From Atopococcus tabaci DSM 17538 (GTDB lineage Bacteria; Bacillota; Bacilli; Lactobacillales; Carnobacteriaceae_A), in the NCBI RefSeq assembly GCF_000429585.1, contig NZ_AUCD01000004.1, positions 1-64,000 of the forward strand: a stretch of 64,000 nt of DNA. Direction: 5' to 3'. A program made the translations under genes and the position numbers. The notes below the pieces were generated by a model. It saw only the letters and a list, made by a program, of their open reading frames with translations. It did not search any database and was not told where the DNA came from. Shown here one piece after another: positions 1 to 64,000 of this stretch; the stretch's first letter is position 1, and the number at the start of each line of letters is the position of its first letter.

Positions 1-100
1 GATAAAGTCCATATAATTGTGTAAAAGATAAAAGGCCATATGATCGTCCTTTTACGGTACAATGTTTTTAACGACAAAAACATACCTAGGAGGACTTCAT

Positions 101-1273
101 ATGACCCAAGTACATTTTACACTGAATGTCGAAGAGGTTCAAAGTATAATTGAACATTCGGTGAAAGATGATGTATCGAAAAATATTTTAACGACGATTT
201 TCAACCAGCTGATGGAAGAACAGCGTTCTGAATACATACAAGCTCAAGAATACGAACGAACGGACAGCCGGATCAGTCAGCGAAACGGCTACTACGAGCG
301 TGACTATACGACACGCGTTGGCACCCTGGAATTGCGAGTTCCTCGTACACGGGATGGCGGATTTTCACCTTCGGTGTTCGAGCGTTACCAACGGAATGAG
401 AAGGCGCTGCTGGCTTCCATGTTGGAGATGTATGTTTCCGGTGTTTCCACTCGTAAAGTTTCCAAAATTGTCGAAGAATTATGCGGAAAATCCGTCTCTA
501 AATCCTTCGTGTCCAGCCTTACCGAACAGTTAGACCCTATGGTCCAAGAATGGCAGAATCGATCCCTTACAACGACCGAGTACCCTTACGTTCTGACAGA
601 TGTCTTATACATTAAAGTTCGTGAAAATCGCCGTGTCATTTCTAAAAGCTGCCACATAGCTATTGGCATTACCGAAGACGGCTATCGAGAAATCATCGGC
701 TTTATGATCCAAGGCGAGGAAAGCGAAGACACTTGGTCAACATTTTTCGAGTCATTAAAGGAACGTGGCCTTACAGGTGTAAAACTAGTTGTTTCAGATG
801 CCCATAAAGGGCTAGTAGCGGCTGTTCGCCAGAGTTTTACCTATGTTTCCTGGCAAAGATGTCAAGTTCACTTTCTAAGAAACATTTTAAGTAAAGCCCC
901 CAAGAAAAATGCCAAAAAATTTCGGGAGGCAGTGAAAGCCATCTTCAAACTGACAGATATTGATTTTGCCCGCACAATGAAAAATGCTTTGGTAGATGAA
1001 TACATCGATCAAACGAAATATACCGAAGCTTGCGAAACACTTGACGCAGGCTTTGAAGATGCTTTTCAGTATACGGAAGCCGGTCAAGGCTACAATCGAC
1101 TGAAGAGCACGAATCTTCTGGAACGATTGAATAGCGAAATCCGTCGGCGAGAAAAAGTCATAGGCATTTTTCCCAATCAGGCTTCGGCTAACCGCTTAAT
1201 TGGTGCTATCTTGATGGATCAGCATGATGAGTGGGTGGGCAGTAATCGGAAATATCTCGCCATGGATCGCTAA
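101..1273 (+). CDS. tnp: IS256-family transposase
   Basis: A 390-residue mutator-type DDE transposase that would move the element by copy-out-paste-in. The catalytic triad is visible as D167 (in YVLTDVLY), D233 (in VVSDAHKG) and E341 (in NLLERLNSEI), with the conserved C-x2-H motif near residue 254 (WQRCQVHF). An upstream in-frame ATG at 62 exists, but the start at 101 is preferred because AGGAGG ends 7 bases before it and it gives the usual family length. The gene is intact and its sequence looks like the enterococcal/staphylococcal IS256 group. A promoter-like TACAAT lies at about 57-62. Confidence 0.95.
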   Translation: MTQVHFTLNVEEVQSIIEHSVKDDVSKNILTTIFNQLMEEQRSEYIQAQEYERTDSRISQRNGYYERDYTTRVGTLELRVPRTRDGGFSPSVFERYQRNEKALLASMLEMYVSGVSTRKVSKIVEELCGKSVSKSFVSSLTEQLDPMVQEWQNRSLTTTEYPYVLTDVLYIKVRENRRVISKSCHIAIGITEDGYREIIGFMIQGEESEDTWSTFFESLKERGLTGVKLVVSDAHKGLVAAVRQSFTYVSWQRCQVHFLRNILSKAPKKNAKKFREAVKAIFKLTDIDFARTMKNALVDEYIDQTKYTEACETLDAGFEDAFQYTEAGQGYNRLKSTNLLERLNSEIRRREKVIGIFPNQASANRLIGAILMDQHDEWVGSNRKYLAMDR

Positions 1274-1282
1274 ACCCGTGAA

Positions 1283-1381
1283 GGCTTGACAATGAGCCTC
1301 CTTCGGCATGCCTTTTAGTCTGTGCAGGCCGATGAGGCCAGCCTGTCACAAGACTAGCATGCCGAAGCTCATTGTCAAGCC
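1283..1381. repeat. Long hairpin between transposase and right IS end
   Basis: Arms at 1283-1311 and 1357-1381 are complementary over about 25 bases, interrupted by a 4-base bulge (CTCC) in the left arm. Inner segments (AGTCTGTG... and ...CACAAGACT) extend the structure. It lies just after the transposase stop and before the right inverted repeat. It lacks a T-tract, so it is not a standard intrinsic terminator. It may block readthrough transcription or be involved in transposition. Confidence 0.75.
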
Positions 1382-1456
1382 TCACTACTTACCATTCAGT
1401 AAGTAGAAGCGTTAGAAACATTGACTACTCTTTTACACAAAATTATGGACTTGACT

Positions 1457-1546
1457 GAAGAATTCGAACCCAATGATGACCATATATCTTGGTTAAATAA
1501 ATATAAGACACTTTACCAATTAGAAGGTAAACCGTGGGAAGGATGA
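1457..1546 (+). pseudogene. 3' remnant of a gene cut off by IS256
   Basis: An open frame of 29 codons runs from the IS junction to the TGA at 1544 and reads EEFEPNDDHISWLNKYKT then LYQLEGKPWEG. It has no start codon on this side of the insertion sequence. The tail overlaps the ribosome-binding region of the next ORF by close spacing, as expected for an operon of the integrative element. Its tryptophan- and lysine-rich end would suit the C-terminus of a replication or relaxase-type protein, but that is a guess. The rest of the gene would lie beyond the left edge. Confidence 0.55.
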
Positions 1547-1553
1547 TATTTAA

Positions 1554-1748
1554 ATGAGTTTTCCGAAATTAAAAGAACATATACAACACATTGTAGAAAT
1601 AGTAGATTTTTTCCGGGACGGTAAAGGAACGATTAATAAAACGGATAATCATTCTGATTACCAAAATAGCAACTATACACCAGAAGATATTTTAGGACAA
1701 ATCAAATATGATGCTGAACAAGCACTAAAAGAACTAAATAAATTTTAA
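1554..1748 (+). CDS. Small hypothetical protein of the integrative element
   Basis: A 64-residue ORF I do not recognise. It is acidic to neutral, with a helix-prone N-terminus (KLKEHIQHIVEIVDFF) and C-terminus (YDAEQALKELNKF) around a polar Asn/Tyr-rich centre. There are no cysteines, no signal peptide and no membrane segment. A purine-rich GGGAAGGATGAT precedes the ATG by about 8 bases. It lies 7 bases after the cut gene tail and 33 bases before the excisionase-like gene, so it is probably co-transcribed with them. Small accessory ORFs at this position are common in Gram-positive ICE/IME recombination modules. Confidence 0.6.
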   Translation: MSFPKLKEHIQHIVEIVDFFRDGKGTINKTDNHSDYQNSNYTPEDILGQIKYDAEQALKELNKF

Positions 1749-1781
1749 AAATAAATCTCAGCATAAAGGAGATGATGCCAC

Positions 1782-1979
1782 ATGAGCACAAACATGGCTA
1801 CAAAGGATTATCCATATCTTTTAACAAGGGAACAAGCATCAGATTTTTTAGGTATAGACCCAAAGTCTTTTGATAAATATATTCGGCCACATGAAGAGCT
1901 AGATCGTTTCATGATTGGTAAGCGCGAACGCTACACAATGAAGTCTTTAATACACTTTATCGAAAAACACTCCGTTTAA
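1782..1979 (+). CDS. xis: Excisionase-like winged HTH protein
   Basis: A 65-residue protein with the layout of Xis/MerR-like small DNA-binding proteins. A predicted helix-turn-helix (LLTREQASDFLGIDPKSF) is followed by a basic stretch (MIGKRERYTMKSL). It would act as the recombination directionality factor for the integrase encoded next to it. AAAGGAGATG stands about 6 bases before the ATG. It lies between the 64-residue ORF and the integrase and is separated from the integrase by a strong hairpin, as in many Gram-positive integrative elements. The function is inferred from fold-like motif and position. A small transcriptional regulator is the alternative. Confidence 0.75.
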   Translation: MSTNMATKDYPYLLTREQASDFLGIDPKSFDKYIRPHEELDRFMIGKRERYTMKSLIHFIEKHSV

Positions 1980-1989
1980 AATGTCGACA

Positions 1990-2048
1990 GTTGATAAGAT
2001 GTTAGTTTCAGAATACAATACAGATGTATTCAACTAGCATCTATCAAC
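1990..2048 (+). terminator. Hairpin with T-tract between xis and int
   Basis: Arms 1990-2007 and 2032-2048 are complementary with one bulge and one mismatch. The inner bases GAATAC/GTATTC extend the stem. TTTATTTTT follows directly, as in an intrinsic terminator. It lies between the excisionase-like gene and the ribosome-binding site of the integrase, so it could uncouple int from xis transcription or hide the int start. Confidence 0.7.
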
Positions 2049-2073
2049 TTTATTTTTGAAGGGGATTGATAGC

Positions 2074-3114
2074 ATGGCTAGTATTGTAAAAAGAGGAAAG
2101 TCATATCGAGCACAAATTTCTTTGTACAAATATGGAGAACATAAAAAACTAACTAAAACATTTCCGACTAAGAAGGAAGCAAAACTTTGGGCTTTAGAAA
2201 TGGAATTAGCGAAAGGAGAAGGAAAAGAACTTGCTCACAGAACAACAACATTTGCGGACTTCTTCGAAAATTGGATATATCTTGTAAAGGTTAATGACGT
2301 TAAAGAAACGACATTTCAAAATTATGTTCGTACTTTAGGAGTTATTAGAAATTTATTTCAAGATATCCAATTAAAAGATTTAAATGATATTGTTGTTCAG
2401 AAAAAGATTGATGAGTATGCCAAGACACATTCACGAAAAACAACACATGAGGTTCTTCTTAAAATTAAAACATCTTTACGTGATGCATATGCTCGTGGCT
2501 ATATTGCAAATGATTTTGCTCGTTTAGTAAAAACACGTGGAGAGAATCCACCTAAACGTAATAAAGCATTATCTATCACCGATTTTAGAAAGCTTCGTAA
2601 TTACGTTTTACAGCATCCAGAAGACGAGTTTAATTTACTTGTATTACTGGCATTAGAAACGGGGATGCGACGTGGAGAACTGTTGGCAATACGCCCAGAG
2701 AGTATTTATGAATACGGAATAAGGGTTAGACATTCGATTAGTCCTACTTCTGATGATACTTCATTAAAAACACAAAATGCAAAACGTGATGTTTCTATTA
2801 ACAAAGAGGTATATGAACTCATTCGTAAAATTCCTGTTAAAGAGAATGGTTATATTTTCAGCTTTGGCGGTTTTAAACAGTCGGAACAATTAGCAGAGTT
2901 ACTGAAGAAATTAGATATTAAGAAAACAACGTTTCACGGTTTAAGAGACACTCACGCATCATTTTTATTTTCTCAAGACATAGATATTGCTTATGTATCA
3001 AAGCGATTAGGTCACATTAATATTCAAACCACACAGAATTATTATCTGGAATTAATGCCAGAAAAAAAGCATCAGCAAGATGCCGATGCTTTAAATCTGT
3101 TAAGTGCTTTATAA
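2074..3114 (+). CDS. int: Tyrosine recombinase (site-specific integrase)
   Basis: A 346-residue phage-type integrase that would integrate and excise the element. An AP2-like arm-binding domain occupies residues 1-45 (YRAQISLYKYGEHKK), a SAM-like core-binding domain about 58-155, and the catalytic domain 165-330. The catalytic residues are visible: R199 (ETGMRRGEL), H288 and R291 (FHGLRDTH), H314 (GHINIQTT) and Y323 or Y324 (NYYLEL), with a candidate Lys at 232/237. An upstream TTG at 2056 is open, but the ATG at 2074 has GAAGGGG at proper spacing and matches family N-termini. The stop lies 68 bases from the end of rpsI, pointing to that gene end as attachment site. Related integrases occur in ICEs, IMEs and prophages of lactic acid bacteria. 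Confidence 0.95.
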   Translation: MASIVKRGKSYRAQISLYKYGEHKKLTKTFPTKKEAKLWALEMELAKGEGKELAHRTTTFADFFENWIYLVKVNDVKETTFQNYVRTLGVIRNLFQDIQLKDLNDIVVQKKIDEYAKTHSRKTTHEVLLKIKTSLRDAYARGYIANDFARLVKTRGENPPKRNKALSITDFRKLRNYVLQHPEDEFNLLVLLALETGMRRGELLAIRPESIYEYGIRVRHSISPTSDDTSLKTQNAKRDVSINKEVYELIRKIPVKENGYIFSFGGFKQSEQLAELLKKLDIKKTTFHGLRDTHASFLFSQDIDIAYVSKRLGHINIQTTQNYYLELMPEKKHQQDADALNLLSAL

Positions 3115-3144
3115 GGTTCAAGTTGATTTGAACCAACTTGAACC
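3115..3144. repeat. 11-bp perfect inverted repeat after int
   Basis: GGTTCAAGTTG at 3115-3125 and CAACTTGAACC at 3134-3144 form a perfect inverted repeat with an 8-base spacer that itself contains TTTGAACC. It starts at the integrase stop codon and lies between int and the rpsI gene end. A run of six A follows on the plus strand, so it is not a plus-strand terminator. It may be an integrase/excisionase arm-type site. Confidence 0.65.
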
Positions 3145-3182
3145 AAAAAAGCTCTGTAAACACTGATATACCAATGTTTCTA

Positions 3183-3205
3183 TTAACGTTTTGAGAATTG
3201 TGGTG
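3183..3205. other. Probable attachment site in the rpsI 3' end
   Basis: The last codons of rpsI (minus strand, ending in ...QFSKR and TAA) directly border the integrative element. By analogy with integrases that use gene 3' ends, the core att sequence should lie within these bases so that insertion restores the rpsI end. The second copy would be at the other end of the element, outside the window, so the core cannot be delimited here. Confidence 0.5.
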
Positions 3206-3575
3206 CTTTACGCGCTTTTTTAAGACCTGGTTTCTTACGCTCTTTCATACGTGGGTCACGTGTCAAGAGGCCAGCTGCTTTCAAAGGTCCACGGAAAGCT
3301 GGGTCAACTTGCAACAACGCGCGAGCGATTCCGTGACGAGCTGCTCCAGCTTGTCCGGAGAATCCGCCGCCGTTTACGTTTACGCGAACGTCATAGCTGT
3401 CAACTGTGTCAGTTGCTGCCAATGGTTGCTTCATAACAACGTGCAAGTGTTCAAATGGGATGTATTCAGTGATGTCTTTGCCGTTCACAGTAATTTTACC
3501 AGTACCTGGTGTCAAAATTACGCGGGCTGTTGAGTTTTTACGGCGTCCTGTGCCGAAGTATTGTACTTGTGCCAA
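3183..3575 (-). CDS. rpsI: 30S ribosomal protein S9
   Basis: A 130-residue S9 protein of the small subunit head. Its C-terminal tail ([14 protein letters not shown]) reaches the P-site tRNA and ends in the conserved SKR. The N-terminal half holds the conserved [14 protein letters not shown] and [11 protein letters not shown] segments. The ATG follows a GGAGGG element. It lies 13 bases after rplM and is the second gene of the rplM-rpsI operon. It appears intact although an integrative element abuts its stop codon, so the C-terminal coding bases may have been supplied by the element during integration. Confidence 0.98.
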
Positions 3576-3588
3576 TGGATTTCCCTCC

Positions 3589-4032
3589 TTAAATCAAGTT
3601 AGTAATGTCTAGGACTTCTGGTTGTTGTGCTTGATGCTTGTGTTCAGGACCAGCGTAGACGTGCAATTTTTTCGCTTGAGCACGGCCTAGAGGACCTTTT
3701 GGAAGCATACCTTTGACTGACAATTCAATCAATCGTTCAGGTTTTTGAGCACGCATTGTACCAGCAGATGTTTGTTTCAATCCGCCGATGTAACCAGAGT
3801 GACGGGAGTAAAGTTTGTCGCTTGCTTTGTTTCCTGTCAATTTGATTTGTCCAGCGTTGATAACGATCACGTTATCACCAGTGTCAATGTGTGGTGTGTA
3901 AGTTGGTTTATTTTTTCCGCGCAAGATGGATGCCACTACAGTAGACAAACGTCCCAATGGGATGTCAGTTGCGTCTACAACGTACCATTTGCGTTCGACT
4001 TCGCTTGGTTTAGCCATATAAGTTGTACGCAC
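3589..4032 (-). CDS. rplM: 50S ribosomal protein L13
   Basis: A 147-residue L13, an early assembly protein of the large subunit. Conserved stretches are [31 protein letters not shown] and [12 protein letters not shown]. The frame is open further upstream to an ATG at 4047, but that ATG overlaps GGAGG. The GTG at 4032, 8 bases after GGAGG, gives the family N-terminus MRTTYMA and is chosen. The gene has its own promoter and a structured leader, and is followed 13 bases later by rpsI. Confidence 0.97.
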
Positions 4033-4115
4033 GATTTTTTCCTCCATTTAATCTTATCTGTTTGTTTGTTACACAACAAGTTTCCGGGGCTTATCGTGGT
4101 GGCAAACAATACCAT
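4033..4115 (-). ncRNA. Probable L13 leader (autoregulatory mRNA leader)
   Basis: The roughly 80-base region between the promoter and the rplM ribosome-binding site contains the run CACGATAAGCCCCGGAAAC (minus strand), which resembles the L13 leader known upstream of rplM in Firmicutes. Such leaders are thought to bind L13 and repress translation. Assignment is by position and remembered consensus. A covariance-model search would settle it. Confidence 0.55.
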
Positions 4116-4120
4116 CTAAC

Positions 4121-4149
4121 ATAATACCCCCAAAAGCTTGATTTGTCAA
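4121..4149 (-). promoter_or_regulatory. Sigma-A promoter of rplM-rpsI
   Basis: On the minus strand TTGACA (4144-4149) and TATTAT (4121-4126) are separated by 17 bases. It lies just beyond the truA stop codon, so rplM-rpsI can be transcribed independently of the ecf-truA genes upstream. Confidence 0.85.
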
Positions 4150-4155
4150 ACAAAA

Positions 4156-4938
4156 TTAAGTATTTTTCACATTTTGTTCTTCATTATTTTCATAGAAAAC
4201 TTCCATCATACACAGCCCTCTGGAAGCCGCAGTGGGACCGGCCTTTTTGCGGTATCTAGCCTCTAAAATGTCGGGGATATCTTCTGCCGGTCTCCGGCCG
4301 TCCGCCACCTGCAAAAGCGTCCCCATCATCACCCGGATTTGATTGTACAAAAAACCATTTCCCCGGAATGTGAAGATGAACTCCTCTGTCGCTTCTTCAT
4401 AACGGCAGCTCGCTTCATAGATGGTCCGGACTTTGCTTTCCGCATTGGAGTGGGTAGACGAGAAGCTAGTGAAGTCATGCTCCCCCACAAAATAGCTCAA
4501 TGCCTTCTGGATGCGGTCCATTTTCATGGTGTACGGGTGATGCAAGGCATACAAGCGGGTGAAGGGATTTTCAATCTTGCTGTTATTCACGCGATATTGA
4601 TACGTCTTGGCCTTTGCCGAGTACTGCGAGTGAAAGGCCTCCGTGACGATTTCAGGCTCCCAGAACGCAATCTCGTCCGTTGTGAGGGTGTTCAGTGCCC
4701 GCTGCATCGCATCCGCCGGCAAACGCTGCGGATAATCGAAATGAATCACCTGTCCCAATGCGTGCACCCCGGCATCGGTCCGCCCCGCCCCGTGAATCCG
4801 GATGGACTGCCCTTTGGAGATCATCTTCAACGCTTTTTCGATGTCTCCTTGAACCGTCCGCTGGTTGGGTTGGACTTGGAAGCCGGCAAAGTGAGTGCCG
4901 TCGTAACTGATTCTGAATTTGTAACGTGTGGTTTCCAT
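4156..4938 (-). CDS. truA: tRNA pseudouridine(38-40) synthase TruA
   Basis: A 260-residue TruA that isomerises uridines 38-40 in the anticodon stem-loop of tRNAs. The catalytic aspartate is in GAGRTDAGVHALGQ (residues ~52-65). Other family blocks are FRISYDGTHFAGFQVQPN at the N-terminus and GNGFLYNQIRVMMGTL towards the C-terminus. A second in-frame ATG exists at 4947. The one at 4938 is preferred because AAGGATGG is well spaced for it and overlaps the upstream ATG. It is the last gene of the ecfA1-ecfA2-ecfT-truA series, an arrangement conserved in Firmicutes, with a 74-base gap after ecfT. Confidence 0.96.
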   Translation of the reverse strand: METTRYKFRISYDGTHFAGFQVQPNQRTVQGDIEKALKMISKGQSIRIHGAGRTDAGVHALGQVIHFDYPQRLPADAMQRALNTLTTDEIAFWEPEIVTEAFHSQYSAKAKTYQYRVNNSKIENPFTRLYALHHPYTMKMDRIQKALSYFVGEHDFTSFSSTHSNAESKVRTIYEASCRYEEATEEFIFTFRGNGFLYNQIRVMMGTLLQVADGRRPAEDIPDILEARYRKKAGPTAASRGLCMMEVFYENNEEQNVKNT

Positions 4939-5012
4939 ATTTTCCATCCTTAAAAGCAGAAAGAAAAGCCGAACATGACGTTCAGCTCTTCTCTTTTCTT
5001 ATTGATTTGTTG

Positions 5013-5810
5013 TTACGTGCGCAGGAAGAACAGCGCAGCCGCCAATACGGCGAATGCCACCATGACGAGGGTGTCGTTCCGTCCCCAGTGCAGCACACGG
5101 TATTTGCTCCGACCTTCGCCGCCTTGGTATCCGCGTGCTTCCATCGCCGTCGCCAGCTCTTCAGCACGGTTGAACGAACTCACAAACAATGGAATCAGCA
5201 ATGGAACGATGGCTTTCATCTGTTGGAAGACACTGCCTTCCCCGAAATCCACTCCCCTTGCCCGCTGCGCATTCATGATTTTTTCCGTTTCGTCCATCAA
5301 CGTCGGAACAAACCGCAACGCAATCGACAACATCAAAGCAATTTCATGTACCGGCAGCTTCACCAGTTTGAACGGCCGCAGCAGGTACTCAATCGCATCC
5401 GTCAGCGACAACGGCATCGTCGTCAGCGTCAGCAGCGTCGACATGAAGATAATCAACACAAACCGGACAAAGATAAAGATTCCGTTGATGATGCCTTCCT
5501 GCGAAATCACAATCGGCCCCAAGGAGAGGTAAACTGTCTCTCCGCTCGTGAAGAGCACTTGCAGGACAACCGTAAACAAGATCAGCCAAATTAACGGCCT
5601 GATTCCGTTGAAAAAGAAACGCCGGTTGATGCCTGAAAGATAGATGGCCGTGAAAGCGAACAGCGCCAATACCGCATAGGTCGCCCAGTTATTGGCTAAA
5701 AAGATGATGACAATGTAAAAGATGGCGCCCAACAGTTTGGCACGTGGATCGAGACGGTGCACAAAGGAATCTCCCGGTATGTACCGTCCGAAAATCAATT
5801 TGTCCATCAT
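5013..5810 (-). CDS. ecfT: Energy-coupling factor transporter transmembrane protein EcfT
   Basis: A 265-residue multi-spanning membrane protein that couples the two ECF ATPases to exchangeable vitamin/metal-binding S components. Hydrophobic segments are seen at about 28-60, 68-90, 105-130 and 240-262. The cytoplasmic coupling helices with the A-R-G signature are visible as [11 protein letters not shown] and [11 protein letters not shown], which dock into EcfA1/EcfA2. The start overlaps the end of ecfA2 by 4 bases, indicating translational coupling. No S component is encoded nearby, so this is a shared (group II) ECF module. Confidence 0.96.
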
Positions 5811-6688
5811 TGACGCTCAGCCTCCTTTTGCAAAAGGAATGGCTTCATTTCGCGTGCCAGTTCATCTGTGGTCAACGGCAAAGTCGAAAACGACCAGCCG
5901 AACTGCTTTTGAATCTGGTTGGCAAACTCCACTGCAGAAGGAACACCCAACTGCTTGCTTTTCAACCAGTCGGCATCGCGGAAAATCTCGCGTGGGTCGC
6001 CTTCTTTCATGACGGTCCCTTTCTCCAAGACAATCATATGGTCGGCGTAATACGCCACATCGTCCATCTGGTGCGTCACCAGGACAATGGTCAGCCCCTG
6101 TTCTTTGTGGAGGCGGTAGAACATGTCCATGATCTCTCTGCGGCCTTTTGGATCGAGACCGGCCGTCGGTTCATCGAGGACCAACACGTCCGGTTTCATG
6201 GCCAATACGCCTGCGATGGCGACACGCCGCATCTGTCCGCCTGAAAGGTCAAACGGAGAGGTTTCCAAAAACGATTCATCCAGACCGACCAGCGGCAGCA
6301 TGCGTTCCGCAATTTCCCGTCCTTCTTCTTCAGAGGCGCCGAAGTTTTTCGGACCAAACGCGATGTCTTTCGCGACCGTTTCATCAAACAATTGGGACTC
6401 AGGGAACTGGAACACAATCCCCACTTTTTTCCGCAATCCTTTGAGGTTTTTGTTTTCGGTTTCGGACGTAATCACCCGGTCGCCGATGGTCACTGTGCCT
6501 TCCGTCGGTTTCCGCAGCGCATTCAAGTGCTGCAGCAGGGTGGACTTTCCGCTTCCTGTGTGTCCGACGATGGCCGTGTAGCTGCCTTCTTTGATCATCA
6601 AATCAATGTCGTACAAGGCGCGGCTTTGGAATGGCGTCCCCTTTTGGTACGTGTATCCTACTTTGTCGAAGACAATGTCCATAACCAT
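5807..6688 (-). CDS. ecfA2: Energy-coupling factor transporter ATPase EcfA2
   Basis: A 293-residue ABC ATPase of the ECF vitamin importer. The Walker A is [10 protein letters not shown] (residues ~42-51), the signature [13 protein letters not shown] and the Walker [11 protein letters not shown]-terminal extension binds EcfT. The frame starts 31 bases inside the end of ecfA1. A second ATG at 6682 is also possible because a GGTGGA element precedes both. It works as a heterodimer with the product of ecfA1 and is translationally coupled to ecfT. Confidence 0.95.
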
Positions 6689-7497
6689 TCCACCAGCCCT
6701 TCTTCCGTCAAATACGTCTCCGGTACATCAATGCCTTCTTTTCTCAAGGAAGCTTTCAACCGTTCCGGAAACGGCAAATCCAGCCCCAATTCAATTAAGC
6801 GGTCCCCATAGGAGAAAATTTCTTCCGGGGTTCCTTCTTGAACCAATTTCCCCGCACTCATCATCAACACCCGATTGGCTTCTGCCGCTTCGTCGATATC
6901 GTGTGTGATGGATAGGACGGAGAGGTTTTCCCGTTCCTTGACTTCTTTCACTGTTTGAAGCACTTCCGCTCTTCCTTGCGGGTCAAGCATGCTCGTCGCT
7001 TCATCCAAAATGATGATGTCTGGACGGAGCGCAATGATGCCTGCAATCGCCACCCGTTGCTTCTGACCTCCGGAAAGGCGTGCCGGTTCCCTATCCGCAA
7101 ACGGCAACATATTCACTTTTTCCAATGCGTCATGAACGCGCGTCACCATTTCGTCTCTTGGGATACCCAAGTTCTCCATACCGAACGCGACGTCGTCTTG
7201 AACGGTGGAGCCGACAAATTGGTTGTCCGGGTTCTGGAAGACCATCCCGACCATTTTACGGATGTCCCAAACGTTCTCTTCATTCAAAAGAAGCCCGCCC
7301 ACGGTGACTTCTCCGCTGTCCGGTTCAATCAACCCATTGATCGTTTTAGCCAAAGTCGATTTCCCTGAGCCGTTCGGTCCGATGATGGCAACCCACTCTC
7401 CGGGTTCGATGGACAAAGAAACCCCGTCCAAAGCAGGACGAGCGCTGTCTTCCGCGTAACGGAACGTCACGTTATTCACTGAAATTATTTTATCCAT
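6658..7497 (-). CDS. ecfA1: Energy-coupling factor transporter ATPase EcfA1
   Basis: A 279-residue ABC ATPase, first gene of the ecfA1-ecfA2-ecfT-truA group. The Walker A is [10 protein letters not shown] (residues ~39-48), the signature [13 protein letters not shown], the Walker [10 protein letters not shown] and the switch histidine lies in [21 protein letters not shown] precedes the ATG. The gene begins 443 bases after rplQ, with a terminator-like structure between, so it is probably transcribed separately from the alpha operon. The short 31-base overlap with ecfA2 suggests coupled translation of the two ATPase halves. Confidence 0.96.
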
Positions 7498-7940
7498 TCA
7501 CTATTCCTCTAGTCCTTCAAAAATTACAATCATTTTAAGACTACCAAAAAAACCCGAAAAGAACAACATCAGAACGCAGCGCGAAACCGCTGGACCCTGG
7601 ATACTGCCCCCGTCCAGAGCACTTGATAATCCGTACAAGTCCATTCAATGGAAAGACCGGCTTCTGCGAATATTCCCACTCTTTGCAGAAGCCGATCCAA
7701 GTTTCGAACACACTTCTACGGATTTCTACAAATTCACGCGTCCGCCGTCCAGTTTTGTGTATAAAAAAAATCACTTAATGATGAATGGACCTCCCCCGGA
7801 AGCGAGAAGCTTCCAGGAGAAGTTAGAGCTAGACTTGGAAAAATCAGTTCCTTCCATCATCGTAACACTCTGTCATACATCCAATAAGTGAATCGTGTAG
7901 TGATTATTCTGTTATAAAGCTTAGAAATTTGTTGAAAGAG
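7498..7940. other. 443-base gap between rplQ and ecfA1
   Basis: No convincing gene is seen. One plus-strand frame is stop-free for about 125 codons and a minus-strand frame for 77, but neither has a good start with a ribosome-binding site, and the peptide looks random. The gap holds the probable end of the alpha operon (complementary TCACTTA/TAAGTGA arms, a GGAAGC/GCTTCC hairpin and an eight-base T-tract, minus strand) and presumably an undefined ecfA1 promoter. Confidence 0.6.
7763..7891 (-). terminator. Branched terminator-like structure after rplQ
   Basis: On the minus strand TCACTTA (7885-7891) can pair with TAAGTGA (7771-7777), which is immediately followed by eight T. The long intervening loop contains a compact hairpin, GGAAGC/GCTTCC, at 7798-7815. 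This is the only T-tract between rplQ and ecfA1 and would end the S10-spc-alpha transcript. The wide loop makes it weaker than a standard terminator call. Confidence 0.45.
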
Positions 7941-8348
7941 TTACGCTTCTTCTGAAGCAGTTGGTCCTTCAACGAATTCCAAGATTGCCATTGGAGCAGC
8001 GTCTCCGCGGCGTGGTTCAGTCTTCAACACGCGAGTGTAACCACCGTTGCGGTTAGCAAAGCGTGGTGCAATCTCATCGAACAATTTTTGCAAGACATTT
8101 TTTACAACAACTTCGTCATCCGATTCTTGAATGTCAGCAATTTCGTTACGAACAAAAGCAGCGGCTTGACGACGCGCATGCAAATCTCCGCGCTTGCCTA
8201 GTGTCACCATTTTATCAGCGATAGAGCTAACTTCTTTGGCACGGGCTTCTGTCGTTACAATGCGTTCGTTGATGATCAAATCAGACGTCAAGTCACGCAA
8301 CATAGCTTTACGCTGAGCGCTTTTGCGTCCCAATTTACGGTAACCCAT
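7941..8348 (-). CDS. rplQ: 50S ribosomal protein L17
   Basis: A 135-residue L17, which lies near the polypeptide exit tunnel of the large subunit. Conserved N-terminus [19 protein letters not shown] and C-terminal block [21 protein letters not shown] are present. It is somewhat longer than the roughly 120-residue Bacillus protein because of an acidic insertion ([10 protein letters not shown], residues ~73-82) and a short tail. It is the last gene of the alpha operon, 25 bases after rpoA. Confidence 0.98.
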
Positions 8349-8373
8349 TGTAGTAATCCTCCTTTGTTTCGTA

Positions 8374-9318
8374 TCAGTCTTCTTGGCGTAACTCCAAGTC
8401 GAGTTCTGCCAGTTTTAGTTTTACTTCTTCTAAAGATTTGCGGCCTAAGTTCCGCACTTTCATCATTTCGGCTTCCGTCTTGTTCGTCAATTCTTGAACC
8501 GTGTTGATTCCAGCACGTTTCAAGCAGTTGTACGAACGTACAGATAGATCCAATTCTTCGATGGTCATCTCAAGCATTTTTTCTTTTTGTGTTTCTTCTT
8601 TTTCAACCATGATTTCGGCCTCACGGGCTTCTTCAGTTAAGTTGACGAAGACACTCAAGTACTCTGTCATAATTTTGGCAGATAAACTGATCGCTTCTTC
8701 AGGAGAAATCGACCCGTCTGTCCAAATATCAAGAGTCAGCTTGTCATATAGATTCCGCTCACCGACACGCGTGTTTTCGACGTTGTAGTTTACACGGCTG
8801 ACTGGGGTATAAATCGAATCAACCGGCAAAACACCAATAGGCATATCATCATGCTTGTTGTGCTCAGCTTTGACATATCCTCTGCCTTTTCCAGCAGTCA
8901 TACGAGCATGGAAATGACCGCCTTCAGAAACGGTACAAATATATAGATCCGGATTCATGATTTCAACATCGCTATCGAAGATGATGTCGGAAGCTGTAAC
9001 CACTCCAGGACCTTCAACATCGATTTCGATGGTTTTTTCTTCGTCCGAATAAATTTTCAGTGCCAGTTTCTTGATGTTCAAAATAATTGCTGCTACGTCT
9101 TCAACGACGCCATCAATTGCAGTGAATTCATGTAAGACGCCATCAATTTGAATGCTTGTGACGGCTGCGCCCGGAAGGGATGACAAAAGGATACGGCGGA
9201 GGGAATTCCCCAACGTGGTCCCATAACCTCGCTCAAGCGGTTCGACAACAAACTTGCCATACTTGGCATCTTCACTGATCTCAACTGTATCAATTACCGG
9301 TTTTTCAATCTCGATCAT
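8374..9318 (-). CDS. rpoA: DNA-directed RNA polymerase alpha subunit
   Basis: A 314-residue alpha subunit that nucleates polymerase assembly. The N-terminal dimerisation domain (residues ~1-230) contains [20 protein letters not shown]. The C-terminal domain (~245-310) that contacts UP elements and activators contains [17 protein letters not shown] and [17 protein letters not shown]. The start MIEIEKP follows a purine-rich stretch. It lies between rpsK and rplQ as in Bacillus. Two alphas combine with the RpoB and RpoC proteins encoded farther along in the window. Confidence 0.99.
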
Positions 9319-9393
9319 CCTGTCATTTGACCCCTTTCAAAACGTTCAATCCAAGTGCGGCATTGTGCGCCTGCAGAAATGGAATGCCTCTCA

Positions 9394-9786
9394 TTAAACA
9401 CGGCGGCGTTTTGGAGGACGGCATCCATTGTGTGGAACAGGAGTTACGTCACGAATAGCAGTAACGTCCAATCCAGCTGCTTGTAGCGCGCGGATTGCTG
9501 CTTCACGTCCGGAACCTGGTCCTTTAACAGTAACATCTACAGATTTCATGCCGTTTTCCATTCCGCCTTTTGCTGCTGTTTCAGCTGCCATTTGAGCTGC
9601 AAATGGAGTCGCTTTACGAGATCCTTTGAATCCCAAAGATCCAGCAGAAGACCAAGAAACTGCATTTCCTTGTGGGTCTGTGATCATTACGATGGTGTTG
9701 TTGAATGTGGAACGAATGTGTGCAACACCATGCTCAATATTCTTTTTCACACGACGTTTACGAGTACGAGTACCTCTTTTTGCCAT
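9394..9786 (-). CDS. rpsK: 30S ribosomal protein S11
   Basis: A 130-residue S11 that sits on the platform of the small subunit near the E-site mRNA. Family stretches include [30 protein letters not shown] and the C-terminal [17 protein letters not shown]. The length equals the Bacillus protein apart from the tail. AGGAGG precedes the ATG closely. It is a member of the alpha operon between rpsM and rpoA, with a 75-base gap to rpoA. Confidence 0.98.
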
Positions 9787-9817
9787 GAAGGTTTACCTCC
9801 TTGCTCTTTATTATCGA

Positions 9818-10183
9818 TTATTTTTTCTTACCAGCGATTGCGATTGCGCGACCTTTACGGGTACGAGCGTTGTTTTTAGTGTTTTGTCCACGAACAGGCA
9901 AACCACGACGGTGACGGATTCCACGGTAAGAACCGATGTCCATCAAACGCTTGATGTTTTGGTTCACTTCACGACGAAGATCCCCTTCAACTTTTAGTTT
10001 GTCAACTGCTGAACGTACTGCATCCAACTGGTCGTTCGTCAAGTCGCGTACGCGGATGTTTTCATCTACGCCTGCTTCTTTAAGAACTTGTTGTGCAGTC
10101 GTTTTGCCGATTCCATAGATATAAGTCAATGAAATGACAATGTGTTTGTCACGTGGAATATCTACTCCTGCTATACGAGCCAT
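9818..10183 (-). CDS. rpsM: 30S ribosomal protein S13
   Basis: A 121-residue S13 of the small-subunit head, which bridges to L5 and contacts P-site tRNA through its basic tail ([17 protein letters not shown]). The helix-two-turn-helix region is marked by [12 protein letters not shown], and [17 protein letters not shown] is the typical C-terminal half. It has the family length and a strong ribosome-binding site (AGGAGGTG). It lies 33 bases downstream of rpmJ in the alpha operon. Confidence 0.98.
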
Positions 10184-10216
10184 AATTTGGCACCTCCTAT
10201 AGGTTGGTTGTTCTGC

Positions 10217-10330
10217 TTACCCTTGACGTTGTTTGTGTTTAGGGTTTTGACAAATGACCATCACACGGCCGTTACGACGGATGATTTTGCATTTGTCACA
10301 CATTTTTTTAACTGATGGTCTTACTTTCAT
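10217..10330 (-). CDS. rpmJ: 50S ribosomal protein L36
   Basis: A 37-residue L36 whose translation begins [19 protein letters not shown] and ends KHKQRQG. It has the zinc-binding pattern C-x2-C-x12-C-x4-H, so it is the zinc-containing (C+) form. GGAGGAG lies just before the ATG at 10330. It sits between infA and rpsM as in other Firmicutes. It is too short for many ORF finders but clear by sequence and position. Confidence 0.96.
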
Positions 10331-10378
10331 GAGTTCTCCTCCTTATCAAAAATACGGAGTCATTAATGTGTCTTCGAA

Positions 10379-10597
10379 TTATTTGAAACGATATGTGATG
10401 CGACCACGAGACAAGTCATATGGTGACATTTCAACTGTCACTTTATCTCCTGGCAAAATACGGATATAGTTCATACGGATTTTACCGGAAACATGCGCCA
10501 GGATTTCGTGACCATTTTCCAGTTCGACTTTGAACATGGCATTTGGCAAAGTCTCCAAAACCGTTCCTTCGATTTCAATTACATCATCTTTAGCCAA
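10379..10597 (-). CDS. infA: Translation initiation factor IF-1
   Basis: A 72-residue OB-fold protein that occupies the ribosomal A site during initiation. The sequence begins [15 protein letters not shown] and contains [18 protein letters not shown] and [10 protein letters not shown]-like [18 protein letters not shown] precedes the ATG. It is the first gene of the infA-rpmJ-rpsM-rpsK-rpoA-rplQ run, behind its own promoter. The methionine aminopeptidase gene (map) often found between adk and infA in Bacillus is absent here. Confidence 0.98.
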
Positions 10598-10738
10598 CCT
10601 AGGTCTCCTCCTTTGTGCTGCTTATTTTGTACGTGATAAAGTGTGAGCGCACATGGCCCTCACTTATCAAATTCATATGTCTTCTTAATTAATGATCGGG
10701 TTCTAGTGATAATTTCTCTCATTGACAGTGCTCGAAAT

Positions 10739-10767
10739 ATCTTATCACAAATCCCTTGCATTTGCAA
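10739..10767 (-). promoter_or_regulatory. Sigma-A promoter of infA / alpha operon
   Basis: Minus-strand TTGCAA (10762-10767) and TAAGAT (10739-10744) with a 17-base spacer, in the 216-base gap between adk and infA. Downstream, TGATAA-GTGAG and CTCAC...TTATCA (about 10637-10672) can pair in the infA leader. The alpha operon can therefore be expressed apart from the spc genes. Confidence 0.7.
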
Positions 10768-10813
10768 GTTTTCTCATCATCTTTTTGGAAAGAACATGCA
10801 GAAAGGAGAACGA

Positions 10814-11473
10814 TCAGCTGTTGGCTTGTGAATCGAGGATGGTTTTGATTTTCGCAAAGACTTCGTCTGGTTCTTCTTGACCATTGATGGTGTGAACCAG
10901 TCCACGTTCTTTATAGAAATTCAACAATGCTTGAGTCAGTTCGTCATTCGCTCGGATTCTATTTTCCACCGTTTCCGGTTTGTCGTCGTCACGTTGGTAG
11001 AAGTCATGACTCCCGCAACGATCACACTCGCCTTCCACTTTTGGTGGATTTGCTGTTTTGTGGTATGTGGCTCCGCAGTTGGAGCAAATGAATCGACCTG
11101 TCAACCGTTCCATCAAAATGTCTTTCGGCACTTCGATGTACAAAACGGCGTCCAAGGATTTGTTCAAGTTTTGCAAATTGCTTTCCAATGCTTCCGCTTG
11201 GTTCAATGTCCGAGGGTACCCGTCCAACAAAAAGCCTTTAACTGTATCGGATTCTTGGAGACGTTCTTTGACGATGCCGTTGGTGACGTCATCTGGAACC
11301 AATTCTCCTTTATCCATGAAAGACTTGGCTTCAAGTCCAAGTGGCGTTTCGTTTTTCATGGCAGCACGGAACATATCTCCAGTCGAAATATGTGGAATGC
11401 CATATGTGTCTACGATGCGAGTCGCTTGGGTTCCTTTTCCAGCTCCCGGCAATCCCAATAAAATGAGATTCAT
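10814..11473 (-). CDS. adk: Adenylate kinase
   Basis: A 219-residue adenylate kinase converting ATP and AMP to two ADP. The P-loop is [12 protein letters not shown] (residues ~7-18) and the AMP-binding region contains STGDMFRAA. The lid is of the long, zinc-binding type with two cysteine pairs (CSNCGATYH and CDRCGSHDF), usual in Gram-positive bacteria. It lies 65 bases after secY in the spc operon and is separated from infA by a promoter-containing gap. Confidence 0.98.
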
Positions 11474-11538
11474 GTTTGTTCCTCCTCTTTATTATGGCAA
11501 GAACGCAGATGCTGAGGAAAATCCCCAACACTGCTTTC

Positions 11539-12831
11539 TTATTGAATAAAGCCTTGGTAACTTCTCTTGCTCAACAAACCTTCCAACTCGCGGACAGAGT
11601 CTAAAGCGACTCCGACGACGATCAAAAGACTTGTTCCTCCCAAGGCGACGGATGATGGCAAGTTCCATAATCCAGAAGCAATGATCGGAAGCAGAGCAAT
11701 CAAACCAAGATACATAGCACCTACCGTACTCAAACGAATCAGCATGCGTCCCAAGTAATCTTCCGTTGGTTTCCCAGGGCGGACACTTGGAATATAGCCG
11801 CCTTGCTTTTGCAAGTTTTCGGCCGCTTTCTCTGGATTCACTTGGATAAATGCGTAGAAATAGGTAAAGACAACAATCAGTACCGTGTATAAGACGGCAC
11901 CAGCCGGTTCTTGCAGATTGAAAATGGAATTCAAAATTTGATACCAAGTTGCATTCGCATTGCCTTGTGCAAAATAACCCAAAATGATTTGCGGTGTCAT
12001 CAAGAAGGAACTTGCGAAGATGACCGGAATCACGCCCGCAGAGTTGACTTTCAATGGCAATACCGCACTTTGTTTGGATCCGGCTACTCGTTTGGTGTAT
12101 TGAATCGGGATGTTGCGTCTGGCGCTCTCCATGAAGACCACCAAAACAATCAACGCAATCATGACGATGACCAAGAAGACGCTGAACAGAATCGCTTCTG
12201 TCAGTTCATCTCCTGCATTCCGGATTTGCACATTGTAGTAATTGTACAAATCTTCGGGCACACGTGCGATGATTCCCGAAAAGATAATCAACGAAGTACC
12301 ATTCCCGAATCCATTCACCGTGATTTGTTCTCCCAGCCACATGACGAGCATGGTACCGGCAGTCAAAATCAACGCAATGGACAAGTACGTGAATGTTCCT
12401 GGGTTGCCGACAAGGCCGAGGCCTGTCAATGCATTAAACCCAAAAGAAATACCTAACGCTTGGACAAAAGCCAAGACAATCGTCAAATAACGAGTGGCTT
12501 GGTTTAGCTTCCGGCGTCCGACTTCTCCTTGTTCAGACCATTCTTTAAATTTGGGAATGATGTCCATTTGAAGGAGCTGGACAACAATCGAGGAAGTAAT
12601 GTAAGGCGAGACACCGAGCGCAAAGATCGAATAACTACTTAACGCTCCCCCGCCGAACGTATCCAATAGGTTGAACAGACCCGTTTGAGATAGTTCGTTC
12701 AAGGCGCTGGCATCCACCCCGGGCACAGTGATGTGTGTCCCGGCGCGGAAAACGATCAAGATTCCGAGCGTGTACAAAATCCTGTTTCTGATGTCTTTCT
12801 CCTTGAAAGCGTCCTTCAACAGACGGATCAT
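11539..12831 (-). CDS. secY: Preprotein translocase subunit SecY
   Basis: A 430-residue integral membrane protein with about ten hydrophobic segments, forming the protein-conducting channel with SecE and SecG. Family blocks include VPGVDASALNEL (periplasmic plug region), GVSPYITSSIVVQLLQ and KQGGYIPSVRPGKPTEDYL (cytoplasmic loop C5 region that binds SecA/ribosome). The ATG overlaps the rplO stop codon (TAATG), so translation is coupled to L15. The partner SecE is encoded far away in this same window. Confidence 0.98.
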   Translation of the reverse strand: MIRLLKDAFKEKDIRNRILYTLGILIVFRAGTHITVPGVDASALNELSQTGLFNLLDTFGGGALSSYSIFALGVSPYITSSIVVQLLQMDIIPKFKEWSEQGEVGRRKLNQATRYLTIVLAFVQALGISFGFNALTGLGLVGNPGTFTYLSIALILTAGTMLVMWLGEQITVNGFGNGTSLIIFSGIIARVPEDLYNYYNVQIRNAGDELTEAILFSVFLVIVMIALIVLVVFMESARRNIPIQYTKRVAGSKQSAVLPLKVNSAGVIPVIFASSFLMTPQIILGYFAQGNANATWYQILNSIFNLQEPAGAVLYTVLIVVFTYFYAFIQVNPEKAAENLQKQGGYIPSVRPGKPTEDYLGRMLIRLSTVGAMYLGLIALLPIIASGLWNLPSSVALGGTSLLIVVGVALDSVRELEGLLSKRSYQGFIQ

Positions 12832-13271
12832 TAGATCACCTCGATAGTTCCACCAGCAGCCTCAATCGCTTCTTTTGCTGCGTTTGAAAACTTATTCGCT
12901 TTGACAGTCAATTTGCGGTCAATGGAACCATTGCCCAACACTTTGATGCCGGCTTTTTCGTCTTTAATGACGCCAGTTTCAACGAGCAAAGCAGGTGTTA
13001 CTTCTGTACCTTCTTCAAAACGGTTCAATGTCTTCAAGTTGACGATGGCATACTCTTTGCGGTTGATGTTAGTGAATCCACGTTTTGGAAGAGTTTGGAA
13101 CAATGGAGTTTGTCCACCCTCGAAACCTAGACGTGTGCCACCACCAGAACGTGCTTTTTGACCTTTGTGTCCACGTCCAGAAGTTTTTCCGTTACCGGAA
13201 GAACTTCCGCGTCCTACGCGGTTGCGACGTTTACGAGATCCTTCTGCAGGTTTCAATTCATGAAGTTTCAT
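12831..13271 (-). CDS. rplO: 50S ribosomal protein L15
   Basis: A 146-residue late-assembly protein of the large subunit. The Gly/Arg-rich N-terminal tail ([19 protein letters not shown]) and [19 protein letters not shown] are typical. An upstream GTG at 13283 lies inside the GGAGGTG ribosome-binding site, so the ATG at 13271 giving MKLHELKP is chosen. The stop overlaps the secY start by one base. Confidence 0.97.
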
Positions 13272-13314
13272 AAAACTAGGCACCTCCTTCAGATAGTCTA
13301 TCTGTTCTTAAAAA

Positions 13315-13494
13315 TTATATTTCTTTGAATTCAACTAAGTGCGCGACTGTGTTGATCATGCCTCTGATTGCTTGGTTATCAGGTTTAACTGATTTGGAGT
13401 TGATTTTAGTCAATCCCAAAGATTTAACAGTATCACGCTGATTTTGAGTACGACCAATCAAGCTGCGTTTTAAAGTGATTTCTAACTGTGCCAT
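13315..13494 (-). CDS. rpmD: 50S ribosomal protein L30
   Basis: A 59-residue L30 starting [15 protein letters not shown] and ending [10 protein letters not shown], the standard short bacterial form. GGAGGACCAATAA precedes the ATG at 13494. It lies between rpsE (13-base gap) and rplO (43-base gap), its usual place in the spc operon. It was found by reading the gap directly because it is short. Confidence 0.96.
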
Positions 13495-13507
13495 TTATTG
13501 GTCCTCC

Positions 13508-14008
13508 TTATCCAAGTAGATCTTCAACAGAAATACCGCGTAGTTTTGCTACGTCTTCTGCGCGTTTCATTTTTGTGATTCCATCGATCGTTGCACGCAC
13601 CATGTTGATTGGGGAGCTGGATCCGATAGATTTAGTTGTTACGTCTTGTACGCCTGCCAATTCCATGACGGCACGGACAGGTCCACCAGCGGAAACTCCA
13701 GAACCAGCTACAGCCGGTTTCAAGATAACTCTTCCACCGCCATGAACGCCGATTGCATCATGTGGCAATGTAGTTCCATCCAATGGAACTTCTACAAGAT
13801 TTTTTCTTGCTGCTTCGATCGCTTTACGGATTGCTTCTGGTACTTCTTGAGCTTTCCCAGTACCAAAACCAACATGTCCGTTTTTGTCACCGACTACGAC
13901 TAAAGCTGAAAAGCGGATACGACGTCCACCTTTAACAACTTTAGAAACACGGTTGATCTCAACGACGCGATCTTCCAATTCTAATTTAGACGGATCGAAT
14001 GTAGTCAT
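13508..14008 (-). CDS. rpsE: 30S ribosomal protein S5
   Basis: A 166-residue S5 of the small-subunit body, involved in decoding accuracy and mRNA helicase activity. The N-terminal double-stranded RNA-binding domain contains [18 protein letters not shown], and the C-terminal domain [18 protein letters not shown]. The length and start ([15 protein letters not shown]) match Firmicutes S5. It lies in the spc operon between rplR and rpmD with tight spacing. The loop around VVKGGRR is where spectinomycin resistance changes usually fall, and it looks wild type. Confidence 0.98.
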
Positions 14009-14028
14009 GTAAGGTTATCCTCCTTTTT

Positions 14029-14385
14029 TTAGAAATCAAGGCCGTTTTCACGAGCTGCTTCTGCCAAAGCTTTTACTCGTCCATGGTACTGGTAGCCACC
14101 ACGGTCAAAGACCACTGTTGTGATATTTTTTCCTTTTGCTCTTTCAGCGACCAAACGACCAACTGCAGCCGCTTGTTCTACTTTAGATTCGCCTGAGACA
14201 TCGCTGTCCAGTGTTGAGGCACTTGCAAGCGTTACACCCGCTACATCATCAATCAATTGAGCGTAGATGTTTTTGTTGGAACGGAATACGTTCAAACGTG
14301 GGCGCTCTGCAGTACCAGAAAGATTTTTACGGATACGTTTGTGTCTTTTTTGACGCAATTTGTTTTTATCTGGTTTTGTAATCAC
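14029..14385 (-). CDS. rplR: 50S ribosomal protein L18
   Basis: A 118-residue L18 that with L5 and L25 anchors 5S rRNA in the central protuberance. Typical blocks are [20 protein letters not shown] and [18 protein letters not shown]. The frame opens at a GTG at 14394, but that lies in the GAGGTG ribosome-binding site. The GTG at 14385, 6 bases after it, gives the family N-terminus MITKPDKN and is chosen. Confidence 0.95.
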
Positions 14386-14430
14386 AATTGTCACCTCTTT
14401 ACTTTAAGATATCAGGCAGTCAGGCGAAAA

Positions 14431-14967
14431 TTATTTCCCTGTTTTACCTTCTTTGCGGCGTACATATTCGTCTTCGTAGCGAATACCTTTGCCTTTGTAT
14501 GGCTCTGGCGGACGAACTGCGCGGATTTGAGCAGCCAATGCGCCGACTGATTCTTTGTTGTGTCCTTTGACAATTACGCGGTTTGCAGATGGTACTTCTA
14601 CAGTTACGTCTTCTCCAGGTTCGAATTCAACTGGGTGAGAAAGACCAACGTTCAATACCAACTTTTTGCCTTGCAATTGTGCACGGTATCCAACACCATT
14701 CAATTCCAAAGTTTTTTGGAATCCGTTAGTTACACCTTCAACCATGTTGTTCACGTTTGCGCGTGTTGTACCATGGATGGTTTTGTTTTGTTTGGAATCA
14801 TCTGGACGAGTAAATGTAATTACGTTGTCTTCGATATTCATTGTGATAGCTGGGCTGATTGTGCGAGTCAATTCGCCTTTTGGCCCTTTAACTGTTACTT
14901 CTTCTCCGTTTTGTGTGACAGTCACACCTTCAGGAATCACGATAACTTTATTTCCGATACGGCTCAC
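14431..14967 (-). CDS. rplF: 50S ribosomal protein L6
   Basis: A 178-residue L6 made of two related domains, located near the factor-binding site and the sarcin-ricin loop. Recognisable stretches are [16 protein letters not shown] at the start, [19 protein letters not shown] in the middle and the C-terminal [19 protein letters not shown]. The ATG follows GGAGGTGC. It lies between rpsH and rplR in the spc operon, with 33- and 45-base gaps. Confidence 0.98.
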
Positions 14968-15000
14968 AGTAAGGCACCTCCTTATTTCTCGTTTCGTTCA

Positions 15001-15399
15001 TTACCAGACGTAAGCGAGGACTTCTCCACCGATACGTTTGGCTCTAGCAGTTTTATCTGTTACAACGCCTTCTGATGTAGAGACGATTGCAATTCCCAAA
15101 CCGTTCAAAACTCTAGGCATTTCGTCTGCTTTCGCATACACGCGTAGACCTGGTTTGGAGATACGCTTCAACCCAGTGATGACGCGTTCGTTGTTTGGTC
15201 CATATTTCAAGAAAATACGGATAATCCCTTGTTTGTCGTCTTCGACAAACTCAACATTCTTGACGAATCCTTCGTTTTTAAGGATTTCGGCCATATCTCT
15301 TTTTACTTTAGAAGCAGGGATCTCAACTGACGTGTGACGCGCTGAGTTAGCGTTACGTACACGAGTCAAGAAATCTGCGATAGGATCTGTCATGACCAT
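15001..15399 (-). CDS. rpsH: 30S ribosomal protein S8
   Basis: A 132-residue S8, a primary 16S rRNA-binding protein of the small-subunit platform. It begins [17 protein letters not shown] and ends GGEVLAYVW, and includes the rRNA-binding [18 protein letters not shown]. In enterobacteria S8 represses spc-operon translation. Whether it does here is not visible. It lies between rpsN and rplF. AGGAGGCTAC precedes the start. Confidence 0.98.
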
Positions 15400-15435
15400 T
15401 CGTAGTAGCCTCCTTTATGCACTATGATTTTTCGA

Positions 15436-15621
15436 TTACCAGCTTGCTTTTCTCAAACCAGGAATTTGGCCTTTGTATGCAAGCTCGCGGATGCAGATGC
15501 GGCAAAGTTTGAATTTTTTGTATACCGAACGTGGGCGTCCGCAACGTTCACAACGGGTATATTCTTGAGTGGAGAACTTGGCTGGTTTATGGTTTTTCTC
15601 AATCATTGATTTCTTAGCCAT
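15436..15621 (-). CDS. rpsN: 30S ribosomal protein S14, zinc-binding type
   Basis: A 61-residue S14 of the short zinc-containing (type Z) form, with the pattern C-x2-C-x12-C-x2-C seen in RCERCGRP and LCRICIREL. The protein ends PGLRKASW, as is typical. It binds the head of the 30S subunit near S3 and S10. It is placed between rplE and rpsH as in Bacillus. The zinc-free paralogue used under zinc starvation is not in this window. Confidence 0.97.
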
Positions 15622-15641
15622 TTTTTAGTACCCTCCTTGTG

Positions 15642-16181
15642 TTATTTTTGGAATGGCATTCCTAATTGACCTAGCAATTCACGTGCTTCTTCGTCAGAAT
15701 CAGCAGTCGTTACGATAACGATATCCATTCCGCGGACTTTATCCACCATGTCGTAGTCAATTTCTGGGAAAATCAATTGTTCTCTTACACCCAACGTGTA
15801 GTTGCCGCGTCCGTCGAAAGCATTTTTGCTTACGCCTCGGAAGTCACGTACACGTGGAAGAGCAACAGTAACCAATTTGTCCAAGAAATCGTACATACGC
15901 TCACCACGTAAAGTTACTTTGGTGCCGATTGGCATACCTTCACGCAGGCGGAATCCAGCGATAGATTTTTTAGCTTTGGTCACAACAGGTTTTTGACCAG
16001 CGATCAAAGTCAATTCTTCAACAGCTTTGTCAAGGTTTTTTGCGTTAGATACGGCGTCGCCCACTCCCATGTTGATAACAATCTTTTCAACTTTAGGAGC
16101 TTGCATTACGGATGAGTATCCGAATCTTTCTACTAATGCAGGACGTACTTCGTTTACATATTTTTCTTTCATGCGACTCAT
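15642..16181 (-). CDS. rplE: 50S ribosomal protein L5
   Basis: A 179-residue L5 that binds 5S rRNA and forms the bridge to S13 in the subunit head. The sequence starts [16 protein letters not shown] and contains [31 protein letters not shown] and the C-terminal [19 protein letters not shown]. It has full family length. It follows rplX by 33 bases and precedes rpsN by 20 bases in the spc operon. Confidence 0.98.
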
Positions 16182-16214
16182 GAATGAATGGCCTCCTCTC
16201 TGCTTACACTATGA

Positions 16215-16520
16215 TTAAATGGTTTCACCAGATTTTTTGGAATAACGTACTTTTTTGCCGTCTTCGATACGGAAACCGACTCTGGTTGGTTCCCCAGTAG
16301 AAGGATCGATCAACATTACATTAGAAACGTGGATCGGTGCTTCTTTTTCTTCAATGCCGCCTTGTGGGCTCATTGCACTCGGTTTGTTGTGTTTCTTGAT
16401 GATGTTGACACCTTCAACGATGACACGGTCTTTTTTAGGCATAGCTTTCAAGACGGTACCTTCTTTGCCCTTATCTTTACCGGCCATAACTTTAACTTTG
16501 TCGCCTGATTTGATAAACAT
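16215..16520 (-). CDS. rplX: 50S ribosomal protein L24
   Basis: A 101-residue L24, an assembly-initiator protein that binds the 5' end of 23S rRNA near the tunnel exit. The KOW motif is seen near the N-terminus ([18 protein letters not shown]). Other family residues include [10 protein letters not shown] and [32 protein letters not shown] precedes the ATG. It lies between rplN and rplE. Confidence 0.98.
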
Positions 16521-16555
16521 CGTTTGTTCGCACCTCCTTGGTTACGGGTAAGGAA

Positions 16556-16924
16556 TTATAAAACTTCTGGAGCTAGAGAAATGATTCTCATGAAGTCATT
16601 GTCGCGTAATTCACGGGCAACCGGTCCGAAGATACGTGTTCCACGAGGAGCCTTGTCGTCACGAATAATGACACATGCATTTTCATCAAAATTGATATAA
16701 GAACCATCTGCACGGCGTGTGTCAGATTTTGTACGGACGATTACGGCACGGACAACGTCACCTTTTTTGACAACGCCTCCTGGTGTTGCTTGCTTGACAG
16801 TAACGATTACTTCATCACCAATGCTTGCATACTTACGACCAGATCCGCCTAACACTTTCACTACGAGCACTTCACGTGCACCGGAGTTATCTGCAACTTT
16901 CATGCGGCTTTCTACTTGAATCAC
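16556..16924 (-). CDS. rplN: 50S ribosomal protein L14
   Basis: A 122-residue L14 at the subunit interface, contacting 16S helix 44 and the silencing factor RsfS. It begins [19 protein letters not shown] and contains [16 protein letters not shown] and [15 protein letters not shown]. Its length equals that of most bacteria. GAAAGGAGGACAC precedes the ATG. It is the first gene usually assigned to the spc operon, though here it follows rpsQ after only 46 bases with no obvious promoter, so S10 and spc genes appear joined. Confidence 0.98.
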
Positions 16925-16970
16925 TTTAGTGTCCTCCTTTCGAACTCAAAATCAATTGAAGAAGTAATCC

Positions 16971-17237
16971 TTAGAGGACAATGGCTTCTTCAACAATTTC
17001 AAGCAGACGAAAACGTTTATCTTTAGACAATGGACGAGTCTCCATAATTCTTACGATATCGCCTGTTTTAGCAGTGTTGTTTTCATCGTGTGCTTTGAAT
17101 TTTTTAGAATATTTTAGTCGTTTACCGTATTTCGGGTGACGTTTTTGAGTTGCGATTTCTACGACGATGGTTTTGTCCATTTTGTCGGAAACAACGCGCC
17201 CTTGGTAAACTTTACGTTCGTTACGTTCTGCGCTCAT
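16971..17237 (-). CDS. rpsQ: 30S ribosomal protein S17
   Basis: An 88-residue OB-fold S17 that binds the 5' domain of 16S rRNA early in assembly. Family residues include [32 protein letters not shown] and [24 protein letters not shown] precedes the ATG. It lies between rpmC (47-base gap) and rplN in the S10 operon. Confidence 0.98.
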
Positions 17238-17284
17238 TAAGGTTCCATCCTCCTTTTTGCAGCTGCTTACTGGTCGTCAGAGAA

Positions 17285-17479
17285 TTAGTTTTGCAATTCT
17301 GCTTGACGAAGAGCAGTTTTAATACGTGCAATCGATTTGCGGACTTCTTTGATACGTGCTGTATTTTCCAACTGTCCAGTTGCTAATTGAAAACGGAGAT
17401 TGAATAACTCTTCTTTGTATTCAGTTTCTTTTTCGATCATCTCAGCAGTGGATAAGCCTTGTAATTCTTTAGCCTTCAT
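17285..17479 (-). CDS. rpmC: 50S ribosomal protein L29
   Basis: A 64-residue, two-helix protein beside the tunnel exit, part of the docking site for trigger factor and signal recognition particle. The conserved core is [19 protein letters not shown]. The frame is open to a GTG at 17491, but the ATG at 17479 gives the family N-terminus MKAKELQ and is chosen. It overlaps the 3' end of rplP by 11 bases, so translation is probably coupled to L16. Confidence 0.96.
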
Positions 17480-17900
17480 TCGATTCACCACTTTCTTCGC
17501 GTTTTACTACCTTCGTTTTCATAGGCAGCTTGTGGGAAGCCAAACGCAATGCTTCACGGGCAACTTCTTCTGGGACGCCGCCAACTTCAAACATGATTTT
17601 ACCACGTTTGACTGGGGATACCCATCCTTCAGGTGACCCTTTCCCGGAACCCATACGGACACCGATTGCTTTGGCTGTCACCGATTTGTGAGGGAAAATT
17701 TTGATCCATACTTTCCCGCCACGTTTCATATAACGGTTCATTGCGATACGGGCTGATTCGATTTGACGGTTGGTCACCCAGTGGGATTCAACAGCTTGCA
17801 AACCATATTGACCGTAAGCTAGTTCTTTTCCGCCTTTCGCTTCGCCTCTCATTTTTCCACGGAACTCACGACGGAATTTTACACGTTTAGGTACTAACAT
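17469..17900 (-). CDS. rplP: 50S ribosomal protein L16
   Basis: A 143-residue L16 that helps position A-site tRNA. It starts [15 protein letters not shown] and contains ITNRQIE-like [33 protein letters not shown]-type [17 protein letters not shown] and [19 protein letters not shown]. It has normal length. It lies 2 bases after rpsC and overlaps rpmC by 11 bases, typical tight S10-operon packing. Confidence 0.98.
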
Positions 17901-17902
17901 GT

Positions 17903-18556
17903 TTATTTCCCTCCTTTCTCATCATTTCTTCCAGGCAATACTTCGCCTTTGTAGATCCAAACTTTGACACCGATTTTTCCGTAAGTGGTGTCTGCTTCTT
18001 CGTTTGCAAAGTCGATGTCTGCACGCAATGTGTGCAATGGAACAGTTCCTTCTGCGAAGCTTTCGCTACGAGCGATGTCTGCTCCGTTCAAACGACCGGA
18101 AACCTGTGTACGGATACCTTTAGCGCCTGAACGCATAGCACGTTGGATAGCTTGTTTTTGTGCACGACGGAAAGATACGCGGTTTTCCAACTGCTCCGCA
18201 ATGCTGCGAGCTACCAAAGTAGCATCCATGTCAGGTCTTTTGATTTCAACGATGTTCACGTGAACACGTTTGCCTGTCAAGTTGTTCAATTGACGACGCA
18301 ATGCGTCTACTTCAGAACCGCCTTTACCAATGACCATACCTGGTTTAGCTGTATGGATAGAAACGTTGATGCGGTTAGCTGCACGTTCGATTTCCACGCG
18401 AGAAACAGAAGCTTCTTTCAATTTCTCATCGATATAGTTACGAACTGCCAAGTCTTCGTGTAAGTTTTCAGCAAAATCTTTTTCAGCGTACCATTTAGCG
18501 TCCCAGTCGTGGATGACGCCGACACGCATACCATGAGGATTTACTTTTTGTCCCAC
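17903..18556 (-). CDS. rpsC: 30S ribosomal protein S3
   Basis: A 217-residue S3 at the mRNA entry channel, with a helicase role together with S4 and S5. It begins [19 protein letters not shown]. The KH domain ([18 protein letters not shown]) falls at about residues 80-97, and the C-terminal domain includes [13 protein letters not shown] and [16 protein letters not shown]. It is 3 bases downstream of rplV. Confidence 0.98.
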
Positions 18557-18559
18557 AGA

Positions 18560-18916
18560 TTACCCCTCCTTCTTCTCAGATACCACTACTGTGATGTGGC
18601 TTGTGCGTTTGTTGATTGGTGAAGCTGCGCCTTTTGCGCGTGGACGAAACCGTTTCAAGGTAGGTCCTTCATCGACAAAAGCTTCGCTTACTACCAAGTC
18701 TTCTACGTCCATATCGTAATTGTGTTCAGCATTTGCGATAGCTGACATAAGCACTTTTTCAATCGGCTCAGAAGCGCCTTGTGTTGAAAAACGCAAAATG
18801 GAAATAGCTTCGCCTACGCTTTTTCCTCTGATCAAGTCAATGACCAAGCGAGCTTTGCGTGGAGCGACGCGAACCATTTTAGCAGTTGCTTTTGCTGCTG
18901 TAATTTGTTCTGCCAT
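18560..18916 (-). CDS. rplV: 50S ribosomal protein L22
   Basis: A 118-residue L22 whose long beta hairpin lines the exit tunnel (residues ~80-100, [19 protein letters not shown]). Other typical segments are [18 protein letters not shown] and [13 protein letters not shown]. Insertions or deletions in the hairpin cause macrolide resistance in related species. The loop here looks ordinary. GAGGGGAGG precedes the ATG. It lies 20 bases after rpsS and 3 bases before rpsC. Confidence 0.98.
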
Positions 18917-18936
18917 GAGTGTATCCTCCCCTCAAA

Positions 18937-19218
18937 TCAGCGTTTAGCTGTTCTTCTATCGTCCTTAGAATGTCCTCGGTAAGTTCTTGTTGGTACGAAT
19001 TCACCAAGCTTGTGTCCTACCATGTCTTCTTGCACGAATACTGGAACGTGTCTACGTCCATCGTATACTGCAATGGTGTGTCCTACAAAGTTAGGGAAGA
19101 TTGTGGAACGACGAGACCATGTTTTGATGACAGTCTTTTTGTCACTTTCTTCCATTGCTTGTACTTTTTTCATTAGGTGTTCATCGACGAAAGGTCCTTT
19201 TTTCAAGCTACGGCCCAT
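18937..19218 (-). CDS. rpsS: 30S ribosomal protein S19
   Basis: A 93-residue S19 of the subunit head, forming a complex with S13. It begins [18 protein letters not shown] and contains [20 protein letters not shown] and [18 protein letters not shown]. An open frame extends 6 codons upstream, but GGAGGTTTATCC sits right before the ATG at 19218, giving the family start. An 88-base gap with a hairpin separates it from rplB. Confidence 0.98.
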
Positions 19219-19280
19219 GGATAAACCTCCTTCCAAAATTTAGGCGATGCCTATATCGAAAAATGTTTTAAGAGAAAGCT

Positions 19281-19303
19281 CAGCTGGCTCATTATGCCAG
19301 CTG
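19281..19303. repeat. Intercistronic hairpin between rplB and rpsS
   Basis: CAGCTGGC (19281-19288) and GCCAGCTG (19296-19303) form a perfect 8-bp stem with a 7-base loop, directly behind the rplB stop codon. No T-tract follows in the direction of transcription, so it is more likely an mRNA-processing or stability element than a terminator. Confidence 0.6.
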
Positions 19304-19307
19304 GCGA

Positions 19308-20141
19308 TTATTTTTTCTTGCGGCGGCGTACGATCATCTTGTTTGAAGCTTTTTTCTTGTTGCGTGTCTTCAAGCCAAGTGTCGGTTTGCCCCAAGGTGT
19401 AACTGGGCTTGGACGACCGATTGGAGCGCGTCCTTCACCACCACCGTGTGGGTGATCGTTCGGGTTCATTACGGAACCACGTACAGCTGGACGTTTACCT
19501 TTCCAACGGCTGCGGCCTGCTTTACCGACGTTGATCAATTCGTGTTGTTCGTTACCAACAGAACCGACTGTCGCACGGCAAGTAGCCAAGATCAAACGGT
19601 CTTCCCCAGATGCTAGACGAATAAGAACGTATTTTCCTTCTTTCGCTAGAACTTGAGCAGATGTACCTGCGGAACGAACCAATTGTCCGCCTTTACCAGG
19701 TTTCATCTCAATGTTGTGGACTACTGTACCCACTGGAATGTTTGCTAGTGGAAGTGCGTTACCGACTTTGATGTCAGCGTCTTCCCCAGACATGATTTCT
19801 TGTCCAACTTGGATTCCTTTAGGAGCAAGAATGTAGCTTTTCACACCATCTTCATAGTGAACCAAGCTGATGTTCGCTGAGCGGTTTGGATCGTATTCGA
19901 TCGTTTTGATAACGCCTCGTACGCCGTCTTTGTTACGTTTGAAGTCAATGACGCGATACTGACGTTTGTGGCCTCCGCCTTGGTGACGGACAGTGATACG
20001 GCCTGTGTTGTTACGGCCGGAACCTCTACGTTTTGGCTGCAACAAAGACTTTTCAGGAGTTGTAGTAGTGATTTCAGAGAAATCAGAACCAGTCATGTTA
20101 CGGCGTCCGTTAGTGGTTGGTTTGTATGTTTTAATCGCCAC
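19308..20141 (-). CDS. rplB: 50S ribosomal protein L2
   Basis: A 277-residue L2, a primary 23S rRNA-binding protein needed for subunit joining and peptidyl transferase activity. The active-centre histidine region is [19 protein letters not shown]. Other blocks are [18 protein letters not shown] and the basic tail [16 protein letters not shown]. It has family length and lies between rplW and rpsS. Confidence 0.99.
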
Positions 20142-20190
20142 GTCTGTTCCCTCCTTGTATAGTGATTTCAGATCCGAGATCTGAAGTTAC

Positions 20191-20478
20191 TTATTCGTTT
20201 TCGAATAGTTGAATTTCGTTTGAATCTTGTGTCAACTTCACGATAGCTTTACGACGTTTTTTCGTATAGCCTTGGTATCTTCCCATGCGTTTCAATTTGC
20301 GAGGAGTATTCATGATGTTAACTTTGTCGACTTTTACGTCGAATATAGACTCAACTGCTTGTTTTACTTGCGTTTTGTTAGCGCGCACGTCCACTTCGAA
20401 AGTATATTTCTTATCGTCCATGGCATACATGGAAGCTTCTGTGATGATCGGGCGCTTGATAACGTCTCGTGCATCCAT
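20191..20478 (-). CDS. rplW: 50S ribosomal protein L23
   Basis: A 95-residue L23 at the tunnel exit, the main docking site for trigger factor and the signal recognition particle. Typical residues are [23 protein letters not shown]-like segments near the start and [18 protein letters not shown] near the end. The ATG overlaps the last base of rplD, indicating coupled translation. Confidence 0.98.
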
Positions 20479-21101
20479 TATTGAAGAGCCTCCTCTACCT
20501 GGGTCAGAGCAGATTGCGTCAAAATCAATTTCTCGTGAGCAACTACATCCAACACGTTAACGTTATTAGGAGCGACTACTTTCACCCCTGGAAGGTTACG
20601 TGCGGACAATGCTGCGAATTGGTTTTCGTTTTCAACGACAACCAATGCTTTTTTAGCCACGTTCAGATTTTGAAGAACTTGTCTGAATTCTTTTGTTTTT
20701 GGTTGGTCAAAGTTCAATGCGTCTACTACGATCAAATCTTCGCTTGCCACTTTAGCGGAAAGGACAGATTTAATTGCCAGACGACGAACTTTCTTAGGCA
20801 ATTTGTAGCTGTAAGAACGAGGTGTTGGGCCAAATACCACACCGCCTCCACGCCATTGTGGTGAACGGATGGATCCTTGACGCGCACGTCCTGTTCCTTT
20901 TTGACGCCATGGTTTGCGTCCGCCTCCGCGTACAGCGCTGCGGTTTTTTACGGCGTGAGTTCCTTGTCTCAAGGATGCTTGCTGCATTGTGATTGCGTCA
21001 AACACAACACTTTCATTCGGTTCGATACCGAAAATGGAGTCGTTCAATGTGACTTCACCATTTTGAGTACCGTCTTGTTTAAACAAAGTTACGTTTGGCA
21101 T
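20478..21101 (-). CDS. rplD: 50S ribosomal protein L4
   Basis: A 207-residue L4 with a globular domain on the subunit surface and an extended tunnel loop (residues ~45-95: [37 protein letters not shown]). In E. coli L4 represses the S10 operon through its leader. A similar role cannot be read from this sequence, although the S10 leader here is long and structured. It lies between rplC (24-base gap) and rplW (1-base overlap). Confidence 0.98.
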
Positions 21102-21125
21102 TCTATTGCTCCTCCTTTCTTACGA

Positions 21126-21764
21126 TTACTTGTTAGCAGATTTCACTGCAGATTTGATTTCAACAAAGGATTTTTTCGCACCAGGTACGTTTCCTTTGAT
21201 GAGGATGACATTGCGTTCCACATCTACGCGAACAACTTCAAGGTTTTGAATTGTCACGCGGTCGTTACCCATACGTCCAGCCAATTTTTTACCTTTAAAT
21301 ACACGAGATGGATCAGATGCTCCACCCATGGATCCTGGACGACGGTGGTAACGAGAACCGTGAGTTTCTGGTCCGCGGCCTTGTCCGTGACGTTTGATAA
21401 CGCCTTGGAAACCGTGTCCTTTAGATGTACCAGTGACATCAACGATGTCTCCAGCTTCGAACAAGTCTACTTTGATCTCTTGTCCTACTTCGTAATCTCC
21501 CAGCTCTACATCGTTGATTTCTCGAATGAAGCGCTTAGGAGTTGTTCCTGCTTTTTTTGCATGACCTTTAGCGGGTTGGTTAGACAAAATGTCGCGTTTG
21601 TCTTGGAAACCAAGTTGAACAGCTTCGTAGCCATCGTTTTCCATTGTTTTCAACTGAAGCACAACGTTTGGTTCTGCTTCAATAACAGTTACTGGAATCA
21701 ATTCGCCGTTTTCGCTGAAGACTTGAGTCATTCCCACTTTTCTTCCTAAGATTCCTTTGGTCAT
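21126..21764 (-). CDS. rplC: 50S ribosomal protein L3
   Basis: A 212-residue L3, an assembly initiator that approaches the peptidyl transferase centre. It begins [16 protein letters not shown]. The characteristic central loop [21 protein letters not shown] and [21 protein letters not shown] follow. It is 44 bases after rpsJ. The full-length reading frame has no anomalies. Confidence 0.98.
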
Positions 21765-21808
21765 GGTTACACCTCCATTATGTTTGTATGTTTATATGTT
21801 AGTTTTGA

Positions 21809-22117
21809 TTAAAGTTTGATTTCGATGTCTACACCGCTTGGCAAGTCAAGCTTAGTCAACGCGTCGACAGTTTTTGGTGTCGGGTTGACAATGTCTACCA
21901 AACGTTTGTGTGTACGCATTTCGAATTGTTCACGCGAGTCTTTGTGTTTGTGCGGTGAACGGATAACAGTGAACAAAGAGCGTTCTGTCGGCAATGGAAT
22001 CGGACCGGATACAGTTGCACCAGTTCTTTTTGCAGTTTCCACGATTTTTTCAGCCGATTGATCCAACACACGATGTTCATATGCTTTCAAACGAATACGA
22101 ATTTTCTGTTTTGCCAT
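21809..22117 (-). CDS. rpsJ: 30S ribosomal protein S10
   Basis: A 102-residue S10 of the small-subunit head, also the NusE partner of NusB in antitermination. It begins [19 protein letters not shown] and contains [20 protein letters not shown] and the C-terminal [13 protein letters not shown]. The frame is open for 32 more codons upstream, but AAGGAGGGAATAAA places the start at 22117. It is the first gene of the S10-spc-alpha block, behind its own promoter and leader. Confidence 0.98.
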
Positions 22118-22302
22118 TTTATTCCCTCCTTCGCCTATTTTAAGAAATGAGACAATTGCTCCACGAAAATTTCCAACACATCGTCCGTGGCAAAGCGTCC
22201 GGGTGTGTCGCAACCTCTCGCTTCATCGCCATGGTCATTGAGGTGACCCTGCCTGTGTTGCGTTCTTTCATCGTAGGAAAATCCTCTCAGAATTCAACAC
22301 CT
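22118..22302 (-). promoter_or_regulatory. Structured S10-operon leader
   Basis: The roughly 185-base transcribed leader contains several complementary segments: CGCAAC/GTTGCG arms at 22257-22262 and 22209-22214 enclosing GGTCA/TGACC (22244-22248 and 22233-22237), then CCACG/CGTGG (22186-22190 and 22161-22165). This could be a regulatory leader for the whole ribosomal block. No T-tract follows, so translational rather than terminator control would be expected. The ligand is not known. Confidence 0.5.
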
Positions 22303-22307
22303 TAACT

Positions 22308-22336
22308 AGTATATAGATACTGCCTTCGAATTTCAA
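22308..22336 (-). promoter_or_regulatory. Sigma-A promoter of the S10-spc operon
   Basis: Minus-strand TTGAAA (22331-22336) and TATACT (22308-22313) with a 17-base spacer, placed between the tuf terminator and rpsJ. It is the only strong promoter seen before the rpsJ to secY-adk run. Confidence 0.8.
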
Positions 22337-22406
22337 GTGTTTTATCGTTATTTTTTAAAAAATGAAATGAATATCTTTTTTTCTGCTGGCATCCAACACA
22401 AAAAGA

Positions 22407-22439
22407 AAACTGTCCGGAAAGGGTACTTCCGGACAGTTT
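22407..22439 (-). terminator. Terminator after tuf
   Basis: AAACTGTCCGGAA and TTCCGGACAGTTT form a 13-bp stem with a short loop. On the minus strand it is followed by TCTTTTTG. It lies 32 bases after the tuf stop and separates the str genes from the S10 operon. Confidence 0.9.
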
Positions 22440-22470
22440 GTTATCAGTTTAACTCACTTGAAAAAGCGAA

Positions 22471-23655
22471 TTATTGAACGACTTTAGATACAACACCAGC
22501 GCCGACTGTACGTCCGCCTTCACGGATAGTGAATTTAGTTCCTTCGTCAATAGCGATTGGAGCGATCAATTCAACAGTCATAGCAACGTTGTCACCAGGC
22601 ATGACCATTTCAGTTCCTTCTGGCAAGTCAATTACACCAGTTACGTCAGTTGTACGGAAGTAGAACTGAGGACGGTAGTTAGAGAAGAATGGAGTGTGAC
22701 GCCCACCCTCTTCTTTAGTCAAGATATAAACTTCTGCTTCGAATTTAGTGTGAGGTGTGATTGAACCTGGTTGAGCCAAAACTTGACCACGTTCTACATC
22801 GTCACGGGACATACCACGTAGCAATGCACCGATGTTGTCTCCCGCTTCAGCGTAGTCCAACAATTTACGGAACATCTCAACACCTGTAACAGTAGTTTTA
22901 ACAGTGTCTTTCAAACCGATAACTTCAACTTCGTCACCGACTTTAACTTGTCCAGCTTCAACACGGCCTGTAGCAACAGTACCACGACCAGTGATAGAGA
23001 ATACGTCCTCAACTGGCATCATGAATGGTTTGTCAGTGTCACGTTGTGGAGTTGGGATGTACTCGTCTACAGCTGCCATCAATTCTTCGATTTTAGCTTC
23101 GTGTTCTGCGTCGCCTTCCAAAGCTTTCAAAGCGGAACCAGCGATTACAGGAACGTCGTCTCCTGGGAATTCGTATTCTGTCAACAAGTCACGAACTTCC
23201 AATTCAACCAATTCAAGCAATTCTTCGTCGTCAACCATGTCAACTTTGTTCAAGAAGACTACGAAAGCTGGAACTCCAACCTGACGAGAAAGCAAGATGT
23301 GCTCACGAGTTTGTGGCATTGGGCCGTCAGCAGCAGAAACTACCAAGATAGCTCCGTCCATTTGAGCAGCACCAGTGATCATGTTTTTAATGTAGTCCGC
23401 GTGTCCTGGGCAGTCAACGTGTGCGTAGTGACGGTTTTCTGTTTCGTACTCTACGTGAGAAGTGGAGATAGTGATTCCACGTTCGCGCTCTTCAGGAGCT
23501 CCGTCGATGCTGTCGTATCCGCGGTCTTCTGCCAAGCCTTTTTTAGACAACACGTGAGTGATTGCAGCTGTCAATGTTGTTTTACCATGGTCAACGTGTC
23601 CCAAAGTACCAATGTTAACGTGTGGTTTGGAACGGTCAAATTTTTCTTTACCCAT
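22471..23655 (-). CDS. tuf: Translation elongation factor Tu
   Basis: A 394-residue GTPase that delivers aminoacyl-tRNA to the ribosome. The G1 motif is [10 protein letters not shown] (residues ~18-27), G3 is DCPGHADY and G4 NKVDMV. Domains II and III follow with [11 protein letters not shown] and the C-terminal [25 protein letters not shown] precedes the ATG. It has its own promoter after fusA and its own terminator, so it can be expressed above the level of the str operon. Confidence 0.99.
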
Positions 23656-23729
23656 TTTAAATGTTTCCTCCTCATATTTGAGTTAAATTTTTAATAGAAA
23701 TAAACATTCTATCCCTATCATATGATGAA

Positions 23730-23758
23730 ATTATACCGATTCTCTAAAAGAAAATCAA
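23730..23758 (-). promoter_or_regulatory. Sigma-A promoter of tuf
   Basis: Minus-strand TTGATT (23753-23758) and TATAAT (23730-23735) separated by 17 bases in the 196-base gap after fusA. A GTGAAGG/CCTTCAC hairpin (23799-23832) lies between the fusA stop and this promoter and may reduce readthrough, but only TTTT follows it at a distance. Confidence 0.8.
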
Positions 23759-23851
23759 TGTTTACATCAAAGTCTCACCATTAACTTAAAATCCTTCCGT
23801 GAAGGAGGTAGCTGTATCCGCCGCCCCTTCACTTCCGGCTTCGTTCGGTAA

Positions 23852-25939
23852 TTAAGCTTCTCCGCTACGACGTTTGATGATTTCTTCACCGATGCTCTTC
23901 GGTACTGGTTCGTAGTGGTCGAAGGTCATTGTGAAGGTACCGCGTCCTTGTGTAGCGGAACGCAATGTTGTTGCGTAACCGAACATTTCAGACAACGGAA
24001 CAAATCCTTTAACAATGTTCGTGTTTCCACGGACTTCTGTTCCTTCGATACTTCCGCGACGAGCAGAGATGTGGCCCATGATATCTCCGAGGTATTCTTC
24101 TGGAATTGTAACCTCTACAGCCATAACCGGCTCCAAGATAACTGGGTTAGCTTTTTTAGCAGCTTCTCTTACAGCAAGAGATGCAGCCACTTTAAATGCT
24201 GTCTCACTTGAGTCGACATCATGGTAAGAACCATCGTAAAGTTTCGCTTTAACGTCTACTACTGGGTAGCCGGCCAATACTCCGTTTTCCAACGCAGCTT
24301 CAAGACCTGCTGCAACAGCTGGGATGTATTCACGAGGAACAACCCCACCGACGATTGCGTCTTCAAATTCGAATCCGGCACCTTCTTCGTTTGGAGTGAA
24401 TTCCACCCAAACGTGTCCGTATTGTCCTTTACCACCAGACTGACGAACAAATTTACCTTCAGCCTGAACAGCTTTTGTGAAGGTTTCACGGTAGGATACT
24501 TGAGGAGCACCTACGCTCGCTTCCACTTTGAACTCACGTTTCAAACGGTCAACGATGATGTCCAAGTGCAACTCACCCATACCAGCGATGATTGTTTCGC
24601 CAGTTTCGTGGTCAGTTTCTGCACGGAAAGTCGGGTCTTCTTCAGAAAGTTTTTGCAAAGCAATACCCATTTTGTCTTGGTCTGCTTTGGATTTTGGCTC
24701 AATCGCAACTTGGATAACAGGTTCTGGGAACTCCATGGATTCCAAAATAACTGGGTTATCTGGATCGCTGAGTGTGTCACCTGTACCAGTGTCTTTCAAA
24801 CCAACTGCAGCAGCGATGTCTCCAGAGAATACTTCAGGAATCTCGCTACGAGAGTTCGCGTGCATCTGCAAGAGACGTCCGACACGTTCACGTTTGCCTT
24901 TTGAAGCGTTCAATACGTAAGAACCGGACTGAAGTGTTCCGGAGTATACGCGGAAGAATGTCAAACGACCAACGTAAGGGTCAGTCATAACTTTAAATGC
25001 CAATGCAGCAAACGGCTCGCTGTCATCTGCATGGTGCTCGATGATTTCTTCTGGGTTGTCTACGCTGTGTCCTTCGATAGCAGGAACGTCCAACGGAGAC
25101 GGCAAGTAATCAATAACTGCGTCAAGCAGCAATTGAACACCTTTGTTCTTGAAGGCAGAACCACAGAAGACTGGGAAGAATTCTACGTTTACTGTACCTT
25201 TACGGATAGCTGCTTTCAGCTGCTCTACAGTAATTTCTTCTCCTTCTAGGTATTGCATCATCAAGTCTTCGTCGAGCTCAGCCACAGCTTCCACCAAGTT
25301 GGTGTGCCACTCTTCAGCTGTCTCTTTGTAATCTTCAGGAATTTCGATTTCTTGGACGTCTGTGCCCAAGTCGTCTCCGTAATGGTAAGCTTTCATGGTA
25401 ACCAAGTCGATGATTCCGGAGAAGTCATCTTCTGCACCAATCGGCAATTGAACTGGATGAGCGTTTGCTTGTAGACGGTTTTTCAATGTACCGCTGGAGT
25501 ACAAGAAGTCCGCACCCAATTTGTCCATTTTGTTTACGAATACGATACGTGGAACACCGTAAGTCGTCGCTTGACGCCATACTGTTTCTGTTTGTGGCTC
25601 AACCCCTGATTGGGCGTCCAATACAGTTATAGCACCATCCAATACACGCAGGGAACGTTCTACTTCAACTGTGAAGTCTACGTGTCCAGGTGTATCGATG
25701 ATGTTTATACGGTGGTCGTTCCAAGATGCCGTTGTCGCAGCAGAAGTGATCGTGATTCCACGTTCTTGTTCCTGCTCCATCCAGTCCATTTGAGCGCCAC
25801 CCTCGTGAGTTTCGCCAATTTTATGGATACGGCCTGTGTAATAAAGGATACGCTCAGTCGTTGTGGTTTTACCAGCATCGATGTGCGCCATGATTCCGAT
25901 ATTACGTGTTCTTTCTAGAGGAAATTCTCTTTTGGCCAT
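23852..25939 (-). CDS. fusA: Translation elongation factor G
   Basis: A 695-residue translocation GTPase. The G1 motif is [13 protein letters not shown] (residues ~18-30), G3 is DTPGHVDFT and G4 [10 protein letters not shown]. Domains II to V follow, including the domain IV segment [14 protein letters not shown] and the C-terminal [15 protein letters not shown]. It is full length. GAGAGGGGTAAAC lies some distance before the ATG. It is in the str operon between rpsG and tuf, and an 18-bp perfect hairpin stands in the rpsG-fusA gap. Confidence 0.99.
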
Positions 25940-25969
25940 CTGGTCTGTTTACCCCTCTCTTTTTCTGTC

Positions 25970-26018
25970 CATCTCCCAGTCAACAAACGCCTATCCGGCA
26001 TTTGTTGACTGGGAGATG
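25970..26018. repeat. 18-bp perfect inverted repeat between rpsG and fusA
   Basis: Arms 25970-25987 and 26001-26018 are perfectly complementary over 18 bases. GCC/GGC can extend the stem after one mismatch, leaving a 5-base loop. It begins 5 bases past the rpsG stop and ends 31 bases before the fusA start. No T-tract follows on either side, so it is not a plain terminator. Possible roles are mRNA processing, partial attenuation of fusA-tuf or a protein-binding site. Confidence 0.85.
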
Positions 26019-26022
26019 TATC

Positions 26023-26493
26023 TTACCAACGGTAGTGTGCGAAGGCACGGTTGGCTTCTGCCATACGGTGTACTTCTTCCCGTTTTCTTACGGCTGCGCC
26101 TGTGTTGTTGGCAGCATCCATAATTTCGTTTGCAAGACGTTGTTCCATGGTAGCTTCTCCGCGAAGACGCGCGTAGCTTACCAACCAACGAAGAGCAAGA
26201 GCTGTACGACGGTCAGGACGAACTTCAACTGGTACTTGGTAGTTCGAACCACCAACACGGCGGGCTTTTACTTCCAAAACCGGCATGATGTTTTTCATAG
26301 CTTGCTCGAAAACTTCCATAGGGTCGTTTCCTGTTTGTTCTTTGACTGTATCTAGTGCAGTGTATAAAATCGTAGCTGCTTTTCCACGTTTACCGTCAAC
26401 CATGATGCGGTTGATCAAACGAGTGACCAATTTAGAGTTGTAAATTGGATCTGGCAGCACGTCGCGTTTTGCGACAGGACCTTTACGTGGCAT
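26023..26493 (-). CDS. rpsG: 30S ribosomal protein S7
   Basis: A 156-residue S7, the primary organiser of the 3' major domain of 16S rRNA. It begins [16 protein letters not shown] and contains [33 protein letters not shown] and the C-terminal [13 protein letters not shown]. It has standard Gram-positive length. It lies between rpsL (54-base gap) and fusA in the str operon. Confidence 0.98.
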
Positions 26494-26547
26494 CTAAAGT
26501 CCCCCTTTCAAATAATGTATTGGATTCTCTTCACTGAGGAAGATGGT

Positions 26548-26958
26548 TTATTTAGGTTTTTTAGTTCCGTATTTAGAACGACCTTGTTTACGGTCAGTAA
26601 CTCCAGCAGTATCCAAAGCACCACGAACGATGTGGTAACGAACACCCGGCAAGTCTTTTACACGTCCACCGCGAAGCAAGACAACGCTGTGTTCTTGCAA
26701 GTTGTGGCCTTCACCTGGGATGTACGCTGTCACTTCGATCATGTTGGACAAACGAACACGCGCATATTTACGCAAAGCTGAGTTAGGTTTTTTAGGAGTC
26801 ATTGTACCTACACGAGTACAAACACCGCGTTTTTGCGGAGAGTACACAGTAGTCATTCTGCTGCGTTGAGTGTTGTACATCTTGCTCAAAGCTGGAGACT
26901 CAGATTTTCCACTTTTAGTTTTACGAGGTTTACGAACCAATTGGTTAATTGTTGGCAT
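26548..26958 (-). CDS. rpsL: 30S ribosomal protein S12
   Basis: A 136-residue S12 at the decoding centre. The streptomycin-related lysines are in [15 protein letters not shown] (wild-type Lys) and [14 protein letters not shown]. The frame opens 14 codons earlier, but AGGAGGAAACAACAC places the start at 26958 giving [12 protein letters not shown]. It is the first gene of the str operon, with promoter at 27136-27164. Confidence 0.98.
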
Positions 26959-27413
26959 GTGTTGTTTCCTCCTCCCTTGACATTGTTTTTCTAAGTCCAC
27001 ACATCCAGGCGATTCTTATTTGGCAAAAAATTATTTGCCGCTATAAAAGCGACTGAAAGGTAGAGTTTAATGGCCTTTGCGCTACAGTCAGCATGACTGT
27101 TAACACAGGAATCTGAACACAAAAGCACCTTTAGCATAATATCATGAACCCCACGTCCTGTCAACAAGGCTTAGTATAAATTATTTCATTTCTTGTTGCA
27201 AAAAAAAACGATTACGGATTCACATGTAACGAGCGGCTGCCTCCAAAAATGAAGACCACATGGAGTATAAATCACATAGCAGGTCAATATCAAGTGTTTT
27301 TTGAAATCTTTTTTAAATTTAAAGCCCATTTTCTTCTGCAAGTTTCGTGGGATTTTGTCTTTTTTGCGCATCTTAATGAATGAGAATATTTTTTTGAATG
27401 GTGGTGTTGTTCA
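26959..27413. other. Gap between rpsL and the comC-like gene
   Basis: This 455-base stretch holds the str-operon promoter (27136-27164) and its leader of about 170 bases, in which AACAGTCA/TGACTGT (27081-27102) can form a hairpin. The remaining 250 bases up to the prepilin peptidase are AT-rich. They contain a 61-codon minus-strand frame without a good start and no confident plus-strand promoter. No gene is called. Confidence 0.6.
27136..27164 (-). promoter_or_regulatory. Sigma-A promoter of the str operon
   Basis: Minus-strand TTGACA (27159-27164) and TATTAT (27136-27141) with a 17-base spacer, close to consensus. It drives rpsL-rpsG-fusA. Confidence 0.88.
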
Positions 27414-28145
27414 TTGGACTGGATTTTGTTTGTTTTGGTTTTCTATTTCGGGAGTTGCCTGGCGTCATTTTTGATTCTTGTCGGCATGCGAGTGCCGCGC
27501 GGAGAATCCATCGTCTTCCCGCCTTCCCACTGCGAAGCTTGCGGTCATCGGTTAAACGCAACGGAGCTGTTTCCCATTCTTTCATTCTTGTGGCAAAAAG
27601 GCCGCTGCCGGCAATGCGGCATTTCTCTGCCTTCTTTATATTTTGTCCTGGAACTTTCAGGCGGCTTGTCTTTCTGCTTCATAATTGTTTCTTTTGCAAC
27701 GGACCCCGACACCAGCCTCGCATTGTTTTTGATTTGGGGGTTCGGCATTGTTTTGACGGCGTCAGATGTCACTAGTTTTTTGCTTCCCAACTCCATCATG
27801 CGGGGATTTTTCTTGTCGGTGCTGCTGTTTCAGTTTCATTCAAACCGGTCGTTGTTTTTTTCTTCCTTATCAAGCGGAGCCGGCGTCTTTGTTCTCCTTT
27901 ATATTCTGTACCTCCTGCATCCGGAAGGGCTGGGCGGAGGAGATGTAAAGCTGTGCGGTGTGCTGGGAGTGCTGCTCGGATACCAAGCAACACTGTTCGT
28001 GATCTTTCTAGCATCTCTTTCCGGCTTGGCATTCAGTTTGCGGCACCGCCGCACCGCTGCACGCACCACCCCTCTCCCTTTCGGTCCGTTTCTTATCCTG
28101 GGAAGTTTTTTGACCGTGGCTCTAGAGTCGGTTCTTTTAAAATAG
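27414..28145 (+). CDS. comC: A24-family prepilin leader peptidase (ComC/PilD-like)
   Basis: A 243-residue membrane peptidase that would remove leader peptides from type-IV-pilin-like competence pseudopilins such as ComGC. The cytoplasmic zinc-binding segment has two cysteine pairs (CEACGHRL and CRQCGISL, residues ~42-68). The catalytic aspartates are in TASDVTSF and the diagnostic GGGD motif (EGLGGGDVKLCG, ~176-187). About six to eight hydrophobic segments surround these. The start is uncertain: the frame begins at a TTG at 27414 with only a weak GGTGGTG before it, and the next ATG is at codon 25, inside the first membrane segment. It is the only plus-strand gene in a 32-kb run of minus-strand genes, convergent with rpoC and sharing a bidirectional terminator with it. 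Confidence 0.9.
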   Translation: MDWILFVLVFYFGSCLASFLILVGMRVPRGESIVFPPSHCEACGHRLNATELFPILSFLWQKGRCRQCGISLPSLYFVLELSGGLSFCFIIVSFATDPDTSLALFLIWGFGIVLTASDVTSFLLPNSIMRGFFLSVLLFQFHSNRSLFFSSLSSGAGVFVLLYILYLLHPEGLGGGDVKLCGVLGVLLGYQATLFVIFLASLSGLAFSLRHRRTAARTTPLPFGPFLILGSFLTVALESVLLK

Positions 28146-28182
28146 AAAAACAGCGGAGGCATTTTGCGCCTCCGCTGTTTTT
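28146..28182. terminator. Bidirectional terminator between comC and rpoC
   Basis: A perfect 15-bp inverted repeat (AAAAACAGCGGAGGC and GCCTCCGCTGTTTTT) with a 7-base loop lies between the converging stop codons. A/T runs on both sides allow termination in both directions. Confidence 0.93.
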
Positions 28183-28189
28183 GATTGAC

Positions 28190-31100
28190 TTACTCTTCGT
28201 TTCCTTCGAGTTCGTCGCTGATGCTGTAGACATTTTCGCTGACAACGCCAACTTCTTTCGGTTCCATCTTGCGGTATCTGTTCATTCCAGTACCAGCAGG
28301 GATAGCTTTTCCGATAATGACGTTTTCTTTCAACCCGATAAGCGGGTCGTTTTTGCCGCGCAATGCTGCATCTGTCAAGACACGAGTCGTTTCTTGGAAC
28401 GAAGCAGCTGACAAGAAACTTCTTGTTTCAAGAGCAGCTTTTGTGATACCGAGCAAGACTGGACGAGCAGTTGCCGGCAAGCCGCCTTTTTTCAGTACTT
28501 CTTCGTTTGTGTCATGGAATTCATGAATGTCAATCAATGCACCTGGCAACACGTTGGTTTCACCTGGGTCCATTACACGAACTTTCCGCATCATTTGGCG
28601 GACCATTACTTCGACGTGTTTGTCCCCGATTTCAACCCATTGGCTTCGGTATGCGTATTGCACTTCGCGAAGCAAGTAGTTTTGCAGTTTCAAGACATCG
28701 CTGACTTGCAACAAGTGTTTCGGATCCACAGAACCTTCCATTAACGCATCTCCGCGGTAAACGAAGCTTCCTTCTTTCACTTTCAAACGAGCGTTGGCCC
28801 CTACTGTGTAAGAACGGGTATCCGTTGCTCCTTTGATGGTGATTTCTTTGGTGCGTTCGGCAGGTTTTTCTTCGATGGACACGACTTCACCGGTAACTTC
28901 CGTAATGACGGCTTGTCCTTTTGGATGACGTGCTTCGAAAATCTCTTGAACACGCGGCAAACCTTGAGTGATGTCGTCTCCGGCAACCCCACCTGTGTGG
29001 AACGTACGCATGGTCAACTGAGTTCCTGGCTCACCGATGGATTGAGCAGCGATGGTTCCCACCGCTTCCCCAACTTCGACTTCGCGGCCAGTTGCCAAGT
29101 TGCGTCCATAACATTTCTTGCAGACACCGTGACGCGTATTGCAGTTGAAGACGGAACGGATAGTTACTTCTTCAATGCCTAAGCTGATGATTTGGCGTGC
29201 AAGGTCTTCTGTGATCAATTCGTTTTCTGCAACCAATACTTCGCCGGTTTCCGGATGCACGACTCTCTTACGAGCGTAACGGCCGATGATCCGGTCTTCC
29301 AACGGTTCGATTTCTTCGTTGCCTTCACGAATCGCCGTAACGAGCAAACCACGTTTGGTTCCACAGTCTTCTTCACGGATGATGACGTCTTGTGCCACGT
29401 CAACCAAACGACGGGTCAAGTACCCGGAGTCGGCTGTCTTCAAGGCTGTATCCGTCATCCCTTTACGGGCACCGTGAGTAGAGATAAACATTTCCAATAC
29501 CGACAACCCTTCACGGAAGTTGGATGTGATCGGCAATTCCATGATCTGACCGTTCGGAGCAGCCATCAATCCACGCATACCAGCAAGCTGGGTAAAGTTG
29601 GAGATGTTACCACGTGCTCCGGAGTCACTCATCATGAAGATGTTGTTTCGGTCGTCCAAGCTGTGCATCAAACGCAATTGGATTTCATCTTTCGCGCCGT
29701 TCCAGACGTTGATGACCGCTTCGTAGCGTTCTTCATCGGTAATCAACCCTCTGCGGAACTGTTTGTTGACGCGGTCCACTTGTTTGTGGGCTTTTTCAAG
29801 AATCTCTTCTTTATCTTCCAACGCAGAGATATCCGCAATCCCGATGGTGATACCGGATTTAGTGGAGTATCTGTAACCCAAATCTTTCATGCGGTCCAAC
29901 ATTTTGGACGTTTCCGTCACTTTGAATCGTTTGAAGACTTCTGCGATGATGTTCCCCAAGTTTTTCTTCTTGAACGGTTTGACCAACTCCATCTCTTTGA
30001 TGTGAGCTGGAATGTCTGTGCCGTAAGGGACAAAATATTTATCCGGTGTTTGTTTTTCCAAATTGCTTTGGGTTGGTTCGTTCAAATACGGGAACTCTTT
30101 CGGCATGATTTCGTTAAAAATCAATTTTCCGACAGTTGTGATCAAGTATTTGTCCTGCTGCCACTCAGTGAATGGTTTGTCCGGCAAGTCAGCTGCACGG
30201 ATGGCCACACGAGTGTGCAAATGAACGTTTCCGTTTTGGTAAGCGATCAACGCTTCGTTCACACTGGTGAAGATCGATCCTTCTCCGACTTTTCCTTCTT
30301 CTTCCATTGTCAGGTAGTAGTTACCCAAGACCATGTCTTGAGAAGGAGTAACGACTGGTTTCCCGTCTTTCGGGTTCAAGATGTTCTGTGCACCCAGCAT
30401 CAAGATACGCGCTTCTGCCTGTGCTTCGTCACTCAACGGTACGTGGACAGCCATTTGGTCCCCGTCAAAGTCCGCGTTATACGCTTCACAGACAAGAGGG
30501 TGCAAGCGGATGGCTTTTCCTTCAACCAATACCGGTTCAAACGCTTGGATACCCAAACGGTGCAATGTTGGTGCCCGGTTCAAGAGAACTGGGTGTTCTC
30601 TGATGACTTCTTCCAACACGCCCCAGATTTCAGATTCTTGACGTTCGATTTGACGTTTGGCGTTTTTGATGTTGGTGGCGATGCCTCGTTCAACCAATTC
30701 TTTCATGACGAATGGTTTGAACAATTCGATGGCCATATCTTTTGGAAGACCACATTGGTACATCTTCAAAGATGGTCCAACAACGATTACGGAACGGCCA
30801 GAGTAGTCGACACGTTTCCCGAGCAAGTTCTGACGGAAACGTCCTTGTTTCCCTTTCAACATGTGGGAAAGAGACTTCAACGGACGGTTTCCTGGTCCAG
30901 TGACCGGACGACCGCGACGGCCGTTGTCGATCAAAGCGTCTACCGCTTCTTGGAGCATCCGTTTTTCGTTTTGTACGATGATGTTCGGCGCGTTCAAGTC
31001 CAACAAACGTTTCAATCGGTTGTTACGGTTGATGACGCGACGGTACAAGTCGTTCAAGTCACTTGTCGCGAAACGTCCACCTTCCAATTGGACCATCGGA

Positions 31101-31816
31101 CGCAATTCAGGCGGAATGACCGGAATGACATCCATCACCATCCAAGACGGATCGTTTTGGGATGTATGGAAAGCTTCCATAACGTCCAAACGGCGGATGG
31201 CACGGGTACGTTTTTGTCCGGTAGCGGACTGCAAAATTTCACGCAATTCGGCAATCTCTTCATCGACTTTGACATCTTCCAACAAAGCCCGTACAGCTTC
31301 CGCTCCGATTTCTGCGCGGAATTCTTTTCCGTATTGGGCGCGTCGTTCACGGTATTCCCGTTCAGTCAGCAATTGTTTTTTCTCAAGAGGAGTGTTTCCT
31401 GGTTCGATGACCACGTAGGAAGCGAAGTAAATGATCTCTTCCAACGCCCGCGGGCTCATGTCCAACACAAGACCCATGCGGCTCGGAATTCCTTTGAAGT
31501 ACCAGATGTGTGTAACCGGCGCTGCCAATTCGATGTGGCCCATGCGCTCTCTGCGTACTTTGGAACGAGTGACTTCTACTCCACAACGGTCACAAACGAT
31601 GCCTTTGTAGTGGATTCGTTTGTATTTTCCGCACGCACATTCCCAGTCTTTTGTTGGACCGAAAATCCGCTCACAGAACAAACCGTCGCGTTCCGGTTTC
31701 AACGTCCGGTAGTTGATCGTTTCCGGCTTTTTGACTTCTCCGTAAGACCAACTACGAATTTTATCAGGAGATGCTAATCCGATTTGGATACTTTCAAATT
31801 TATTGACATCTATCAA
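28190..31816 (-). CDS. rpoC: DNA-directed RNA polymerase beta' subunit
   Basis: A 1208-residue largest subunit of RNA polymerase. The N-terminal zinc site is [16 protein letters not shown](D)R-like, the active-site magnesium loop is [14 protein letters not shown] (around residue 450), and the second zinc site is [13 protein letters not shown]. The bridge/trigger region includes [16 protein letters not shown]. The start is a TTG at 31816 giving [11 protein letters not shown], with AGGGAGGTC before it. It lies 115 bases after rpoB and ends at a bidirectional terminator. Confidence 0.99.
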
Positions 31817-31931
31817 GGGGCCGACCTCCCTTTGTATTGTTGAGCTGCCCTATTGCTCAAAGCGATACGGCCGAGACAATCCAGGTTGGACTGCCTCGCC
31901 GTTCGTTTGTTCGTTCATTGTTTCATTCGTG

Positions 31932-34900
31932 TTACTCAGTTTCTGCTTCTGCTGTTTCTTTTGCTTCTTGTTCTTGTTTTTGACGTTCGGCTTCTTCTGC
32001 CCGTTTCTTGTCTTGCTCTTCCTGCATCTTGCTTAAAGAGTCGACTTGGACAAAATCGTCGTCTTCATTATTGTCTTCCAAATCGATTGGTTCGTTTTCA
32101 GCATCCAAGACTTTCAAGTCAAGCCCGAGTGACTGCAACTCTTTCACCAATACGCGGAAGGACTCCGGCACACCCGGTGATGGGATGCGTTCGCCTTTGA
32201 CGATGGCTTCGTACGTGTTGACACGTCCGACCACGTCGTCTGATTTGTACGTCAAGATTTCTTGGAGAGTATAGGACGCACCGTATGCCTCAAGTGCCCA
32301 TACCTCCATCTCTCCGAACCGCTGACCACCGAACTGCGCTTTCCCTCCAAGAGGTTGCTGAGTGACCAGAGAGTACGGACCAGTGGAACGTGCGTGCAAT
32401 TTGTCGTCGACCATGTGCGCCAGTTTCAAGAAGTACATGACTCCTACAGACACACGGTTGTCGAACGCTTCACCTGTACGGCCATCGTACAATACGGTTT
32501 TCGCATCGTCGTCCATGCCTGCTTCTTTGATGGTTTCCCAAAGGTCTTCTTCGTTCGCCCCATCAAATACAGGAGTGGCGATGTGGATGCCGAGTTTACG
32601 AGCAGCCATACCCATGTGCAACTCCATGACCTGACCGATGTTCATACGGGAAGGAACCCCAAGCGGGTTCAACATGATGTCAACCGGTGTTCCGTCCGGC
32701 AAGAACGGCATGTCTTCTTCTGGAAGAATCAAGGAAACAACACCTTTGTTTCCGTGACGACCAGCCATCTTGTCTCCGACTTGGATTTTCCGTTTTTGTG
32801 CAATGAACACACGGACAAGCATGTTGACACCAGGTGACAATTCGTCGCCTGCTTCACGGGTAAAGATTTTCACGTCGCTGACGATCCCGCCGCCTCCGTG
32901 AGGAACGCGCAAGGATGTGTCGCGGACTTCACGTGCTTTTTCACCAAAGATGGCGTGCAGCAATTTCTCTTCTGCGGACAATTCGGAAACACCTTTTGGA
33001 GTGACTTTTCCAACCAAGATATCGCCGTCGCGTACTTCCGCACCGATGCGGATGATGCCGCGCTCGTCCAAATCTTTCAAAGCGTCGTCTCCGACGTTTG
33101 GAATTTCACGGGTGATTTCTTCCGGCCCCAATTTTGTATCGCGGGCTTCGGATTCGTATTCTTCAATGTGGATGGACGTGTAGACGTCGTCTTTGACAAG
33201 GCGTTCGCTCATGATGACCGCATCCTCAAAGTTGTAACCGTCGAATGTGGTGAAGGCTACAAGCGGGTTGCGTCCCAAAGCCATTTCGCCTTGTTCCATG
33301 GAAGGTCCGTCTGCGAGGACATCGCTTGCTTCGACCACGTCGCCTACTTTAACAATCGGGCGTTGGTTGTAAGACGTACCAGCGTTGGAACGTTTGAATT
33401 TCGCCATCTGGTATTTGTCCAACGAGCCGTCTTCGCGACGGATACGGACTTGTTTCGCATCAACATACTCAACCGTTCCTGCGTGTTTGGCAATTACCGC
33501 AGCCCCTGAGTCGTGCGCGTTTCGGTATTCCATACCTGTTCCGACAAGCGGTGCTTCCGGCTGAAGCAATGGAACCGCCTGACGCTGCATGTTCGCTCCC
33601 ATCAACGCACGGTTGGAGTCATCGTTTTCCAAGAACGGGATGCTTGCCGTAGCGGCAGAAACAACCTGTTTTGGTGAAACGTCCATGTAGTCGACACGGT
33701 CGACAGCGACTTCCAAGTTTTCGTCTTTGAAACGGGCCAATACGGTGTCAGACACGAATGCGCCGTTGTCATCCAATGGGGCGTTCGCCTGAGCCACAAC
33801 GAACTGATCCTCTTCATCTGCTGTCAGATAGTGGATTTCGTCTGTGACGCGGCCGTTTTCGCGGTCCACTTTCACGTATGGTGTTTCAATGAAGCCGTAG
33901 CGGTTGATTTTCGCATAAGAAGACAAACTGTTGATCAATCCGATGTTCGGACCTTCCGGTGTTTCAATCGGACACATACGTCCATAGTGGGAGTAGTGAA
34001 CGTCTCGGACTTCATATCCGGCACGGTCACGCGTCAACCCACCAGGTCCCAATGCGGATAGACGACGTTTGTGCGTCAACTCACCGAGCGGGTTGGTTTG
34101 GTCCATGAACTGGGACAGCTGGGAAGAACCAAAGAATTCTTTGATTGCTGCCACAACTGGGCGAATGTTTACCAATTGCTGTGGAGTGGTTGTGGATGTG
34201 TCTTGAATGGACATCCGTTCACGCACTACACGCTCCATACGGGAAAGACCGATACGGTATTGGTTTTGCAACAATTCTCCAACCGAACGGATCCGGCGGT
34301 TTCCTAGGTGGTCGATATCGTCTACGTTGCCGATGCCTTCCATCAAGTTCAAGAAGTAACTCGTAGCCGCCAACATGTCAGCCGGACGAATGTACTTCAC
34401 GTCTTCTGCAATATTGCCGTTGCCGATAACGTGGACAACGCGTTCAGGGTCGTTTGGTGAATAGACTTTGACAATTTGAAGAGTGACCGGTTCAGGAACA
34501 ACCGCATCTTCAGTCGGGTACAATGTGACACTGTTCAACCCATTGTCCAAGTACGGACCAATTTTATCCATCATGCTGCGGTCCAATTCCGTTCCTTCTT
34601 CAGCGATGATTTCGCCGGTTTCCGGGTCAACGAGCGTTTCCGCCAAACGTTGATTGAAGAGGCGGGTTTTCAAATTCAATTTTTTGTTTATTTTGTAACG
34701 TCCGACATAAGCCAAGTCGTAACGTTTTGGATCGAAGAAACGTGTCGTCAACAAGCTGCGTGAGCTGTCAGCTGTCTTCGGTTCTCCTGGACGAAGACGC
34801 TCATAAATGTCTTTCAACGCTTCTTCCGTACGGGAGTCGTTGGCATTTTTGTGGACGTCTTTTTCAATCGTCAAGCGCAGACTGTCGTTTTCACCGAAAA

Positions 34901-35528
34901 TTTCCAGTATGTCGCTGTCTGTTTCGAATCCTAATGCACGGATCAATACCGTCAACGGAATCTTCCGTGTACGGTCGATACGGACATTGGAGATGCCTTT
35001 CGTGTCTGTTTCATATTCCAACCATGCTCCACGGTTTGGAATGACGGTTGCGCCGAAACCTTTTCTGCCGTTCTTTTCAACCTTCGGACTGAAATACACA
35101 CCAGGTGAACGAACAAGCTGGGAGACGATAACACGCTCCGCACCATTGATGATGAACGTTCCTTGCTCGGTCATCAATGGGAAGTCACCGAAGAACACAT
35201 CTTGTTCTTTGACTTCTCCAGTTTCTTTATTGATCAAACGCAGCTTCACATACATTGGTGCAGAGTAGTTTGCATCGTGAGCGCGTGCTTCATCGACTGA
35301 ATACTTAGGTTCCTGCAACTGATAATCGGTGAATTCAAGAGATAAATTCCCCGAAAAATCTTCAATCGGCGAAATATCTCTAAACATCTCGCGCATTCCT
35401 TCATCAAGGAACCATTGATATGAGTCCGTTTGGATCTCAATCAAATTAGGGAGTTCCAATACTTCATTGATACGCGAATAACTTCTACGTGTACGGTGCT
35501 TGCCGTATTTCACATTGTGGCCTGCCAA
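31932..35528 (-). CDS. rpoB: DNA-directed RNA polymerase beta subunit
   Basis: A 1198-residue beta subunit. The rifampicin region is visible as [19 protein letters not shown] and [16 protein letters not shown], with wild-type D, H and S residues. The C-terminal clamp region includes [18 protein letters not shown]. The protein ends in an unusually charged tail rich in Glu, Lys and Gln (last ~35 residues). The frame is open to a GTG at 35537, but that lies in the ribosome-binding site. The TTG at 35528 gives [11 protein letters not shown] and fits family alignments. A long attenuator-like leader precedes it. Confidence 0.98.
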
Positions 35529-35636
35529 CCTATTCACCCCTCAATATTTTTCATGCATGAGACCGGCGGATTGTTACAATTACGTTACAAAACATTAAAG
35601 TTTCGTTACAAATGAACTTTCCGATGGTTTTTGGCC

Positions 35637-35690
35637 AAAAAAAAACCAAAAGAATGTGAATTTATCTTGACCAACATCCACTTTTCTTTT
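35637..35690 (-). terminator. Attenuator-like hairpin with T-tract in the rpoB leader
   Basis: On the minus strand AAAAGAA..GTG and CAC..TTCTTTT pair imperfectly and are followed by GG and nine T. GGTTTTT...GGCCAAAAACC can form an alternative stem that would sequester the T-tract. Upstream, GAACT...AGTTC arms (35702-35735) form another hairpin. This lies about 75-130 bases into the rpoB transcript and resembles conditional termination. It may correspond to the rpoB leader motif known in Lactobacillales. Confidence 0.55.
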
Positions 35691-35761
35691 GCTTTTCCTT
35701 TGAACTCCGCCCGGACAATATTTCGGACACAGTTCCCCTCATACATTAATAGCGTCTATAA

Positions 35762-35790
35762 AGTTTACAGCATCTATTCTTATTTGTCAA
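35762..35790 (-). promoter_or_regulatory. Sigma-A promoter of rpoB-rpoC
   Basis: Minus-strand TTGACA (35785-35790) and TAAACT (35762-35767) with a 17-base spacer, located between the ybxB/rsmC-like gene and rpoB. The leader to the rpoB start is about 225 bases. Confidence 0.85.
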
Positions 35791-35833
35791 CTCGTTCTGG
35801 AACTTTTTTAGAAAAAGTTGATTCACTGTCCTT

Positions 35834-36442
35834 TTATGCTTGTTTCTGACTTTGAAGAATCCAGTACCCTTTTTCCAATGCAATGCGTTCGACATTCCCG
35901 AACACTTCTTCCATCTTCTTGCGTGCGCTTGGTGCCCCTTGTTTCTTTTGGATGACGATGGTCAAATACCCATCCGGTTTCAGGTACCGGCTCGCCTCCT
36001 CCAGAATTTGATGCACCAATTGTTTCCCTGCACGGATGGGCGGATTGGAAAACACCCCCGCAAACTCGCAGCCTTCGACGGATTCGTAAAGGTTCGATGG
36101 ATGAATCTTGACATTGGTGATTCCGTTCAATGCCGCATTCCCTGCCGCCAAATCGAGAGCCCGCTGATTGATGTCCACCATCTCCACAGTCCGGTTTTTA
36201 TCTTTTGCCGCAAGGGCCAACCCGATCGGTCCATATCCGCATCCAACATCCAACAGGTCACCTTCTGGATAATCGCTCAAATCGACGGATTCAATCATTA
36301 AACGCGAACCAAAGTCGACGCGTTCTTTTGAAAAGACCCCGCTGTCCGACGTAAACCGAAACGTCTTCTCATCCAACGTGGTTTCCCACGTCACCGGATT
36401 GCTTTTCGTTTTCGGATCTTTCGTATAGTAATGTTCAGACAT
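35834..36442 (-). CDS. Class I SAM-dependent methyltransferase (RsmC/YbxB-like)
   Basis: A 202-residue methyltransferase. The SAM-binding motif I is LLDVGCGYGPIGLALAA (residues ~60-76). The NPP motif typical of N-methylation of guanine or adenine is in FSNPPIRAGK (~132-141). It resembles the C-terminal half of RsmC (16S rRNA G1207) and the Bacillus YbxB protein, whose gene also lies just upstream of rpoB. rRNA methylation is therefore likely, but the exact target is not proven. The gene follows fumC by 36 bases in the same direction. Confidence 0.88.
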   Translation of the reverse strand: MSEHYYTKDPKTKSNPVTWETTLDEKTFRFTSDSGVFSKERVDFGSRLMIESVDLSDYPEGDLLDVGCGYGPIGLALAAKDKNRTVEMVDINQRALDLAAGNAALNGITNVKIHPSNLYESVEGCEFAGVFSNPPIRAGKQLVHQILEEASRYLKPDGYLTIVIQKKQGAPSARKKMEEVFGNVERIALEKGYWILQSQKQA

Positions 36443-36478
36443 GCTGATGCCCTCTTTCCCTTTAAGATTCTTCTTCCA

Positions 36479-37843
36479 TTATACCATCTTACCGGGGTCT
36501 GTGTAGCGGTCAAATTCTTCAGCTGTCAGCAGGCCCGAACGAACAGCTGCTTCTTTTAAGGTGAGTTGTTCTCTATGCGCTTTTTTTGCGATACGGCTGG
36601 CGTTGTCGTATCCAATGTGGGGAGACAAGGCCGTCACCAGCATCACAGACTGCTCTACCAAACGGGACATTGCTTCTTCTTCCGCTTCTATTCCCGCCAG
36701 ACATCTTTTATTGAAGCTGTCCAAACTGTCACTGAGCAATCGGATGCTCTGTAAAAAGGCATGAATGATCACCGGCATGTACACATTCAATTCAAAGTTC
36801 CCTTGGGAGGCGGCCACTCCAACGGCAGTGTCGTTTCCCATCACTTGCACACATACCATGCTCAGCGCCTCCGCTTGAGTGGGATTCACTTTGCCCGGCA
36901 TAATGGAACTGCCGGGTTCATTTATCGGAATGCTGATTTCTCCTAGCCCGCTTCGAGGACCGCTCGCCAGCCAGCGGATATCGTTGGCCATCTTCAATGC
37001 GTTTGCCGCCAAAGCTTTCAACGCGCCATGCACGTGGACAAACGCGTCTTTGCTGGATAAGCCATGGAATTTATTCGAACTTTCCTTGAAGTCCAGCTTT
37101 GTCCATCCCGCCAATCTGCTGACGGTTTTTTCAGCAAACTCTGCATGGGTGTTCAACCCCGTCCCTACCGCTGTCCCGCCGATCGGCAGTTGCAAAAGGT
37201 AGCGCAAAGAATCTTGAATCATCTGTGCGTTTTGGCGCATCATTTCCCGCCATCCGCTGATTTCTTGCCCGAATGTGATTGGTGTGGCATCCTGGAGATG
37301 CGTTCGTCCGATTTTGATCGTTGATTCGTGTGCTTCTTCTAATGTTTCCAACGTCTTCTGTACGTCTTCCAAAATCGGCAACAACCGACGCTGGATCAAG
37401 AGCGCACCCGAAAGATGCATCGCCGTCGGGAAGGTGTCGTTTGTGCTTTGCCCTTTGTTGACATCGTCATTGGGGTGAATCCAGTCTGCACCCTTTTTGG
37501 CGTTGGCGATGTGCGCAATCACTTCATTGAGGTTCATGTTCGTCTGCGTTCCACTGCCTGTCTGCCAAACTGGCAATGGGAATTCGTCCTCCCATTCTCC
37601 TTCTATTATCTCATCACACGCTTCACAGATGGCTTTTGCTTTTTGCGCATCCAGTTCCCCCAAGTCCGCATAGGTCGTTGCAGCCGCTTTTTTCACTAAC
37701 GCATAGGTAGTGATCAACTCTTCGGGCATTTTTTCCGTCCCGATCGGAAAATTATCTTTGCTCCTTTGAGTCTGCGCGCCCCACATCCGGTCCATCGGTA
37801 CGGCTACTTTTCCGAATGCATCTTCTTCGATTCGTTTCTTCAT
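36479..37843 (-). CDS. fumC: Class II fumarate hydratase
   Basis: A 454-residue homotetrameric fumarase interconverting fumarate and L-malate. The superfamily signature GSSIMPGKVNPTQAEAL carries the catalytic serine. Other blocks are GSGTQTNMNLNEVIA, the substrate-binding NDDVNKGQSTNDTFPTA segment and GRTHLQDATPITFGQE. It starts 30 bases after the PRD/EIIB regulator and is probably co-transcribed with it. Its neighbours include a second superfamily lyase in the amino-sugar locus, which suggests a role in consuming fumarate produced there (inference). Class II fumarase stands outside a full TCA context in this window. Confidence 0.96.
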   Translation of the reverse strand: MKKRIEEDAFGKVAVPMDRMWGAQTQRSKDNFPIGTEKMPEELITTYALVKKAAATTYADLGELDAQKAKAICEACDEIIEGEWEDEFPLPVWQTGSGTQTNMNLNEVIAHIANAKKGADWIHPNDDVNKGQSTNDTFPTAMHLSGALLIQRRLLPILEDVQKTLETLEEAHESTIKIGRTHLQDATPITFGQEISGWREMMRQNAQMIQDSLRYLLQLPIGGTAVGTGLNTHAEFAEKTVSRLAGWTKLDFKESSNKFHGLSSKDAFVHVHGALKALAANALKMANDIRWLASGPRSGLGEISIPINEPGSSIMPGKVNPTQAEALSMVCVQVMGNDTAVGVAASQGNFELNVYMPVIIHAFLQSIRLLSDSLDSFNKRCLAGIEAEEEAMSRLVEQSVMLVTALSPHIGYDNASRIAKKAHREQLTLKEAAVRSGLLTAEEFDRYTDPGKMV

Positions 37844-37873
37844 CCATTACACATCCTTGTGTTCCTCTCTTTT

Positions 37874-39433
37874 TCACAGCACAAAATCAGGGAATCGTTC
37901 TCTCAAATGCCGGATCATTTCTTCTTTGGTGTGTTTTTCCAGCAGCTCATCCACCACTTCTTCCGCCAGCACTTTTCTGTTTCTATTACTGGTGAATCCA
38001 TTATCCAATAACTTTTTGATGTCTTCCGTCGTGAGGTAAAAGTTCAATTTGATGCTTTCCCATCCGAGCTCATTCAATAAAACGGTGATTCTGTTCGAGA
38101 AGGTCAAAATCGCATCGAAGTCCAATTGATTCAACTTATACAGCTCATTGATTGTCAAATAGGAGACCATTTCGTATCCGACGTGCTGGCTTAAGGCTTC
38201 CAAGAAAAATTTAACTTTTTCCACAGAAGAATTGGTGATGATGAGGATTTTCGGATTGTTTTTTCTGACCAGCCGGTTCTGCATCAGATAGGTTTCTGCC
38301 ATCAAGCAGATGACAGAAACTTGGTGTTCCGTCAAACGGAAGTCGTAGCGGTCGGCCAGGAGGTCGGTCCCTTTTTGAATGACACGAAACAGCCCTGGAA
38401 ATTCTTTCTTTGTATTGTCCAATTTATCGTCGTAAAAAAAGTAGTCCAGTTTGTTTTTTATCTGGCATTTGTACAAATAGGCATACATTTCGTTGAAGAA
38501 GTTTTCTAAAGTAAAAATCTGAAAATCCATGTTTTCTTCAATCCACTTGATTAAACAGTGGGTCATCTCTTTTATAGTCTCGTTGGTGGGAAATTCAATC
38601 GGTTCTTTGTAGTTTAATGAAGCAATCAAGTAATCTAAGTACTGGCTGTCTTTTTTTACAGGCAGCAGGTTGTAACGAGGCACTTCCGGCATGTCTTTCA
38701 AGGCTGTTTTTATCTGATGGCCTTTATTGATGCGCATTATGCTGATGGCATAATGGATATAGAGAAACTTTTTTGATGCATAATCAACCGACGCGGCAGA
38801 TTGTCTAAAGAATTTCTCCAGCTCCGCCTTCACTTCTTCATGATACTCGGCGAGGTGCTCTTCGAATACTTCGTACAGCAGCTTCTGGACAGGGGTGTTG
38901 GCTTTTCGAGGAACGAATGCATCGTGTTCATTCAATTCGATGACTGAAATCAATTTTCTGGCCACATACATCCGTTGGAAACGTTCATTTCCCAACAGTT
39001 CGATTCCCCGACGGTGACGGTTGACGATGCGGACGCCTTTGCCTTCCAGCATACTGCCCAGTTCTTTCCGATCATTCTTTTTGGTGGACACACTTAAATT
39101 TAATTCCGTATAGACTTGGGTCATGTTGACAATTCCCCGAAAAAACGCATAGCACACGACGAGCATCAACCGTTCGTCTACCGAAGTGGAATAGTCCTCC
39201 AGAGTCAAGCGTGCACACAGATTGGAGAAATCGGCGTAAGTCATATGCGTTTTCATCTCATGATTGCTGATGCTGAAGTGCAAAGATTCCGGCAGGTATT
39301 CATTCAACGTATAAATGCTGCGTTTCATTGAAGACCTGCTTTTTCCAAACAAGGATTCGCAGGTCTCAAAATCGATCCGTCCCTTGTCCTGCACATAATT
39401 GGCTAATCTCAAATCAAATTCTGTCACTACCAC
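37874..39433 (-). CDS. PRD/EIIB-type (Mga/BglG-like) transcriptional regulator
   Basis: A 519-residue regulator. An N-terminal winged-helix region spans about 1-60 (FGKSRSSMKRSIYTLNE) and a second HTH-like segment about 100-160 (TQVYTELNLSVSTKKNDRKEL). The centre resembles PRD domains and carries scattered histidines. The C-terminus (about 395-480) looks like an EIIB/GAT fold (KILIITNSSVEKVKFFLEAL), without the usual active-site cysteine. Such proteins sense PTS phosphorylation and activate sugar operons or Mga regulons. The start is GTG at 39433 with AAGGAG nearby. A perfect cre site lies just upstream. It stands between chbG and fumC and is the obvious candidate controller of the neighbouring PTS genes. 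Confidence 0.82.
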   Translation of the reverse strand: MVVTEFDLRLANYVQDKGRIDFETCESLFGKSRSSMKRSIYTLNEYLPESLHFSISNHEMKTHMTYADFSNLCARLTLEDYSTSVDERLMLVVCYAFFRGIVNMTQVYTELNLSVSTKKNDRKELGSMLEGKGVRIVNRHRRGIELLGNERFQRMYVARKLISVIELNEHDAFVPRKANTPVQKLLYEVFEEHLAEYHEEVKAELEKFFRQSAASVDYASKKFLYIHYAISIMRINKGHQIKTALKDMPEVPRYNLLPVKKDSQYLDYLIASLNYKEPIEFPTNETIKEMTHCLIKWIEENMDFQIFTLENFFNEMYAYLYKCQIKNKLDYFFYDDKLDNTKKEFPGLFRVIQKGTDLLADRYDFRLTEHQVSVICLMAETYLMQNRLVRKNNPKILIITNSSVEKVKFFLEALSQHVGYEMVSYLTINELYKLNQLDFDAILTFSNRITVLLNELGWESIKLNFYLTTEDIKKLLDNGFTSNRNRKVLAEEVVDELLEKHTKEEMIRHLRERFPDFVL

Positions 39434-39451
39434 TCCACAAGTCTCTCCTTT

Positions 39452-39469
39452 TTTGACAGCGCTGTCAAA
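39452..39469. promoter_or_regulatory. Perfect palindromic cre (CcpA) site
   Basis: TTTGACAGCGCTGTCAAA is an 18-bp perfect palindrome. Its central 14 bases match the cre consensus TGWNANCGNTNWCA at every position. It lies 19 bases upstream of the regulator start codon, downstream of a TATACAAT-like -10, which predicts carbon catabolite repression of the regulator-fumC unit. Confidence 0.85.
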
Positions 39470-39545
39470 CTCCCCTTATTGTATAAGGTAGAGTTTTTCT
39501 GTCCGTTTGTCAACGTGTCGTCAGAGGAACCGCCCGACTGGAGGG

Positions 39546-40331
39546 TCAGCTTATGTGACCATAGTGGCACAGCTCGTATCCGTACCTATCCAAGAGTTCC
39601 TTGAATGAGCCGCTTGTCAGTATTTTCACTTCCCGCATCCGCGGCAGATGGAAAGATGATTGGTAGTACACTTCTGTATCAATATATCCCGGATGACAGC
39701 TGGCTTCCACTAATCCGTACTGACGGTAGTGTTGGGCATCTTGGATCAGTATGGACATCAGTTGCTCTTCCACCGCTTTGTACGGATGAGTCATGTCTTT
39801 CATCGGCGGGTAATTAAATAAGTTCCAAAAATCTTCCGCCGGAAAGTTGGATGGTCGCTCCGCTCGCTTCCGTGCATCTTGATAAGTCCGTACCGGCAAG
39901 TGGTACTCTTCGCTCAAGCGCTCCGTGACGGCCAAATGTTCTTTGAGCGCATGCATATAGTGATGGGAGTCGATGTGCGTCAGCCGTACACCCAAGCGAA
40001 GCAGCTTTTCGATCTGCGCTTTCCATTCCTCGTAAAGCTGGTCCAAATCCGCTGTGTGCGTGTGATAGTACTTTCTTGATTTGAAGACCCCTTTTTCATC
40101 TACCAGCTGGTCGACACGATCGATCACCGGCCTGCCCATCGTAAGCGACAGATGGACGCCGATCCCCAAATCCGGCAGCTCGTCCATCAAACGCAGCGCA
40201 TGTTTCAACCCGGGCATGTTTGCCATCATCGTTGTAGAGGTTACCGCTCCATTCAGGTGTGACTCCATGATTCCATAATTAATGCCTTTGGAATAACCGA
40301 AATCGTCGGCATTGATGATTAGTTTTGTCAT
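39546..40331 (-). CDS. chbG: ChbG/YdjC-family carbohydrate deacetylase
   Basis: A 261-residue metal-dependent deacetylase of the YdjC/ChbG family, which removes acetyl groups from N-acetylated sugar phosphates such as chitobiose-6-phosphate. Metal and catalytic residues are in IINADDFGYS (residues ~5-14), GIGVHLSL and THIDSHHYMH. A GTG five codons upstream is inside the ribosome-binding region, so the ATG at 40331 is chosen. A terminator separates it from the lyase-PTS-nagA genes upstream, but it is in line with them and with the regulator downstream. Its true substrate here is unknown. Confidence 0.88.
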   Translation of the reverse strand: MTKLIINADDFGYSKGINYGIMESHLNGAVTSTTMMANMPGLKHALRLMDELPDLGIGVHLSLTMGRPVIDRVDQLVDEKGVFKSRKYYHTHTADLDQLYEEWKAQIEKLLRLGVRLTHIDSHHYMHALKEHLAVTERLSEEYHLPVRTYQDARKRAERPSNFPAEDFWNLFNYPPMKDMTHPYKAVEEQLMSILIQDAQHYRQYGLVEASCHPGYIDTEVYYQSSFHLPRMREVKILTSGSFKELLDRYGYELCHYGHIS

Positions 40332-40371
40332 TGTCCTTCTCCTCACCGTTTAGCTTCTTGAATGAATACCG

Positions 40372-40399
40372 AAAAAGCCGCCACACCGGGCGGCTTTTT
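40372..40399 (-). terminator. Terminator after the lyase gene
   Basis: AAAAAGCCGCC and GGCGGCTTTTT form an 11-bp stem around CACACC, 7 bases after the lyase stop, with T-runs suited to the minus strand. It ends the nagA-PTS-lyase operon and may allow reduced readthrough into chbG. Confidence 0.9.
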
Positions 40400-40405
40400 C
40401 TATGT

Positions 40406-41764
40406 TCACAGTAGTGTTTCGGCCTTTTCAGCCGCTTTTAAAGCCATTTTTTCCGCCAGCTCGGGTGCCAAGCCGATATAGCTTCTAGGATCGATCAGTT
40501 CTTTCAACTCTTTGTCCGTAAAGTTTTCTGCAATCAACTCATTCGCTTTCAGGTTTGTATAGAAATCCTCTCCATACGCAGCCGTTTTGATCGCGATATC
40601 GTAGACCAAAGAGTGCGCTTGATCTTTTCCTAGCTTTTTCGCCATTTCCATCATCACATATTCACTGTTGTCCAAGCCTTTATTCCGCAACGCATTTTCC
40701 AGCATCCGGTCTTTGTGAGGATGCAGCGTACGCGTCAATTCTTCACACCGCAACAGGATTTCCGTCATCAGCTGAAGCGATTCTTCCAACAACCCATCGA
40801 ACAACATGTACTGACTGCTGTCCCCTTCGTACGGGCGGACGGAAGAATACGAACCGACTCCCGGCAGCGAGTACAGTTTTTGTGAGTTCGCGATGATCCC
40901 TTTGGCCAATTTCGGGTTGATTTTGTGCGGCATGGTGCTGCTTCCGACGGTTCCTTCTTTGAAACCTTCCGATACTTCCGCGATTTCTTCCAGACTCGTT
41001 TGGTAAACTTCCTCCGCCATCTTGTGGCACACATTGGCAAGCAGCGACAAATTCGTCATGTACTCCAATTTGTGTGTGTTGATATTCCGGGAAGGAACGT
41101 CCATCGGGTACATTCCCAGTAATTCGGCCACACGCTCTTGTACTTCAGGACCGACTTCCGGCATCGTGCTGAACGTTCCGACTGCTCCGCCCATCATAAT
41201 GCGGAAGACACGTTTTTCAGATTCTTTGAGGCGTTCGACACTGTCCAAAAATTCGCTGATCCACGCTGAGACCTTGTAACCATAGGTAATCGGGGTCGCG
41301 TGTCGGCCATGCGTTCTTCCAGGCATCACCGTGTGTGCATGTTCTTTTGCCAGTTCAGATAAATTATTCAAAATCTCTCCGCACAGCTTCAAGAATTTTG
41401 CATGGATTTGTTTCATGACATACAACTGCCCGCTCTGCTGGACATTCTGTGTCGTGATCCCGTAGTGGACATACTTCCCGCTGTCTTCTGGACAAGCTTT
41501 CACCAGCACTTTCAAAAACGGGACGAAACCATGGCCGATCTCCCGGTAAATCCGGTCCATCTCTTCAAAGTCGATGTTTTCCACCTTGGCGGATTCTTCA
41601 ATTTGCTGCGCCGCTTCTTCAGGGATGAATCCTTGTTCCGCCTGCGCCTTGGCCAGCGCAGCCTCAATTTTCAGCCACGCTTTGTATTTGGTCTTTTCTT
41701 CCAGCAGTTCCCGTATGCCTCTGTCATCAATTGTTTTACTTTTTGAGTCATAAAAAGCTCTCAT
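40406..41764 (-). CDS. Aspartase/fumarase-superfamily lyase (PurB-like)
   Basis: A 452-residue lyase of the superfamily that eliminates fumarate from C-N or C-O adducts. The flexible signature loop with catalytic serine is EGTVGSSTMPHKINP (residues ~271-285). RTHGRHATPITYG holds the conserved histidine region. It will be annotated as adenylosuccinate lyase, but several PurB motifs differ: HDVVAF is replaced by HGFVPF and TSSD by TTQN. It lies 15 bases after the PTS gene in an operon with nagA, not among purine genes. I infer a different adduct, perhaps of a sugar, as substrate. A genuine PurB remains possible if no other purB exists in the genome. Confidence 0.85.
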   Translation of the reverse strand: MRAFYDSKSKTIDDRGIRELLEEKTKYKAWLKIEAALAKAQAEQGFIPEEAAQQIEESAKVENIDFEEMDRIYREIGHGFVPFLKVLVKACPEDSGKYVHYGITTQNVQQSGQLYVMKQIHAKFLKLCGEILNNLSELAKEHAHTVMPGRTHGRHATPITYGYKVSAWISEFLDSVERLKESEKRVFRIMMGGAVGTFSTMPEVGPEVQERVAELLGMYPMDVPSRNINTHKLEYMTNLSLLANVCHKMAEEVYQTSLEEIAEVSEGFKEGTVGSSTMPHKINPKLAKGIIANSQKLYSLPGVGSYSSVRPYEGDSSQYMLFDGLLEESLQLMTEILLRCEELTRTLHPHKDRMLENALRNKGLDNSEYVMMEMAKKLGKDQAHSLVYDIAIKTAAYGEDFYTNLKANELIAENFTDKELKELIDPRSYIGLAPELAEKMALKAAEKAETLL

Positions 41765-41779
41765 ATTCTCTTCCCTTTC

Positions 41780-43357
41780 TTATACCGTACTTTCCCTGCC
41801 AATTCCAACCAAGTAATCATCCACTTCGTTCCGGACGAATTCCACGTGCGGCCCGAACACTACATGAATGTGGTTCTTTTTAGGGAAGAAAATTCCTGAA
41901 GCTCCCGATCCTTTCAGTTTCTCTCCATCGACCAGCTTTTGGTCTTTCAAATCAATACGTAAGCGAGAAACACAGTTGTCCACATCCACAATGTTTTCTC
42001 TTCCACCTAACGATTCAATCACCAATGCGGCAATTTCCCCATACCGTTTTTCATTCAACAACGTCACGTCACGGTCCACATCTTCACGTCCCGGTGTTTT
42101 CGCATCCAGTTTCACAATCAAGAAACGGAAAGCGAAGTAGAAGATGACGAAGTTGGCGATTCCCAGCAAGACCAGGTTGAACCAGTTCGTGTTTTCATAG
42201 AGCAACCCGAAGATTCCGAAGTCAAAGATTGTTCCCCGGATGTATCCCATACGGATGTCCAAGAAGCTCATCGGAATGACCGTCAGTCCACACATCACAA
42301 TATAAATCAGATATAAAACAGGAGAAATGAACATGAACGAGAATTCCATCGGCTCAGTGATATTTCCTAAAAACGCGGTCAATACAACAGTTAAAATGAT
42401 TCCTTTTGCGATCTGTTTGTTGTCTTTATACGCAGTGTGGTACATCGCCAGCCCAATCGCCGGAATACGGAACAACGTGGTGAGCATCTGCCCCGGCGCC
42501 AAGTAAGGACTGATTTGCGGCATGACTCTTCCCCACGCTTCGTGAGTCGGTCCTAGTTCGAACAGCACTTTGTTCATGGCATTGAGGATTCCCACATACG
42601 ATTCTCCGTCAATCATCCAGACCCCTCCCGCTTCAGTGAAACGAACCACTGAAGACAAGACGTGGTGAAGACCAAACGGAATCAAGGCCCGGTTCAAGAA
42701 GTGGTACACTCCTGGACCGAATGTCGGGTTCATCATTATCGGAGAAATTCCGATCAGCATCCGCGTGAAACCTCCCCAAATAAACGGAACCACCAGTCCA
42801 ATGGGAATGGTGCACAAGAACGACAGAATCAAAACGGATTTTTTCCCGCCGAAAAACGCGAAGGCCAACGGAAGCTGCAGACGATAGAAACGATCTGTCA
42901 ACTTGGCAGCCAAAAGCCCCGAGATGATCCCTCCCGCCGCATCGACTTTCAGTGTCTGTATCCCCAGCACCATGCCCTGGCCTAATTCTCCCATGATTTC
43001 AGAATCGGCTAAGTTCCCGGTGGCATTGAGGTACACGTTCATCGTGATCAGCAAGGTCAGATAACTGACGATGGAGGCAAACACGGCGATTCCTTTTTCG
43101 TGTTTGGCCATCCCGTAAGCCACACCCATCGCAAACAAGACAGGGATGTTGCTGAAGATGATGCTTGAGATTTGTTGGGTGCTTCTCAAAATGAGCTGCA
43201 GTGTTTCATTTCCTAAAAACGGGAATTGCTCAATCATATATGATTGCGTAAAGGCCCCCATGAGCCCCATCAACATTCCTACCGGTGCCATAATTCCAAT
43301 AGGCAACAGCAGCGATCGCCCAAATACTTGTATTTGGTCTTTGAATCTTTCCCACAT
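41780..43357 (-). CDS. PTS transporter EIICB, glucose/maltose superfamily
   Basis: A 525-residue PTS permease. The EIIC membrane domain (about 1-410) has some ten hydrophobic segments, PFGLHHVLSS and the substrate-contacting NITEPMEFSF motif. The EIIB domain (about 435-525) carries the phosphorylation cysteine, near residue 462, in VDNCVSRLRIDL. No EIIA is attached, so a shared EIIA must serve it. The length and layout resemble MalX and the GlcNAc/glucose group, but the sugar cannot be assigned by sight. It lies 28 bases after nagA and 15 bases before the lyase, so an N-acetylated amino sugar or conjugate is the likely substrate. Confidence 0.92.
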   Translation of the reverse strand: MWERFKDQIQVFGRSLLLPIGIMAPVGMLMGLMGAFTQSYMIEQFPFLGNETLQLILRSTQQISSIIFSNIPVLFAMGVAYGMAKHEKGIAVFASIVSYLTLLITMNVYLNATGNLADSEIMGELGQGMVLGIQTLKVDAAGGIISGLLAAKLTDRFYRLQLPLAFAFFGGKKSVLILSFLCTIPIGLVVPFIWGGFTRMLIGISPIMMNPTFGPGVYHFLNRALIPFGLHHVLSSVVRFTEAGGVWMIDGESYVGILNAMNKVLFELGPTHEAWGRVMPQISPYLAPGQMLTTLFRIPAIGLAMYHTAYKDNKQIAKGIILTVVLTAFLGNITEPMEFSFMFISPVLYLIYIVMCGLTVIPMSFLDIRMGYIRGTIFDFGIFGLLYENTNWFNLVLLGIANFVIFYFAFRFLIVKLDAKTPGREDVDRDVTLLNEKRYGEIAALVIESLGGRENIVDVDNCVSRLRIDLKDQKLVDGEKLKGSGASGIFFPKKNHIHVVFGPHVEFVRNEVDDYLVGIGRESTV

Positions 43358-43385
43358 AATGTATTCCCTCCTGTATGTTCTCCTT

Positions 43386-44597
43386 TTATACGTTCTTCTC
43401 CTGGTTGACCGGTTGTTTTACTCCTTGGATATACGTGTCATACAACTTCCAATCTCCATCCACCACAATAAAATCCGCGTCTTTCCCACGCTCGATCGAT
43501 CCTTTTTGATCGTAGACGCCGATATATTTGGCAGGATTCTCTGAAGCCATTTTGACGATTTCGCCCACAGAAGCATCGATGTTTTTGACCACGTTCTGCA
43601 CCGAACTGAGGAAGCCCAATTCAATGTCTTTTACGCTGTCGTAGTCAGACTTGTCAAACCGTTCGACCCGCCCATCGTCATGCGTCACTTTTACTTCGTT
43701 TTTGCCTTCCGGTTCAAAGGTGGCTTGACGAATATAGTGATAAGTAGCTTCTTCCGCTTGTGCCAAACCGGTGCAGTCGGTGGTCAGAAACACTTTATCT
43801 GGACCTTTGATTTTATAAACAATTGCAAATGCCTCCGGTTTGACGGTGAGTCCTGTCTGCTTCCCGAATTCTGCGTACATATCATCAAAATACATCGCCG
43901 CCCCGGCCACAGCGAGCCTCCGGTGGTGCATCCCCCGCATGCCGCTGAAAGTGTGGGTGAAGCCTCCCAGTCCATACTTCTTCAGCTGCTGGATGTCTTC
44001 GAATTCAGCAGCGCTGTGGCCGACAGACACTTGAATGCCTTTTTGGTGCAGGTAGTGAATCACTTCTCTGGCTCCGGGCAATTCCGGAGCCAGAGTCATC
44101 AACTTGACGATGCCCTCCTTCCCTTCTGTCAATAGTGTGTCCACCACTTCTACCGAAGGCGGCAGGCAATATTCTGCTTTTTGCATTCCTTTGTATTCTT
44201 CATTAATGAACGGCCCTTCCAAATGAACCCCTATCACTTGAGCTCCTTTTTCAGGCTGCCATTCTTCGATGAACGCGTCGGCTTCCGATACTTGCTTTTT
44301 CAACTTTTCTAAACTGTCTGTGCCGGTTGTGGCCAAATAAGACGTGACTCCCATATGGACCAAATCTTCTGACATATTCTCCAGCGACCGTTTGTCTCCT
44401 TGATGGATAAACGAACCAGTTGCCCACCCATGGATATGGACATCGATGAACCCCGGTACAATCATCTTATCTGTGTAATCGATGACGTCTTGAGATCCCC
44501 TCTCTTCGACTATGCCGGCAATTTTTCCGTCTTCCACCTTCAAATATCCTGTTCTGAAACCTTCCGGAGTATATATTCTTTCTGAATAGAACAGCAT
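43386..44597 (-). CDS. nagA: N-acetylglucosamine-6-phosphate deacetylase
   Basis: A 403-residue amidohydrolase that deacetylates GlcNAc-6-phosphate to glucosamine-6-phosphate. The metal-binding motifs are PGFIDVHIHGW (residues ~48-58), HLEGPF, SVGHSAAEF and FLTTDCTG with the catalytic aspartate. The frame is open 15 codons further, but AAGGAGATG positions the ATG at 44597. It is the first gene of the nagA-PTS-lyase operon, behind a promoter and a cre-like site. No nagB is seen nearby, so glucosamine-6-phosphate would have to be deaminated by an enzyme encoded elsewhere. Confidence 0.94.
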   Translation of the reverse strand: MLFYSERIYTPEGFRTGYLKVEDGKIAGIVEERGSQDVIDYTDKMIVPGFIDVHIHGWATGSFIHQGDKRSLENMSEDLVHMGVTSYLATTGTDSLEKLKKQVSEADAFIEEWQPEKGAQVIGVHLEGPFINEEYKGMQKAEYCLPPSVEVVDTLLTEGKEGIVKLMTLAPELPGAREVIHYLHQKGIQVSVGHSAAEFEDIQQLKKYGLGGFTHTFSGMRGMHHRRLAVAGAAMYFDDMYAEFGKQTGLTVKPEAFAIVYKIKGPDKVFLTTDCTGLAQAEEATYHYIRQATFEPEGKNEVKVTHDDGRVERFDKSDYDSVKDIELGFLSSVQNVVKNIDASVGEIVKMASENPAKYIGVYDQKGSIERGKDADFIVVDGDWKLYDTYIQGVKQPVNQEKNV

Positions 44598-44614
44598 CCA
44601 AGCATCTCCTTTTA

Positions 44615-44628
44615 TTAAAGCGCTTACT
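44615..44628. promoter_or_regulatory. cre-like site before nagA
   Basis: AGTAAGCGCTTTAA (minus strand) matches 12 of 14 positions of the cre consensus. It lies between the promoter and the nagA start, as expected for CcpA repression of the operon. The mismatches are at the first and thirteenth bases. Confidence 0.55.
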
Positions 44629-44640
44629 TTTCTTATATAC

Positions 44641-44669
44641 ATAGTATTATGTTTTTATAGGGTAGACAA
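44641..44669 (-). promoter_or_regulatory. Probable promoter of the nagA operon
   Basis: Minus-strand TTGTCT (44664-44669) and TACTAT (44641-44646) with a 17-base spacer, about 44 bases before the nagA start. The -10 box is imperfect. Confidence 0.5.
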
Positions 44670-44730
44670 GGACATAATATTAGACTGTTTTAGTTCAAAA
44701 AATGCCTTTCATCTTTGTTTATAAAGAAGA

Positions 44731-44770
44731 AAAACCTCAAACGAAAGTTTTCTTTCGTTCGAGGTTTTTT
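44731..44770 (-). terminator. Terminator after the uracil permease gene
   Basis: AACCTC(G)AACGAAAG and CTTTCGTTTGAGGTT form a long stem with an AAAA loop, followed by TTTTTCTT on the minus strand, 11 bases after the permease stop. The plus-strand reading also ends in T-runs. Confidence 0.88.
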
Positions 44771-44780
44771 GGTTGATTGA

Positions 44781-46133
44781 TTAATGTTGTTCGCTCAACC
44801 GCCCGGAAATTCTTGGGGCGGCTTGTTTCTTGACTGGTTCTTTCTCTTCCTGCGGTACGGAAGGCTCTTCTTGCGGAAGGATAAAATTCAACAAAATGCC
44901 GGCCAGTGCGCTCAATGCTGTTCCAGAGAAAGTGACGAATCCCAAATCCAAGACAGCGCCGCCCAAGCCCAAGACCAGCATGCTGCTGGCAATGATCAAG
45001 TTGCGCGCTCGGTTGAAGTCCACCTGTTCTTCAATCAAGACTTTCAATCCGTTACTGGCGATGACGCCGTACAATAGAATGGACATCCCTCCAAGCACTG
45101 CGGAAGGAATGGTGGAAATCAAGGCAGTGAATTTCCCGAAGAAGCTGAGAGCGAGGGCGATAAACGCCGCGTTACGGATAACCGATACAGACGCGATACG
45201 GGTCATGCCGACGACCCCAGTGTTCTCTCCGTATGTGGTATTGGCAGGACCGCCCAAGAAAGCAGATGCAGCAGATGCAATTCCGTCTCCCAACAAGGTG
45301 CGGTGCAGTCCCGGTTCTTTCAAAAATTCCCGATTGACAATTTTTCCTAAAACCGTGTGGTCGCCGATGTGCTCAGAGATGGTGACCAACGCAACAGGAA
45401 GAATCGCCAACGTTTCCGGTCCGAAGTACAAGTCATAACTGTTGAATACGCCTGTTTCAAACGGCAGGTAGAATTCCGGTACTTCCAACCAGTTCGCTTC
45501 CAAAACCGGTGTGAAATCCACCAATCCCAAGAGAGCCGCCACAACGTAGCCGACTGTCAATCCGACCAAGAACGGGATGATTTTGAAGAAGTCTTTTCCT
45601 TTGATGTTGACAAACGCCGTAACCAAGAAAGTCGTCAAGGCAACCAAGATGTTTCTGGTGTCTCCTCCAGAAACGAACCCTGCATTCGTCACCGCTGACC
45701 CAGCCAACCCCAATCCAATGACGATGATCATCGGACCGATGACAATCGGCGGAAGCAATTTGTCAATCCACTTGGTTCCGAGCATTTTCACCAAAGCGGC
45801 AGCGATGATATAGACGAATCCGACCAACATGACTCCTGTTTGAGCCGCGCTGATGTTTCCGCCCATCTGCTGCATCGCCACAGCCATCGCCGTGATATAA
45901 GCAAATGATGAGCCAAGGTATACCGGAACTTTCGCTTTTGTCGCCACTTGATAAATCAGCGTCCCCATTCCGCTTGCAAACAAAGCCACGGACACCGGCA
46001 TGCCTAAAATTATCGGCACAAGAATGGTCGCTCCAAACATCGCAAAGATGTGCTGAAAACTCAGCAAGAGCCCTCTCCCAACAGACGGTTTGTCTTCTAC
46101 ATCCAAAATCAATGGCTTTTGATTGATTGCCAT
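44781..46133 (-). CDS. pyrP: Uracil permease (NCS2/UraA family)
   Basis: A 450-residue NCS2 nucleobase:proton symporter with about 12-14 hydrophobic segments. Family features are LSFQHIFAMFGATILVP near residue 24, VPVYLGSSFAYI and, in the substrate-binding TM8-TM10 region, VTISEHIGDH and NTTYGENTGVVG. The glutamates in these two motifs match those that bind uracil in UraA. A short charged C-terminal tail (EEPSVPQEEKEP) follows the last helix. The PyrR-type attenuator upstream supports uracil rather than xanthine as substrate. It is a single-gene unit bounded by its own promoter and terminator. Confidence 0.93.
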   Translation of the reverse strand: MAINQKPLILDVEDKPSVGRGLLLSFQHIFAMFGATILVPIILGMPVSVALFASGMGTLIYQVATKAKVPVYLGSSFAYITAMAVAMQQMGGNISAAQTGVMLVGFVYIIAAALVKMLGTKWIDKLLPPIVIGPMIIVIGLGLAGSAVTNAGFVSGGDTRNILVALTTFLVTAFVNIKGKDFFKIIPFLVGLTVGYVVAALLGLVDFTPVLEANWLEVPEFYLPFETGVFNSYDLYFGPETLAILPVALVTISEHIGDHTVLGKIVNREFLKEPGLHRTLLGDGIASAASAFLGGPANTTYGENTGVVGMTRIASVSVIRNAAFIALALSFFGKFTALISTIPSAVLGGMSILLYGVIASNGLKVLIEEQVDFNRARNLIIASSMLVLGLGGAVLDLGFVTFSGTALSALAGILLNFILPQEEPSVPQEEKEPVKKQAAPRISGRLSEQH

Positions 46134-46159
46134 ACCTTATACTCCCTCTCTCAGGGCAT

Positions 46160-46258
46160 AAAAAATGCCCTTTTCGTTTTTTTACGCAAAAGGACCTATA
46201 GGTAGGGATCAAATTGTTCGATTCTACCCTTTGCAACCTCACGGGATTGCATTAAAGG
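46160..46258 (-). promoter_or_regulatory. PyrR-binding loop and attenuator of pyrP
   Basis: On the minus strand, CCTTT..GCAA and TTGC.AAAGG (46228-46258) form a stem whose loop reads AATCCCGTGAGGTT, an exact match to the PyrR consensus ARUCCNGNGAGGYU. A terminator hairpin CCTTTTGCGT/ACGAAAAGG (46169-46193) followed by CATTTTTTAT comes next. UMP-bound PyrR would stabilise the first hairpin and allow termination, lowering uracil uptake when pyrimidines are plentiful. Confidence 0.9.
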
Positions 46259-46272
46259 ACTTTGCTTCGCAT

Positions 46273-46301
46273 ATTGTATCAAGATTTGACTGCTTTGACA
46301 A
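46273..46301 (-). promoter_or_regulatory. Sigma-A promoter of pyrP
   Basis: Minus-strand TTGTCA (46296-46301) and TACAAT (46273-46278) with a 17-base spacer, just upstream of the PyrR loop. Confidence 0.85.
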
Positions 46302-46346
46302 CAGTTTTCAATAAACGTTCAAAAAGAATCAGCAGACACAGGTCAT

Positions 46347-46829
46347 TTAAGACGAAGCGTTTTGGCTTGCAGCCAGTACACAGTCAATGACGATGATGAT
46401 ACCCAGCGCCAACTCCGCGTGCGCTTCATCCTGGATGTTCAAAACATATGAATCTCCCCACGTGAACCACTCTTTCCGTATATCTGCAATGACTCTTCCG
46501 TTTTCCCGGATGGTGTAATTGTGCTCCCATACGTTTCCTTCCACATCCCAATCCGGCCCGTTGATGGCGTACCGAGGACGCAAGAAGGTGAATTCTTTTT
46601 TCACCTGCGCCACTTCCATACCGTCTATGTACAAATGATAGGTAGGAAGCCAATTCCATAACTTCTGCTCGATGTACAAAACTTCTTCATCAGCGGCATT
46701 CCAGACTCTCAATTTTTTCGCAAAAGAAAACAATTCCCCTTCAACAAAATAGCGGTCATTCCCTCTCGCGTCTTTTACCGTGAACCGGTCCTTCCACGAG
46801 AACAATTGCTGTTTGATGTAATACTGCAT
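46347..46829 (-). CDS. LURP-one/tubby-like family protein
   Basis: A 160-residue protein of the LURP-one-related group (YxjI-like), a beta-barrel fold related to tubby and scramblase. Repeated strands with the pattern F.V.D..GN..Y.V.GE (residues ~12-32) and W.HNYTI.ENGRVIADIRKEW are typical, followed by a C-terminal hydrophobic helix (ELALGIIIVIDCVLAAS) packed in the barrel. The function in bacteria is unknown. The ATG at 46829 follows GGAGGAGAG, and five more codons are open upstream. It lies alone between the rplL terminator and pyrP. TATACT at about 46869-46874 may be its -10. Confidence 0.83.
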   Translation of the reverse strand: MQYYIKQQLFSWKDRFTVKDARGNDRYFVEGELFSFAKKLRVWNAADEEVLYIEQKLWNWLPTYHLYIDGMEVAQVKKEFTFLRPRYAINGPDWDVEGNVWEHNYTIRENGRVIADIRKEWFTWGDSYVLNIQDEAHAELALGIIIVIDCVLAASQNASS

Positions 46830-46924
46830 ACGTCTCTCCTCCAAATGGTGTTCACCCTTTTGTACCAGTATACCGGAAATTCCCCCTCATGCGAAAGCCG
46901 CTCTCCGAGATAAACCCATACCAC

Positions 46925-46968
46925 AAAAAAAGCCACCCGACTTCCCGTAATGGGAAGCGGATGGCTTC
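46925..46968 (-). terminator. Terminator after rplL
   Basis: GAAGCCATCCGCTTCCC and GGGAAGTCGGGTGGCTT (minus strand) form a long stem with a short loop, followed by TTTTTTT. It stands 15 bases beyond the rplL stop and ends the rplJL operon, so rpoB is transcribed separately. Confidence 0.9.
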
Positions 46969-46983
46969 TTCAAGAAGTAGAAA

Positions 46984-47352
46984 TTATTTAACTTCTACAG
47001 AACCGCCAGCTTCTTCGATAGCAGCTTTCAATTCTTCAGCTTCTTCTTTAGATACGTTTTCTTTAACGTTTGAAGGAGCTCCGTCAACCAAAGCTTTTGC
47101 GTCTTTCAAGCCAAGGCCTGTAGCTTCGCGGACAGCTTTGATAACTTTGATTTTAGCAGAACCAGCGTCGTTCAAGACAACTGTGAATTCTGTTTGTTCT
47201 TCTTCAGCAGCGCCGCCTGCAGCACCTGCTGCTGCAACTGGAGCTGCAGCTGTAACGCCAAATTCTTCTTCGATCGCTTTAACCAAGTCATTCAATTCCA
47301 TGACTGTAGATTCTTTCAAATCAGCGACAATTTTTTCGATGTCTAATGCCAT
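46984..47352 (-). CDS. rplL: 50S ribosomal protein L7/L12
   Basis: A 122-residue stalk protein that recruits elongation factors. The N-terminal dimerisation domain (1-35) is joined by an Ala/Gly-rich hinge ([15 protein letters not shown]) to the C-terminal domain with [20 protein letters not shown]. It has family length. It lies 74 bases after rplJ and shares its promoter, with four to six copies per ribosome expected from strong translation (GGAGGAAAC). Confidence 0.99.
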
Positions 47353-47426
47353 TTTTTGTTTCCTCCATTATATGTTTGTAGTTTTTTATATGGCTTGTTT
47401 AACCGACAAGCTGAAACGGTTGTTCA

Positions 47427-47930
47427 TTAAGCAGCTTCGCCGTCTTTTTGATCGGCAACAGCTTTGACTGCCAATGCTGTGTTGCGGACTGGCGCCTGCA
47501 ATACAGACAATAGCATGGAAAGCAATCCTTCGCGGCTTGGCAATTTCGCAACTGCGTTGATTTCATCAGCGGATGCAACTTTGCCTTCGATCACGCCACC
47601 TTTGATTTCCAATGCTTCTGCATCTTTAGCAAAGTCAGCCATGATTTTAGCCGGAGCAACAACGTCTTCGTTACTGAACGCTACAGCTGTAGGTCCTTTG
47701 AAGATGTCGTCCATACCTTCCAAACCAGCTGCCACTGCCGCACGTCTCAACATTGTGTTTTTCAACACGCGCATTTCAACGCCAGCATCACGCAACTGTT
47801 TACGCAAATCCGTTACTTCGTCCACTGTCAATCCGCGGTAATCCACGACGACAACAGATGCAGCATCTTCGAATTTTTTCGTAAGGTCTTCAACAATTTG
47901 TTGTTTCTTTTCGATAACTGATTGACTCAT
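47427..47930 (-). CDS. rplJ: 50S ribosomal protein L10
   Basis: A 167-residue L10 that anchors the L7/L12 dimers to 23S rRNA and represses its own operon. It begins [16 protein letters not shown] and contains [21 protein letters not shown] and NTMLRRA. The reading frame continues 39 codons upstream through the leader, but AGGAGGTGAAAC fixes the start at 47930. It is followed by rplL. Confidence 0.97.
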
Positions 47931-48116
47931 TGATGTTTCACCTCCTGATCGATTGAATGGAGCTCTCTTCCCCCATCTATGGGCAAAAGAAAAACCTCCA
48001 TGCCACCGCAGACATAGAGGGAATCGTTGTGTACATACACACATCATCCTCGGCAGGTTGATTAAGGCATGCGCCCCCTGCTGTCTTCGGCATCAATGTA
48101 ATTGATATTCTTAACC
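47931..48116 (-). ncRNA. L10 leader of rplJ-rplL
   Basis: The 186-base transcribed leader contains TTAATCAACCTGCCGAGG (minus strand, ~48050-48067), the strongly conserved part of the L10 leader, followed by further paired segments up to the ribosome-binding site. L10(L12)4 binding to such leaders is known to repress the operon. Assignment rests on this motif and position. Confidence 0.82.
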
Positions 48117-48130
48117 TGGTCGATTATAAC
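48102..48130 (+). promoter_or_regulatory. Possible plus-strand promoter overlapping PrplJ
   Basis: TTGATA (48102-48107) and TATAAC (48125-48130) with a 17-base spacer face the rplA 3' end. The -10 overlaps that of the minus-strand rplJ promoter. TATAAT-like boxes often match on both strands, so this may be chance. Confidence 0.3.
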
Positions 48131-48151
48131 AATCATATCCGACCAGGTCAA
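48123..48151 (-). promoter_or_regulatory. Sigma-A promoter of rplJ-rplL with embedded dyad
   Basis: Minus-strand TTGACC (48146-48151) and TATAAT (48123-48128), 17-base spacer. A perfect 9-bp inverted repeat, ACCTGGTCG (48114-48122) and CGACCAGGT (48140-48148), flanks the -10 and overlaps the -35, an operator-like placement. Confidence 0.85.
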
Positions 48152-48209
48152 GAATAATTTTTATTTCTTCTAAACATCGATAGCGTTCACTACTGATGTC
48201 TAGCGTCCC

Positions 48210-48325
48210 AAGCCCCGACCCCGCACGAAAAAAGATAAATCAGCCCATTGCGCAGTATGCTCATTCAGGGCATGATTTCCTATTTTTCGCGGGGCCGAAG
48301 CGGGCTTGTTCCGCTTTTCTTTTTA
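48210..48325. repeat. Long extended hairpin between rplA and rplJ
   Basis: Segments AAGCCC, CCCCGC, GAAAAA, ATCA and GCCC on one side pair in order with GGGC, TGAT, TTTTTC, GCGGGG and GGGCTT on the other (arms about 48210-48246 and 48268-48307 on the plus strand). On the plus strand it is followed by AGCGG/CCGCT and TTTTCTTTTT, a terminator-like end, reaching the rplA stop. It may be the terminator region of rplKA or a structured small RNA. The strand is undecided. Confidence 0.5.
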
Positions 48326-48326
48326 A

Positions 48327-49022
48327 TTATCCAACAACGGTGCTGGGGCTTACTTTAACTCCTGGTCCAAACGTGCTGGAAACAGCAACGTTCTTCATGT
48401 AAACACCTTTTGCGCTTGCTGGTTTAGCAGTCATCAACACGTTGTGCAACGCTGCCCAGTTTTCACGCAATTTTTGTTCGTCAAATGATACTTTACCAAT
48501 CGGAACATGAACGTTACCGGCTTTGTCCACACGGTAAGTTACTTGTCCAGCTTTGATGTCGTTGACAGCTTTTGTCACGTCCATCGTTACTGTACCTGTT
48601 TTAGGGTTTGGCATCAAGCCTTTAGGTCCCAAAACGCGTCCCAAACGGCCGACTTCAGCCATCATGTCTGGTGTAGCAACAACAACGTCAAAGTCGAACC
48701 ATCCGCCTTGAACGCGTTCGATCAAGTCAGTGTCTCCAACGAAGTCTGCGCCAGCTTCTTCAGCTTCGCGTGCTTTTTCACCACGGGCAAACACAACAAC
48801 AGTTTGTGTTTTACCTGTACCATGCGGCAATACCATTGCGCCACGGATTTGTTGGTCCGCTTTTTTAGGGTCAACGCCCAAACGGTAAGCCACTTCAACT
48901 GTCGCGTCAAAGTTGGAGTAGTCCAATTCTTTAACGAGAGCAATTGCTTCAGCAGCATCATATTCTTTATGTCTGTCCACTTTTGCTAAAGCGTCCAAAT
49001 ACTTTTTGCTTCTCTTTGCCAT
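48327..49022 (-). CDS. rplA: 50S ribosomal protein L1
   Basis: A 231-residue L1 that forms the mobile L1 stalk and binds E-site tRNA. It begins [19 protein letters not shown] and contains [17 protein letters not shown] and the N/C domain junction [16 protein letters not shown]1 is also a translational repressor of L11-L1 in several bacteria. It lies 91 bases after rplK. A long hairpin follows its stop codon. Confidence 0.98.
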
Positions 49023-49113
49023 ATTAGTTTTCCTCCTTATGTGGTATTAACGGTTATACCTCCCACTGCTCCTTAAGCGGCAAACTTCAGGAGCTGTGCA
49101 GAAGCATGTGCGA

Positions 49114-49539
49114 TTAGTCTGTTACGTTGAAGCCCATGCTTCGTGCTGTACCTTCGACCATTCTCATTGCAGCTTCAACGTCTGCTGCGTTAAGATCTTG
49201 CATTTTTGTTTCAGCAATTTCTCTTACTTGGTCACGAGTAACAGTCGCTACTTTGTTCTTGTTTGGTTCGCCTGAACCAGATTCTACTCCTGCAGCTTTT
49301 TTCAACAAAACTGGAGCTGGTGGAGTTTTAGTGATGAATGTGAAGGAACGGTCTTCATATACTGAAATAACGACCGGAATGATCATTCCCGCTTGGTCAG
49401 CTGTACGAGCATTGAATTCTTTACAGAATCCCATAATGTTGATTTGAGCTTGACCCAAAGCTGGTCCAACTGGTGGAGCTGGAGTTGCTTTGCCTGCAGG
49501 AATTTGCAGTTTCACGACATTAACTACTTTCTTTGCCAC
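49114..49539 (-). CDS. rplK: 50S ribosomal protein L11
   Basis: A 141-residue L11 at the base of the stalk, target of thiostrepton and needed for RelA activation. It starts with GTG at 49539, eight bases after AGGAGG, giving [36 protein letters not shown] and the C-terminal [15 protein letters not shown] are typical. It is the first gene of the rplK-rplA operon. Confidence 0.98.
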
Positions 49540-49632
49540 GAGACATACCTCCTTGATGAGTCCGTGAGTGGTTGAATGGGGCTAGTATTTCCCCTCCCAC
49601 TTTGTTTCATACGCCTATAAACGTACCGAGTT

Positions 49633-49661
49633 AATATAACACCTTACCCAACAAATTGCAA
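49633..49661 (-). promoter_or_regulatory. Sigma-A promoter of rplK-rplA
   Basis: Minus-strand TTGCAA (49656-49661) and TATATT (49633-49638) with a 17-base spacer, giving a leader of about 85 bases. Confidence 0.8.
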
Positions 49662-49701
49662 GTGTTTTTTATTTTTTCTTCAATTTATGTTTCCAACTCT
49701 T

Positions 49702-50127
49702 TTACTCAACCATTCCTTTGGCTTCTTTTCTTCGGCGGAGGGAGCGTTTGACCGCTTTGGCCACCGCGTAAAAGACAAAGGCCAAGATGCTGTAGAGGGC
49801 GAACAAGATGAAAAAGCCGGTGATTCCAGCCGCTCCCATGGCTAAAATGCTTGTCCCTTGCTCCGCTGCCACATCGTCCAGACCGGTGGCCAACACTGCG
49901 CCGCTGACGAACACCAACGTTCCCAACAGCGCAAGGACAGTATCTCCAAATGGCAGTTTCCGAAACAACTTAATAAAAATATAAGCCACCAAAAAGAAAC
50001 CCATTCCCAACAGTCCGATGGTCCAAAAATGAACTTCCCGTCCCGGCATGACGCCTTCCAGCAGCTGCGTCAATCCCTCGAGGATGCGGTTGATGCTTTC
50101 CACTGCCGCCCATAATAATTGTTCCAT
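49702..50127 (-). CDS. Small integral membrane protein of unknown function
   Basis: A 141-residue protein with three clear hydrophobic segments at about 35-54 (WTIGLLGMGFFLVAYIFIKL), 62-80 (TVLALLGTLVFVSGAVLA) and 95-122 (MGAAGITGFFILFALYSIL), ending in a strongly basic cytoplasmic tail (AVKRSLRRRKEAKG). I do not recognise the family. The frame is open 35 codons further upstream, but the ATG at 50127, after AAAGGCGATG, gives a compact membrane protein. It is divergent from the NRDE gene and upstream of rplK, whose promoter is just beyond its end. No signal peptide or catalytic motif is seen. Confidence 0.75.
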   Translation of the reverse strand: MEQLLWAAVESINRILEGLTQLLEGVMPGREVHFWTIGLLGMGFFLVAYIFIKLFRKLPFGDTVLALLGTLVFVSGAVLATGLDDVAAEQGTSILAMGAAGITGFFILFALYSILAFVFYAVAKAVKRSLRRRKEAKGMVE

Positions 50128-50306
50128 TCGCTCATCGCCTTTCTTTATAAGGACTTGTTTATTCGCTTTTTTATGTACTCCTTCCGGTTTCCTCCACTGG
50201 CGTTTCACAGCCTTTTTAACTATCATAATCATAAGATAGAATGGATGAAGAGAATTTTTTCGCCGCCTTAAACCAACATTCAGCGACTTCTGAAAGGAGT
50301 TTTGTG

Positions 50307-51077
50307 ATGTGCTTGATTGTGTTTCAATATAAAACGCACCCCGACTACCCTCTTGTCCTGGTCGCCAATCGGGATGAGCGCCACGACCGTCCCAGCTTGC
50401 CGATTCATTTTTGGAAAGACGCCCCTGACATCCTGGCGGGACGCGATTTGGAAAGGTTGGGCGGCTGGTTGGGTATTTCCCGCTCAGGGCGGCTCGCTGT
50501 ACTGACGAACCACCCTTTCACCGACTGGCAGACCGATCTCAACAGTCTCTCAAGAGGAGAGCTGGTGCGCGAGTTTCTTTCCCGCTCCGATTCCCCGGCG
50601 CATTACGCTTTGACGTTGAAAGATACACGGAAGCACTACGACGGATACCGGCTGCTCTTCGGCGATTTGGATCACCTGTACTTGTATTCAAACGTCCCGG
50701 GAACGTGCGAACATTTTCCGGCCGGGCTTCACAGCGTTAGCAATACCGAGGACGATGTCTCATACCATAGGAGAGAACGGGGAGAAATGCTTGTCCAGGA
50801 CTACTTGGACCATCACTCCACGCTCCAACCAGAAGAGCTGATCCGGCTGTTTCAAGACACCGCTCCGGCTCCTGTCCTTTCCACTTTTCCAAAAGGTGTG
50901 CCGGTGGAAGAAGCCAAGCGGTTCTCCTCCATATTTGTCGCAGGAGGGGAATTCGGCACAGTTGCCACCACCGTTATCCTGGTGGACAAACAAGGTCATG
51001 TTAACGTGACGGAGCAACGCTACGGAAAAGAAGGGCCGTTGGAGCTGACCAAGCAGTCCTTCCGTTTAGAAAAATGA
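50307..51077 (+). CDS. NRDE family protein (TANGO2-like)
   Basis: A 256-residue protein of the NRDE/TANGO2 family (Ntn-hydrolase-like fold), named for the motif NRDE visible in LVANRDERHDRPS (residues ~19-31). The N-terminal cysteine follows the initiator (MCLIVFQY), a feature of the family. The biochemical role in bacteria is not established. Eukaryotic TANGO2 has been linked to lipid or haem handling. An upstream ATG at 50241 is open, but GAAAGGAG precedes the one at 50307. It is one of the few plus-strand genes, convergent with nusG, sharing a bidirectional terminator. Confidence 0.88.
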   Translation: MCLIVFQYKTHPDYPLVLVANRDERHDRPSLPIHFWKDAPDILAGRDLERLGGWLGISRSGRLAVLTNHPFTDWQTDLNSLSRGELVREFLSRSDSPAHYALTLKDTRKHYDGYRLLFGDLDHLYLYSNVPGTCEHFPAGLHSVSNTEDDVSYHRRERGEMLVQDYLDHHSTLQPEELIRLFQDTAPAPVLSTFPKGVPVEEAKRFSSIFVAGGEFGTVATTVILVDKQGHVNVTEQRYGKEGPLELTKQSFRLEK

Positions 51078-51087
51078 CTCTGCTCGC

Positions 51088-51124
51088 AAAAATCGCCGTT
51101 CTCTTGGAAGAACGGCGATTTTTT
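51088..51124. terminator. Bidirectional terminator between NRDE gene and nusG
   Basis: AAAAATCGCCGTTC and GAACGGCGATTTTT form a 14-bp perfect stem with an 8-base loop between two converging stop codons. A- and T-runs suit both strands. Confidence 0.93.
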
Positions 51125-51139
51125 GTATGCAGGCTAAAT

Positions 51140-51691
51140 TTAGTCCAACTTGCTGATTTGGTCGTATTCCAATTCCGCGGTCGTTTCACGGCCGAACATT
51201 TCCACAAGAACTTTGACTTTCCCTTTTTCCGGTTCCGTCTCCGTGATGGTTCCTTCCATGCCGCTGAAGGCTCCTTCGTTGATGGTGACGCGTTCGCCGA
51301 GTTCCACATCCATGTCGCGGTGACGTGGGTTGATGCCTTCGCTGCGGAGCAAGTGATCCACTTCTTCAGGCAACAGGGGAGCCGGTTTGCTTCCAGCGCC
51401 ATGAGAGCCGACAAATCCGGTGACTCCAGGAGTGTTCCGGACGATGTACCATGCTTCATCCGACATGATCATTTCCACCAAGACATATCCGGGGAATGTT
51501 TTTTCCATCTTCACTTTTTCTTTGCCGTCTTTCACTTCGGTTTTTTCTTGTTCAGGCACGATGACGCGGAAGATGTTTTCTTCCATGCCCATGCTGGCTG
51601 CACGCAACTCGATGTTTTGTTTGACTTTGTTTTCATACCCTGAGTACGTGTGCAATACGTACCATTGTTTTTGACTTTCGATTTGTTCCAT
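51140..51691 (-). CDS. nusG: Transcription termination/antitermination factor NusG
   Basis: A 183-residue NusG that binds RNA polymerase and couples it to ribosome or Rho. The NGN domain (~1-115) contains WYVLHTYSGYENKVK and FPGYVLVEMIMSDEAWY. The KOW domain (~128-183) contains LGERVTINEGAFSGMEGTI. AAGGGGAGACC precedes the ATG. It follows secE after 183 bases with a terminator-like hairpin in between, so it may be expressed by readthrough. Confidence 0.98.
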   Translation of the reverse strand: MEQIESQKQWYVLHTYSGYENKVKQNIELRAASMGMEENIFRVIVPEQEKTEVKDGKEKVKMEKTFPGYVLVEMIMSDEAWYIVRNTPGVTGFVGSHGAGSKPAPLLPEEVDHLLRSEGINPRHRDMDVELGERVTINEGAFSGMEGTITETEPEKGKVKVLVEMFGRETTAELEYDQISKLD

Positions 51692-51763
51692 GTTGTTTGG
51701 TCTCCCCTTAAATTGGCTTTTTCATTCTGTATGAAGGCAGAACGCAACCCTTTATAAACTAAC

Positions 51764-51796
51764 AAAAAAACCTTCTTTAGTTGCATCCAGAAGGTT
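51764..51796 (-). terminator. Terminator or attenuator between secE and nusG
   Basis: AAACCTTCT and AGAAGGTTT (minus strand) pair around GGATGCAACTAA and are followed by TTTTTG. It lies 79 bases after secE and 72 bases before nusG. No confident promoter is seen after it, so nusG may rely on incomplete termination. Confidence 0.75.
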
Positions 51797-51874
51797 TCAG
51801 CGTCTGTCGTTTGATTTCTCCGTCATTATAGCACGGATACCCATCGTTTTAAAATGAATTCCTGGTCGATTGTC

Positions 51875-52054
51875 TTATCCCAACAAACTCAAGATGGACG
51901 TGATGGCTGTGTCCACTCCAAGGAAAAATGCCGCAAAAATGGCCACCACTGTGACAACCGTAAAGGTATTTTTGCGCAAGTCCTTTTTGCTCGGCCAGTC
52001 GACCGCCTGCATTTCTTGTTTTACTTCACTGAAAAAAGTTGAAATTTTGCCCAT
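51875..52054 (-). CDS. secE: Preprotein translocase subunit SecE
   Basis: A 59-residue single-span SecE of the short Gram-positive type. An amphipathic surface helix (EVKQEMQAVDWPSKKDL) precedes one transmembrane segment (TFTVVTVVAIFAAFFLGV). It clamps the SecY channel. Ten further codons are open upstream, but GAGGAGGATCGAA fixes the ATG at 52054. It lies 39 bases after rpmG. Confidence 0.96.
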   Translation of the reverse strand: MGKISTFFSEVKQEMQAVDWPSKKDLRKNTFTVVTVVAIFAAFFLGVDTAITSILSLLG

Positions 52055-52093
52055 TTCGATCCTCCTCACAACACATTCATTCATGTGTTCCGG

Positions 52094-52246
52094 TTATTTC
52101 GTTTGACGATGAAGGGTGTGTTTGTTGCAGTACTTACAAAACTTTTTGACTTCTAGTCTTTCTGTGCGCGGCTGTGCGCTGACGGGTTTGGTGTAGTTAC
52201 GGGATCCGCATACGCTGCACGCAAGAGCTGTTTTTTTCGTTGCCAT
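52094..52246 (-). CDS. rpmG: 50S ribosomal protein L33, zinc-binding type
   Basis: A 50-residue L33 with two cysteine pairs ([11 protein letters not shown] and [11 protein letters not shown]), the zinc-containing form. It begins [11 protein letters not shown]. An upstream extension of 22 codons is open but lacks support, while GAGGAAAGAC precedes the chosen ATG. It is located between sigH and secE exactly as in Bacillus, with its own promoter. Confidence 0.96.
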
Positions 52247-52283
52247 GTCTTTCCTCACTTCTTTTCCAGTCTCGTTCACGCTA

Positions 52284-52312
52284 AATGTACCATTCCGAAT
52301 TTTTTCTGTCAA
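52284..52312 (-). promoter_or_regulatory. Sigma-A promoter of rpmG-secE
   Basis: Minus-strand TTGACA (52307-52312) and TACATT (52284-52289) with a 17-base spacer, about 40 bases before the rpmG start. Confidence 0.82.
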
Positions 52313-52354
52313 TTTTATTTGGAAACAGGAAGGGAATGTTCATTTTTTAGGCAC

Positions 52355-52382
52355 AAAAAAAGACTCCTCGAAAAAGGAGTCT
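52355..52382 (-). terminator. Terminator between sigH and rpmG
   Basis: AAGACTCCT and AGGAGTCTT form a 9-bp stem with a short loop, followed on the minus strand by TTTTTTTG. It lies about 150 bases after the sigH stop and upstream of the rpmG promoter. Confidence 0.88.
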
Positions 52383-52529
52383 TGCGCGGCAGGTGAATCA
52401 TGCAGCGGTCTAAATGCTCACAAATTCACTAATGCGTATATAAAAACAGGAGCTTTCGATGCTTTACCGCCCCTATCACATCGCATTTCCTATTACAAAC
52501 GCTTCCAACAGCACTCAAAAAAATAGCGT

Positions 52530-53126
52530 TCAATCAATGTATTTCCGCATCTTTCGTCTGCATCTCTCCCAAGCGTTTTTGACCCGGGCTTCCGTTTCAC
52601 CCAAACGCTGGGCAATCTCTTCGAACGATTGCTTGTCCATATGCGCCTGGAATACTTCCCTTTCAAAAGCGGACAAAGCCTCTGGAAAACCTTTCAACTG
52701 GTCATCCAGAATTATGTAGTCTAATGGAGCGTCTTTCTCTGCAACACGGTACTCAAAAGGATATGCATCCCCATTTTCCATCATACTGTCCAAAGATGCG
52801 GCCTGTCTTTCGCTTTTTCTTTTCTCAGCCTGGTTTTTTCGGACCAAACTCAGCAGGTGATTTTGCAGTGACAACTTGAAAAACACACCCAGCGTGACTC
52901 CTTTATCCTTCTCGTAACTGTGTACGATACGATGAAATACGAATCGGGATTCTTGCCAAAGATCTTCACTGTCAAATCCATGTACAGAAAATTCTCGGAC
53001 CATTTTTGCAATCAACGGACTATACCTTTCTAGAAGCACTTCAAATGGGTCCTGATTGAGATGTTGGATGAGATACACCAGTTGTTCATCCGAGAATTGA
53101 ATGAATTCATCTCTTTCTTTTGCCAA
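52530..53126 (-). CDS. sigH: Sigma-70 family factor, SigH/ComX-like
   Basis: A 198-residue alternative sigma factor with region 2 (about 25-100, including FDSEDLWQESRFVFHRIV) and region 4 (about 140-195, FEEIAQRLGETEARVKNAWERCRRK helix-turn-helix region). The position between yacP/eis and rpmG-secE matches Bacillus sigH. In lactic acid bacteria and staphylococci this orthologue drives late competence genes, which fits the presence of a comC-like prepilin peptidase in the window. The start is a TTG at 53126 with GGAGGTG six bases before it. A 12-bp AT-rich palindrome lies in its promoter region. Confidence 0.87.
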   Translation of the reverse strand: MAKERDEFIQFSDEQLVYLIQHLNQDPFEVLLERYSPLIAKMVREFSVHGFDSEDLWQESRFVFHRIVHSYEKDKGVTLGVFFKLSLQNHLLSLVRKNQAEKRKSERQAASLDSMMENGDAYPFEYRVAEKDAPLDYIILDDQLKGFPEALSAFEREVFQAHMDKQSFEEIAQRLGETEARVKNAWERCRRKMRKYID

Positions 53127-53200
53127 TTATGCCACCTCCAGTAATATAAAGATGGGGTACTTCTTCGTGTTGTCTGTTTGTCTCACTCCTTTCCGTATAT

Positions 53201-53229
53201 AGAAATTATATATTTTTTATATAATTTCT
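53201..53229. promoter_or_regulatory. 12-bp palindrome in the sigH promoter region
   Basis: AGAAATTATATA (53201-53212) and TATATAATTTCT (53218-53229) are perfectly complementary with a TTTTT spacer, 75 bases before the sigH start. On the minus strand TTGTGT and AATTAT with a 17-base spacer could be the promoter, which would put the palindrome over the -10 and start site, an operator-like location. Confidence 0.6.
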
Positions 53230-53328
53230 CCACCTCTAATCATACACAATTCTTTTGTATTATGCATCCCTTTTTGAATAAAACCTGTGTAGCCGCAAGG
53301 CGAGCGCAGCCAGCTTCTCTCTCCAGAC

Positions 53329-53358
53329 AAAAAAAGCTGCCTTTTATTGGCAGCTTTC
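53329..53358 (-). terminator. Terminator after the Eis-like gene
   Basis: AAAGCTGCC and GGCAGCTTT pair around AATAAAA and are followed by TTTTG on the minus strand, just behind the stop of the acetyltransferase gene. It ends the gltX/cysE-to-acetyltransferase run. Confidence 0.88.
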
Positions 53359-53363
53359 CTTAT

Positions 53364-54551
53364 TCAGAAAAAATCATACAATTCCGGTGCGGTGTCGTGC
53401 AGCAACTCTTGGAAATCTTCCGCGGTCTGTGTGTCTGTCCGCAGACGTCCTTGGAACTGAAGCTCTTGGGCCGTACGCGTCCCCATCAACAGCTGGGTCC
53501 ACGTTTGGATATCGGCCTCCAGGCGGGGAGTAGTTGTCTGACTGTCGGTTTTTGAAATGGTCCGCTTGGTTTCGCTCATCTCCAAGCGGTACGTTCCGTT
53601 GTTCCATTCAGCCGACTCATCATCCACCACACTCAACTCGAACGCCTGCTTTCCGGCAAATTTGAACGGGTAGGCATTCAAGAATGCCTCCATGTCGACA
53701 ATCCGAGCCATCATGCCGGGCACCAGTTTTTGTTCCACTTCCATCTCCGGGAACAAGTGGGTTAACCGGTTGGAGATTCCCGTTTTGTATTTAAAGTGGT
53801 CGAATTGCGGGCCGTGGGAGGCGATAAACTGCCACAAAGCCCGTTCCGCCTGTCCCGAAAGAGCAACCAGTTCATTCATCACGAACACATACGGACGGGG
53901 GGATTGGAAACGATAAATGGCGTAGCCTTCTGCTTTTCCTTTTTCGTCCACACACAAGGCTACATGCAAGTCGTCATGCCAGCGTTTTTTCTCTTCCCAT
54001 GCCCAGTCTTCCCGGTTCACAGGGCCGATACGCTGCTGGTACTTCTGTGTGTACAACCTCTTCAACGTCTCTTTTTCGTCTTCCCAACGAACCCGGCGGA
54101 CGGTGCGGTCGCCTGTATCCAATGCTTGAAAATCCGACGGGCTGATTTTGTAGGTTCGCTCTTCAAATGTCAACTCGTAGCCAAATTTCCGGTAAAACGA
54201 CTGGGAAAAAGGAGACAGGTAAGACACCAGCATCTGTTGGTCTTTCATGTAGCGGAACGATTCTTTCATCAGCGCCCGGACATTCCCTTGGCCTCGGGCT
54301 TCCGGGTAACTGGCCACGTCGCCGATGCCGCCCATCCCGATGGTTTTCCCGTACAAAAAGACCTTGTGCGGGCGGATCAACAACGCCGATTGGAGAGCAC
54401 CTTCTTCTGAGAATGCGCCCAGCCCCACAGCGTGCGCCCATACTTTCTGAGCTTTTTCCCGACGCCTTTCGTCCACTACAGCATGAAAGGCATAGCCTTC
54501 TAATTCCAAAAATGCTTCAAAATCTGAGGAAGCCAACGTTCTGATTTCCAT
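53364..54551 (-). CDS. Eis-like GNAT N-acetyltransferase
   Basis: A 395-residue protein with tandem GNAT domains and a C-terminal SCP2-like domain, the architecture of Eis/YkkB-type acetyltransferases. The acetyl-CoA loop is VASYPEARGQGNVRALM (residues ~80-96). The protein ends in the typical carboxylate DFF expected to join the active site. Eis proteins acetylate aminoglycosides or protein lysines in mycobacteria. The substrate here is unknown. Nine additional codons are open upstream, but GGGGTAGGTG supports 54551. It follows yacP by 44 bases, an insertion relative to the Bacillus order yacP-sigH. Confidence 0.87.
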   Translation of the reverse strand: MEIRTLASSDFEAFLELEGYAFHAVVDERRREKAQKVWAHAVGLGAFSEEGALQSALLIRPHKVFLYGKTIGMGGIGDVASYPEARGQGNVRALMKESFRYMKDQQMLVSYLSPFSQSFYRKFGYELTFEERTYKISPSDFQALDTGDRTVRRVRWEDEKETLKRLYTQKYQQRIGPVNREDWAWEEKKRWHDDLHVALCVDEKGKAEGYAIYRFQSPRPYVFVMNELVALSGQAERALWQFIASHGPQFDHFKYKTGISNRLTHLFPEMEVEQKLVPGMMARIVDMEAFLNAYPFKFAGKQAFELSVVDDESAEWNNGTYRLEMSETKRTISKTDSQTTTPRLEADIQTWTQLLMGTRTAQELQFQGRLRTDTQTAEDFQELLHDTAPELYDFF

Positions 54552-54595
54552 AGTGCACCTACCCCTTCTTCTTGGCATTTGTCTTATGCAGGCAA

Positions 54596-55129
54596 TTAAT
54601 CCTTCTGATTCACCATCTCTTGATACAGTTGTTTCAAGCGATCAACGTCTTCCGGCTTCAATGCGGAACGGCGCCGGGATCCCTGCATGTTGTACATGCG
54701 TGTATCCAGTTCGATGTTCTTTTTGGCGCGCTGGACGTCTTTGTATAATTCATTGGCGGATTTGCGGTTGGCGCCTTTTTGGAAAATCATCCATTGTTCC
54801 GCCAGGTCGCTGGTGGCCACATACACGTTGGCGATCAGCAAGTTTTCTTCGCCCACCACCCGTTCGATGTACGTGTCCGCCGTTTCCTCTTCTTTGGTGA
54901 ATACGACCGTTAGATTGTACCGGTCGTACTGCTGCTGGATGCCGGGAACAAGCTGGGCGTCAAAGACAACCTTGACTTCGATTCCATCGTACTTGGCGTA
55001 GTTGCTCAATTCGTGCAGCAGTCGATCGCGGGCATCCGCCAGCTTGTCTTGGTTTTTCAGCTTCACCAATTCCGGCCATGCGCCGATCATGTTGTAGCCG
55101 TCCACATACAATATCTCTTTCTTCATCAA
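54596..55129 (-). CDS. rae1: NYN-domain endoribonuclease Rae1 (YacP)
   Basis: A 177-residue PIN-like NYN nuclease. The metal-binding aspartates are in YVDGYNMIGAW (residues ~8-18), VVFDAQ and EETADTYIERV, and the C-terminal YVATSDLAEQWM completes the pocket. The Bacillus orthologue YacP/Rae1 cleaves mRNAs on the ribosome. It follows rlmB by 42 bases. A second ATG three bases inside the frame is equally possible as start. Confidence 0.93.
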   Translation of the reverse strand: MMKKEILYVDGYNMIGAWPELVKLKNQDKLADARDRLLHELSNYAKYDGIEVKVVFDAQLVPGIQQQYDRYNLTVVFTKEEETADTYIERVVGEENLLIANVYVATSDLAEQWMIFQKGANRKSANELYKDVQRAKKNIELDTRMYNMQGSRRRSALKPEDVDRLKQLYQEMVNQKD

Positions 55130-55171
55130 GGCCGTCTTCCCCCTTCCTGTCCTGACTTCCTCTCATTTCGG

Positions 55172-56005
55172 TTAGTTCAATGGGTTCCGTTGGCGGTACC
55201 CTTCGTACATCAACAAAGCTGCCGCGACACTCGCGTTCAAGCTTTGGACGTGTCCGGTCATCGGGATGGTGACCATGCCGTCCATCTGCTCTTTCACCAA
55301 TCGGGACAGCCCTTTTCCTTCGTTTCCGATCACCAATCCAATGGAGCCTTCCGCTTTCCATTCCCGGTAATCCTGCCCTTTCATATCCGTCCCAAAGAAC
55401 CACATGCCGAGGTCTTTCAATTCCTGGATGGTCTGCACCAAGTTCGTCACACGTGCGACCGGTACGTGTTCAATCGCTCCGGTCGATGCTTTGGCGACTG
55501 TTGCTGTCAATCCGACTGCCCGGCGTTTCGGGATGATGATGCCGTGTACGCCTGTCGCATCGGCTGTACGGAGGATGGAGCCCAAGTTGTGCGGGTCTTC
55601 CACACCGTCCAACAGTACGAAGAACGGCGCTTCTCCGCGTTCTTCCGCAGCTTGGAACAGGTCATCGATGGTCGCATAATCCATCGCGGAAGCAGCAACC
55701 ACCACTCCCTGGTGGTTGGCACCGTCCACCAATTGATCCAATTTGGTTTTCGGTACAAACGACAGCTGGATGCGCCGGTCTTTGGTCAATTGAACAACTT
55801 CGTCAATCTTCGTTCCCGACAAACCGTCTTGGATAAACACTTTGTTGATGTCCCGTTCGGACTTCAATGTTTCAATTGCCGGATTGCGGCCTGCGATTAA
55901 ATCGCCGTCTGCAGGAGTTTCCGGTGTTTCTCTTGGCTGTTTGGGTCTTCTTTTTTGCGGTCTTTTGTTGCGCGGCGGCTTGTTGTTTCGTTTACGTTCA
56001 GACAT
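55172..56005 (-). CDS. rlmB: 23S rRNA (guanosine-2'-O)-methyltransferase RlmB
   Basis: A 277-residue SPOUT-family (TrmH-like) methyltransferase acting on G2251-type positions. A basic N-terminal tail ([16 protein letters not shown]) precedes a substrate-binding domain (~37-110). The knotted catalytic domain (~125-277) has [29 protein letters not shown] and [17 protein letters not shown]. It overlaps mrnC by 8 bases. The arrangement cysS-mrnC-rlmB-yacP is conserved in Firmicutes. Confidence 0.95.
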
Positions 56006-56405
56006 GGGTGTCCTCCTCCACTTTCTTGATGCACCATTGGGTCAATTCATTGAAGCGGTCATGGTGGTTTTGCATGTACAAATACCCCATCAACGTTTCA
56101 AATCCTGTAGAAGCGCGGTACGTTGCCACATCGGCGTTTTTGGCCGTCGTATGGCTTTTGGCGTTCCGGCCCCGTTTGAACATCGCGAGTTCTTCTTCGG
56201 TCAACACATTTTCTTCCATCATCGCCGTGATCAAGCGGTTTTGCGCTTTGGCCGACACAAACTGCGTGGCCCGGCGGTGCAGTTCGTTGGGGCGGGTCTG
56301 GCCGCTTTCCAATAAATGTTTCCGGATGACCAGTTCATACGCCGCATCGCCGACATACGCCAACGCCAATCCGTTCAACAGACTCCAATCTTCTTGCTTG
56401 CTCAC
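55998..56405 (-). CDS. mrnC: Mini-ribonuclease 3
   Basis: A 135-residue RNase III catalytic domain without a double-stranded RNA-binding domain, as in Mini-III that matures 23S rRNA ends. The signature [15 protein letters not shown] carries catalytic Asp and Glu, and the second acidic helix appears near [14 protein letters not shown]. It overlaps cysS by 4 bases and rlmB by 8 bases, so translation is tightly coupled. Confidence 0.95.
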
Positions 56406-57820
56406 TCAACCTCTCCTCTTCTCCATCGGACGCCTTGAGGAGTATCCTCCAATAAGATGCCTTGTTCTTTCAATTGGTCCCGAATTGCATCCGCTCTTTG
56501 GAAGTCGCGGTCTTTACGGGCTTGGTTGCGTTCTTCAATCAACGCTTCCACTTCTTCATCCAAGAGCTCTTCTTGCTGCGTCAAGACGATGCCAAAGATG
56601 CTGACCAATTCCTGGAAATCAGCCGTCATGTTCTCCAACACGACTTGGGATACTTCCGCTCGTTCGCTGTATACGTTGATTTTTTTCGCCATATCGTAAA
56701 CGACGGTGATGCCGTTTGCGGCGTTGAAGTCGTCATCCATCTTTTCGACAAAGAGGGTTTTCAACTCGTCCCAGTCCGTCAGTTCTTCCGCATCATCCGC
56801 CAATGCGTCCTTGGCGTCTTCCAAACGGTACAATGCGTTTTGGTACGCGGTCCGCAGACGGGAAAGATTGGTCGCCGCTTCTTGCAGCGCGTCTTCCGTG
56901 TAGTTGATCGGCCGGCGGTAATGGGCCGTGGACATGAAGAAACGGATGACTTGCGGGTCGACCTGTTCAATCAGCTCATGCACCAAAACCACGTTGCCGA
57001 TGGATTTGCTCATTTTTTCATCGTCCATCGTCACAAATCCGTTGTGCAACCAATACCGTGCAAACGGATGCCCGGTTTTCGCTTCCGACTGGGCGATTTC
57101 GTTCTCATGATGCGGGAAGGTCAAATCTTGTCCGCCGGCATGGATATCGATGGTCTCCCCCAAATATTTGGTTGCCATCACGGAGCACTCGATGTGCCAA
57201 CCCGGACGTCCCGCTCCCCATGGGGACTCCCAGCTGATTTCGTCCTCTTTCGCTTGCTTCCACAGCGCAAAATCCAATGGGTCTTCTTTTTTCTTGTTTT
57301 CTTCCTCTTCGAGACGGTTGCTGGCTCCGACAGCCAGCTCATCCAACGATATGCGGCTCAATTTGCCGTAGTCTTTGAACTTGCGCGTCCGGTAATACAC
57401 GTCTCCGTCCGACTCATACGCGTACCCTTTTTCAATCAGTGCACCGATAAAGGCAATGATTTCCGGAATATTGTCCATGACGCGCGGGTGTTCGGTGGCT
57501 TTTCTCACTTCCAACGCTTCGGTATCGTGGAAATACGCGTCAATATACTTTTGAGCCACTTCCGGCGCCGCCACCCCGTGTTCTTTGGCGGTGCGGATGA
57601 TTTTGTCGTCGACATCCGTGAAATTCGAGACATAATCCACTTCATAGCCGCGGTATTCAAAATACCGGCGGATGGTATCAAAAGCCACGGCACTGCGGGC
57701 ATTTCCAATATGGATGTAATTATAGACAGTCGGGCCGCAGACGTACATTTTGACTTTTCCTTTTTCAAGCGGCTTGAACGGCTCTTTTTCACGGGTCAAC
57801 GTATTATAGACCTGAATCAT
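56402..57820 (-). CDS. cysS: Cysteinyl-tRNA synthetase
   Basis: A 472-residue class I synthetase. The HIGH-type motif is [11 protein letters not shown] (residues ~35-45) and the KMSKS loop is [10 protein letters not shown] (~268-277). The catalytic zinc is bound by the cysteine in VCGPTVYN, the one in HIECSVMAT, and His/Glu downstream. It lies 37 bases after cysE and is controlled with it by the cysteine T-box. Confidence 0.97.
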
Positions 57821-57857
57821 GTGTGGGTTCTCTCCTTTTCAATAACGGGGAATCCGT

Positions 57858-58403
57858 TCAATTTGTGGTGTTTTTTTCGTGAACATGTGCGATGGTTTTT
57901 CCATCCTTTTTCACTACTTTTGCGGGCACACCCACAGCAGTTGCATTGGGCGGAATGTCCTTTAAGACAACCGCGCCTGCTCCGATTTTGCTGTTGTCGC
58001 CGATGGTGATGTTCCCGATGATTTGGGCGTGGGCCGACAAGAGGACATTGTTTCCTACTGTCGGATGGCGTTTGCCCTTTTCTTTCCCGGTTCCGCCCAA
58101 GGTGACGCCATGGAATATCTGGACGTCGTCTCCGATTTCAGCCGTTTCGCCGATAACGATGCCCATGCCGTGGTCAATGAAAAACCGGCGGCCGATTTTG
58201 GCTCCGGGATGAATCTCCACCCCCGTCACAAAACGGGCAAAGGTGGACACCATGCGAGCAAGGAGCAGCAGGCGGCATTCATGCAGAAAATGGGCGACGC
58301 GATAGAGGACGACCGCCCAAAAAGTGGGATACGTCAAGACGATTTCTACGGTGCTTTGGGCGGCGGGATCATTTTTTTTAATTGTAGCGATCAATTCTTT
58401 CAA
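57858..58403 (-). CDS. cysE: Serine O-acetyltransferase
   Basis: A 181-residue hexapeptide-repeat acetyltransferase forming O-acetylserine, the first step of cysteine synthesis. The left-handed beta-helix repeats begin at about residue 70 ([21 protein letters not shown]), with catalytic His in FIDHG and [12 protein letters not shown]. It is of the short Firmicutes type and lacks the long N-terminal domain of E. coli. The start is TTG at 58403 after GAGGTG. It is the first gene after the T-box and is followed by cysS. Confidence 0.95.
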
Positions 58404-58518
58404 CTATTTTCACCTCTTCATTCACTAAAGAGCCATCAGTTGAGCAAAAACTACGTAGAATATCAGCTTCCATTCGGTTCGTAAGTTAGTACAAAGTGTA
58501 GCCGATTCTCTCAAAAAA

Positions 58519-58765
58519 CACAAAAAGCAGCATCCCGATAAAAAGACGCTGCTACGTGGTTCCACTTTTCTTTAAGAAACCAAAGCAGGTCCGTCCCCGC
58601 TTTGGTTCTTCTTGGCGCATCGTAACGGCTGCAGGCCGGAGAAGCTTACTTGTTTGTTTCAGCATCTCGACTCCAAGAGGCACTTCACCCAGTTCCTGCC
58701 GCCCGTTTCCACCTTTTCGGGCTCTCTGTGGACATTCCGTGGGTTACTTTCTCTTTTCTTCGTCA
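58519..58765 (-). ncRNA. Cysteine T-box riboswitch upstream of cysE-cysS
   Basis: The T-box sequence appears as AAAGTGGAACCACG (58555-58568, minus strand). It is followed by a terminator AGCAGCGTC/GATGCTGCT (58522-58553) with a TTTTTGTG tail. The upstream Stem I has the specifier context GAAGTGCCTC...GGAGTC with UGC (58680-58682), a cysteine codon. Uncharged tRNA-Cys would pair with it and prevent termination, switching on cysE-cysS and probably the downstream genes. Confidence 0.92.
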
Positions 58766-58769
58766 TTTT

Positions 58770-60245
58770 TTATTGTTGAATCATGTTCAATGCGTTATCC
58801 AAGTGTTCCAAAGCTTTTTCGCGTCCCAACAATTCGATGGTGTCGTTCAATTGCGGGCCGTGCATTTGGCCGGAAACCGCCACACGGATCGGCATAAACA
58901 ATTTCTTGCCTTTCACGCCGGTTTCTTTTTGGACAGCTTTAACCGCTTTTTGAATTTCAGCAGCTTCAAAAGGTTCCACTTGTTTCAATTGGGCCTTGAA
59001 AGCTTCCAACACTTGGGGATCCGTCTCACCTTGAAGCACTTCTTTCGCTTCTTCCGGCATGTCCATGTCTTCTTCGAAGAACAAGGCAGCCAATTTCACG
59101 ATTTGAGCGGCATAGCTCATCTGCTCTTGGTACAAGCTGATGATTTTTTTGATGCGCTGTCTTTCTTCTTCGGACGGGTTTTCGCTCATGTAGCCGGCTT
59201 TCACCAAATGCGGAACAGCTTTCATGGTCAACTCATCCAAGTCCACATTCTTCATGTACTGATTGGCAATCCACTCGAGTTTCTTTGCATCAAACGCCGC
59301 TGGAGATTTTCCTAAGCGGCTGGCGTCGAAGATTTCGATTAATTCTTCACGGGAGAAGATTTCGTTTTCTCCAACAGGTGACCAACCCAACAAGGAGATG
59401 AAGTTGAACAACGCATCCGGTTGGTAACCCAATTCACGGTATTGTTCGATGAACTGCAAAATGGTTTCATCGCGTTTGCTCAGTTTTTTGCCGGTTTCAG
59501 AGTTGATGATTAAGGTCATGTGGCCGAATTGCGGCGGCTCCCATTCAAACGCTTCGTAAATCATCAACTGCTTCGGTGTGTTCGCGATATGGTCATCCCC
59601 GCGCAACACATGGGAAATTTCCATGTAGTGGTCGTCGACCGCTACCGCAAAGTTGTACGTCGGCATTCCGTCACGTTTTTGGATGACAAAGTCGCCGCCC
59701 ACGCTTTCCGCTTCAAACGTGATGTGGCCTTTTACGATGTCTTCAAAGCTGTAGGTGTTTTCTTTTTGTACGCGGAAACGAATCACCGGCGTGATGCCTT
59801 CCGCTTCTTTCTCTTGGCGTTCTTTAGCGGTCAAGTTGGCACATTTTCCGCTGTAATGCGGCATTTCCCCGCGTGCACGTTGGGCTTCACGTTCCGCTTC
59901 CAATTCTTCTTCCGAGCAGTAGCATTTGTATGCGCGGTTGCTGGCCAACAATTGGTCGACTAACGGATCGTAAATGTCTTTCCGTTCGGATTGACGGTAC
60001 GGTCCGTACTCTCCTGGTTTCTCCGGGCTCTCATCCCAGTCGATTCCAAGCCATTCCAAGTTTTCCAGCTGGCTTTTTTCGCCGCCTTCGATGTTCCGTT
60101 TTTGGTCGGTGTCTTCAATCCGGATGATGAAGTCGCCGCCATGGTTGCGTGCAAACAAGTAGTTGAACAACGCTGTACGTGCATTTCCGATATGCAGATG
60201 CCCTGTTGGACTCGGTGCGTAACGGACGCGAATTTTTTTAGTCAT
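58770..60245 (-). CDS. gltX: Glutamyl-tRNA synthetase
   Basis: A 491-residue class I synthetase, probably also charging tRNA-Gln as in most Firmicutes. The HIGH motif is [17 protein letters not shown] (residues ~11-27) and the KMSKS equivalent is KKLSKRDE (~254-261). An anticodon-binding helical domain follows to the end. The zinc region includes [11 protein letters not shown]. It has a 290-base gap upstream containing the ispD terminator and a structured leader. Confidence 0.97.
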
Positions 60246-60535
60246 GAAATCTCCTCTTTCCTCTACCTTACTGAGTGTAGAAATATCCTGCGGTCACTCT
60301 CCAATGGAGGCGACAGCCTGAATTTCGCTGATGCAGACAAAAAAGTGACTGTTTCCTTGTCTGGGTTCATCGATTGTTCGGCGCAGTGGGTCACGCCGCA
60401 TAATCTGTCACAATTAACGTACCACGTTTCAGCTGAAATTTCCATAACCTGAAACAAAGAAAAGCGGGATAAACCCGCTTTTCAAAAACTTTTCATTTCG
60501 GTTTCGGTGTTTCAGAAAGATGGGCAGCGGCATTT
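60246..60535. other. 290-base gap between gltX and ispD
   Basis: It contains the ispD terminator at 60459-60483 and then about 210 bases leading into gltX. In this leader GGCG/CGCC (about 60382-60401) and several longer complementary pieces occur, but no T-box motif and no confident promoter were found. No ispF gene is present here, although ispF often follows ispD in Firmicutes. A 13-codon frame starting at 60531 is not credible as a gene. Confidence 0.55.
60459..60483 (-). terminator. Terminator after ispD
   Basis: GAAAAGCGGG and CCCGCTTTTC form a 10-bp perfect stem with a 5-base loop, followed by TTTG on the minus strand, about 50 bases after the ispD stop codon. Confidence 0.85.
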
Positions 60536-61240
60536 TTACCTTCCGCCTCTTTCCTCCAATATGCCTTCTGCGAAGACCAAGTCTTCCGGGGTGGTGATTT
60601 TGATGTTTTCATAACTGCCGGGAACTACCCGTACTTTTCTCCCCATGCGCTCCACCAATTCGCCTTCTTCATTCGCAAGGTATCCCTCTTTGCGCGCCTG
60701 CTCATGAGCTGCCAACAAAAGGGGTTTATGGAAGGCCTGCGGTGTCTGCACCTGCCAAATCTCCGGGCGCGGCAGAGTGGACTGGACGACGCCGTCCACA
60801 ACTCGTTTGATGGTGTCTTTTGCAGGAACTGCCAACACCGCCGCCCCGGTCCCCGTCGCACAGGCGTTCAACTCGGAAATGTTTTCCTGTTTGATGAACG
60901 GGCGTGCTGCATCATGCACCATCACTAATCCCTGTTCCGGTTCCTGCAGCTGCTTCAGGCCTGCGTATACGCTGTCTTGCCGGTGCCGGCCTCCTGTCGT
61001 CAACGTCAGCGGGATTTCCCGTTTGGGCTTTAACCGCAGAAGGGTCCGTTCCACATACACGCGGTCCGCTTCTTGGATGACCAAGATGATGTGCCGGCAG
61101 TATGGGTCGGCTAAAAACACCTTGAGGGCGTGGGCAAAGATGGGCAGGCCGTCAAGCGGAAGCAGCACTTTGTTGTGCGCCGCCCCCATCCTTTCTCCCG
61201 AACCCGCCGCCAACACAATCGCTTCGTAGTCTGCTTTCAC
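60536..61240 (-). CDS. ispD: 2-C-methyl-D-erythritol 4-phosphate cytidylyltransferase
   Basis: A 234-residue nucleotidyltransferase of the IspD family, third enzyme of the MEP isoprenoid pathway, making CDP-methylerythritol. The N-terminal glycine-rich CTP site is LAAGSGERMGAAHNK (residues ~10-24). MVHDAARPFI and QTPQAFHKPLL are family motifs. Ribitol-phosphate cytidylyltransferase (TarI) is a related alternative. It is 4 bases after the PIN/TRAM gene. The usual companion ispF is not beside it. Confidence 0.87.
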   Translation of the reverse strand: MKADYEAIVLAAGSGERMGAAHNKVLLPLDGLPIFAHALKVFLADPYCRHIILVIQEADRVYVERTLLRLKPKREIPLTLTTGGRHRQDSVYAGLKQLQEPEQGLVMVHDAARPFIKQENISELNACATGTGAAVLAVPAKDTIKRVVDGVVQSTLPRPEIWQVQTPQAFHKPLLLAAHEQARKEGYLANEEGELVERMGRKVRVVPGSYENIKITTPEDLVFAEGILEERGGR

Positions 61241-61244
61241 TGTC

Positions 61245-62351
61245 TTATTCCTTTTCTTTCAATTTTTTCGAGGAATGCACCGGACGGGCAAAGATCATTC
61301 GCCCTGCCGAAGTCTGCAACGCACTGGTGACGACCACGTCGATGGATTTGTTCATGTAATGTTGCCCATCTTCCACGACGACCATCGTGCCGTCATCCAA
61401 ATACGCAACACCTTGGCTGCGTTCGGTTCCTTGCTTGATAATCATGACGTGCATCTCTTCTCCCGGAATCACCACCGGCTTGATGGCATTCGCCAAGTCA
61501 TTCACGTTCAGGACCGGAACGTTTTGGAATTCACACACTTTGTTCAAGTTGTAATCGTTGGTGACCACCATTCCGTCCATCTTTTTAGCCAGAACAACCA
61601 GTTTTTCATCCACTTCGTCCGCTTCTTCCACATCGCCGTCGTACATTTCAACTGTCAACCCTTCTTCTTTTTGAAGAGAGTTCAGGATGTCCAATCCTCT
61701 TCTTCCGCGGACGCGCTTGATGCTGTCAGAAGAATCTGCAATGTGCTGCAGTTCCCGCAGCACGAAATTCGGAATGATCAACGAGCCTTCCAAAAAACCT
61801 GTTTGGACGATGTCGTATATCCGGCCGTCTATGATGACGCTGGTGTCCAAGATTTTGTTTCGCCGGAAATTGTCCTGCACTTTTCTTTCCAGCACGCCTC
61901 CATCCTCTTCTTTTGGGTTTCCCCGGCCGATGATCACCCGACGGATTTCCTCTCTGCGGCTTGTGGCCAGCCGGAAGCCCAAGTAAGCCAGCATAGCGGT
62001 CGTGATAATAGGCAGCACATCGCTGAATCCAGGAATTTGCAGTCCAACCAGAGATAAATTAATAAGCCAAGATAAAATGAGTCCAATAATCATTCCCAGA
62101 CTGCCGAACAAAAGATACGATGCACTCAAATCACTTAAGAAGTTCTCCACTTTCACAATCGCCCGCTCCACGTAGTCTGTGGCGGGTACTGAAAGAAAAT
62201 ACAATACGATTGCGCCCAACACCATATTGGTGATCGGGTTGTTGATGATTCTTGGAACAGACGTGATTAACGCCCAGACATAAGGCAGAAAGTTGTAACC
62301 TAAACTGCCGCCTACAAGAACAAAGACAACTGTGACAAGGATTTTCGTCAT
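61245..62351 (-). CDS. yacL: PIN/TRAM-domain membrane protein YacL
   Basis: A 368-residue protein with four N-terminal membrane segments (~1-125). They are followed by a PIN nuclease-like domain (~150-280: ILDTSVIIDGRIYD, ELQHIADSSDSIKRVRGRRGLD and DYNLNKV with acidic residues). A C-terminal TRAM RNA-binding domain (~290-350, GEEMHVMIIKQG) completes it. The role is unknown. A nucleic-acid-processing function at the membrane is inferred. An extended start at 62402 is open, but GAAAGGAGGGG supports 62351. The place between radA and ispD matches Bacillus. Confidence 0.93.
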   Translation of the reverse strand: MTKILVTVVFVLVGGSLGYNFLPYVWALITSVPRIINNPITNMVLGAIVLYFLSVPATDYVERAIVKVENFLSDLSASYLLFGSLGMIIGLILSWLINLSLVGLQIPGFSDVLPIITTAMLAYLGFRLATSRREEIRRVIIGRGNPKEEDGGVLERKVQDNFRRNKILDTSVIIDGRIYDIVQTGFLEGSLIIPNFVLRELQHIADSSDSIKRVRGRRGLDILNSLQKEEGLTVEMYDGDVEEADEVDEKLVVLAKKMDGMVVTNDYNLNKVCEFQNVPVLNVNDLANAIKPVVIPGEEMHVMIIKQGTERSQGVAYLDDGTMVVVEDGQHYMNKSIDVVVTSALQTSAGRMIFARPVHSSKKLKEKE

Positions 62352-62436
62352 CTTACCCCTCCTTTCAAGAGTTGTGCGATTGTCTATCCATTCATTTCCC
62401 AATAGAGTTTCCCTCCATTCCAGCCATTGACGGACT

Positions 62437-63813
62437 TTACCTGAAAGCCCGTCTAATAGCTTCGGAAATCGTTTCTACACCGATTATTTCAATACCTTCC
62501 GGATAATCCCAACCGCCCATGTTGTTTTTCGGGATGAAGGCACGTTTAAAGCCTAATTTCGCAGCCTCGCCCACTCGTTGGTCAATACGGCTGACACGGC
62601 GGATTTCACCGGTCAATCCCAGCTCACCGATAAAGCAGTCAGTCGGGCGTGTTCCTTTGTCCTGGTAACTGGATGCGATGCTCACAGCAATCGACAAGTC
62701 AATCGCTGGTTCATCCAATCGTACACCTCCGGAAGCTTTCAAGTAAGCATCTTGGTTTTGCAGCAACAAACCGGCTCTTTTTTCCAACACGGCCATGATC
62801 AACGATACACGGTTGTTATCCATCCCACTGGCGGTTCGGCGTGCATTTCCAAACACGGTTGGGGTGATGAGTGATTGAATTTCAACCAACACCGGACGTG
62901 TTCCTTCCATGGACACTACGACAGCCGATCCGGTCGCTCCTTCCAACCGCTCTTCCAGAAACAATTGGGAAGGGTTCACGACTTCTTGCAAACCGCCTGT
63001 CTGCATCTCGAATACGCCCATTTCGTTTGTGGAGCCGAACCGGTTTTTCACAGCCCGCAAAATCCGGAACGTGTGGTGCCGGTCGCCTTCAAAATACAAC
63101 ACCGTGTCCACCATGTGTTCCAACATCCGCGGACCGGCAATGGCTCCTTGCTTGGTAACGTGTCCGACGATAAAGATCGCGATGTTGTTCGATTTTGCAA
63201 TTTTCATCAACTCCGCTGTTGTCTCCCGTACTTGCGAGACACTTCCAGCCGCACTGTCGATTTCGGGGTGCGTCATCGTCTGAATTGAGTCGATGATCAC
63301 ATAGTCCGCTTTCAGTTCATCAATCGCTTCACGGATGGCATCCATATCGGTTTCAGGGTAGATGTAAAAATCCGCATCCATCAAATCCAATCGTTCCGCC
63401 CGCATTTTCACCTGGCTCGTGCTCTCTTCTCCGCTGACATACAACACGGTCCCGCCGGTGTGGTGCAATTGAGCGGCGACTTGCAGCAGCAAAGTTGATT
63501 TCCCGATTCCCGGATCTCCACCAATCAAGACCAGCGAGCCCGGGACGACACCGCCTCCCAACACACGGTTGAATTCCCCGATCTGCGTCTTGACACGGTC
63601 TTCTTTTTCAACCGTGACATGACTGATGGTTTCGGGCTTCGCGCGTTTTCCTGTAAAGTTCGCTCGGGCGGAGGAGGCACTGTCTTTTTTGCTTGCTACT
63701 CGTTCTTCTGTCATCTGGTTCCAGCTGCCGCAGTTGGGGCATTTCCCCATCCATTTTGGGGATTCGTACCCGCATGCTTGGCAGACGAAAACTGTTGCTT
63801 TCTTTTTGGCCAT
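62437..63813 (-). CDS. radA: DNA repair protein RadA (Sms)
   Basis: A 458-residue RecA-like helicase that extends D-loops in recombination and transformation. It has an N-terminal zinc finger (C-x2-[20 protein letters not shown] region), a Walker [13 protein letters not shown] (residues ~95-106), the KNRFG motif ([10 protein letters not shown]) and a C-terminal Lon-like domain (from ~330, including [15 protein letters not shown]). It is full length. It lies between the dut tail and yacL. Confidence 0.97.
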
Positions 63814-63910
63814 CTCTCAGCCTCACTTTCTTATTGGTTCATATTCTCAGTATATCATATCCTCGGTTTTGTGAACCGTTTTCATTGCGCTTTTTCTCGG
63901 TTTTTGCAGA

Positions 63911-64000
63911 CTACCTTCCGGAAGATCCAAACCCGCCAATCCGCTTTTGGACAGGAATCGTTTCGTCATCCACTGTCAAGTATTGCATGAAGATGCCTTG
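63911..64000 (-). CDS. dut: dUTP diphosphatase, C-terminal fragment (runs off window)
   Basis: Twenty-nine codons before the TAG at 63911 read QGIFMQYLTVDDETIPVQK and end RIGGFGSSGR. GGFGSSGR is the flexible glycine-rich motif V of trimeric dUTPases, which hydrolyse dUTP to dUMP. The remainder lies beyond the right edge. dut upstream of radA is a common order in Lactobacillales. The C-terminus looks intact. Confidence 0.85.
   Translation of the reverse strand, partial: QGIFMQYLTVDDETIPVQKRIGGFGSSGR

Follow-up and report, generated by a model that had tools for sequence, protein, structure and literature searches.

The gene at positions 40406 to 41764 of the window, by which we mean the whole 64,000-nucleotide stretch of Atopococcus tabaci DSM 17538 that was analysed, probably encodes a fumarate-releasing lyase that acts on a phospho-sugar conjugate imported by a PTS and carrying a malyl or aspartyl group, as judged from its sequence and gene neighbourhood. 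Genes of its clade are annotated as ‘adenylosuccinate lyase family protein’, a name under which an apparently distinct role in sugar catabolism goes unnoticed. A single ORF of 452 aa fills the interval on the minus strand, and its surroundings are as follows.

36479 to 37843, minus strand: class II fumarase gene fumC, 454 aa
37874 to 39433, minus strand: regulator with Mga HTH and PRD domains (BglG/Mga type), 519 aa
39546 to 40346, minus strand: YdjC/ChbG-like carbohydrate deacetylase, 266 aa
40371 to 40400, minus strand: terminator-like hairpin of 12 pairs with a T-rich tail, between the lyase and ydjC genes (consensus match only)
40406 to 41764, minus strand: PurB-like lyase of the aspartase/fumarase superfamily, 452 aa (assigned by domains, motifs and tree)
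41780 to 43357, minus strand: PTS permease IICB of the glucose superfamily (malX/ptsG-like), 525 aa
43386 to 44642, minus strand: NagA-like amidohydrolase, 418 aa
44730 to 44769, minus strand: terminator-like hairpin upstream of the nagA-like gene (consensus match only)

The minus-strand run therefore reads NagA-like, PTS IICB, lyase, YdjC-like, PRD/Mga-type regulator and fumC, the genes being separated in turn by 28, 15, 59, 112 and 30 bases, and the sugar-operon context proposed in the original prediction is borne out by the IICB, NagA-like and YdjC-like neighbours. The upstream hairpin is likely to be the end of the preceding uracil-permease transcript. No Rfam elements were found between 35000 and 47000, and promoter-like sites numbered 13 against 12.3 expected.

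The lyase is a member of the aspartase/fumarase superfamily: it matches PF00206 (Lyase_1) at 126.9 bits against a cut-off of 27 and also contains an ADSL_C domain. According to PMC13411527, this superfamily is marked by the fingerprint GSSxxPxKxN, and nearly all of its members release fumarate. The catalytic-serine loop GSSTMPHKINP is intact in the query, as first described, and in the form GSSTMP[HQ]KINP it occurs in all 41 full-length clade members (the query and 40 others) which were compared with 23 PurB proteins of the same order. GHGFVPF, TTQN and GRTHG[RK] are likewise present in 41 of 41, the last as GRTHGR in 39, whereas HDVVAF, TS[ST]D and GRTHGV are each found in 23 of 23 PurB. The PurB blocks HDVVAF, TS[ST]D, ERDISHSSxER and the N-terminal RY occur in none of the 41. 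The replacement of HDVVAF and TSSD by HGFVPF and TTQN thus holds across the clade; GRTHGR is also as reported for the query, but the GRTHGQ given as its PurB reference was wrong, being found in 0 of 23. Given this conservation, the motif variants of the lyase are not due to chance.

Residues S275–S276, K281 and N283 of the loop are kept in the lyase, as is the histidine of GRTHG (H152); PMC6301967 gives a loop serine and this histidine as the proposed base and acid of ADSL. Other positions depart from PurB, and Glu275 (numbering of PurB row L016) is replaced by Lys288. The arginine of the ER motif, which follows a conserved glutamate in PurB, CMLE and Tad1, is replaced by Gly314; Tad1 has Arg360 in this column, and entry 9h4g carries a mutation of it. 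Conservation of Arg310 reaches at least 95% in the PTS-linked clade; the three ABC-linked sister rows have it too, and the divergent G016 row has lysine. Since the ER arginine has gone and Arg310 is kept, either a succinyl group must be bound in another way or the enzyme acts on something other than a plain succinyl compound, and the missing arginine counts against our reading. Positions K232 and K288 are lysine in the PTS-linked clade, methionine and tyrosine/methionine in the ABC-linked sister rows, and histidine and glutamate in PurB; these two basic residues would fit a phosphorylated substrate.

Every NCBIfam lyase model matched by the query scores below its curated cut-off, including TIGR00928 (PurB; 256.2 bits versus 326.2), PRK08937 (309.5 versus 626), XcbD (301 versus 600) and the PcaB models (183.3 versus 355.75, and 226.3 versus 595), and seven of these sub-cut-off models match all 21 members of the family alignment at E ≤ 1e-20. 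Among the 67 rows of a tree, the query and 22 others make up one clade of PTS-linked lyases (support 100/100), to which three α-proteobacterial rows are sister (100/99), while the 23 PurB from its order group in a clade of their own (100/100) with the CMLE rows on the PurB side; the exact placement of long branches, notably the G016 row, is unsure. The phylogeny proposed as a check on the lyase hence puts it outside PurB.

The genome content bears on the same question. Three Lyase_1 members are encoded in the window genome, namely this lyase, its only fumC and one other (on C12), and neither a canonical purB over the cut-off nor purA or purH was found in this assembly (139 contigs, 99.86% complete). 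With purA and purH both absent, the organism is apparently auxotrophic for purines and has no use for PurB. By the criterion of the original prediction the lack of another purB would weaken altered specificity, but the accompanying absence of purA and purH points the other way. A relative, G009, carries this lyase together with purA, purH and a canonical purB; this purB is 33% identical to the lyase and shares a contig with purH. Were the protein a diverged adenylosuccinate lyase working in purine synthesis, it would make up for the lack of any other purB in the window genome, and B. anthracis PurB is the best PDB sequence match of the query; PurB also shares with the lyase its fold family, SS loop, GRTHG histidine, ADSL_C domain and 28–30% identity. 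This explanation is nonetheless extremely improbable given the missing purA and purH, the coexistence of both enzymes in G009, the separate clade, the complete loss of the PurB-specific blocks and the PTS gene that nearly always adjoins the lyase. A role as PurB substitute was rejected on the absence of purA and purH and on the phylogeny, and the changed substrate specificity first suggested for this protein is supported by its position outside the PurB clade, its sub-cut-off scores, the missing purA and purH, and the pair of lyases in G009. Among relatives, G020, G004 and G021 have purA but neither a canonical PurB (E ≤ 1e-20) nor purH, and purH is apparently in three pieces, one with stops, at G023:C1:71051-71912; the family seems to be losing its purine synthesis.

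Orthologues of the lyase, 57–88% identical, are sporadic in Alkalibacterium, Bacillaceae, Vagococcus, Lactobacillaceae, Morganellaceae, Clostridia and plasmids, and almost always have a PTS permease of the glucose family as neighbour. A scan of genome contigs with short patterns, which makes its count a lower bound, found at least 38 loci at 60–88% identity, spanning Carnobacteriaceae, Bacillaceae, Enterococcaceae, Lactobacillaceae, Morganellaceae, Enterobacteriaceae, Clostridia and others. Only three of 398 genomes in a class-wide sample, the window's included, carry the gene (E ≤ 1e-80). It is also borne by two conjugative plasmids, one of Klebsiella aerogenes and one of Companilactobacillus, whereas a distant blastn search with L077, the gene of the Klebsiella locus, found no copy in 20,395 E. 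coli records. This is the distribution of a mobile accessory module. At L080 (G028, 8255-9795) the lyase ORF lacks its N-terminal part and lies beside a partial BglG-like gene with no PTS, and is probably a decaying copy.

A PTS permease match lies just upstream of the lyase in 37 of the 38 loci, although at L043 (Bacillus kwashiorkori) it is a 159-aa remnant; in the 38th, L078, the contig begins inside the lyase. The PTS also adjoins the lyase at the further loci L081, L083, L084 and L086, and L087 has a distant α-glucoside PTS (27%) several genes away. Regulators at the lyase loci are of the RpiR or PRD/BglG type. In a tree of the PTS proteins, an α-glucoside PTS outlier collapsed most forks. 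The α-proteobacterial sister rows have peptide-type ABC importers beside the lyase rather than a PTS, which weighs against our reading.

The second recurrent association is with fumarase and malic or malolactic enzyme. A fumarase gene lies within about three genes of the lyase, on the same strand, in the window and at L041, L042, L045, L065, L081 and L082, a count which leaves out fumC-like matches about 5 kb away on the opposite strand in L047, L049, L050 and L055, and a malic or malolactic enzyme is found near the lyase at L042, L045, L065 and L084. In Vagococcus lutrae the genes run PTS, lyase, malic enzyme, fumC, RpiR, and in Lacticaseibacillus daqingensis PTS, lyase, YdjC, malic enzyme, fumC. 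At one fumC per roughly two thousand genes, by our own estimate, adjacency of fumC and lyase in several lineages should not arise by chance, and since fumarase, malic enzyme or both adjoin the lyase in several lineages, fumarate is the likely product. Counting against this, most loci, those of the Morganellaceae/Enterobacteriaceae group, have neither fumC nor malic enzyme beside the PTS–lyase pair, and no malic enzyme was found in the window genome. Adjacent transporter clusters on a Cereibacter plasmid (L089, 3117-10389) contain a class II fumarase and two lyases of the superfamily.

An AlphaFold2 model built from 18 sequences (mean pLDDT 74.7, pTM 0.78, with the SS and motif loops below 50) matched Tad1 best and CMLE next in Foldseek, with a Mesorhizobium fumarate lyase and PurB also among the matches and a probability of 1.00 to Tad1, CMLE and PurB; the model confirms the fold, all-helical as in the superfamily, and does not discriminate function. 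The two top matches, of a middling model, might suggest a Tad1- or CMLE-like decarboxylation or cycloisomerisation of a carboxylated substrate that yields no fumarate, the more so as these enzymes are of similar length and fold and the lyase shares TTQ and P82 with CMLE. The lyase and CMLE are in separate clades, however, TTQD is replaced by TTQN in the lyase, the counterpart of Tad1 Arg360 is missing, and such chemistry does not account for the recurrent fumarase and malic enzyme neighbours, so that we consider it unlikely.

A fumarate-releasing route would begin with the adjacent PTS IICB, which would import and phosphorylate a sugar conjugate, to be trimmed in some hosts by the NagA-like and YdjC-like deacetylases. 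Serine- and histidine-assisted β-elimination by the lyase would then expel the sugar phosphate from its malyl (C–O) or aspartyl (C–N) group and free fumarate, which fumarase, or malic or malolactic enzyme in other hosts, could dispose of. The amino-sugar phosphate would enter glycolysis through NagA and NagB; for these steps the window genome encodes a further, canonical NagA elsewhere and, at C26, a NagB-like protein just under the cut-off. The MurNAc route is an instructive comparison, with its PTS MurP, its etherase MurQ, a SIS-domain protein that frees lactate, and its RpiR-type regulator MurR. Both would involve PTS import of an amino sugar, ether-bearing in the case of MurNAc, followed by removal of the acid, but the enzyme here is of the fumarase type.

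The nature of the sugar is suggested by the NagA-like gene, which is present at the window, L041, L073 and L083 loci and on another contig in G016, so that a divergent NagA-like deacetylase accompanies the lyase in three lineages. The DGxH stretch of NagA is replaced in these rows by KQTGLTV (KQSGLTV in L083, KQTGMTV in L073), and all five proteins share features absent from nine canonical NagA rows (L094-L102). The operonic protein appears to be a specialised paralogue, acting most simply on the conjugate itself. Its presence in three lineages makes an N-acetylated amino sugar the probable sugar; should its amine be acetylated, that nitrogen cannot also carry the group released as fumarate, which would favour an O-linked malyl group. 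A Sagittula plasmid (L092, 1-9317) has GntR, SIS-domain and nagA genes followed by a peptide-type ABC importer and a lyase which is more distant (34–35%, in another clade), and may represent use of amino-sugar conjugates without a PTS.

The N-linked alternative, for which we would allow a fair minority chance, is that an aspartate-derived Heyns or Amadori compound, an N-(1,2-dicarboxyethyl)-hexosamine phosphate, is split to fumarate and amino-sugar phosphate. C–N lyases (cf. PurB and ArgH) are among the nearest characterised sequence relatives, the PTS and lyase alone would suffice, and the GlcN-6-P product would feed NagB, but the NagA-like and YdjC deacetylases are left without explanation and no link between Heyns or Amadori compounds and a lyase was found in open-licence PMC papers. 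GlcNAc-Asn, a common glycoprotein remnant, could also be imported by the PTS and lose ammonia from its Asn end, leaving a fumaramoyl sugar to be opened by an amidohydrolase. The NagA-like amidohydrolase within the operon would suit such a scheme, yet no amidohydrolase marker was found beside the PTS–lyase pair in most loci, and it strikes us as very unlikely.

Returning to the O-linked malyl group, the boldest candidate substrate is GlcN(Ac)-malate, with the enzyme acting as a GlcN(Ac)-malate 6-phosphate lyase. This core of bacillithiol would be shed by other bacteria and taken up by the PTS, the NagA-like and YdjC-like proteins would deacylate it, and the lyase would split the malyl glycoside into fumarate and amino-sugar phosphate; we regard so specific a proposal as a long shot. 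BshA was over the cut-off in one of ten genomes tested and, among the seven lyase carriers tested, in G389 only, a result that led us to reject internal bacillithiol turnover. With BshA rare among the carriers tested, carriers would be scavengers under the GlcN(Ac)-malate proposal. Were it true, the enzyme would be, to our knowledge, the first fumarase-type lyase to act on a glycoside and part of the first dedicated catabolic route for the bacillithiol core, horizontally spread across Bacillota and Enterobacterales.

Reactions of the superfamily described in the consulted portion of PMC13411527 involve water, ammonia, arginine, AMP, nitrite, thiols and lactonisation, with no sugar leaving group among them, and no description of a PTS-linked lyase module of this type was recognised in open-licence PMC papers. 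If the fumarate-releasing sugar lyase is correctly read, sugar phosphate would be a new leaving-group class for the superfamily, and the mobile PTS–lyase module would serve gut, food and marine bacteria in the uptake of a nutrient, offering a testable route to an environmental sugar conjugate.

A close precedent for such a catabolic lyase, likewise picked out by its gene neighbourhood, is the S-(2-succino) lyase (2SL) of yxe loci, which according to PMC9706529 acts on a thiol substrate and releases fumarate. Membership of the same superfamily and the shared fumarate product could suggest that our enzyme is an S-(2-succino) or other thiol-succinate lyase, but the 2SL system uses amino-acid ABC import and an acetylation step where the present lyase has a sugar PTS. 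The window operon is without yxe-type partners (acetyltransferase, amino-acid ABC transporter), a likely 2SL identified by context (L108) is in another clade, and a thiol substrate is accordingly most improbable. The L108 locus, on a Pantoea piersonii plasmid (5944-11351), has an annotated purB with a GNAT acetyltransferase, an amino-acid ABC transporter and an amidohydrolase, and this purB is probably a misannotated 2SL of a yxe-type locus.
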